Positions 1 through 64,000 of a stretch of 64,000 nt of DNA are shown here, piece after piece. Numbering within the stretch: the first letter of the stretch is position 1; the number at the start of each line of letters is the position of its first letter. Source of the DNA: Triatoma infestans (Eukaryota > Arthropoda > Insecta > Hemiptera > Reduviidae); NCBI GenBank assembly GCA_011037195.1, contig JAAEAF010004988.1, forward strand, positions 1 through 64,000. The letters are read 5' to 3'. The notes beneath the pieces were generated by a model that searched no databases, was not told the origin of the DNA, and was given only the letters and a program-made list of their open reading frames with translations. Made by a program: the position numbers and the translations under genes.

Positions 1-940
1 ATTGCTCTATATGAAAGCAATTATATGCAAATGTGTGTTTACAAAACACAGATTGTTTTTTTGTTTTTTGTTTTGTTTTTTTACTGGCGTGATCAATTTT
101 TTGTGCTCGATATTTTTGCTAGGGATATTCGCAATTTATTCTGTGATATATTATGTCTTATGTAAGCTATATGTATCCTAGATTACTTGCAGGACCGCTT
201 CCAGATTTCTTTTGATATTTTGTAGAATAAAATTTGTGGGAGAATTGCTGGGTTGCTGTCCTACCAACCGAAGCAGGTAGAGAGAATAATTACATGAAAG
301 TTTTGGGGAATTCCACAGAACCACCCTGAAAGCAATTGTTTCGGAAAAAATGAGACGTTTTAACTAGGGTGCAAGGATTTTTCATGTTTTAAGAATATCT
401 GGTTTATAATTATTTTCGGGTAAATTCCAAAAAAACTTGAAATGTTATTCGGTAACATGCATTTCCAATTAACCGATTTCTTCAAATTTGTAATTCTATT
501 AATGCTTGTAATTTGTATTAATATTATGTACGTGATAACAACTATATATTATACTGAAATGATTCTATATTATTCTATTCTAGAACCCGAGGTATTCAGA
601 GATGTTCAGCATTTAGACCATGGCTGGGCCCATTGTGTATCCCGTAGAACGCCTCAAATCAACCCTGTATCATTAAGGAACGCCAGTGCTAAGGCGAGTC
701 AAATTTTCCGCCTTTGGACACCGGAATTTGGACGCCAAATTTCAGGGAATCGTCTGCGAATCTAATAGACCGCACTGTGAAACGGTGTCTAATTCTTTTG
801 GCCACATTTCCTGCAGAAGGAGTCCCACAGTGGAGATCCATATTATATAGATGCCTTATAACTGGGGCAGTAATTTTTCTCCTTAGCTCCATTTTTGTTC
901 TGCCGAGAAGATACTACTAAAATGATACTTTTGAGGATAG
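1..940. other. Unassigned AT-rich sequence
   Basis: I see no gene, RNA or recognisable element here. Open frames are short and have no domain-like content. The stretch around 700-900 is less AT-rich than its surroundings and could be an old repeat, but no second copy is visible in the window. Confidence 0.5.
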
Positions 941-949
941 CATAATGTT

Positions 950-1205
950 ATTGTTCCCCCAGAACCCTCCCAAAAAAGTCAATTTTCCCCATATGAAGTT
1001 TAAAGAAAATTGTTGCAGAGTTTACGAAAAAAAAACACGAAAAACTGAAAAAACAAACAAAAAAAAACTTTTGGGTTGATAGATTTTGTCCAAAATAAAA
1101 TTTTCAATATCAAGTTTTCACCAGAAATAAACGTTTTGAGGTCTCCTGAGTCCAAAAAAACGTTTTTTGGAAAACGATGTCTATATGTGTGTGTGTATGT
1201 GTGTT
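950..1205. repeat. Rearranged fragment of the ~650-bp dispersed repeat R
   Basis: Two pieces of the R family (reference copy 6711-7375) are joined in opposite senses. The first part matches the 'gaaaatcgtcggagcc' section in forward sense. The part from about 1075 matches the 'ggactcaggggacc' section in reverse sense. It ends in a (GT)n run beside a SINE. Confidence 0.5.
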
Positions 1206-1425
1206 TTTTTCTTTTTAATTTAAGGCGCATCAACGTATATGGTCATTGGCGCCCGGAGCTTTCCCAGTGCACGGCCGGCCTCCGGACAGTGTTCTCTCGT
1301 TACAGACAACACCGTCCTTCACTGGATAGTGAGCTGTAAAGGCTCCAAGAAAGATAAAATCTAATGGCAGCACAGCTGGACTTGAACTCGGGACCTCCGC
1401 GAGTGCTAATCCCTTCTCTGCACAG
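1205..1425 (-). mobile_element. tRNA-derived SINE, family A
   Basis: Read on the minus strand this is a short tRNA-like head with box B (degenerate here, 'cgagttcaagtcc') followed by an unrelated ~130-bp body. The body holds the conserved stretches 'ctgtccggaggccggc' and 'gccttaaatt' and ends in an A/T-rich tail. The same body occurs at 22690, 31895, 34867, 41236 and 61490. Non-autonomous and transcribed by RNA polymerase III in known families; the partner LINE is not identified. Confidence 0.75.
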
Positions 1426-1429
1426 CATC

Positions 1430-2250
1430 CTCAGTAAGCAGACTAGAAGTATTTCCTTAATAGAAGTAAGCTCTTCCAATCTTCTAAGACACTATATCCT
1501 CTTCTCTGCATACTACAACCCTCTTAGCTCCGCACCTTTTTTTCTTCGACATCTCCCAGACTTTATTTTGGCTCACTGGTCCCTAGACCGCACTCAATAC
1601 CATTCTCGCCCAAGCGGTTCAGTTTCAATTCGCCGGCATGCCACAACGTCCACAACTCCGAACCTTATATGACAACGGCGTTCTAAGGACTAACTTGTAG
1701 ATCAGGAGTGGATAAAAGACCAGCATTTATATTTTGTGGCAATTGTTACACGAACAAATTTCAAGCAATTACTACACTACCACATTTAGAGGAGTAAGCA
1801 AAATTAGAAAAAAAAAAAATCAAACCTAGTTGGATGGACAAAACTTTGACCCCCACCACCCTTTCCAATCAACCACAATCAATTAATAGTCAAAATATTA
1901 TTCCAGTGTTAATATAGTTAGTATAATTATACAAAATTAATGACTTTTGCTAATCATCATAAAAAAATATATTAATACTTTCTATAATAATTAAGGGGTC
2001 ATATGTAATGACCCCTCGGGGTGGCTGGGAAGGGAATGTTAAGGTATGGCACCGGTACAAGGAGGGGTTTACCTGTACGCCAGTTGCGTGCTTAACACGC
2101 TGACGTAGCATCTGGTTCACTACTTTAGGGTCATTACTTAGGGATGTTCCCTGATTATCACTATACTAACATCTGGTACTGTCTATCTACAGATAGGGTC
2201 ATCGCACTACAGGAAATTAAACCAGAAATCAACTATAGCATAGAAACCGT
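1430..2250. other. Unassigned sequence with a small perfect hairpin
   Basis: No gene is recognised. A perfect 8-bp inverted repeat ('ggggtcat'/'atgacccc', 5-base loop) lies near 1994-2014. The following ~150 bases are richer in GC than the surroundings. No second copy was noticed. Confidence 0.4.
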
Positions 2251-2254
2251 GTTC

Positions 2255-2640
2255 AACTAAATCGACTTACATTTAAATATGGCCAAGCTATATGACTGCA
2301 ATAGGCTATATTTGAATTAAAATAGCCTTAATAATGGCAGAGTTATTGAAGTCAGAAGTAACAAACTTATTAAAATTCAGTAAAAATCTACGAGTTGTTA
2401 TTAATTTTGCCCTAATATTTAAATATGACCCAGGCTATTCATTAGGAATAGGCTAAAGTTACATTAAAATAGCCTTGAGTATGATAGAATTATTGCAGTC
2501 CAGAACTGACAAACTTACTAAAAATTCAGTAAAAATCTACGAGTTGTTATTAATTTTGCCCTAATATTTAAATATGACCCAGGCTATATACAGGTTAAAG
2601 ATTTACATAGGCTAAAGTTGCCATTAGTTACCGGGTTTCC
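2255..2640 (-). repeat. S150 repeat, about 2.5 units
   Basis: Units of ~145-150 bp carry the landmarks 'ttaaatatgacccaggct', 'aggaataggctaaagtt', 'aaaatagcctt' and 'agaactgacaaactta'. The core contains the palindrome 'atatttaaatat'. The same unit recurs in both orientations over the first 22 kb and once at 56.4 kb. No coding capacity is seen. Confidence 0.85.
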
Positions 2641-3355
2641 TTTACTAAAAGTGTCTGTATTTGAAGCGATTTTTCCAGACTGTAGATGCAGCGAATTTAT
2701 GATATACTTACAATCCATGTACTGCTTGAAGTTCGCCAATAATTGAACCAGAATGGGAGAAACGATTCTCCCGAGAAGGTCCTAGAATAATTACGTCTGA
2801 AATAGAAAATTGTTAGTCATCAGTATGTTAAGTATTAATTTTAGTTTTTTTTAAAGAAAAAAGAGATATCGATAAAGTATAATCATTTTTTTTTGTTTTA
2901 TCAAGATTGCCCGCACGTCTTGTTCTGGTCCAGTTCGGTGCATTAGTTTAATAATAGGGGACTCTGCCCCAATGGGATGAAAGGAATGGTGGGGTTTTAT
3001 GAGGAGGGAAGGTACTTTAAAAGCCAAAGATAGTAGACATATCATCAATTCCGCCGTCTCACTACTACCAACATAACGCCCCATTATTAGGGTGGGGGCA
3101 GGGGACTTCATAACACTTAATATATAAAGTCCTAACTGGCTATGGACAGATTTCAAAAAAAGGATCCTAACTGGTTGCACTTAAAAGCTAAAAAAGTCAA
3201 AAAAAAATATGGCGGCTCTTGGTGAAAAACAGGAGGTTATAATTAGTGAAGACTTTAAAACATGACCTCTTGGATGAGATAGGCACTTCTGGACAGCTGT
3301 GCCCCACTCCATATTGCTAGAACGGGGACTCTAAGCGGCTTGCCAGTGCACCACT
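2640..3355. other. Unassigned sequence between S150 blocks
   Basis: No coding similarity, SINE or TIR is recognised. A 109-codon minus-strand frame at 2851-3180 has no domain-like content and I do not treat it as a gene. Confidence 0.4.
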
Positions 3356-3359
3356 CTGT

Positions 3360-3683
3360 CATATGTAAAGCGTATTCTTGTGCAACTTTAGCCTATTCCT
3401 AGTCAAAACTTGGTCATATTTAACTAAACTAAACAGCTTGGTCATATTTAAATATTAGGGCAAAATTAATAACAACTACTAGTTTTTACAGAAATTTAGT
3501 AAGCTTGTCAGTTCTGACTGCAATAACACTGTCATATTCAAGGCTACATAGGAATGCAACTTTACCCTATTCCTAGTATATAGCTTGGTCATATTTAAAT
3601 ATTAGGACAAAATTAATAACAACTAGTAATTTATACTGACTTTTAGTAAGTTTGTCAGTTCTGACTGCAATAACTCTATCATA
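3360..3683 (+). repeat. S150 repeat, left part of an interrupted block
   Basis: About two forward units ('tagcctattcctag', 'cttggtcatatttaaatatt', 'gtaagtttgtcagttctga'). The block is cut at 3683 by a non-LTR insertion and resumes at 4264. Confidence 0.85.
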
Positions 3684-4263
3684 GAATAGAATAAAAGCGG
3701 GGGTGAACGGGCCTTATTCACTGTGACCTACAAAGCGAGGTCTATTGTGGATCCCCTAAAATTATAGCACATCCACCAGCTTCGCCCTCCTAATCAGGCC
3801 TAGGAAAGCTGAGAGCGGCTCCGTCATGAAGCTTATAGCTTCGGGATTGTCTGTCCCCAAATGAAGAAACCTTGTCCTCGCCAGGCCAGCGGACTCGCAG
3901 AGGATGTGCACCGGAGTGGGATCTCTTCCTCAGCCTTGCAGAATCGGCATACCGCGCCATGCGCAAGTTGTGCATGTGCCTATTCAGCCAACAATGCCCG
4001 GTTAGTAGACCCACTACTAGCCTTATGTACCTTCGGGTATGACTCAGTAGACCCCTGGTAAATTTAGGCAAATGTCTCTTGATAAAGAGTTTTGCCTGCC
4101 TCTGTGTCGGTGTTCTCTCCCACCAATGCAGACGCTGTACTTCTATCCAACCTTTGATAGAAGTTTGAATTAGGCTCCTGGACAACCCGCAGAAGGGTTC
4201 GGGGCCTATGAAGATATCCTGCGAACCCTCCCTATTGGGCACCCCACCCACCATGGTTAGGGC
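3684..4263 (-). mobile_element. 5'-truncated non-LTR retrotransposon, family N1
   Basis: The minus strand encodes the end of a ribonuclease H and the C-terminal region of a Jockey/R1-like polyprotein. Visible motifs are 'GPEPFCGL', 'KRHLPKFTRGLLSH' and 'LTGHCWLNRHMHN', followed by a frameshifted Cys-containing tail. A 14-bp target-site duplication (ataactctatcata) at 3670-3683 and 4264-4277 defines the insertion precisely, inside S150. At 580 bp only the last part of the element remains. It is dead, with neither endonuclease nor reverse transcriptase. Related fragments lie at 17025, 44805, 46016, 48620 and 51965. Confidence 0.85.
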
Positions 4264-4500
4264 ATAACTCTATCATACTTAAAACTATATAAATGCAACT
4301 TTAGCCTATTCCTAGTATACGTATAGCTTGGGCATATTTAAATATTAGGTCAAAATTAATTACAACTAGTAGTTCTTACTGAATTTTAGTAAGTTTGTCA
4401 GTTCTGGACTGCAATAACTCTGCCCATACTTAAGGCTATTTTAATGCAACTGTAGCCTATTCCTAGTACATAGCTTGGTCACATTTAAATATTGGGGTAA
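4264..4500 (+). repeat. S150 repeat, right part of the interrupted block
   Basis: Continues the forward S150 block after the N1 insertion; about 1.5 units, fading out near 4500. Confidence 0.85.
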
Positions 4501-5240
4501 ACCTGAGACTGTTCGTAGGAAAGTTGCGGCACCTAAAACTGTATTGCCAGAATTGTAAGAAGGGACGTCGACTAAGTATTTCACACCAGGTTCCTTATTT
4601 TCATTTTCGCACATACAAAAGTACAGAAGCTATTACTTAGAAAGCAATAGCAGACGGAAAAAAAAGAAGGAAATAATATAACGTAAGTATGGTGAATGGT
4701 GCTCGTCTGTAAGTATCATTAACTTAAGTACATCTTAGTGTAATGCACCCTAGAAGTTTTTGGCCGGTTCGCAAAAACTACCCCACACACAAACAGACGT
4801 ACGGTATATCTTTTGTCTAGGGTAATATCAAACAATGGGTAAGATCTCTGTAATTTCTACCAAACCAAAAGTGCCCTATACACTTAATGTTTCAATAATT
4901 CCTCAATCCAATTCCCCTCCTATCTAAAAGTGCAGAGCAAAACAATTACAGTACTAGATACTCATGTAAAAATGAGTTTTGAATGAATCACATAACCCAG
5001 CACAATACAAATTATCAAACAATTTTGTAATTCTTGTATTGTTGAAGTAGCCACTTCTGGCGCGTGCATTCAGTTTGGTGACATTAGCAATGCTCAGAGA
5101 GAAATATGCATCCAGAAATCCAAATTTCTATAGGAAATTTTAAACAAAATGTAACCTATGATTATATCAAATATCGCAGCTTTATAATTGTTAATTCTGA
5201 GCAAATATTTTCAAAAGTTTTATCAACTTATAGGAACGCT
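4500..5240. other. Unassigned AT-rich sequence
   Basis: No gene, TIR or repeated partner was recognised. Confidence 0.4.
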
Positions 5241-5244
5241 ATTT

Positions 5245-6270
5245 AAATTCAAGTCCTACTTAAGACAACTCTAGTTAAATTCAAGTCCTGTTTATGCAAC
5301 TCTAGTTAAATTCAAGTCCTGCTTATGACGATTCTAGTTAAATTCAAGTCCTGCTTATGGCAGTTCTAGTTAAATTCAAGTCCTACTTATGACAGCTCTA
5401 GTTAAATTCTAGACATACTTATGGCAACTCTAGATAAATTCAAGTCTACTTATGGCAGCTCTAGTTAAATTCTAGACTTAGTTATGGCAACTCTAGATAA
5501 ATTCAAGTCTACTTATGGCAGCTCTAGTTAAATTCTAGACATACTTATGGCAACTCTAGATAAATTCAAGTCTACTTATGGCAGCTCTAGTTAAATTCTA
5601 GACTTAGTTATGGCAACTCTAGATAAATTCAAGTCTACTTATGGCAGCTCTAGTTAAATTCTAGACTTAGTTATGGCAATTCTAGATAAATTCAAGTCTA
5701 CTTATAGCAGCTCTAGTTAAATTCTAGAATTACTATGGCAACTCTAGATAAATACAAATCCTACTTATGGCAGGTCTAGTTAAATTCAAGTCCTACTTTT
5801 GGCAATGCTTGTTTCATTCAAGTCCTACTTATGGCAAATCTAGTTAAATTCAAGACTTATTTATGGCAACTCTAGTTAAATTCAAGTCCTACTTATGGCA
5901 GCTCTAGTTAATTCTAGACTTAGTTATGGCAGTTCTAGATAACTTCAAGTCTACTTATGGCAGCTCTAGTTAAATTCAAGATCTACTTTTCGCAACGCTT
6001 GTTACATTCAAGTCCTACTTATGGCAAATCTAGTTAAATTCAAGATTTATTTATGGCAACTCCAGTTAAATTCAAGTCCTAGTTATGGCAACTCACCTTA
6101 AATTCTATTCCCATTTTTGCAAATTTAGTAAATTCAAGTCCTAATTGTGGCATCTTACTTTAAATTCAACCTCTGATTATGGTAGCTCTAGTTAAATTCA
6201 GTCTTACTTATGGTAACTCTTATTATATTCAACTCCTGGTTATGGCTATTCTAGTTAAATTCAAGTTTTA
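5245..6270 (+). repeat. 63-bp dimeric satellite (higher-order repeat)
   Basis: About 1 kb of tandem repeats of a 31-32 bp monomer with core 'ctagttaaattcaagtcc' followed by '(t)acttatggca'. In the middle (about 5456-5770) two monomer variants alternate ('ttaaattctagac' and 'ataaattcaagtc'), so successive 'cagct' landmarks fall exactly 63 bases apart (5456, 5519, 5582, 5645, 5708). Both flanks hold more diverged single monomers. No open frame spans it. Confidence 0.95.
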
Positions 6271-6289
6271 CTTATAGCAACTTCTTGCT

Positions 6290-6700
6290 TGAGTTCATTA
6301 AGTCCGGTCCCTTGAGCATTTCGCCTATTAATTTGGATCTAATACTAGCCCCAACAATGATCCACCGTGTAATTATCCTCAATCGTTGTAATTATTGGAT
6401 TTCATTTCTTATTACTAAAACTTTATGGTTATCTTTTTTATCTGTCTTTTAATCGAATACATGAACGTATGTATGCAATATCACTTCCGGTGTTTTATTG
6501 TTTTACGTGTTAGCACAGACTGGTTTACTACAAAAGGGCTGGGAGTGCACACTGTGTAAGTTGCACTATCAACGTGACTCTGCAATAATAGTGGGGCATT
6601 ATTCAATCAAAACTCTACCAGATTAGTTTCACTAGAGTGATAACGCTACTGACTCATCCAGAGAACTAATCATTTGTTTATGGTACTATCCATGCCTCGT
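6290..6700. other. Unassigned sequence
   Basis: No gene or repeated partner was recognised between the satellite and the R element. Confidence 0.4.
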
Positions 6701-6710
6701 ACCATAAGAA

Positions 6711-7375
6711 AAAAATCTGCTGTGAAACACTCACACAACTTTCTCTTACTCCAGTTCTCAAAATTCTAATTTACAAATTTTATAGTTTGTGTACCAAATT
6801 TAATGAAATTCGTCGAAAACTGAAAAAATTATACGGTAAAAGCGGACTTCTGGTTTACTAATTTTCTTGAAACTCGGAATTTTGGCCATCTATTTATTTC
6901 TAGTTAATTTTGTTTGGATGACAGAATTGTATAATCACCAAAGATAGCACTTTAGAGAAAAACATAACCCCACCTCTCTCTCTAAAAGTGCCCTTAAATG
7001 AATTTTCCCAGAGAAATATTTCAAATAAAAGTTGTAGCTATTTGTATGTGTAGTTAATATACCAAGTTTGAAGAAAATCGTCGGAGCTATTTTTGAGAAA
7101 AACGCAAAAATGTAAAAAAAACAAAAACTAGTAAAGTGGTACTTCCGGTTGATGAATCTAACATACTGTCAGATCCCATGGTGATACCTAAATAAACGGA
7201 GAACAAGTTGCAACTTTCTACGGTTTTTCGTTTTTGAGCTATGCTGTTTTCACACGCACACACACCATTTGCTAAAAACACTTTTTTGGACTCAGGGGAC
7301 CGGTGAAAACTCGATATCGAAAATTTGACACGATTACAATACTTCCTCTTACTAGGAGTCAGAGAAAGTAAAAAG
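6711..7375 (+). mobile_element. Full-length R element (~650-bp non-autonomous repeat)
   Basis: Reference copy. It opens with the palindrome 'gtgaaacactcacac' and then 'ctttctcttactcc', and closes with 'cctcttactaggag' plus 'agagaaag', so the two ends are inverted copies of about 14 bases. Landmarks inside, in order: 'tggtttactaattttctt', 'taaaagtgcccttaaatg', 'agaaaatcgtcggagc', 'gtggtacttccggttga', 'gagctatgctgtt', 'ggactcaggggacc', 'gaaaactcgatatcgaaa'. It has no coding capacity. At least eight further copies are in the window. I infer a non-autonomous DNA transposon; the superfamily is unknown. Confidence 0.7.
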
Positions 7376-7499
7376 ATATATGCCCATTTTAGTAGATCTA
7401 TCAATTTATGTGGGTTTTGCAATGATCGCATTATCATACATCTTATTTCTACGTGAATAGTGCACGGAGCAACTGAGGATTCTGTATGAACCAGTAGTT

Positions 7500-7788
7500 T
7501 CTTTTGAATTTTAATAAGTTTGTTAGATCTGACTGCAATAACTCTATCATACTTTAGGCTATTTTAATGTAACTTTAGCCTATTCCTAGTATATAGCCTG
7601 GGTCATATTTAAATATTATGGCTAAATTAATAACAATTTGTAGTTTTTACATAATTTTAATAAGTTTGTCAGTTCTGACTGCAATAACTCTGGCCATACT
7701 TAAGGCTATTTTAATGTGACTTTAGCCTATTCCTAGGCTATATAGCCTGGGTCATATTTAAATATTATGGCTAAATTAATAACAATTT
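7500..7788 (+). repeat. S150 repeat, left part
   Basis: Two forward S150 units. The block is interrupted after the target-site duplication at 7772-7788 by a non-LTR element and resumes at 11069. Confidence 0.85.
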
Positions 7789-10700
7789 TTTGCTGTTTGG
7801 GCCCAATATTTGGCAGAACGGTACCAAACCGAACCATGTGAATTCACACCTTATTTTTTCGGAGCAGGCCATCCTTTTCTTGATACAGAAATAACGTTTA
7901 GTGAACTTACTGGTGCAATAATGTCCAGTAAAAATGGAAAAACTCCTGGTAATGATAATGTAAAATACGAAATGTTTAAAAATCTCCCTCAAAACTGGCT
8001 TTTGTATTTGAACGTTTTATTCAATAATACTAAAAGAGAAACTGTACCACATCGTTGGAGTGAAATTACTTCAAGAATGATACACAAAAAAGGCCCCAAG
8101 GGTAACCCTGATAATTATCGAGGGATAGCAATTATAAATTGTATTGTTAAAATATTTACGCAGATTATTAAGAACAGATTAGAGGAATGGGTTGAAAACT
8201 TAGGTATATTGCCTAAATGCCATTCTGGCTTCCGTAAGGGTTGCGGATGTACTGATAATCTGTTTTCACTTGCAGCACTTATTGGAATTCACCTCCGCCT
8301 ACCAGAAAGAAACTATTTGTGTGCTTTGTTGACTTTCGGCAGGCTTTTGATTCTCTTCAACATCTCTTAATTTGGCGGAAGTTGTATGATCTGGGAGTCA
8401 GTACCAAACTAGTTAGAATTTTAAAAGATCTCTACTCTAAAGCTTGCGTCAAGATTTGTACTGCTACGGTTGTACTAGCCGTGTAGGTCCCGGCTTTAGA
8501 ATAGGCCTACGGTATTCCCTGCCTGTCGTAGGAGGCGACTACAAGAGAGACAATGCACAGGAACTGACGTATTTTTAATAAGACATGATCTAATCCAATG
8601 TGCAGATATTAAAAATCTAGAAGTATCTTCAGAACTGCATGCTTCTAGAACAGAAAAGGCGTTGGTCCGTGGCGCCTCCATCGCCCACCCTCCGGGGTGC
8701 AATCAGCCTCTGGCTCTCCAGTCCAGGTTGGGGATTCCCTCCCCCAATCCATCCTGATCCTTTCCCCTTGCAGGGTTGCCTGTAAGTATCCTGGGTTACT
8801 GACACCCCCGTTCTTCAGGCAATGGACAGGAATCAGTAGATGGACTGGCACATCCATCGGGCGTGCGATCAGTCACGCTAGCTCGTTAGAGTTGAAACAC
8901 TGAACTACGGGCGCAAGCTAATATCCGAGCCAATTGCTTGCAATTGAGGTAGGATTCGTAGTGGTCGTGGTTTAACAGCAGCTCCAAGGACTGCAGTCAT
9001 GAGTTGAGCGGGAGGAGACTCGCTATATAAAATGGAACCCCGGAACCAGCCCGTAAGTTGGTAGCGCATTTGCTGGGTGTGCGCGGTTTACCAGAGCCTG
9101 TTAGAGTTTGCCTTCTCTAGCTTCTGGGAGTGAAGTGTGATCTTCGTGTGATCACTTTGCGCGCCGGTTGAGCGTATCTCAACCTGCCCTTAAATGGGTC
9201 AAGCGGGGGCGTGCCCGGATGGGCACCTCTGCCAGTGGGAGGCCTTGCACTATAGCCATCCACTGGTGGTGACAGCCTTCTCTTGTTAAACGATCCCGTT
9301 GCTTGCAACGGGGGACCGGTAAACCCGAATGGGTAGGTACGGTCTAAAAAGATCCCCTAATGTACCAGGAGGAAACAGGGTTGTCAGGGAAGAATGCTAC
9401 GGTTGTACGCCAGAAATGTGTGTGTCAAAAGGAGTATTACAGGGTTAAACGCTCAGCCCCCTTCTTTTTAACATTTTCCTCAGTGATTTTGAATATTTTT
9501 TCAGAAATAAAGGTTGTTTGGGGGTGAATATCGACGATAAATCTGACGTTTTAAGCCTGTTTTATGCGGATGATCTCATTTTAATGGCGGAGAGTAAGAG
9601 AGATTTGAATAAAAAAATTACGGTATTGTCTAAATATTGCACTTTAAATAAATTGGAGGTAAATATTGATAAGACTAAGATTATTATATTTAATAAAGGG
9701 GGAAGAACTAAGAGACATGAATTTAGATATAACAATAAGCAACTGGAAATTGTTAAAACATTTCAATATCTAGGTGTCAATTTTTCAAAGTCGGGGCTGT
9801 TTTTAGAGGCAGCCAAGAAAGCTGTTATAAAAACAAACGTAGCAGGTGGTGCTGTATTTAGATTATTTACAAACGCCAAGCTCCATTCCTGGGATTCCCG
9901 AATGCGACTGTATGAGTCTATTGTTTTAAGCACCCTGTTATGTGGAGCTGCAGTCTGGTCATTACGTTATGTGGACAGATTAGAAATATGTCAGCTGAAT
10001 TTCTTCAAAAGATTACTATCTCTTGGCCGTGCTACCACCTAATTTTGCTGTAAGGTTGGAAAGTGGAATTTGTAATTTGAAAGTACAATTAGCAAAATTA
10101 TTTATTAGATGGTTGTGTAGACTATTAGAAATGGATAGAACTAGACTGCCAAGAATCGGTCATGAATGTTTGAAGAAGTTGGATACCAGACTGCAGAATA
10201 TAACTGGGTCTCTCAATACAAGCAATTTTTTGTAGAATATGATTTTTACCATTTATGGGAGAACCAAGATCCTACACTTATAAAACGCAATTTAAAAAGG
10301 AATGTTGGGCGTGATGAGCCAGAAATTAAGAGAAGAAGATTTAGCAAATTGTAAAACGTTCACAATTTAGTACTATATACTCTTCATTAGCAAATAATTT
10401 TAATACAGAAGCCCAAACTTATTTAAAACTAAATCTTCCAATAGACATTGTTAGGACGACAGCACAGTTAAGAACAAGCAATAAACACCTTACAGTATTA
10501 AATATCAATAGGTCCAAATACACCATCACACAAGCCGAGCTGTGTACTATCTGTGCAACCTGAACCAGCCCGTAGATCTCCATAATATTTTTTTCGATTG
10601 TCCATTATATAACGGTTTGAGGAAGAAAACATTATTAGGTGATCACAATTAATTACTTTATTACAGGACAGTAATAAGTCTAAATCATTCCAGATTTATA

Positions 10701-11068
10701 CATTTCTTAAAAATGCTATGGAGATAAGATCCTTTATTATTAATTGAATAATAGATAGTAAACGATAAATGATGGAAGGGGAAAAAAAAAGAAATGTATA
10801 TAAATATATAAAAAGTATGTACAGATATTATATCTCTGATTGAATTTATAGATAATGATTTTGTGCAATTTTTCAAATTCTCCTTGTCTCACTTTATGTA
10901 AACTTAGGTTAAAATTCATTTTTCTTTTGTAATTTCAATATATATTATGTTCAAGTAGTATTCTCTTTATTTTGTTTATATTTTTGTTTTTCTGTAAGGC
11001 AAGACTTCTTTGTATAGGGGTAACCCTAAAGACAAATAAATAAAATACAATAAATAAAAATTAAATAA
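7789..11068 (+). mobile_element. Jockey/I-like non-LTR retrotransposon, 5'-truncated and itself interrupted
   Basis: Reverse transcriptase relic. The first part (7810-8370) shows 'NGKTPGNDNVKYEMFK', 'NPDNYRGIAIINC' and 'GFRKGCGC', typical of RT motifs 1-2. After a nested insertion (8476-9394) the frame picks up with a GVLQG-stop-TLSPLLF stretch and the catalytic 'FYADDLILMAES' near 9555. The region then continues to a degraded Cys-rich C-terminus (CTICAT..., about 10545-10620). The 3' end is an A-rich tail with AATAAA repeats. A 17-bp target-site duplication (taaattaataacaattt) at 7772-7788 and 11069-11085 fixes both ends. Stops and frameshifts show it is inactive. No endonuclease domain is present; a possibly related one lies at 62030. 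Confidence 0.9.
8476..9394. mobile_element. Unclassified 919-bp insertion nested in the reverse transcriptase
   Basis: Flanked by a perfect 14-bp duplication (tgctacggttgtac) at 8462-8475 and 9395-9408 that splits an RT coding frame. It is clearly richer in GC than its surroundings, has no long open frame, no terminal inverted repeats that I can see, and no poly(A) tail. It contains 'cctgtcgtaggaggcgacta' at about 8522, which I think resembles the head of some SINE or LINE 5' regions, but I cannot classify it. No second copy is in this window. Confidence 0.75.
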
Positions 11069-11280
11069 TAAATTAATAACAATTTGTAGTTTTTTACATA
11101 ATTTTAGTAAGTTTGTCAGTTCTGATTGCAATAACTCTGGCCATACTTAAGGCTATTTTAATATAACTTTAGCCTATTCCTAGTATGTAGCTTAGTCATA
11201 TTTAAATTTTAGGCCAAAATTAATGACACCTAGCAGTTTTTAGTGAATTTTTTAGTAAGTTTGTCAGTTCTGAAGATAGG
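11069..11280 (+). repeat. S150 repeat, right part
   Basis: Resumption of the forward S150 block after the non-LTR insertion; about 1.4 units. Confidence 0.85.
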
Positions 11281-12400
11281 AAGCATAAGAGAGAAGTGAA
11301 TATCTGGCTCTAATTGAGGAGGAGTTTCGGTCCTCAGGATTATATTGACGAAGAGTAAGAAATATATTAATTGGGTTAAAATTCACATTTTGAACCTGAA
11401 GGATGGGTGTTATGCTGCTGGTATTCTACGTTTTCTTTAATAAGGATCGTAGAGGGTGTATTCGGAGGGAGGGGCGAGCAAAGCCCTCCACTAAGCGAGC
11501 TATAATAAAAAATATGAATCCATTATTGTCCGGATATGATTTGCGGAAAATTGTAAAGTTTCCGACATATGTTGTGGGCCAATATATGACCCTCTCGTGT
11601 ATGTATATATATATATATATATATTAAAGAGGAATTCCTTGTCATTTCCTTATTGTCCTATTGTATAATACACCCCCTGAAAACCAACCATTCACTATAG
11701 TAGTAACTATAGAACCGGAAAAAATAGTTAACTTCTGTAGAAGACATTATAACTAAGGATAGGAAAGGAGATCGGGGTATGGGGCCCCAAAGTTGATACA
11801 ATAGGTAAATTGCGTCGAAGGTATAACACAAAACATTAGCGGCAGGGGGGGGGTAGGGATTGGTTAAGAATTTTCTAAACATGAAAAGTCACGTGTCTTG
11901 TTCTTCAGAGGAGAGGGGGATGGGTGGGTGTGTCACGTGAACAAATGTGACAAGCTATGGTGTGTGTGTGTGTGTGTATATATATATAGGACACGTGGAT
12001 ATTGGTAAAGGAGCATGCCCGGAGACTCATCGAATATATTCAACTAGAATAACACTACATACAGACTGTAGCCGGACATAACGTCCCGGACGTTATAGAC
12101 GACACACGTTCATCCCCTCACAATATCTCCCACACATACGCCATATACGGCTGGCACACAAAATGCAATATAACCCATATATATACACACACTTGTTTCC
12201 CAGGAACTCCCCCCCCCAAAAAAAAGGTCTCTTAATGATTGAAGGAAAAAAAAATTAACTCCAAACTCACCCAAAACATCATCAACGTCATACCGCTTTT
12301 GACGTCATATACTACTTCCTTTTACTGTCGTGGATTTTGGGATCCTATCAAAAATTGACAAAAAAAAAATGAGCTTTCATTGGAAATACGCTGAAATCTC
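11280..12400. other. Unassigned sequence with microsatellites
   Basis: Contains a (TA)n run near 11601-11624 and a (GT)n/(TA)n run near 11960-11988. No gene is recognised; short open frames here lack domain-like content. Confidence 0.5.
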
Positions 12401-12419
12401 AGAAATCATATTACTACGA

Positions 12420-12708
12420 TATAAAATCTAGCCCAGCATAAAGAGTTGTTGCAGTCAGAACTGACAAACTTATTAAAAAATTCAGTAAAAACTACGAGTT
12501 GTTATTAATTTTGCCCTAATATTTAAATATGCCTCAGGCTATATACCTAGGAATAGGCTAAAGTTACATTAAAATACCATTAATTATGGACAGAGTTATT
12601 GCAGTCAGAACTGACTAACTTACTAGAAATTCAGTAAAAACTACGAGTTGTTATTAATTTTGTCCTAATATTTAAATATGACCCAGGCTATATACTAGGA
12701 ATAGGCTA
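12420..12708 (-). repeat. S150 repeat, left part of an interrupted block
   Basis: Two reverse units ending in the 13-bp duplication 'taggaataggcta' (12696-12708). Confidence 0.85.
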
Positions 12709-13747
12709 TTATTATTATTATTATTATTCGCAGAAGGGGAGGGCAAACCCTACGCTATCCAAAGCCTCCCAGGGCCCATATAGCTACCCCTAAAGAATAA
12801 CAACCACTGGGACTAGAATGAAAATCCAGGCCCAGGTTTTAACCATCTAAGTTTCACCACAGACCGAACAAATCGGACCAAAACCTTAAAAGGACACAGC
12901 TTAAGATCCTCTACCGATATCCTACTCCGGCCGAAGTCCTAAACCTAATCTCCTCACAACCCAAACAATTCGTCATCAGATGCATGGGTGTTTCCTCCTC
13001 AGTCTCACAAACTCTACAAAAGGGGTCAGGCACGAGTCCCATTATATAGAGATGTCTCCTTAAACCACAATGCCCAGTGAGGAATCCAACCAGATGTCTG
13101 AGGGGGTCCGTGAAAGACATCGGACCCCGCTACTCAAAGCTCCGTCCGGGTCCCCAATGAGCATTTTAGACTGCAGACAAGCCACTGCACTCATCCATAA
13201 GGATGAGTGCTGTGAGGTCATCCACGTCTGAAAGCCCGACAAACATGTGCCAGAAGACACACCAAGAGCAGGCTCTGGACCAATGAAAGGGAGAGAGGCA
13301 CCTAATTTGGCAAACCTATCCCCCTCCTCATTCCCAAAAATTCCCATATGACCTGGAACCCAGACCAGAAGCACATCCTTTAATGAAGAAAGATCTTCCA
13401 GTCTTCTAGAACATTCCAACACCAATCTGGAAGTGAAGACACATGAATTAAGCGCCTTCAACGCAGCCTGGCTGTCCGAGCAGATACAAACACCTTTTAA
13501 ATTAGTGTTACGCACTCTCTCATCCAAAATACAGCAAAGAATTGCATAAACCTCAGCCTGGAAAACGGTGGCCACTCACAAAGAGGCACTACCAAATGAT
13601 CTCCAGACCTACCATCCATCCTGGAACCGTCCGTGTAGCATCGGAGATAGTTCTCCGGAATCACATCAGACGGACCCAGGGTTAACCAATCTTCCCTAGA
13701 AGGCAACCTAACCCTGTAGGAATGACCAAAGACAAAAGTCTTCAAAT
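12709..13747 (-). mobile_element. 5'-truncated non-LTR retrotransposon, family N2 (RNase H region)
   Basis: The minus strand reads as a ribonuclease H domain followed by a Cys/His-rich C-terminus, in three frames: 'CYTDGSRMDGRSG' (first catalytic Asp), 'AEVYAILCCILDERV' (Glu), 'CICSDSQAALKALN' (Asp) and 'WVPGHMGIFGNEEGDRFAKL'. These are followed by 'GFLTGHCGLRRHLYIMG' and 'CRVCETEEETPMHLM'. The 3' tail is (TAA)n. A 13-bp duplication (taggaataggcta) at 12696-12708 and 13748-13760 defines a 1039-bp insertion into S150. Two frameshifts make it non-functional. Confidence 0.92.
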
Positions 13748-13835
13748 TAGGAATAGGCTAAAGTTGCATTAAAATAGCCTTAAGTATGGACAGAGTTATT
13801 GCAGTCAGAACTGACAAACTTACTAAAAATATCCA
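13748..13835 (-). repeat. S150 repeat, right part
   Basis: Resumption of the reverse S150 unit after the N2 insertion. Confidence 0.8.
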
Positions 13836-14475
13836 TAAATACCTATCACTTTTAATTTTATCATTTTTTTCTAAAAAAACAATTAATTAAAATTTATCTG
13901 CGTGACGAGGATACATCTCTGCTTGGACAGTTCAGCACAATGTGTGACTACCTCTAAATGTACCTCCACTTTTTAAGTCCTATACATATAAATATCTTTT
14001 TAATCTCACACAATGTTTTGATTTCATTAGATTTAGGGAAAAATTAAATCTAAGGTAAACACTAAAAAAAATGGACGCCCCATATTCACCCCTTTTGGTT
14101 GATTCGAAACCCCTCTAATCAAAATATTAGACTTGCTAATCCGACTCCAATGTTTACTTGTGTGGCGTTAGCAATAGTATAGATCGGAGATATTTATACA
14201 AACCATTATCCTACATCTGCAACAGTTATGTTATGTACAAAATGGAAAATCATCAAGCCACTGTATTTAATCCGTATTTTGTTAATCCATGTTTAATCCA
14301 TATTCAGCCATTTGCAAGTATTCACATGACAAAATAACAACCAATAGGTTTCTTTCGAAATTTAATATAATGTTTCCTACTTTAGCATTAATTTAAATTA
14401 TTATTATCCCCAGTTTTACTGGGGCTAAGCTCAAACATATAACTCCTGGGTTAACATTCGTACCCAAATTTGGGG
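13835..14475. other. Unassigned AT-rich sequence
   Basis: Nothing recognised between two S150 blocks. Confidence 0.4.
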
Positions 14476-14479
14476 AAAT

Positions 14480-15610
14480 ATTATGAAACATTAAATATGA
14501 CCAAGCTATATACTAGGAATAGTCTAAAGTTACACTAAAATAGCCTCAAGTATGATACAGAATTATTGCACTCAGAACTGACAAACTTACTAAAAAATTC
14601 AGTAAAAACTACGAGTTGTTATTAATTTTGCCCTAATATTTAAATATGACCCAGGCTATATACTAGGAATAGGCTACAGTTGCATTAAAATAGCCTTAAG
14701 TATGGGCAGAGTTATTGAAATCAGAACTGACAAACTTGTTAAAATTCAGTATAAACTACGACTTATTAATTTGGCCCTAATAATTAAATATGGCCCAGGC
14801 TATATACAAGGAATAGGCTAAAGTTGCATTAAAATAGCCTTCAGTATGGGCAGAGTTATTGAAGTCAGAACTGACAAACTTGTTAAAATTCAGTATAAAC
14901 TACGACTTATTAATTTGGCCCTAATAATTAAATATGGCCCAGGCTATATACAAGGAATAGGCTAAAGTTGCATTAAAATAGCCTTAAGTATGGGCAGAGT
15001 TATTGAAATCAGAACTGACAAACTTGTTAAAATTCAGTATAAAGTACGATTTGTTATTAATTTTGCCCTATAATATTTAAATATGACCCAGGCTATATAC
15101 TAGGAATAGGCTACAGTTGCATTAAAATAGCCTTAAGTATGGGCAGAGTTATTGAAATCAGAACTGACAAACTTGTTAAAATTCAGTATAAACTACGACT
15201 TATTAATTTGGCCCTAATAATTAAATATGGCCAGGCTATATACAAGGAATAGGCTAAAGTTGCATTAAAATAGCCTTAAGTATGGGCAGAGTTATTGCAG
15301 TCAGAACTAACAAACTTGTTAAAATTCAGTATAAACTACGATTTGTTATTAATTTTGCCCTAATATTTAAACATGGCCGAGCTATATACTAGGAATAGGC
15401 TAAAGTTGCATTAAAATAGCCTTAAATACTATACGGAGTTATTGCAGTCAGAACTGACAAACTTACTGAAATTCAGTAAAAAACTATTAATTGTTATTAA
15501 TTTTTGCCGTAATATTTAAATAATGACCAAGCTATAAAGAAAGGCTAGGGATAGGCTAAAGTTACATTAAAATAGCCTTAAATATTATGTATGAATGTTA
15601 TTTGCCTAGA
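14480..15610 (-). repeat. S150 tandem array, about seven units
   Basis: The longest reverse array. The landmark 'gctatatac' recurs near 14654, 14798, 14942, 15091, 15234 and 15380, giving spacings of 143-149 bases. Several middle units share private variants ('ttggccctaataattaaata'), so they were amplified together. The edges are more diverged. Confidence 0.92.
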
Positions 15611-16430
15611 CTAGAACTGACAACTTTCTCTCTTTCCCTATCAGCTTTTATGGCGCCTCGGACTTTAATACTTTAAAGGATTAATGTCATAAAAGACAAA
15701 GAAAAGAGAAGGTTACAAAGATTAAGGTTTTTATAAATAAGGCTTGGATAGCTTCTGTTTTTCGGACCTAGGGGTCTAATTCCTTGTGTGTGTGTGTGTG
15801 TGTGTGTGTATGGTAGGGGTGCGTTGACTGGAACATTCTCTTTGTATATATATATAATATATATATTGTGTGTGTGTGGGGCCAGTTCTATATGAGATTT
15901 AAGTTTTTACGCCAAGTGTCTGTGGTTGTAATGAATTATTAAGTGGTCTCTCCTTGTCTGGGTTTTTGTAGTGGGGTGGTATTTTGTAAACGGGAATGGT
16001 AAGGTGGTTTGAGACAGTGCTACTGTAGGCAGTGCCGATTTATGGGAGGGGATTTGGCCAAGGGGTAGATAGTGGAGTTTCTTCTGGTAGGTATCGAGTA
16101 TTCTGCAGGACTTGGCGTCGTGGTGGTGGTGGGATAAGGGCGGGGTGTGAATGGGCCCTATCAGATATAGGGGTTGTACATGTTTTTAGAGACCCCATCT
16201 GCTAGAATCTTGCACTAGGGCTAACAGCTAATGGACATAGTCAGTGTATATATATATATATGTATACGTGTGTGTATGTGTGCTTAGTGAGGACCCTATG
16301 CTGTGGAGCCGTCTAGAGGGAGCGAAACTACTAGAGTCTTTTACACTTCCAGTAACCTTACTCCACAATCGGTGAATCTTATATAAATATATACTAACAA
16401 AAAAAATAAATATAGCAAAGACAAAAAAAA
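15610..16430. other. Unassigned sequence with (GT)n and (TA)n microsatellites
   Basis: (GT)n near 15786-15810, mixed (TA)n/(GT)n near 15845-15880 and (TA)n/(GT)n near 16246-16282. No gene or named repeat was recognised. Confidence 0.5.
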
Positions 16431-16434
16431 AAAA

Positions 16435-17015
16435 AAAATCTGGTGTGAAACACTCACACAACTCTCTTCCTGAAATTTACAGAGATTTAAGTGGTAAATT
16501 TGTAAGAATTATTTTAAAAAGAAATTTATAATAAAAATTGATTTTTGTGTAATAAACTGAAATAACACTTTAGTGGAAAACATAACCCCTCGACAACCCC
16601 TCCCTCAAAAGTGCCCCCTTCTTCAAAATGTTATATTCTCGGAAAAATTGGTACAAATAAATTTATTTCGTAGAATTTTGTATGTGTTTAATTGATATAC
16701 TATGTTTAAAGGTAATTGTTGAAGCCATTTTTCAAGAAAATTGCAAAGACAAAAAAATTAAATGAAGTATTTACTTCTAGTTGACGAATTTATGACACAT
16801 AACTTGCTGTCCGGATCTCCATGGTGGATACCTAAAGGGGCAATATCAAGTTTGAACTTCCTGCGATTCTTTGGCATACACACACACACACACAGACCAT
16901 TTTTTAAAAACCATTTCTTTTTGGGGGGAGGGACTCAGAGGACCTCAAAGAACATGATGTATGAACTTGTGAAAAGACTGAATTTCTAAAACTTGATACG
17001 ATCGCAACAAATTCC
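16435..17015 (+). mobile_element. R element copy
   Basis: Forward copy of R starting at 'tgtgaaacactcacacaact' and running through the 'cttctagttgacgaattt' and 'tactatgtttaaaggtaa' sections to a degraded end near 17015. A (CA)n expansion sits near 16878. Somewhat diverged from the reference. Confidence 0.65.
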
Positions 17016-17024
17016 TCTAATTAG

Positions 17025-18350
17025 GAATAGATTTGATTAGATTATCAAACAGAGAGGGCAGAGCCTCATTCCACAGCGATCTGCACTAAGAAGTCTGGAT
17101 TGTGGAACCCCGTGGGATTATAGCACATCCTTCAACTTTGCGCCCTCTTAATCAGGCCCCCCACACAAAAAAAAGCTGGAATGTGGCTCCGCCATGAAGT
17201 TCGTGGCTTTGGGGGGATTGCTTGTCCCCTTCAGTTGAAGAAAGTTTATCCTCATCAGACCCGGTACACTCACAAAAGTTTGGTACCGGGTTTTCCTCTT
17301 CGGTCCTGCAGAAACGGCAGACTGCATTATCTGCAAGTTGTAGTTGGTGCATGTACCGCCTATTCAGCCCTAACGCACTGTTAGTTGGCCCACTATTAAC
17401 CTTATATCCCTTCGGCTATGACCCAGTAGGTCCCGTATAAATTTAGGTAAATATCTTTTATTGAAGAATTTAGCCTGCCTCTACCTTGGTGTTCTTTCCC
17501 ACCATTGCAGACGCTGGTCTTCTATCTAAATCAGGCGCCTGGACAATCCGCAGAAGAGCTATAAAGGTAGTCTTAGAGGCCTCCCTCGCCAGGGCGTCCA
17601 CCCATTCGTTACCAAGGAACCCCGCATGCGCCGAGGCACCCAGGCGAGTATCAGCTCATTCCGAACACCCACCTCGGTTAGGGCAGTTAGACTGTCCCAC
17701 ACCAGTCTTTGAGACTATTTGGTTTGAAAAAAATTGCCTTCAAAGCTCCGTAACGCCACAACTTCGTCCTGAAAGTCTTCGCTAGGTTGGCCTTAATCTT
17801 AACTTTACCTACTCGGAAACGAACCGATTAGCAAAGGAAAGGATGCAGATGGTCCCACCATTCCAGCCTTTGGAGTTCTCATCCGCCAAGAAACTCATTA
17901 AACTGAGTGTGGACAAGCGATGGGCAGAAATTTTTAATGAGCATGCACCTGGTAAGAGCTAGGAGTTGCTTCAATTTGATAAAATCCTTACCCATTCGCC
18001 AAGACCGGTAAGAGTACCTGCCTTCCGCATGATCACAGGCCATGGGTACCTGCAGAAATCTATCACAGGATAGGGTCCGCCTCCCCTCTCGACCGTTATC
18101 CACTTAAATTAAATGACAGGGGAGCACTTAGCTCTCTGCCCAGGACTCGCAGACGTCCACCTTACATCTTCTTGAGGCAAGCAACGCTATTCTGGGCTGC
18201 TCGCCGTAGAATGGTCGAAAGGCTAGAGGCGGGCATTGGTTAAAAAAACTTTACGCTTGCCCCTATAGCCTACAGCTCCGACTCCAGTCGGAGTTTTGGT
18301 GCCGTCTGTATACCAGACCGAGATGCCGAGCCGAAGGTGATCCCTGTCCT
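17025..18350 (-). mobile_element. Non-LTR retrotransposon fragment, family N1, with RNase H
   Basis: On the minus strand the top shows 'YTDGTKTPTGVGAV' (RNase H start, about 18310). Further down come 'WDSLTALTEVGVRNELILAW' and a frameshifted 'GNEWVDALAREG' section. The bottom shows the N1 C-terminus ('CRFCRTEEENPVPNFCECTG', 17270-17330). The 3' tail is a run of TAATC-like units at 17025-17045. It has many stops and frameshifts and no visible target-site duplication. Confidence 0.75.
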
Positions 18351-18359
18351 TAAAACATG

Positions 18360-18440
18360 TATTTGCCGGTGAAACCTCGATATCAAAAGTTTCACACAAT
18401 TACAATACTTCCACTTACTAGGGAATAAGAGATATTGTCT
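18360..18440 (+). repeat. 3' end fragment of R element
   Basis: Only the last ~80 bases of R ('gaaacctcgatatcaaa', 'caatacttccacttactagg'). Confidence 0.55.
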
Positions 18441-19150
18441 GCAGGTATTCTAATATTAGAAGTATGTAAGAATAATTAAAAGGCGCCCAAAAGTGTCGTC
18501 AAAATTAATTTTTTTTTTTTAATTTAAACAAAATTGTGGAAATTTTACTGAATCTAAAATCGTTTTTATTCTGTTTTTTTTTTTTGTCCCCACCCGTGCA
18601 ACACGAGGCATTCCATATACAAGCCGTCTATCATGGGACATCAGTAGCCAACACATCAGTAGATATCGTATTTGGACGAGGCAAACGCGTCAGTCAACAT
18701 GAGTGAGCGAGCGACAGTAGTAGTGTATGTGCCTGTGTTTGTAGTGCGTGAATGTGTACATCACCTCGGCTAGAAGGAGTAGTGGATGGGTATGGAACCG
18801 CCAGTGCATGACGTCACGGGGGAAAATAATACTCAAGCTAAAAGCATATCTATGTATTTGGGTTGGGCTCTAAGGAAAGGGAGACAATATGGACAAGGCG
18901 GGGGTACACAGGGTTCAATGGGGAAACAGTCAGGCCAGACGGGGATACAGTAAGTGAATTTACACGAGCAACCTACACACGTATAGCCACACAGAGCTGA
19001 GCACGCGCTGCGGGCGCGTATGTGTGTATATGTTTGTGTACGAATAGATTGTATTTATTTGGACGTTCCTAAATAAAATTAGTCGAAGAATCTCGCCAAA
19101 AATATAAACAAATATAAATAATTAACACTTTTAAATCAAATTAATTAAGC
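18440..19150. other. Unassigned sequence
   Basis: A moderately GC-rich section around 18590-19030 sits between poly(T) runs and S150. No gene or named repeat was recognised. Confidence 0.4.
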
Positions 19151-19154
19151 CTAA

Positions 19155-19378
19155 TATTAAATATAACTTAACTATATACTACAATAGGAGGCTAAATTTG
19201 CATTAAATAGCCTTAAGTATGATAGAGTTATTGCGAGTCAGAACTGACAAACTTATAAAAATTCAGTAAAAACTACGATTTGTTATTAATTACGCTTTAA
19301 TATTTAAATATGACCAAGCTATATACTAGAAATAGGCTAAAGTTACATTAAAATAGCCTTAAGCATGATAGAGTCAGA
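19155..19378 (-). repeat. S150 repeat, about 1.5 units
   Basis: Reverse units ending at 'gcatgatagagtcagaac', where unrelated sequence begins. Confidence 0.8.
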
Positions 19379-19830
19379 ACAGTGGAATTTGCTGAAGTGT
19401 TGTACGAAATTCGTTTCGAGTTCAATTCTGCGGAAGTTTCACCATTTGGCGATGAAGTGAAACGAGACCGTGATCCAACAGACAAATATACCAAAAATAT
19501 TGTTACAAATCTTGAAAAGAGAGATAATTTTCAAGTTGTTGTGATTCCCTGTTCTTATAAATTAAATAACCTAAACCATTAATTCCTGTAGTTGCACACA
19601 CATAGGCAATAAACGCAATAAACCAAGATAACTTCCAAGAACCCCTAACCATTATTGCACACACATGCAATCGTATACTCATAGAATATTGTAGAATACT
19701 CCAAACAATACCGGAAACTGTTATGTCCCCAACGAATTCCGCCAATATAAACCAGGAAGTTAAAAACAGCTTTTGTACATCCGTTTCCTTCCGGGCCAAT
19801 AATTTCAGTATAGTTTGGTAAAATTTTCTT
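19379..19830. other. ~450-bp unique segment between oppositely oriented S150 blocks
   Basis: The segment joins a reverse S150 block on the left to a forward block on the right. A minus-strand frame (19503-19847) would encode hydrophobic stretches resembling membrane segments, and a plus-strand frame (19382-19582) is hydrophilic. Neither is recognised. It may be a transposon remnant or a captured piece of a gene; I have no firm assignment. Confidence 0.3.
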
Positions 19831-20850
19831 AATGCAACTTTAGCCAATTCCTAGGATATAGCTTGGTCTTATTTAAATATTAAGGCAAAATTAATAACAA
19901 CTAGTAGTTTTTACGGAGTTGTTAGCAAGTTTGTCAGTTCTGGACTGCAATAACTCTATCATACGCAAGGCTATTATAATGCAACTGTAGCCTATTCCTA
20001 GAATATAGCTTGGTCTTATTTAAATATTAAGGCAAAATTAATAACAACTAGTAGTTTTTTTACGGAGTTTTTAGCAATGTTTGTCAGTTTCTGGAACTGC
20101 AATAACTCTGATCATACGCAAGGCTATTTTAATGTAACTTTAGCCAAGTCCTAGAATATAGCTTGGTCATATTTAAATATTAAGGCCAAAATTAATAACA
20201 ACTAGTAGTTTTTTACGGAGTTTTTAGCAAGTTTGTCAGTTCTGGACTGCAATAACTCTTACCATACTTAAGGCTATTTTAATGCAACTTTAGCCAAGTC
20301 CTAGAATATAGCTTGGTCATATTTAAATATTAAGGCAAAATTAATAACAACTAGTAGTTTTTACGGAGTTTTTAGCAAGTTTGTCAGTTCTGGATTGCAA
20401 TAACTCTTATCATACTTAAGGCTATTTTAATGCAACTTTAGCCAAGTCCTAGAATATAGCTTGGTCATATTTAAATATTAAGGCAAAATTAATATTTTTA
20501 CGGAGTTTTTAGCAACTTTGTCAGTTCTGGACTGCAATAACTCTTATCATACTTAAGGCTATTTTAATGCAACTTTAGCCAAGTCCTAGAATATAGCTTG
20601 GTCATATTTAAATATTAAGGCAAAATTACTAACAACTAGTAGTTGGTTTAACGAGTGTTTTTAGGCAAGTTTGCCGTTTCGGACTGCAATAACTCTACCA
20701 TACTTAAGTGCTATTTTTATGTAACTTTAGCCTATTCTAGTGTATCGCCTGGGTTATATTTAAATTATTAGGACACAATAAATAACATTAGTAGTATTTT
20801 TATTGAATTTTTAGTAAGTAGTCACTTCTGGACTGCAATAACTTGTCATA
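19830..20850 (+). repeat. S150 tandem array, about seven units
   Basis: Forward array. 'gcttggtc' recurs at about 19861, 20008, 20161, 20311, 20459 and 20596 (spacings 137-153). Units share the private variants 'ctagaatatagcttggtc' and 'acggagtttttagcaa', so this array expanded separately from the one at 14.5-15.6 kb. Confidence 0.92.
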
Positions 20851-21335
20851 ATGATGGCCACTTGGTAATGTTGTGGTGGGGGGGGTGCCTATGGGGCGTA
20901 GCCTCCTTAGTTGCGTAGCTACTACTACTAATAATAATATAATAAATAAAGTTTACTTCCAAACAATGAAGTCATTTTTTATCTCTGGGACAAGTGTATA
21001 CTGAGCACTTTTAAGTCCCTTTAGGGCTTTGGGGGGGGGGGCACCCACTCAGCTCGTAGTCACCCCTTATTAATGGGTCACAAATCCCTTAACGATTGTG
21101 TTTGTATCATTACAATAGGGAGGAAAAAAAAAAATAAAATAAAATAAGAGTCCAATAGTTTGGGTCGTATTAAAATCATATTTAATCATACCCATCTGTC
21201 CATATTCTATTCACGCCTCCTATTTAAAAACCCCTAACACATTACTAAAAATAGAACTTAGGAATGGTAATTTAATTATGAAAATAAATTTTGAAGTTGA
21301 ACACTCACACCACTATCACTTACAGTATTACGTTG
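20850..21335. other. Unassigned sequence with poly(G) and poly(A) runs
   Basis: Homopurine and A-rich runs near 20878-20890, 21031-21040 and 21123-21147. No gene was recognised. Confidence 0.4.
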
Positions 21336-21339
21336 TAAT

Positions 21340-21590
21340 AAAGCTATTGCAGTCCAAAACTGACGAACATACTAAAATTCTGTAAATACTACAAGTTGTT
21401 AATAATATTGCCCTAATATTTAAATATGACCCACACTATATACTAGGAATAGGCTAAAGTTGCATTAAAATAGCCTTAACCATGATAAAGTTATTGCAGT
21501 CCAGAACTGACAAACTTACTAAAAATTCAGTAAAAACTACTACTTGTTACTAATTTTGCCCTAATACTTAAAAATATGACCAAGCCATCA
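21340..21590 (-). repeat. S150 repeat, about 1.6 units
   Basis: Reverse units. They are followed by 'cgctatctgttgtgaatttc' and 'ctttggcgctcact', a junction sequence that recurs next to the S150 fragment at 56.4 kb. The S150 family therefore has a longer form with this extension. Confidence 0.8.
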
Positions 21591-21594
21591 TGCA

Positions 21595-22090
21595 CTTCAG
21601 CGCTATCTGTTGTGAATTTCGTTTAGTTCCTTTGGCGCTCACTAGGTTGCATACCAGTTCAGTCTTGTTTCCCAAACTATTATTACTCCATAATTATTTA
21701 TATAAATTGTGTCATTCGTGGAACACTTGACTTTATTTTCAAATCCATAATGCTTATGAATTATATTTGCATTGTAATTTTTTTTATTTTTTTTTTTATG
21801 TAAATGATTTGTTTTTGTGGCATGATTTTGTTGAAATTATTTCTGAATTCGTATTTTATGGATTTTAGAGCAATTGTACCAGAATAGCCATTGGGCATGT
21901 TGAAAAAAAACCAGCTATATCTGGGTGTAATAGGGCGTATGATAGGCCTATCCATTTAAAAAAAAAAAAAATAGGTGGGGGAAATTTAGTTTTAGAGGTT
22001 TATTGTAGGGATGATTATTACCTTTTAATTGATTGTTTATTACTAGTTTATTGAGGTTTGTTAGAAGAGCTGTCTGCCGGACATACAGTA
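21595..22090. other. S150-linked extension and AT-rich sequence
   Basis: The first ~70 bases are shared with 56470-56540. The rest is AT-rich with poly(T) and poly(A) runs and no recognised gene. Confidence 0.4.
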
Positions 22091-22530
22091 TATTAAGGTA
22101 GCTCCTGCCCGCAAGGGGTATCTGTTGCTTGCAGTTACTTGGCGAGTAGCGACTCTATGGCGGTTTACCACAGCACAGAACTCCATGCACTTCGTCAGAA
22201 CAGTACACAATACACTTAAACTACATATTCTCTACACTTTACAGACAAGGACAAACCCAGTAGTACACAAACTAGGGTCTCCGTCTCTAGTTAATTGGCG
22301 TAAGCCAAGGGAGAAGGAAGGGATTGAGTTAATACTGGGATAGTGGTGGTAGCTCGCTGGACTAGCAAACGCGTAGGTCCCGGGTTCGAATCCAGCATGC
22401 TGCCTTTAGATATTCTCTTCTTAGGAGCCTCTACAGCTCACTACTGCTGTAGCTAGAGAACACTGCTCGGATAAGACTCCGGGGGAGCACAATAGATCTT
22501 TTAGGTCGCCGTGCAATAATCCCCCTTATA
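22090..22530 (+). mobile_element. SINE family A with an extra ~220-bp 5' module
   Basis: 22095-22325 matches, as reverse complement, 41445-41640 (landmarks 'aaggggtatctgttgc', 'acacttaaactacat', 'ttacagacaaggacaaac'). In both places this module runs straight into a tRNA-derived SINE (box B 'gggttcgaatcc' near 22382, then 'gcctctacagctcact' and 'ctccggg'). The SINE is therefore either chimeric with a long leader or has a favoured target inside another repeat. Confidence 0.7.
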
Positions 22531-22684
22531 ACAATCTAAAATCTAAGGTAGCTGCTGGCATCAGAAATATGAGGTATGATGGTATAAATTTAAAATTCCT
22601 AAGGTTCGGCTATAATTTAAAAAAAAAAAAATTAATTACTGCCAACGTTCGGTAAAATTTATTACATTTCACAGAAAACTTTTT

Positions 22685-22915
22685 TTTTTAATTTAAGGCG
22701 CGGCAACATCTATGATCATTAGCGCCCGGAGCCTTCTCAGTGTACTGCCGGCCTCCGGACAGTGTTCTCACGTTATAGTACAACACTGTCCATCACCGGA
22801 CAGTGAGCTATGGGGGCTCCTAGGAAGAAAAAATCTAAGGGCAGCACAGCTGGACTCGAACCCGGTACCTCCGCGTAGGAGTCCAACGCGCTAACCACTT
22901 AGCTAATCCCTCCAC
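22685..22915 (-). mobile_element. tRNA-derived SINE, family A
   Basis: Nearly complete on the minus strand. Head 'ttagctaagtggttagcg' (box A), 'gggttcgagtcc' (box B), then the body with 'cactgtccggtgatgg' and 'ctccgggcgctaatg', ending in 'ccttaaatt' plus A-rich tail. Confidence 0.88.
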
Positions 22916-22919
22916 TGAA

Positions 22920-23569
22920 CACATTTTAGATATACAAGATAGTTATACTTAATATTTACATCATACTTTGCATTTTTGCCTTAAAAAAGGTAAATAAATT
23001 TATCGAACGTTAGCAGAAATTGTTCTTTTTTTTTTTTTTAATAAAATGACTTTTTTAATTCTCTGTATAACCTGTTTTGTTTGGTATAACCTCAAATCCC
23101 ACTGTATCTAGGATTTGTTCATTCATCTTATTTTTCACGTATTGCCACTAGATGTCGGTCGTATTAGTGTTGAATAATATTACTTTTTACACACTAGTGA
23201 GAGAAAATGGTATTTTAGGCACTGATTTTAGCGTAATAAAACGTTACATTAATCAACGATTGCAGGAATAATTGTTTTTAGCGAATGTTCTGTGTGTGTG
23301 TGTGTGGACAAAATATCTCAAAAATGAAAAATTGTCGAATAGCCAATCATAGGCAAGGGAGCCCCGCATGCTACCAAATAGCCATCTATAGAAGGAGGGA
23401 AACTAAGTCACGCCCCTTTATCTCTGGTCCACCCACCCTGTTATCTTCAGTGTTGCTTTAGTACGTAACACTATCTTGAAGAAGTCTATTTGTAATATAG
23501 GCGAAATGTTGGTTTACTAAAAATCCACTGAACGCGGTGGTTCTCCCAAACCTGGAAGACTCAAGATTT
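22920..23569. other. Unassigned AT-rich sequence
   Basis: Contains a (GT)n run near 23291-23306. From 23470 a short stretch 'cttgaagaagtc...gcgaaatgttgg' resembles parts of 28780-28960 and 38680-38760, so it belongs to another dispersed repeat. No gene is seen. Confidence 0.4.
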
Positions 23570-23578
23570 AAGCCTATC

Positions 23579-23831
23579 GTCCTCACGCGTTGGTCTAGTG
23601 GCTAGCGCACTCGCCTTTCGTGCGCGAGAAATTAGAGTTCGATTCCCGTGAGGGCAAAGTCGGTGTTGATTCCAACATCGTGGGTATCTACAGTTAGTAG
23701 CGCCCTAGGTAGCGAAGGCCGGAACTAAACGGGGCATGGGAACTGCGGCTTACTTACCACACGCCCCTAATTCAAATCGCCGTCTGGCAAGCCTTGGCCC
23801 TTCATGGGCTGTTGCGCCATAGGGTTTTTTC
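23579..23831 (+). mobile_element. tRNA-derived SINE, family C
   Basis: The head resembles a tRNA: 'tggtctagtggctagcgc' (box A) and 'agttcgattcccg' (box B) about 45 bases later, with a recognisable anticodon arm around 'cctttcgtgc'. The T-stem is mispaired and the anticodon loop too long, so it is not a functional tRNA. A ~180-bp body follows. A 9-bp duplication (aagcctatc) at 23570-23578 and 23832-23840 bounds the insertion. Confidence 0.8.
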
Positions 23832-23840
23832 AAGCCTATC

Positions 23841-25960
23841 ACTTTTACTTGAATATTATTTTATTTTATTTAAACGTTCACTGGGCGTACTACAAAAATG
23901 AAGGCTTCACTCCTAAACTCTATATAGTGCCATTTCAGTAAATTGTACAGTTCTACCTCCATCAGGGGTTAAAGAATCAAGATTTTTTTACTTTCATATT
24001 CAAGTGAGGATTACAAAATATGTATTAATACGAGAGAACATATATTCAACTTCTTACAATGAGAAAGGAAATTTTAACGGGGTCTCAGGGGCGTAGCCTA
24101 TTAGAAAATTAAATAATAATAATAACTAAAAACAATTTATCAACAATATTTATTTTCTAAATATAAATTATTTTTTTTTTTTTTATAAAAATAAAGTCAA
24201 ATTTGAGCATTATGCATAATAATTATTACAGAATAATTTTTTATTTTTTTTTATTTCGAAAATAATTATTCCAAATAGTAGCGTAAATATAATACAAATA
24301 GCACAGGTTACACTTACTTTTTGTTTTCCCCCACCCCCTAAAAAAGGGGCAACCCAGGAAAATATGCATGCATCACTCAAAATGTCTGCCTATTTGTATC
24401 TGCGTTTCGTGATGTAGAATTTCCGTTAAGGTACATATGTTTATTCAAGGAAAGAAAAATGTGGTTCCCTACCCATCTCCTCCTCTACAATCAGCTCCAT
24501 TGGCAAGGCTGCTCCCCCTTTAATAGGTATATAGCCAAAGTTCTGTATAAAGACAACTGGCTTCTAGTAAAAGGGAGGGGGAAAAAGTAACTTAATTAGC
24601 TTCCAAATAAAACTGAGAACCATCTAAATGGATTCAAATAAGTGTGGGGGGGTTATTGAGTCAACAATTTTTTTTACTAAGTTTAGGGGATAATTTAACA
24701 GTTCAAGTCAACCCCCAGGGTCTCTAGGCTTATAAAAAAAATGAAAAAAAAATTTGGGTGGTGGTGGTGGAAAAAATACCTGCAGCAAAATTAATCTCGA
24801 TGCTTGGATGGATAAGCATCAATGAACAACCCGAATTGGGATTTAAAAAAAAAAAAAATCATTATTAAAGTCATCCAAAGTGAGCCCCATGGATCAGGGG
24901 CAGAGCTAGTATATTATTGTCCCCGGGACCAATACTGAACTCGTATCTATGCCTTCTTCCACATAGAGTAGTCCTAAGAGTCAAGCCGGGAGCTCTTAGT
25001 TGCTTATCCAAGTCAAACTAAGCGACTTCCTCCCCACCCCACCCCCTAGGGCCGCCACTGACGGTTTATCCTGTGGAGAGATTTTTTTTTGTAACCCATG
25101 CTTTTTTCTTGAATCAAAAAATGATTGACGTCAAAGAATTAAAAAAAAATAAAAAAATAAAATAAAATCAATTTTGGTAACATTACAAATAAAAGGAACA
25201 ATTTCTTTATTTATTTATTAAAAGGGGGCCGCCCCCATCATTTTTGATGGTGTATCCACTCCTTTGTGTAAAACTTTATGATTTTTTTTTTCTCTCGCTA
25301 TGAGCAATATACAAATATATTTATTTATTAAAAAAAAAATTAATAAAACTTATTAATAATGAAATGGGGAATTTTTACTTAATAGATTTAAAAACTATGT
25401 GACTTGTTTTAAAAAAGATAGAGACTTTAAAATTTGAGCTGCGTTAGAAAAAACATTTTTTTTTATTCATGTCAAAAAATTGAATTATTTATTTCGTAAG
25501 CACCTCGAGGGAGGAAGCGGGGATGATAACATTGAGAAAAGTCTTGGCTAATTTTTCTGGATAGCTGGCGGAGGCCCCAAAAATAATGAGGGTCTCGTGA
25601 TTCTCAAAAAAAGGTATGCCCAGAAAAAAAAATTGGCGTGATTGGTTAAGTTAGGAGATAGGCTGTGAGTGTAATTAATGAATCTTAATAGAAGTGACGA
25701 TTATTATTATTAGAAGTTATTAGGGGGACTCCGCCCCAGTAATCTAAAATTGTTATGTGGAGTTCTTGCCGCACTCTAAGGTATGTGTGAGCTTGAGGGT
25801 TTAGGCCGTATAGAGTGGAGGATTCCACGTATGGCAGTCCATATAAAGTCCCTAGGCTGGCTGATTGACGACTAGATGCCTAGCTTAGGAATATATATAG
25901 TGTAGATCCTTAGAAGACTTAAAATAGGCAATTCCAACACAGCCTAGCACGATGCTTAGA
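23841..25960. other. ~2.1 kb AT-rich sequence without recognised features
   Basis: Many poly(A), poly(T) and TTTA runs. I found no coding motif, no repeat shared with the rest of the window and no inverted termini. 25480-25860 is a little less AT-rich. Confidence 0.4.
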
Positions 25961-25977
25961 AAAAAGATAAGGACTAT

Positions 25978-26287
25978 CAAAGTTGTTGGGGTGGTTGGTT
26001 CCGCAGAGCGGAAAGCATCAGAGACATTTTCTGTGATAGCCTGCTTCATTTTGTGGTCATCGACGGTTATCGGGTGTTCGCCCATCTTCAGGATGCGTTT
26101 GTCAGACAATGTGATAACACAGACCTGCACAGAGCAAATTCAGTTTACACACACAGTGTGCAGGTCTGTGTTATCACACTGTCTGACAAACGCATCCTGA
26201 AGATGGGCGAACACCCAAAACCGGTCGATGACCACAAAATGAAGCAGGCTATCACAGAAAATGTCTCTGATACAATCAGAAGTCTTT
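25978..26287. mobile_element. Fold-back MITE (long palindrome)
   Basis: Two arms of about 150 bp are inverted copies with a short centre near 26140-26160. The inner ~60 bases of each arm ('gttcgcccatcttcaggatg' against 'catcctgaagatgggcgaac') pair with a single mismatch. The ends carry 'ggttccgcagagc' and 'cagagacatttt'/'aaaatgtctctg'. Related copies: 27836, 41745/43267, 51487, and one arm at 29640 and 55450. No coding capacity. Transcripts would form a long hairpin. Confidence 0.88.
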
Positions 26288-26559
26288 AGGGTAAATCTGC
26301 CTGAATTTCCTAGGCAATATAGAAAAAAAAACTTCTAATGCTTTGTCCACACCGTTGGATAAAATGGCGCAACTCTACAAAACAATCAAGTATATTAACC
26401 ATAGACTGTTGGGGGAATAAGTTGCAAAACATTTTGTAGACTTTATCACGCGTCCACACCCTGTATTAGAATATTCTTCGTAATGACCGGAAGACATTAC
26501 GCTGCTGTGGGTTGATTAGCCGCTTCGGTTATTATTTTTGAAAATAAAATCAGAAAAAA

Positions 26560-26990
26560 GGAGATATTAATGGACACGGCAGTTTTTAACAGAAGGGATC
26601 CTGCATTCGGTAATAATGTTTTGAATAAATTGAGATTGGAAGATGCCTTGGAATTTCATCCGGTTGATTGTGGAAAAATCACCAAGCACCACACGAATTT
26701 CTGGGAAACCAATCCAGTTTCTCTCTGGTTGGCAGTCACGCTCCGTTTTCTAGCGTTCTGGTGATTCATTCACAAGCCTAATGTAGTTTCTGCTATAGGA
26801 CACGACAAGATTATGAAATGTTGCGCCACCAGTCGCAAGTTTTCCATTCGAAATGGAAGACCTGTGGACATGAGATTTTTGTCCTATGGAGAGAGTTGTA
26901 GAACACCCAATTGTTCTCGACAGTCTATCTCGACTATCGCGGAACTTGGTTCAGAGACATGAGTTACACGATTTTGTGTGGACAAGGCAT
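26560..26990 (+). pseudogene. PIF/Harbinger transposase remnant
   Basis: The first frame (26570-26764) contains 'GKITKHHTNFWETNPVSLWL' followed by 'AVTLRFLA', typical of the N-terminal part of PIF/Harbinger nucleases. The expected 'GDSFTSLM' lies one frame away at about 26760, so there is a frameshift. Later stretches (to 26990) have stops. No Asp-Asp-Glu catalytic residues can be placed and no terminal repeats were seen. Confidence 0.6.
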
Positions 26991-27835
26991 AAAAAAAGAC
27001 CTACTGGCACCCCTAGATCTCTACGTATCCAGGGTCTAGGGTATCTTGAAGCCTTCTAATTTTGCCAAGAGATAACCCTCGCGCATCATACTACTCCAAA
27101 ATACCCGACAAGAAAAGCCTATCCCATAATCACAGACAAAAGACTTTTTCCCCCAGATATGTCCCATAATCCACCATTTTAAGTAATCTTCCCCATTTCA
27201 CATGAATCACACATTTATGTATTATATATTCACTAATGATATATAATTTTTTTTGTATAAAATAAACACATATCACAACAACAAAAAATATTAACATATG
27301 GCCATATTTACAAAATACATCTTGTTCATTGGAGATAAAAGAGAGATTCAAAAAAAAAAAAAAACGGGGTATCATGGCATTTTTACCCGTGCATCCTTGA
27401 CGGGTGATTTTTTTTTTTAAGTACAAATATATATATACAATTACAAAATGGCCGCAAAAAAATAATCGCTATTTTTTTAACAATATGTTTCCAAATTTTC
27501 TCCAAATGACTCACAAAAAAAAAAAAAATGTGACACTCTATGGATTCGCATGAGGATTAATTTCAATTTAATGCATGATTTTCTTTTTTTGCATGAGACT
27601 GCATGTAGAGATACTCTAAGAAAGTTTACAAAGATTCGAGCGCACTTTGGAGGAGCATTAGAACCATTAAGAGTTCCATTAGAGTCCTTTAAGCATATTT
27701 TACGGAAGCATTTATGAGCTCCTAATCTGTTTCAGTACGTTATCTATGGATTACTAAATCTTTGGATTAACTCTTTGAGTGTTAACAAGGGACCCTTTAT
27801 TAGGTCCGGGTGAAAATATTTATGAACCTGTTGTG
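26990..27835. other. Unassigned AT-rich sequence
   Basis: Several poly(A)/poly(T) runs. No gene or shared repeat was recognised. Confidence 0.4.
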
Positions 27836-28130
27836 GGTGGTTCCGTAGAGCTGGAGAGCATCAGAAGATATTTTCCATGAAAGGCTGGCTTTCACAGAAG
27901 GAATCCGGTGCGTTCACCCATCATCAGGATTGTTTTTTTGTTTTTTTTGTCAAAAACAGTTACTGAGAGACTACTCCGCATGTTCCTGAGTTGTATCAAG
28001 TCTATGTTATCACATACTGTTTTTTTACCAAAAACAATCCTGATGATGGGCGAACGCACTTGAAACCGGGTACGATGACCACAAAAAAAAAAAAAAAAAA
28101 GCCAGGCTATCACGGGAAAATGTCATTGAT
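27836..28130. mobile_element. Fold-back MITE, diverged copy
   Basis: Same family as 25978-26287: 'ggttccgtagagctgg' at the left, 'cgttcacccatcatcaggat' against 'atcctgatgatgggcgaacg' in the arms, 'atgaccacaaaaa' and 'ggctatcacgggaaaatgtc' at the right. Arms and centre are more diverged, with poly(A) growth at about 28081. Confidence 0.8.
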
Positions 28131-28138
28131 ACATCTAT

Positions 28139-28412
28139 GAAGTATTTATGAGCTCCTAAACTGTGTATATATCTGTGGGCAACACTTATGGTTTGTTCCA
28201 AAGGATTTGGAACTTCTGTGGAGACCACTAAGCTCCAAAACTTTGTATCTCTATTGATCTCCCATGAAGCATTTGAAGCATTTATGAGCTCCTAAACTGT
28301 GTATATATCTGTGGGCAACACTTATGGTGTGTTCCAAAGGACTTAGAACTTCTGTGGAGACTACTAAGCTCCAAAACTTTGTATCTCTATGGACCAACCA
28401 ATGAAGCTTCTT
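28139..28412 (+). repeat. Two-copy ~137-bp tandem duplication
   Basis: Unit starting 'gaagtatttatgagctcc' at 28139 and 'gaagcatttatgagctcc' at 28276. Both continue through 'gtgtatatatctgtgggc' and 'aagctccaaaactttgta' with very few changes. Degenerate relatives of the 'atgagctcctaa' motif occur upstream near 27713 and downstream near 28395. Confidence 0.85.
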
Positions 28413-28414
28413 AT

Positions 28415-29348
28415 AAACTCCAAAATTAATGATTCTAAGTGGCCTTAGTATTAATTTTGGGCTCGCTACTCAGGGAATAAAGTAAGTGCTTCTATTGAGC
28501 TCCAACTTTCTGAACAAATTTATGGTACCACTACTGAGCTCAATCTTACAATCAGGATTGCAAAGGTTGATCTCAGCGTTGATTCTGGAGATATTAAAGT
28601 AAATGGGTGAGGGTCCTCTATTGTTATTAGCCCCAAATTTTGCGAGCAGATCCATGGCTCTACCAAAAAAAAATGCCAACTCAAGATTTGTTTGAAATTT
28701 TAGACATTTTTATGGAAAAAAACACTTCAGAGTTTCCATGTTAAGACCACGCTTTGGTGGTTTTGCCCAAATTGCAACACCTTCTTCAGCAGTCGTTACA
28801 TCTTGAAAGCTGCTAAAGAAGCAAGAATCTTGGAAAAGAGAAGGGGATCCCTGCCACTTTACCACCAAGGTTTTTCATTACTCTCTTAGCTTTCATGGTA
28901 AAAACGACCCTGAAGAAGTTCATTGCAATATGAGCGAAACTTCAGGTTCCTAGCAAAACCATTGTACCTTCGGTCACTCAAGAGTATTTTTCCGACGACT
29001 GCACAAATTTGTATCTATCTGCAATAACTCTGAGACCCCCCCCCCACGCAAAGTGCACCTCAACCTTTTCCCCACCTGCACATAATCAAAAAAATTAAAA
29101 AAAAAAAATCATGCATCAAACATGGCCGTCAAAAAAAAAAAATCATTAAAATCCCCAAAATTAATCCAAATAAATAGAAAGTCACCAAGTAATCAAAAAT
29201 TCTTTTAATTTTTATAATTTCGCACAAAAAAAATTTTTTTAATTCAAAAAAATTCACTAAAAAGAAATTTTGGAAAAAATTTTTTGGTCTACAAAACAGA
29301 AAATCCAAAAAAAAAAAAGAAAATACAAAAATAATAAGTAAATTTTGT
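28415..29348. other. Unassigned sequence downstream of FEM1B
   Basis: 28780-28960 has a hairpin-like pair of diverged stretches ('caccttcttcagcag' and 'ctgaagaagttcattgc') related to 23470 and 38680-38760. 29050-29340 is poly(A)-rich on the plus strand and would be the FEM1B 3' untranslated region. No clear AATAAA was placed on the minus strand. Confidence 0.4.
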
Positions 29349-47719
<18,371 letters not shown>

Positions 47720-48620
47720 TTGAAAAAAAAACTTGTATGCTGTTATAATAAAAAGATTAAAAAAAAAACTAAATTAAATAAAAAGAAATAAACAAATAAT
47801 TGTTTGTTAACAAGTCCTTAGTTTCCAAAACAAAACAAAAAAACTGATTTACAAAAACTCTTATTTTGTAATAAAAGACAAAAATGTTTAGAAGCATAAA
47901 AATATAACCTTATCTAACTTACTAAGCAATCACTTATAATTTATAACCTACCTACCTACCTATTGCGCTTTTATAATCAAATTAATTTATAATTATACAT
48001 ATATATATATATATATACTTATAAAGTCATACTAATTATAAGATAAATAATATTAAATAATTATCATTAATTACATAGCTAATAATAATTTTAAAAATAA
48101 ATAATAAATATTTTTTAAAAATATGTAACCTCAGGGGGGCCGTACTATATTCACAACCTGTTTTTCACTACAATTTACACAATTTGTTATTTATTTAGTA
48201 CGGAGGACTCCGCCCCACTAACCCAACCCTAAACAGAAAACAATTTTTGGAGGGACATAAAAAATGAATATTCTCAAGGATATAAAGACAATCTATGGGG
48301 TTGTGAATAATTTTATATAGCAGTACCAGATAGTATTGGTTTCCTCACTTCTTTTCAAGAGGAACAATTTTTGTAGAGAAGAATCTATTTCAGTGTAATT
48401 TATGTTGTTTTTTTCTTCTAGATATATTTTTTAGTTTTTTTCTCAATACATTTTAATGTGCCCTATTTATTGTGGACTCCTAAACTGGGTGGGGGGGGGG
48501 GTAGTATACAATAGGTTTGTCAGACCAAATGGACAGGTAGTAATAATTTTAGGCAATGGATATTTCTAAAACTTGTTTGTGTTGCAGAAAATAAAGCCTA
48601 ATAATTGGGAAACCCTTTTA
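47720..48620. other. FEM1B upstream region
   Basis: Very AT-rich, with a (TA)n run at about 48000-48018 and a G-run at 48489-48501. It would hold the FEM1B promoter and 5' untranslated region, but I see no convincing TATA box, initiator or conserved block. Confidence 0.4.
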
Positions 48621-49250
48621 GATTAGATTAAATTCGAGCGGGGACAGCGAGCCTTATTCCGCTACAATAAGAGGTCTATTGTGGATCCCTTAAAATTATA
48701 GCACATCGCTCAGCTTCGCCCTCTTAATCAGGCCTAGCAAAGCTGAGACGGCTCCGTCATGAAGCTCATGGCTTCGGGATTATTTGTCTCCCAGTTGAAG
48801 AAACTTTGTCCAAAGGATATGTGCCGGGGTTTCCTCCTCAGTCTTGCTGAATCGGCATAACGCGTTATCCGCAAGTAACAAGTGGTGCATGTGCCTATTC
48901 AGCCTATAATACCCTGTTAGTAGACCCACTATTAGCCTTATATCCCTTCGGCTATAACTCAGTAGATCCCTGGTAAATTTAGGCAAATGTCTATTGATAA
49001 AAGTTTTTGCCTGCCTCTGTCTTGGTGTTCTATCCAATCATTGTAGGTAGCATGCTGTTCTCCATATAGCCCTTGAGTAGGAAGGTTGATTTAGGCCTGG
49101 ACAACCCTCCATGCCAGGCATCCGCCCTCTCATTGCCCAAATAACCTTGCAATATCTGGCACCCAGGCGAGTGTCAGCTTGTTCCGAGCACCCACCTCGG
49201 TTAGGGCAGTTAGACTGTCCCACACCAGTCTTGAGACTAAAGGAAATCTT
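48620..49250 (-). mobile_element. Non-LTR retrotransposon fragment, family N1
   Basis: Minus strand: 'KTFINRHLPKFTRDLLSYSR', 'LLTGYYRLNRHMHHLLLADN' and 'LCRFSKTEEETPAHIL', with decayed RNase H text above 49040 ('WDSLTALTEVGARNK'-like). Tail 'tagattagatta' at 48620. Frames are broken. Confidence 0.82.
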
Positions 49251-49529
49251 ATTATCTTTACCTATTATTATCTACTACATTCCTGGTAGACAGCGGTGTC
49301 TTGTTTGTTGTTTGGGGGGGGGGGTCTCGAGAAACTGTTATAACGATATTTTTTTTAAACTTGTATAGAAAACGTATCAGTTTAACTGCAAAACCACTCG
49401 TTTTAAAAAGAGAGTATTTAGAGATCAGCCAATTTAGTTGAAATTTAAATTTGCATAAGCGTTTTTTGGTTTTTGACTTCACTAAGCTCAGGTATACAAG
49501 GTAAATAATCCCCACTTGAGTTACTATAA

Positions 49530-50390
49530 CTCTAAAATGGAAAAAATCGTAGAAAGTTGAAAGTTGATATTCCGTTTAGGTATTACCATGTGATCTGGCA
49601 GTACGTTATCTGTCAAAATTCCACAACCGGAAGTACCATTTTACTAGTTTTTTTTTTTTTATATTTTCTCAAAAATAGCTCCGACGATTTTTCTTTAAAC
49701 TTTATATATCAACAACACATACAAAGAACTACATTTTTTATTTGAAACAATTCTCCGAGGGCCTTAAATTCATTTAAGGGCACTTCTGGGGGAGAGATGG
49801 GGTTAAGTTTTCATCTAAAGTACTATTTCAGTTTCTTAGACAATTCTGTCATCTAAATAATGTTAATTAGAGTTGAATATGTTGTTGAAATTCCCGAGTT
49901 GGAAAAAAAATCGGATAACCGGAAATGCGTTTACTTCAACACTTTACTAAAAGATTTTTTTTGTTCACGTTTTTTTGCGATTTTCTCAAAAATGGCTCCA
50001 ACGATTTTCATGAAACTTCCCATACAAACTAAACATACAAAGATCTACAACTTTTATTTGAAACATTTTTCTGGGAAAAATTCATTTAAGGGCGCTTTTA
50101 AGGGGAGGGGTGTTATCTAAAGGGCTTCCTCTAAAGTGTTATCATAGTTGATTTTATACAATTCTATCATCCAAACGAAATTAATTAGAAATAAATAGAT
50201 TTGCCAAAATTCCGAGTTTTAAGAAAATTAGTAAACCGGAAGTGCTTTTTACTGAACAGTTTTTTTTTCAGTTTTCGACGAATTTCGTTAAATTTGGTAC
50301 ACAAACTATAACATTTGTCAATTATAATTTTGAGAACGGAGTAAGAGAAAGTTGTGTGAGTGTTTACACCAGATTTTTTTTTTTTAAACT
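49530..50390 (-). mobile_element. R element copy, extended
   Basis: Reverse copy: 'aaccggaagtaccatttt', 'gggcacttctgggggag', a second 'ccggaaatgcgtttact', a second 'gaaaaattcatttaaggg', 'aaaccggaagtgctttt', ending in 'ggagtaagagaaagttgtg' and 'gtgtttacaccag'. The central section is present twice, so this is either a longer form of R or two partial copies. Confidence 0.7.
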
Positions 50391-50810
50391 AAGTATGTAA
50401 ATTAGAAATTAAATTAATTGTAAATTAATAGTAAAAAAATAAATATAATTATGAATCTATTTCCGTTAAAATATTGAAAGTAAAAATGGTGTGTTTCGAA
50501 GGACGATACAATAATCTGATAAAATAATGAATGAACGAACTTGTAAACCTAATGGACTGATGACAAACACGTACAAAACCTAGTTTTTTCACAAGTATGT
50601 GTATACAAGTTTATAGTGAACTGTTGTTTATGAATTCAATTTTAAATTCTAGTTTATTCATTATTTATTTACTTTATTTATCTACAAATTTTATGGTAAT
50701 TATGTTTTATTGGTTAATTTAAATGATTTTATAATTGGTGTCAGCAACAATGCCCTCACTTATCGCTCATTGGTCATAATGCTCTTCAAGACAAGGATGG
50801 GCGGGTGTTG

Positions 50811-50990
50811 GTGTAGTGGTTATGAGCATGGACTTGTAAGTGGGAGGTCCCCAGTTCGAGTCCTGCGTATAAATCCTAAATTTTATATTGGTTTCAAAAA
50901 TGTTAATGGTAAAGTAGGTGCTTCCGCCCCCCTCCACGACACCTAATTTGGTAGTTGGACGTTAAGCCCGCCTGAAAAAATAGGCATTAC
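50811..50990 (+). mobile_element. tRNA-derived SINE, family B
   Basis: Closely matches 39721-39896 throughout: 'gtggttatgagcatggac', 'cagttcgagtcc', 'cacctaatttggtagttgg' and 'taagcccgcctgaaaaa'. No clear target-site duplication. Confidence 0.85.
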
Positions 50991-51486
50991 TTTACTCTTT
51001 TTTTATAAATGATTTTATTACGATTAATAAAAAAAAATAAATTACTTGTATAATGTTACCAGCAAAATATGAAACTCAGGTATTGTATAGAATGCCTAGG
51101 CATTTCATACATTACCTAACTATTTTAGGCAAAGAAGAAATATCTTTTTTATGTCATACTTGGGCTAGGTATTCTAGATTTATTGCCTAGGCATTCTATA
51201 AAATGTCTACGTCGTATTAGGCAAAGTATGAAAAGAGGCCATACATTATTATGGCTTAGTTATTGCTGCTAAATTTTACCAGAAGAAATGCTTTACTATA
51301 TTTGTGTGACCATTTTGCAATGATATCTGATTAGTCAACAGATATCCCTTCCATAGTTACTGCTGCGGCCGTTTTAAGTGGACGCAATCATTAGAGGGGG
51401 AACCAAGGGGACCCAAAACAAACCGCTTCGTGGAGGATACTGTGTTCCCTCAGTTTTTGACCATTCTCGATTCCACTGAATGCTAA

Positions 51487-51780
51487 AAAGTTGTTGTGGT
51501 TGGTTCCGCAAAGCTGGAAAGAATCAGAGACATTTTCCATGATAGCCTGCTTCTTTTTGTGGTCATCGACCGGTTTCGGGCGTTCGCCCATCTTCAGGAT
51601 GCGTTTGTCACACAGAGTGACAACATAGACTTGCACAGAGCAAATTCAGTTTACACAGTGTGCTCTGTGCAAGTTTGTGTTATCACACTGTGTGACAAAC
51701 GCATCCTGAAAATGGGCGAACGCCCGCAACCGGTCGATGACCACAAAAAGAAGTAGGCTATCACGGAAAATGTCTCGAAT
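51487..51780. mobile_element. Fold-back MITE, well preserved
   Basis: Long palindrome centred near 51650-51662, arms pairing 'gttcgcccatcttcaggatg' with 'catcctgaaaatgggcgaac' with few mismatches. Same family as 25978-26287. The right end reads 'ggctatcacggaaaatgtctc'-like sequence without the final 'ggttcc'. Confidence 0.88.
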
Positions 51781-51964
51781 GCTAAAAACTTAACCAATAT
51801 TGTAAATATACTAAGCCACAATACATTTCTAGCAATTAATCAGATAATTGTGCTTGTTTGTGGGTCATATCCTCTGCCCTAATCCTAATTGCTTTATAGC
51901 ATTATGTAAAGCCATGTTGAAAAGGTAAATGCATCTAATTTGCTTCTAAGTGGTGTACTGTGCT

Positions 51965-52290
51965 CTAAGTGGTGTTCCCCAACGCCTGTCGTTACAGCAC
52001 ATCCTTCAGCTTTGTCCTTTGTCTAAATCACGCCTAGCAAAACTGAAAAAAGTGGCTCTATCATGAAGTTCATGGCTTCCAGGATTGCTTATATCTAGTT
52101 GAAGAAATCTTGTCCTCATCAGAGGGCCGGCACAACTCGCAAAGTCCTATTCAGCCAATAATGCTCCGTTTAACAGAACCAACTATTAACCTTATATCCC
52201 TTCGGTGCTTCTTGCTTCCCACCTGCTCTGAAGCTATGAGACCATTCTGGCTTCTGCTATATCCTCCTGCAAATATAGGCAACTCTAGTT
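51965..52290 (-). mobile_element. Non-LTR retrotransposon fragment, family N1, highly decayed
   Basis: 'ctagcaaaactgaaaaaagt', 'tcatgaagttcatggcttc' and 'taaccttatatcccttcgg' match the N1 3' region seen at 44905-45150 and 48700-48960. No frame survives. It ends about 110 bases before the mucin-like exon. Confidence 0.6.
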
Positions 52291-52399
52291 AAGCTATACC
52301 CAAACTGTGTCCCAATAAGCAATTTAATGTCTCCAAAATGGTGCAGCCGCTTTTAAATTTCAAAACATGTCTTAATTATTGTCTTTATTATACTTGCAG

Positions 52400-55300
52400 G
52401 TGTGCCAAATTAATGATAGAAAAATAGACTATCCCTATCCATGGTATATGGCGTGTGATATTTGTAAAGATTGTCCAGGATGTGGTAGAACTGTCATAAT
52501 AATCAATGGTACAACAATACCACCGGATATTGTACCATTGCCGACACCTGTATTGATACAAACATTTGCAACAATACCACCGCCAATAGTAATGCCACCT
52601 ACAATATCGCCTCCAATCATAATAGCACCGATAATACCCCCTCCGACAATACCACCAACATTACCTCCTCCGACGAAACCATCTCCGACAATATCACCAA
52701 CAATACCACCTCCGACAATACCACCGACACAAGTGCAGACATTGCCGCCTCTGACAATACCACCGACACAAGTGCCGACATTGCCGCCTCTGACAATACC
52801 ACCGACACAAGTGCCGACATTACCGCCGCCGACAATACTACCAACCTCACTACCTCCGACAATACCACCAACATTACCACCTCCGACAATACCACCGACA
52901 CAAGTGCCGACATTGCCGCCTCTGACAATACCACCGACACAAGTGCCGACATTGCCGCCTCTGACAATACCACCGACACAAGTGCCGACATTACCGCCGC
53001 CGACAATACTACCAACCTCACTACCTCCGACAATACCACCAACATTACCTTCTCAGACAATACCACCAACATTACCTCCTCGGACAATACCACCAACATT
53101 ACCACCTCTGACAATACCACCAACATTACCTCCTCCGACAATACCACCAACATTACCGCCGACACAAATGCCGACATTACCACCTCCGACAATATCACCA
53201 ACATTACCTTCTCCGACAATATCACCAACATTACCTTCTCCGACAATACCACCAACATTACCTTCTCCGACAATACCACCAACACAAGTACCAACATTAC
53301 AACCACCGACAATAGCACCAACATTACCACCTCCGATAATACCACCGACAGTACCTCAAACACAAGCACCAACAATACCACCAACTCAAGCACCGACATT
53401 ACTACCTTCAACAATACCACCAACTTCAATAATACCACCAACCCAAGACCAAACAATACCACCAACTCAAGCACCAACCATACCACCTCCGACAATACCA
53501 CCAATTATAACCACGACAATAACCTCAACTATGTCAACAATGCAACCGACTGTAACCACAACAACAATTATACCAACCACTTCTACTGAAATAACTTCTA
53601 CAACAACAACCACGGATGATACATTAACCACTACACCAATAACAAGTACAACAACGTTACCAACTACTACAACAGCAATGCTGCCAACACAAAGTAGCAG
53701 AAAACCAACTAAAAAGATTACAACCACTGTTACCACAACAATCTGGTATATTTACCCATCATGGTAAGTAGTTTTTAATTATATTAAGAGAATAGAGGAA
53801 GTACTGTAATCGTATCAAATTTTCGAAATCATGTTTTCACCGGAAATAGAAGTTTCAAGGTCCCCTGAGTCCAAATTTTTATTTTTCAAATGGTCTGTGT
53901 ATTTATGAGTAACAGCATAGCTCAAAAACCGAAAAATCGCAGAATGTTCAAACTTGATTTTCCATTTAGGTATCACCATGAGGATCCGGACAGCAAGTTA
54001 TATGTCAAAATTCCTCAACCGGAAGTACCACTTGACTGAATAGTTGTTTTCAGTTTTTTTGCAATTCTCTCAAAAAATGGCTCCAAACGATTTCATTTAA
54101 ACTTGGTATATATCAGTTATACGAGGGTTATTCAATAAGTAACCGAGACAAATCGCAGTAGCTCAGAAACGATTTGTTTAATCAATGCAATAGTTTCAGT
54201 GCGTCAAGTTGGCGTCCTTGTACTTAGTTTCCCATCAGCTGTTTAAGAGTATTTGGTAAGCATAACTTCAATGCATTCAGTTAATAATGGCGAATCCGCT
54301 CGAGTAGAGCACCACAGAAGAAGAACGCCCAGTGATTAGATTTTTAGTTGCAGAGGGTATCAAAAGTAGTGAAATCCACGAAAGAATGTTGAAAGTATAC
54401 GGAAATAACTGTTTGAACCGTTCGAACGTTTACAAATGGGTAGAGCAATTTAAAAGTGGTCTTGAAAGTGTCTGTGACGAGCAACGAAATGAACGACTGG
54501 TTGAAGTTGCAATTTCTTCCTTCGAAACTCGCATTAGTTCACTCAAGAAACGCGTTAATTTAGGACAAAATGCGTATTACTGTTGAAGTGATAGCTGAAG
54601 AAGTGCACGCGAGTGTTGGCATTGTCCATAACATTATTCAGAATAAGCTGCAATACAAGAAAACTTGTACGAAATCGGTTCCAAGACAGCTTACGGACGC
54701 CCACAAAGAAACCAGGTTTCAAATCAGTCCATCAGTTGAAAGAACGATGTTTAATTGAAAAAGAATTTTTCAGTAGAATTGTAACATGTGATGAAACATG
54801 GATACACCGTTTTGAGCCGGAATCTAAGCGTCAAAGCCTTGAGTAAAAGCATATGGGTTCTCCTCGAAAGAAATTCAAGACCCAGCCGTGTGCAGGTAAA
54901 GTCATGCTTACTGTTCTGGGATCACAGGGGCCTATTTATTGTGACTATGTCGAAGATCAACGAACCATCAACAGCCAGTATTACAGTGATATGCTCACAA
55001 ACAAAGTATGGCCTGCCATAGGAACGAAACGTCGTGGAGTCTTGACTAAAGGCGTGATTGTGCTTCATGACAACGCTTGCCCACAGACGGCACAGTTCAC
55101 TCAAGAAACACTACAAAAGTGGGGTGGGAGATCCTTCCACATCCCCCCTACAGCCCCGACCTCGCCCCATCAGACTACCATTTGTTTGGACCCCTTAAAG
55201 AGGCTCTACGTGGGGAACATTTTCAATCCAATGAACAAGTTAAAAATAAGGTGCTAAAGTGGCTTCGAGATCAGCCCAAAGAATTTTATTTCAGAGGCGG

Positions 55301-57691
55301 CATAAACAAATTAGAAGAGCGATGAGACAAGTGTATAAATGTTGCTGGGGGACTATGTTGAACAGTAGGCCCAATGTTTCGTATTGATTAAAAAAATCGT
55401 TTTTTGAGCTACAGCGATTTTTCTCGTTACTTATTGAATGACCCTCGTAAATTTACTCTGAGCAAAGACTAACCTACTGTTTTGACAAAAACACCTGATC
55501 ATGGTTGATACCGCACAAAAAGAAGCAGGCTATCACAGAAAAATATCTCTGATCATTCCAGCTCTACGGAACCAACCAACCACATCTTATGGTATTCAAC
55601 AATGGTGGGTCCAGGACCTTGTTGAGCCTCTTACAGCTAATTATTAAGCTCCTATAAAAATCATTTTTACTCACCGTAAAAACATAGCTTTCTGTAAATA
55701 GTGAAATGTCCTAGTCAAATTATAATTATCTTTGTCATTAGCAAATGATGCACCCAATAATTCCAATACATCAATCTGTTCTTCTAAAGTTAGCTCACAT
55801 TTTAACAATAGATATTCGACAACATCAGCTCGTGTACGTTCTGCAGCGGCTCAAATTGGTGTCATTCCTAGATAATCGCAAGAAATAAAAACAAAAAAAA
55901 TTAATAAATAAAAATTAGATCACTGTTGGATTTATTGAAAAAAAAAAAATAGAAATCCATATAGATTTAAATAAAATCCAGAATACCTACTCACCATTGA
56001 CGGTTGTTATCAATCGGGCGCCATATTTTAATCAACAGCCAGTATTACAGTGATTGCTGGGGATTATGTTGAAAAGTAACTAAAACTTTTGTATTAATTA
56101 AAAATTAATTCGTTTTTGAGCTACAGCAATTTGTCTCGTTACTCATTGAATGACGACCCCCATACATACAGAGAGTCACAATTTATATTTTAAAAAGTTT
56201 CTCCGAGGGAAGGGATGAGGTTAGGTTTTCCTCTAAAGTCGTTATTTCAGTTTATTATACAAATTCTATCATCCTAAATAATATTAATTAGAATTAAATA
56301 TGTTGTTGAAATTACCGAGTTTGAAGTGAAAAATCAGATGACTGGTACTCCTCTCACCCAGTAAGAGGAAGTAGTAATATATTTATTGCCGTCAGAACTG
56401 TCAAACTTATTGAAAATTAAATAAAATCTATTATTTTTGCTTCAATATTTAAATAATGACCAATCTATCATGGCATTTTAACCGCTATCTGTTAGGGAAT
56501 ATTTGTTTAGTTGCTTTGGCGCTCACTATGTGGCAGCACCATAGTTCAATAATAAAACTCATTACTTCTAAAATGATTCATATAATTCGTCTTCGTCTTT
56601 ACAAATCATTTTTATTTATTTATTGATTTATATTCACTCAGTAATAAAAACTCTGATGTTTCATTTATTCTCGACAAAGAAACAAAATTATTGACTGTCA
56701 AAGTGACATACATATTTTATAGCAATTTCTTACATGTGATAAACATGCTGAGATTGTTTGAGTTTTCAATGAAAACAATCAAAAGTGAGGTTGGAAAAAC
56801 TGTACTTTCTCTTACTCCTAAGTAAGAGGAGTATTGAAATCGTGTCAAATTTTTGATATTGAGTTTTCAACGGAAATATCCGTTTTAAGGTCCAAAAAAG
56901 AGTCCAAAAAAAGTGATTTTTAGAAAATGGTCTCTGTGTATGTGTGTATGAGAAACAGCATAGCTCGAAAACGAAAAACCGTAAGAAGTTCTAACTTGAT
57001 ATTCCGTTTAGGTATCACCATGGGATCCGGACAGTACGTTATTGTCAAAATTCTTCAACCGGAAGTACCACTTTACTAGTTTTTTTAAAATTTTTTTTTG
57101 CGATTTTCTCAAAAATGGCTCCAACGATTTTCTTGAAACTTATTATATCAACCATACATACAAAGAGGTACAACTTTTATTTGAAACATTTCTCCCGGAA
57201 AAATTCATTTAAGGGCACTTTTTGGGGAGGGGGGTGGTTACGGTTTCCTCTAAAGTGCTATCATAGTTGATAAATACAATTCCTACCATACAAACAAAAT
57301 TAAATTAGAAATAAATAGATTGTCAAAATTTGGAGTTTCAAGAAAAATTAGTAAACCGGAAGTGCGCTTCTATTGAACAGTTTTTTTTCAATTTTTGCGA
57401 TTTTCTCCATAAAAACACTGACGAATTTCATTAAATTTGTTACACAAACTATAAAATTTGTCAATATAATTTTGAGGAATTGGTGTAAAGAGAAATTTGT
57501 GTGAGTGTTACGAAACTATTGAAACGATTATTGATTCATGGAGGCCAATGATTTTCAAAATTCAATTTGTACAGAATTAATTCTTACGTTTTTTTTTTTT
57601 TTTGTAAAGGTTGCCCAGAGGTTTGTCCATCAGTATACCTTCCAAAAATATAATTAAAAAATGCATATTACTAATATGGCTTGGAATTTAA
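52400..57691 (+). CDS. Pro/Thr-rich mucin-like protein, partial (exons 52400-53763 and 57610-57691)
   Basis: The large exon follows an acceptor ('atacttgcag') and ends at a strong donor (TG|GTAAGT). It encodes 454 codons. A short head with five Cys ('MACDICKDCPGCGRT') and an 'NGT' glycosylation site is followed by ~330 residues of TIPPT/LPPP repeats, then a Thr/Ser-rich stretch and 'KPTKKITTTV'. Such Pro/Thr arrays are typical of secreted, O-glycosylated mucins or matrix proteins; the exact role is unknown. The terminal exon is inferred from an acceptor at 57608-57609, an in-phase TAA at 57689-57691 and AATAAA at 57721 and 57765. In the joined frame the tail has one Cys. A different frame of the same exon reads 'CPEVCPSVYLPKI', so the junction or one base may be wrong. 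No signal peptide exon was found upstream. The intron holds the composite mariner. Confidence 0.65.
52700..53120 (+). repeat. 171-bp higher-order repeat inside the mucin-like exon
   Basis: The basic unit is 39 bases, 13 residues ('TIPPTQVPTLPPL' and variants). A longer block repeats: 'gacaatactaccaacctcac' occurs at 52831 and again at 53002, exactly 171 bases (57 residues) apart, in phase. Later repeats are shorter TIPPTLP(P/S) units of 24-27 bases. Confidence 0.85.
53795..54119 (-). mobile_element. R element, first half, interrupted by the composite mariner
   Basis: 'catgttttcaccggaaatag', 'ggtcccctgagtcc', 'aaccggaagtaccacttg', 'aaaatggctcc' and 'aaacttggtatatatcag'. R continues after the composite at 56163 ('catacagagagtcacaa'), matching the uninterrupted copy at 57148-57180 ('tatatcaaccatacatacaa'). 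Confidence 0.82.
54122..56162 (+). mobile_element. Composite mariner carrying FEM1B exon 5
   Basis: A 2041-bp unit flanked by TA (54120-54121 and 56163-56164). Parts: mariner 54122-55447 with both inverted repeats; 55448-56032 copied from the FEM1B locus (matches 43265-43851); mariner 3' remnant 56031-56162 that jumps from 'agccagtattacagtgat' to 'tgctggggattatg', i.e. internally deleted, and ends in a modified repeat ('gaatgacgaccccca'). The FEM1B/mariner joint shares only AT. Both halves of one R element abut the outer TAs, which argues that the whole unit inserted once. The transposase is frameshifted ('TCDETWIHRFEPESKRQS', 'VLHDNACPQ', 'YSPDLAPSDYHLF' in different frames). It lies in an intron of the mucin-like gene. 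Confidence 0.88.
55675..55867 (-). pseudogene. Captured copy of FEM1B exon 5, with stop
   Basis: Matches native exon 5 (43495-43687) at 187 of 193 bases, with the acceptor (ctag) and donor (gtgagt) retained. The native Leu codon TTA (plus-strand 43671-43673) is TGA here (55851-55853), four residues after the Met near the exon's start. Part of exon 4 follows at 55995-56032. It is antisense to the mucin-like gene. It cannot give FEM1B protein, but intact splice sites could be used from an antisense transcript. Confidence 0.93.
56163..56385 (-). mobile_element. R element, second half
   Basis: Continuation of the R copy interrupted at 54119: 'aaaaagtttctccgaggg', 'aggttttcctctaaag', 'aaatatgttgttgaaatt' and 'cagtaagaggaagt'. 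Confidence 0.8.
56390..56590 (-). repeat. S150 fragment with its extension
   Basis: 'gtcagaactgtcaaactta' and 'caatatttaaataatgacca' (S150, reverse sense), followed by 'ccgctatctgttagggaat' and 'ctttggcgctcactatg', the same order as at 21480-21650. Confidence 0.75.
56590..56800. other. Unassigned AT-rich intron sequence
   Basis: No repeat or coding similarity recognised. Confidence 0.4.
56805..57525 (-). mobile_element. R element, full-length reverse copy
   Basis: Starts 'ctttctcttactcctaag' and runs through 'aaccggaagtaccacttt', 'gggaaaattcatttaaggg'-like text and 'aaaccggaagtgcgctt' to 'gtgtgagtgtta'. It serves as the uninterrupted reference for the R copy split by the composite mariner. 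In the mucin-like intron. Confidence 0.78.
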
Positions 57692-57779
57692 AATATTGCA
57701 TACTGTATTTTGTATTCTATAATAAATAAAATGTATTATACATAATTTATTCTCAATAAAAGAAAAAAACTATGAACGT

Positions 57780-59070
57780 CTGTGTTTTGGCTTGTCTGGC
57801 GATGACCGGTGCGATACAGACCACGCCGTATAGCTGCAATGGAGACTTTATTGGGAATCCCACCGCTCTTTGTAGAGGTGAAAACTGTGGCAATGAAAGC
57901 CTGTTATAGAATTAAACAGGCAGGCTTTTGGCAGGGTAAGCGATAAGGTCATCCTACTATTCATCGCGAGATGATTTTGAAGGTTCCTATTACAGGTTTT
58001 CCTTCTGATAGAATGTTGAAGACTTTTGTTTTCGAGCATTCTTACAGAGTTAGGTTACCTTCTAGGGAAGGATTGGTCAAGATTGGATCCATCTGGTGTG
58101 ATACCTCATAATTACTTCCGGTGTTACACGGACGGTTCCAGAATGGATGGTAGGTCTGGAGCTGCGGTCTATTTTGAGACCGGAGATCATTTGGCAGTAT
58201 CTCTTGGTGAATGGACTACACTCTTCCAGACTGAGGTTTATGCTATTCTTTGTTGCATCTTGGATGAGAGGGTCCGTAACACTAACTTAGAAGGTATTTG
58301 TATCTTCTCGGACAGCCAAGCTGCGCTGAAGGCGCTGAGTCCATGTGTCTTCACTTCCAGGCTGGTGTTAGAATGTTCTAGAAGACTGGAAGAGTTTTCT
58401 TCTCTGAAGGATGTGCTTCTAGTCTAGGTACCAGGTCATATGGGAATTTTTGGGAATGAGGAGGTGGATAGGTTTGCCAAATTACGCGCCTTTCTTCCTT
58501 TCATTGGTCCCGATCCTGCTGTTGGCCTGTCATCTGACACATGTCTGTCAGGCTTCCAGTCACGGATAGCTTCACAGCATTCATCCTTATGGATGAGCAC
58601 AGTTGGTGTCCAAAATACTCTCGGGGGTCCGGACAAGGCTATTAGTGAGAAGTGAGACGTTGCTGTGTCTTTCACGGAGCTCTCTCAGACATCTGGTTGG
58701 ATCCCTTACTGGACATTGTGGTTTAAAGAGACATCTCTACGTAATGGGGCTTATGCCGGATCCATTTTGTAGAGTCTGTGAGACAGAGGAGGAAACACCC
58801 ATACATCTTATGAAGATTGCCAGGGTTGTGAGGAAATTAGGTTCAGGACTTTTGGTCGGAACAGGATGTCTGTGGAAGAGCTTAGGCTACTTCCCATTAA
58901 GGTAATTGTCCGATCTATTCGGACTGCGGTGAATTTTAGATGGATTAGACCCGGGTCTGGATATTTGTTCTAGACCCGGTTTGTTGTTGTTTTTCTTGGG
59001 GTATCTATATTGGCTCAGTGAGGCTTTGGATAGAGTAAGGTTTGGCCCTTCCCCACAGACAAATAATAAT
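57780..59070 (+). mobile_element. Non-LTR retrotransposon fragment, family N2, RNase H intact in one long frame
   Basis: 58026-58427 reads 'CYTDGSRMDGRSGAAVYFET', 'QTEVYAILCCILDERVRN' and 'CIFSDSQAALKALSPCVF'. After a stop comes 'MGIFGNEEVDRFAKL', then 'SLTGHCGLKRHLYVMGL' and 'CRVCETEEETPIHLM'. The RNase H Asp-Glu-Asp-Asp set can be placed. Tail (AATAAT)n at 59067. It starts just past the polyadenylation signals of the mucin-like gene. Confidence 0.88.
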
Positions 59071-59089
59071 AATAAAAAAAGTCAGGATT

Positions 59090-59580
59090 TGTGGGGATTT
59101 CAAAACAATGTTAAATCCTTAGCTTGTGCTTGATGAGCATCTTATCCCTCCGATAGACCAAATTTTGGCCTACCTTAGGAGTTTCTCGTTATTTTTCCAA
59201 AATTGATATCTGCCAAGCTTACAATCATATAAGAAAATTCATGAAGAGGGTAGGGTTGCATGTTGGCGGAATTGTAGACCGTTTAGCCTCAGAAGTTCCA
59301 ATAAGGTAATCTTGCCTTTCCAAGAAGGAAAAGCTTGGGCTACTCTGTTAGATAGAGCGATCCCTGGTCACTTACCGACGTGTGTTCACTGCCAATATCA
59401 GAATGGCGACTCGCCATGACTACCAACCGAGCGCAATTGCATAGAATTGGAGTGGTACGAAATGCCGGATGCCTGCTTTGCAACGATGGCATACTAAACG
59501 GTGAGCACCTTGCTGTGTGCAAAGCTCTATACCAGCAGCGTGAGGATGTTGCCGAACAACACCCCAATTGTAACTGATAA
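59090..59580 (+). mobile_element. Other non-LTR C-terminal fragment
   Basis: 'GIVDRLASEVPIR' (end of RNase H, about 59257), 'PGHLPTCVHC'-like text, then 'TNRAQLHRIGVV' and 'CLLCNDGILNGEHLAVCKAL', a Cys-Cys-His-Cys tail of a Jockey-like element. The wording differs from N1 and N2, so this is a third family. Frames are broken. Confidence 0.65.
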
Positions 59581-60310
59581 ATTTTAGAGTTTGTGTACCA
59601 AATTTGATGAAATTCGTTGGAGTTCGTCGAAAAGTGAAAAAACAATGTAAAAGCGCACTTCCGGTTTACTAATTTTTCTTGAAACTCGGAATTTCAACAA
59701 CCTATTTATTTCTAATTTATTTTATTTGTATGGTAGAATTGTATAATCAATTATTATGATAGCAGTTTAGAGAAAAACATAACCCCAACCCTCCCCCAAA
59801 AGCCTCCTTAAGTGACTTCAACAGGAGAAATGCTAGAAATAAAAGTTGTAGCTCTTGATATGTGTAGTTCACATTCCTAGTTTAAAGAAAATCGTTGGAG
59901 CCGTTTTCGTGAAAATACCAGAAAACTGAAAAATACATTACCGGAAAAACGCACTTCCGGTCATCCAATCTTTTTCAAAGTCGGAATTTCAATAACTCAT
60001 TTAATTCTAATTAACATTATTTAGATGGCAGAATTGTTTAATAAACTGAAATAGCACTTCAGATAAAAACCTAACCCCACCCCTCCCCCAAAAGTGCCCT
60101 TAAATGAATTTTTCCAGAGAAATGTTTTAAATAAAAATTGTACATCTTTGTATGTGTACTTGATATTTGCAGTTTGAAGAAAATCGTCGGAGCCACTTTT
60201 GAGAAAGTTGCAAGACAGTAAAAAAATACCAGATAACTGTAAAATACATTTCAGGAAAAAAGCACTTCCTGTCATCCGATATTTTTCAAACTCGGAATTT
60301 CAACGGTGAA
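59575..60310 (+). mobile_element. R element copy
   Basis: Forward copy: 'agagtttgtgtaccaaat', 'gcacttccggtttact', 'aaaataaaagttgtagctc'-like text, two 'cacttcc(g/t)gtcatcc' blocks, 'gaaaatcgtcggagcc'. The last part is missing. Confidence 0.72.
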
Positions 60311-60434
60311 AGATCCATTTCTCATAACAAGTGACTATTCTTTTAAAAAAAAACGAGTGTCTTGAGGACTGGTGAGCAGTTGTTGGCGGGTGGTGAGCTC
60401 ATATGCCTTGGCGGCCGTTAGGCTTGGGCGGCCG

Positions 60435-60875
60435 TCAAATCATGGGGTACAAATCGGCATCTCCTAAAATTTCTTCTAAGGGATTTGAGTTGACGGCGTA
60501 TTGTTTCCCTTGAAGGCCCAAGAATAGTCGACAATTGGCGGGTACTGGTTGACGGATTTTTATTGACTGCCCTTTCTGTAGCCTCAATGTCCCACTCAGA
60601 TGGGAGCCCAGAACGTGGTTCACCTTCACGAACGTATCGCCGCTGTGTAAACGCCTAAACCAACGTTGCGCAGTCCTTTCATTCACAACATCCTCCTCCC
60701 TCCATTTCACATATGCTTCGAGCAGCAGCCGCTCCAGTAAATCTTTGTTTCCAATAATGCCGCAAAAGTACACGAATTTCAAATTTTTCTGAATTCATAT
60801 TAAAAGAGTGGCACAGGTATTGGTTTGAAAGAGATACGATAACTGAGTGAACAATAGTTGTTTGAAAGGTTCTCT
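60435..60875 (-). pseudogene. Mariner-type DNA-binding domain remnant
   Basis: The minus strand reads 'MNSEKFEIRVLLRHYWKQRF' and 'AAARSICEMEG', then, after a frameshift, 'VNERTAQRWFRRLHSGD', and then 'GLQGKQYAVNSNPL'. This is the helix-turn-helix pair (HTH) of a SETMAR/mariner-like transposase with the usual 'RT.QRWF..F.SGD' linker. No catalytic domain follows and no inverted repeats were found. It is not the same lineage as the mariners at 41966 and 54122. Confidence 0.7.
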
Positions 60876-60879
60876 TTCT

Positions 60880-61490
60880 GACAAACATGACTAGTTAAGA
60901 ATTAAAGTCTGATGCAGAACAGGACAGATAAACAAACAATTCCATTCAAGAACCGATAAAACTTTTGTGTCGTCCGTAGTATTTAATAAATTTGCTCTGA
61001 CCATGGATGAAAATCCGTAACCGGTCAGTAACAAAAGGAATATACATGCTACGACGGATAAAATATCAACAAATCATTAATTAAAAAAAATAAATAAATA
61101 GAATTACAAAAAATATTGCAAAGTAACATTGGCTTATCACCATATCCCTAAGCTTATATTACCTAGGCTTAGCCAAATTAAATGAGGGGAAAAAAATTAA
61201 CCTTAAACCTTATCCTTGAGGCATTTTTTTAAAAACTAGATAATTAATGCAAATTATTTCTTATCGGACCATTGTAACGCCTTTTTGAAATGCTGGTGCA
61301 AAGGAATCCACAAATGGTGAAGATTTTTTCTGGGCATATTGTACCATATCGTTTGCCAAATAAAATAGTATTACACGTTACTCTATTTTAACTGAAACAT
61401 TGGAATATAATGATAATGATGATGATAATTCATGAAATTAATCATAATTAATAATTACTGATAATATTATTAATAAGTACATAAAATAGG
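60880..61490. other. Unassigned AT-rich sequence
   Basis: No gene or shared repeat recognised, apart from a short 'gaaaatccgtaaccggtca' stretch that may be a worn fold-back MITE fragment. Confidence 0.35.
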
Positions 61491-61492
61491 GA

Positions 61493-61665
61493 AGGGGATT
61501 AGTAGTTCAATGGTAACGTGCTGGACTAGTAACGTGAAAGTACTGGGTTCGAGTCCAGCAGTGCTACTTAGATTTTTTCTCTTCCTCGTTACAGTCACTG
61601 TCCGGTGATGGGACAGTGTTGCCTGTAGCTAGAGAACACTTAGAAGGCTCCGAAGAGCACAAATA
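61493..61665 (+). mobile_element. tRNA-derived SINE, family A, 3'-truncated
   Basis: 'ttagtagttcaatggtaacg' (box A region), 'gggttcgagtcc' (box B), then 'cactgtccggtgatggg' and 'gtagctagagaacac'. The body ends early, near 61665. Confidence 0.82.
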
Positions 61666-61667
61666 CA

Positions 61668-62000
61668 GCCGCTACAAGTCGTAGTACAGCAAATCAAGAG
61701 GGTTCTAGGTGGTGAAGAAATAACACGGGCCAAAGGATTCTTTGCAGAACCTTAACGGGCCAGAAATTGTGGAAATTGCATGTTCTCTACAATAGTTACT
61801 AAACCTGACAAGAGCCAAGATTCCTCCAACTGTAGGAGGTCAGGATGATGAATCGACTTTTGTGTCATCTGTAGCAATTTAGATACTATTTTATTGTTTA
61901 ATAAAAGCGATTAAGACTTTGTGTGGTTGTAATAATTTATAAAAATAATTGTAAGTTCTGGATGGTCAGTGCTTATTTTGATTCTTTGAGAAGGGGATAT
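61668..62000. other. Unassigned sequence
   Basis: No gene or shared repeat recognised. Confidence 0.35.
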
Positions 62001-62004
62001 TAAT

Positions 62005-62337
62005 AAATTAGATCAAGTTATTTATTCCATAACTATATCAACTTATAGCCATCGATTCTAACGCAAGATCTTCGTTATGGTTTGACACAATTAATTATAG
62101 TCGTGGTAAAGATTTGGAGGCTTTTATAGTGAAAAAGAATTTAATAGTACTAAATGAAGATATTGGACACTTTACTTTCCATACTCTTAATTCACACAGT
62201 AATATTGATTTAACATTGGCTAATCTTTCTATGATAAAGCATTGTTCAAATTGGCATTAATTGGTGTTGAAGAAAGTACATCTGACCACCAGCTCTTGTC
62301 CTATGAATTGTTTAAAGATAACAATGTTATAAATGTT

Positions 62338-62342
<5 letters not shown>
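62005..62342 (+). mobile_element. Endonuclease domain of a Jockey/I-like non-LTR element, left part
   Basis: Reads 'DSNARSSLWFDTINYSRGKD' (APE-type D-N residues), 'NLIVLNEDIGHFTFHTLNSH', 'NIDLTLANLS' and, after a frameshift, 'ESTSDHQLLSYELF' with the conserved S-D-H. The frame breaks off at 62342 in front of a CTTA repeat and seems to resume at about 63205. It could be the 5' part of the family whose reverse transcriptase lies at 7789-11068. Confidence 0.78.

Positions 62343-62369
<27 letters not shown>
62334..62369. repeat. (CTTA)n microsatellite
   Basis: About nine CTTA units. Read on the minus strand this is a (TAAG)n tail at the 3' end of the antisense RTE-like element that follows, as is usual for RTE elements. 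Confidence 0.9.
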
Positions 62370-63203
62370 ATCAGGGCCCTCTTCTACCCGTGAGTGTAGA
62401 GGAGCTGCAAAAAGTTCGCCATTCTTCTCATTTTCTTGACTGTACTCCAAGTAAGGCCTCTTTTCTCGACTATGCTCTTTACGTTTTCTTCCCACGTTTT
62501 TCATTTCCTTCCTCTAGGTCTTCTTCCCGATACCCTCATCTCAATATGCCTTCTGGGGGTATTCTATTCTATGTCATTCGGTTAACATGACCGAACCATC
62601 GCAGTTGCTTTCATTCAATCATTTGTCCTAGAGGTACAACCTTTAAATTTGCTCTAATGGTGTTGTTCCTAATGCGTTCTCTCCTGGTTTTGCTCTCTAT
62701 TTTCCGCAAGAATCTCATTTCTGCTGCTTGCAGTCGGCTTTTATCGCCCCCCCTTTAGAGCCCAGGATTCGCAACCATAGATAATAGTGGGTACGTAAGT
62801 ATTCTTAAGATAATCCTCTTTGTATCCTTGGAGACCTCTTTTTGATCAGGAAACCGCTGTTTCCTGGAGCAAAGTGGAATAAGCTCCCCCCCCCCAGGAC
62901 GCAATTCTTTCATTTAACTCATCGGTTAATCTACCGTCAGAGTGAATCTTCACTCCCGAGAAATTTTAAAGGAGTGATATCTGTTCGAGATGCTTCCCTT
63001 TGACACTGATGTCTAACTGAATATCATCTGTTCTGGAAATTACCATGCATTTGGTTTTTTGGAGACTGACAGACATATTTCTTTTCTCGCACTCCTGCAC
63101 TCTCCACACATCAATGTTGGCTTGGAGTTTTTCCTTGCTAGTTGCCATCAACATAATGTCGTCGGCAAACGTGGAAATAAATGAAGCTTATTGCCTGTAG
63201 GTT
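62343..63203 (-). mobile_element. RTE-like non-LTR element, 3' part, antisense inside the endonuclease
   Basis: Minus strand: 'MLMATSKEKLQANIDVWRVQ' directly after the catalytic aspartates (D-D at about 63156), 'NMSVSLQKTKCMVISR', a frameshifted 'YGCESWALKG', then 'EMRFLRKIESKTRRERIRNN' and 'RWFGHVNRMT'. It ends in (TAAG)n at 62369. Decayed by stops. The insertion divides the endonuclease frame at 62005-62342 from its continuation at 63205. Confidence 0.78.
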
Positions 63204-63204
63204 C

Positions 63205-63460
63205 CAGTTTCCAAGATGGATCGCATATGTACGTGTCCTGCATTAATAAATGATAATGACCAGTATTTTATATCATATAATTATTATAAAGCTAATTGGA
63301 CTCTCTTTATTCAAAAACTTCCATATTTATTTATCAAGTTGTTAAGCCTAGAGTTAGACGAACATAAATCATACAGTCCTATAAGCGAAAATATTGATAT
63401 AAGACTTATTATGAAAAAGATTCGCAATAAATTTGATTATATTTATTGAAAAATATATTG
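63205..63460 (+). mobile_element. Non-LTR endonuclease/linker region, right part
   Basis: 'ISYNYYKANWTLFIQKLPYL' and 'RLIMKKIRNKFDYIY' look like the stretch that follows the endonuclease in Jockey/I-type polyproteins (an Asn-Trp '..ANW..F' motif). I infer it is the continuation of 62005-62342. Confidence 0.55.
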
Positions 63461-63574
63461 TCTCTATTAAAATTGTTGCCAATTTAACAATGCCAAAGGG
63501 AAAGAGAAAGAATACTATATTAGTGTTCAAAACTTCGTATACTGGTGGACCAAAAAAATTTAACCGACCTCAAG

Positions 63575-64000
63575 AAAAAAAAAATCTGGTGTGAAACACT
63601 CACACAACTTTCTCTTACTCCAGTTCTCAAAATTATAATTGATAAATTTTATAGTTTGTGTACCAAATTTAATGAAATTAGTCGAAAAAGTGAGAGAAAC
63701 TGTTCAGTAAAAGAGCACTTCCGGTTTACTAATTTTCTTGAAACTCTGGAATTTTGGCCATCTTGGATGAGTAGCTCGATTTCCTATTAATTTTGTTTGG
63801 ATGGTAGAATTGTATGATCAACTATGATAACACTTTAGAGAAAAACATAACCCTATACCCACCCTAAAATTGTTCTTAAATAAACTTTCCCAGAGAAATG
63901 TTTCAAATAAAAGTTGTAGATCATTGTACGCTTAGTTTATATAAGAAGTTTTAAGAAAATCGTCGGAACCATTTTTGGAGAAAATCGCGAAAAAATGAAA
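63575..64000 (+). mobile_element. R element, truncated by the window end
   Basis: 'ggtgtgaaacactcacacaa', 'ctttctcttactccag', 'gcacttccggtttact', 'aaaataaaagttgtag'-like text and 'aaaatcgtcggaacc'. Closely similar to 6711-7090. Confidence 0.8.

Follow-up and report, generated by a model that had tools for sequence, protein, structure and literature searches.

The window analysed here, a 64,000-nucleotide stretch of Triatoma infestans DNA (contig JAAEAF010004988.1, assembly GCA_011037195.1), holds two similar mariner copies on one contig, 12 kb apart. The first, M1 (41964-43266, + strand), lies in intron 5 of FEM1B at a TA target site within a MITE; its open transposase pieces match Pfam Transposase_1 and DDE_3, and one of them matches Mos1 at 1.8e-28. 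The DNA next to it (43267-43851, + strand) comprises the right MITE arm, FEM1B intron, exon 5 (43494-43688), further intron and the last 38 bp of exon 4 (43814-43851), FEM1B itself being on the - strand and its exons being numbered in the order in which they were found. The predicted identity of the gene rests mainly on exon 5, for which all 16 matches among solved structures were FEM1B or FEM1C (best FEM1B 7e-20, best FEM1C 3e-10). The search with exon 3, topped by designed ankyrin proteins and then by FEM1B (one stretch, 1.5e-38) and FEM1C (1.8e-37), agrees with this but is less telling.

Genome searches covered the 941-Mb assembly of 13,959 contigs, and only the best-scoring candidates, 40 per query, were evaluated. 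The MITE belongs to a family with inverted arms, copies of which lie at 25989-26271, 43267-43400 and 51484-51776 of the window, M1 being inside one of them, and about 38 further partial matches were obtained among the best 40 of 2020 candidates.

The second copy, M2, is part of a unit that interrupts an element of the repeat R (left part 53794-54119, right part 56163-56345, both + strand, with aligned stretches of the right part stopping at about 56337-56345). The unit consists, in order, of M2 (54120-55449), which has both terminal inverted repeats (TIRs), of FEM1B-locus DNA (55450-56032, 583 bp) and of a mariner 3' piece that ends at 56162, and it has a TA on either side (54120-54121 and 56163-56164). 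When the halves of R were joined at one TA, they gave a single in-register alignment to the R copy at 56825-57351 (73%, 23 gap openings), and the join also aligned across the joint to other R copies. The copies qualify as Mos1-like mariners (Tc1/mariner) by the HTH_48 and Transposase_1 domains of M2 (Pfam) and those given above for M1, by TIRs, and by TA target-site duplications and empty sites. The first-pass annotation had described a TA-bounded unit of a mariner, a piece of the FEM1B locus and a mariner 3' end, set between two R halves that rejoin, and the parts and the rejoined R were borne out, the FEM1B part measuring 583 bp against 585 bp in the donor.

Several other features were seen in the window. 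Just before R, a 463-aa open frame (52376-53767, + strand) that is rich in Pro/Thr repeats and mucin-like has a GT splice-like site near its end; it had no Pfam match. A weak Mos1-type HTH match at 60438-60794 (- strand), below the Pfam cut-off, perhaps marks the remains of another mariner, and the open frames at 36057-36464 and 58020-58424 (both + strand), with weak RNase H matches also below the cut-off, are possibly retroelement pieces.

The FEM1B-locus DNA of the unit matches 43267-43851 with E = 0, far beyond chance, and differs from it at 13 of 579 sites and by 5 indels. It contains a MITE arm (about 55450-55589), intron, a complete exon 5 (55674-55868, antisense), intron and 38 bp of exon 4. 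The exon copy retains both splice sites, carries a premature stop and two amino-acid changes relative to the donor exon, and is a dead copy. The retained intron sequence indicates that genomic DNA was copied and not a processed transcript, as repair-mediated duplications would have it. In the genome search, the first 140 bp of the flank were found to be the MITE; beyond these, matches to the flank were confined to the donor and the acceptor, and the best 40 of 2020 candidates contained no other FEM1B piece.

Divergence of the two mariner copies

Between M1 and M2, 123 of 1282 sites are different (139 of 1283 in a second alignment) and 19 indels occur, whereas the flank differs at only 13 of 579 (p = 1e-9 for the contrast). 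Decay at CpG was rejected as the source of this contrast, since only 14 of the 68 transitions are at CpG in either copy and 55 changes are transversions. Divergence of active lineages was likewise rejected as the source of the M1-M2 differences, which are distributed over the codon positions without bias (37, 26 and 32 of 329 each, p = 0.38), pointing to decay after insertion.

A genome search with M2 identified 28 further places spanning at least 1104 of its 1330 bases (best 40 of 3241 candidates). For comparison, 31 copies were used: 27 of these 28 places, two from another search, M1 and M2; L037, with a span of 1705 bases, and the loci derived from the window itself were left aside. Divergence among the 465 pairs ranged from 9.3 to 15.1% (mean 11.6%), and the M1-M2 value of 10.4% falls within this range. 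The family is a star in which M1 and M2 are two separate rays; so the two are independent insertions, the last 81 bp excepted, and en bloc capture of M1 with its flank is very unlikely. With a related 357-aa protein as the reference frame, each frameshifting indel belongs to only one of M1 and M2, and two in-frame indels are common to both. Of the 263 protein sites that do not vary among three relatives, M1 alone is changed at 23 and M2 alone at 24; 5 carry a shared change, and at 5 the two copies have changed differently.

Two observations count against the explanation that we favour below. Derived substitutions common to M1 and M2 number 6, against 3 for the median pair; 36 of the 465 pairs reach 6 or more. 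In addition, their divergence is 13.2% up to 54698 and 7.1% beyond, a difference reached in 6 of 500 permutations and seen also in the private changes of each copy; the family as a whole may vary by region in this way, but repair does not explain it.

The comparison also revealed two groupings among other mariner copies of this genome. L036 and L044 share 22 derived substitutions (the next pair shares 11), for which a later duplication, a subfamily or conversion might be suggested. The copies L003/L009, L005/L013, L006, L007 and L011 lack element positions of about 546-959 with similar endpoints and perhaps form a non-autonomous, internally deleted subfamily.

Copied tail, filler and right-hand piece

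The last 81 bp of M2 depart from this picture of independence. Three characters there are common to M1 and M2: a 2-bp insertion at 55369-55370, which all 37 other copies lack; T>C at 55380, absent from each of the 36 others that can be read at that site; and an extra T at 55400, found in only one of the 37. This tail comparison was made without the loci derived from the window and without L003, L004, L005 and L008, which are the same places as L009, L012, L013 and L014. Strings containing the 2-bp insertion and the T>C were confined to window-derived loci among 69 loci compared, some of which overlap. A likelihood changepoint from diverged to similar sequence was placed at 55337 (support 55306-55499) and was matched in none of 500 permutations. 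Together, the shared characters and the changepoint place the start of the copied tract within the mariner, somewhere from 55337 to 55369, and its end at 56032; the mariner part of it (55343-55449, + strand, with TIR and TA) is apparently derived from M1. Against this, M1 and M2 are not identical in the shared tail but still differ there at 4 bases out of 81, which is above the 2.2% of the flank, on few sites.

At its far end, the FEM1B sequence has only AT (56031-56032) in common with what follows, confirming the AT-only joint to the distal mariner piece that had been noted at first pass. A 24-bp filler (56031-56054, + strand) begins with this AT and shares a T (56054) with the right stump. 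It is identical to part of the ORF of M2 (54967-54990), absent from M1 and present in 6 of 29 other copies, so that microhomology as well as filler, both expected of repair-mediated duplications, occur at the breakpoints. Joint strings across FEM1B/filler and filler/stump were found in window-derived loci only, again among 69 loci, some overlapping, and matches crossing the filler joint were ordinary mariner sequence in those places that could be inspected.

When the 712 bp at 55343-56054 are left out, what remains is a continuous full-length mariner of 1333 bp including both TAs, gapless at the joint in the family alignment; the transposon is thus uninterrupted once the insert is removed, as a repair-mediated duplication would require. 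Because removal of 55343-56054 restores a full-length element, the right piece (56055-56162, + strand), which continues 55342 without a gap, is most simply interpreted as the original 3' end of M2 itself, and the outer TAs as M2's own target-site duplication. This replaces the earlier description of the piece as an internally deleted mariner 3' end. If the right piece is M2's own end, the TAs at either side and an R that rejoins are simply what an earlier, ordinary insertion of a mariner leaves behind.

The divergence of the right end lowered our confidence in repair of a resident mariner. This end differs from the family majority at 10 of 103 sites, exceeding all 29 other copies there (highest 0.079), though as much is seen in 11% of 766 similarly sized windows elsewhere; compared with the body of the element left of the presumed break (54120-55342, + strand, 82 of 1205 from the majority, a member of the star-like family), the difference has p = 0.31. 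Its TIR tip has a 3-bp insertion and two substitutions. In a three-way comparison of the tails (98 sites), private changes numbered 2 in M1, 3 in M2 and 14 in the right piece. The possibility that the right piece is a recent copy of another mariner was rejected, as its best genome match was just 90% (best 40 of 1338 candidates). With the qualifications given, the component parts, the independence of M1 and M2, the resemblance of the tail to M1, the continuity of the element once the insert is taken out, and the filler can be read directly from the sequence.

Routes to the chimeric locus

We consider it probable that a break in a resident mariner was patched from M1, that copying ran on into FEM1B and that the product was end-joined, making the locus a repair-mediated duplication. 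A single full-length mariner, X (= M2), would have sat at a TA inside R and would long have decayed when it suffered a double-strand break near 55342, about 107 bp short of its 3' end. The left broken end would then have invaded M1, which lies in FEM1B intron 5, 12 kb upstream, at the homologous 3' end, and would have copied its terminal 81-107 bp, TIR and TA among them. Synthesis would have overrun into the flank, through the MITE arm, intron, exon 5 and intron and for 38 bp into exon 4. Once released, the newly made strand would have acquired 24 bp templated on the mariner ORF and been end-joined to the right stump of X, leaving a 712-bp insertion in X. We infer the break, the pathway (aborted synthesis-dependent strand annealing, SDSA, followed by alternative end joining) and the time order from these products. 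Template-switching copying, by which the first-pass annotation had a FEM1B exon captured beside a mariner, is thereby supported. That annotation had placed the copying in a gap left by excision; the presumed break, about 107 bp inside the element and away from the TIR tip, gives no indication of excision.

Serial template switching during replication, by fork stalling or microhomology-mediated break-induced replication, could have led from X to M1/FEM1B, on to the mariner ORF and back to X with no initial double-strand break. Switches with AT or T in common and the 24-bp local segment fit such a course, but long mariner homology surrounds the first switch, as strand invasion predicts. The end products of the two processes are not separable here, and we regard the replicative route as unlikely.

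Composite transposition, as originally proposed, would have a mariner, the FEM1B piece and a deleted mariner assembled elsewhere and inserted whole into R by the outermost TIRs. A host fragment between TIRs with a target-site duplication outside, as in composite or transduplicating transposons, is indeed present, with TA at both sides and R in register; on our reading, this is only because the outer ends belong to an older element. M2, however, is not a copy of the FEM1B mariner M1, the 10.4% between them being like that of other pairs, and the right piece resumes M2 at the first base of the copied tail, so that removal of 55343-56054 leaves one element and transposition need not be assumed a second time. 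The right-hand TIR is degenerate at its tip. A query spanning the whole joint matched at one place in the assembly (best 40 of 83 candidates), and no second FEM1B/mariner joint was found among the best-scoring candidates, so that movement of the exon by mariner is not supported; no sign that the unit has moved or multiplied was obtained from these best candidates, a distant further copy being possible. Composite transposition is therefore, in our assessment, improbable.

Two successive mariners might also be invoked, M2 having entered the left TA of one that was already present in R and whose 5' part was later replaced through M1/FEM1B repair. A tandem model of this kind (M2 in the left TA of an older mariner, M3) was initially favoured and was demoted because the right piece continues M2 at the very base where the copied tail starts, which two mariners would leave to coincidence. 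The right end is 18-19% from M2's tail and has diverged further than the end of any of the other 29 copies, as an older element would have done, but its difference from the body of X is not significant (p = 0.31, above), and we judge this course very improbable. An assembly chimera of the FEM1B and R loci is hardly credible: the two similar mariners do lie 12 kb apart on one contig and the structure is known from the assembly alone, but 13 substitutions and 5 indels separate the copy from its donor, the premature stop in exon 5 among them, and a continuous element without the insert and a 24-bp filler are hardly products of misassembly. Least credible of all is duplication of M1 and its flank en bloc into R with later conversion of the mariner part alone from another copy, which would also yield diverged mariners beside a conserved flank but requires near-complete conversion halting at the tail, finds a best other match to M2 of 87% (best 40 of 3241 candidates) and leaves the second 3' end that completes M2 unexplained.

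Repair-mediated duplication in X, the reading we prefer, implies that a locus with the look of a textbook composite transposon can arise without transposition and that this is visible from sequence alone. The star-like divergence of the family allows the parts to be dated separately, and the private mutations of the template mark the strand switch, which gives a test by which, in other genomes, gene capture through repair could be told from capture through transposition. It is a doubtful extension that breaks in decayed, dispersed mariners are routinely patched from sister copies, with run-on carrying along host flanks and exons in a capture that recurs in this genome; if true, such units would keep two TIRs and might be mobilised in trans.

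Comparison with known systems

The capture would be a new case of an already known process, homology-primed repair-mediated duplication. Nassif et al., in 1994, reportedly described gap repair at P elements in which nonhomologous sequence was copied from ectopic sites, to go by their title; homology-primed copying would likewise have brought in foreign sequence there, in an experimental system. A literature search of titles and abstract openings, mainly of open-licence papers, found no exon capture of this kind by a mariner.

According to the parts of the respective papers drawn on here, several systems share features with the locus. Turmoil-1 of C. elegans, a case of transduplication, carries host coding sequence with fragments in its terminal repeats (PMC2572040); host coding sequence likewise lies in a transposon here, in the one copy found and with no sign of movement. 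In rice, filler copied from elsewhere (1-123 bp) has been found at DNA-transposon breaks, mariner included (PMC4423477), but those breaks came from excision, whereas here the element remains and the presumed break is internal. The aborted SDSA of Drosophila, observed in a P-element excision assay, proceeds by copying from one end, abortion and end joining with locally templated insertions (PMC2895639); the same series of steps would apply here, the difference being that it was experimental there and would be a natural event with an ectopic template here.

The closest counterparts are the vertebrate duplications of Pace et al. 2009 (PMC2671141), in which, as far as the portion of that paper used here describes them, a transposable element is interrupted by a copy of genomic DNA that is often linked, with microhomology of 2-9 nt or filler of 1-68 nt at the breakpoints; some acceptors are chimeric, and two complete exons are among the captured pieces. 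Proximal donors in that set lie within 5 kb, with 58 further on the same chromosome, and the proximal insert maximum is 619. Unlike this proximal class, the locus described here has its donor 12 kb off, an insert of 712 bp and one switch within transposon homology. Like the duplications described there, it consists of a transposon, M2, interrupted by a linked genomic copy that includes a complete exon, with microhomology and filler at the breakpoints.
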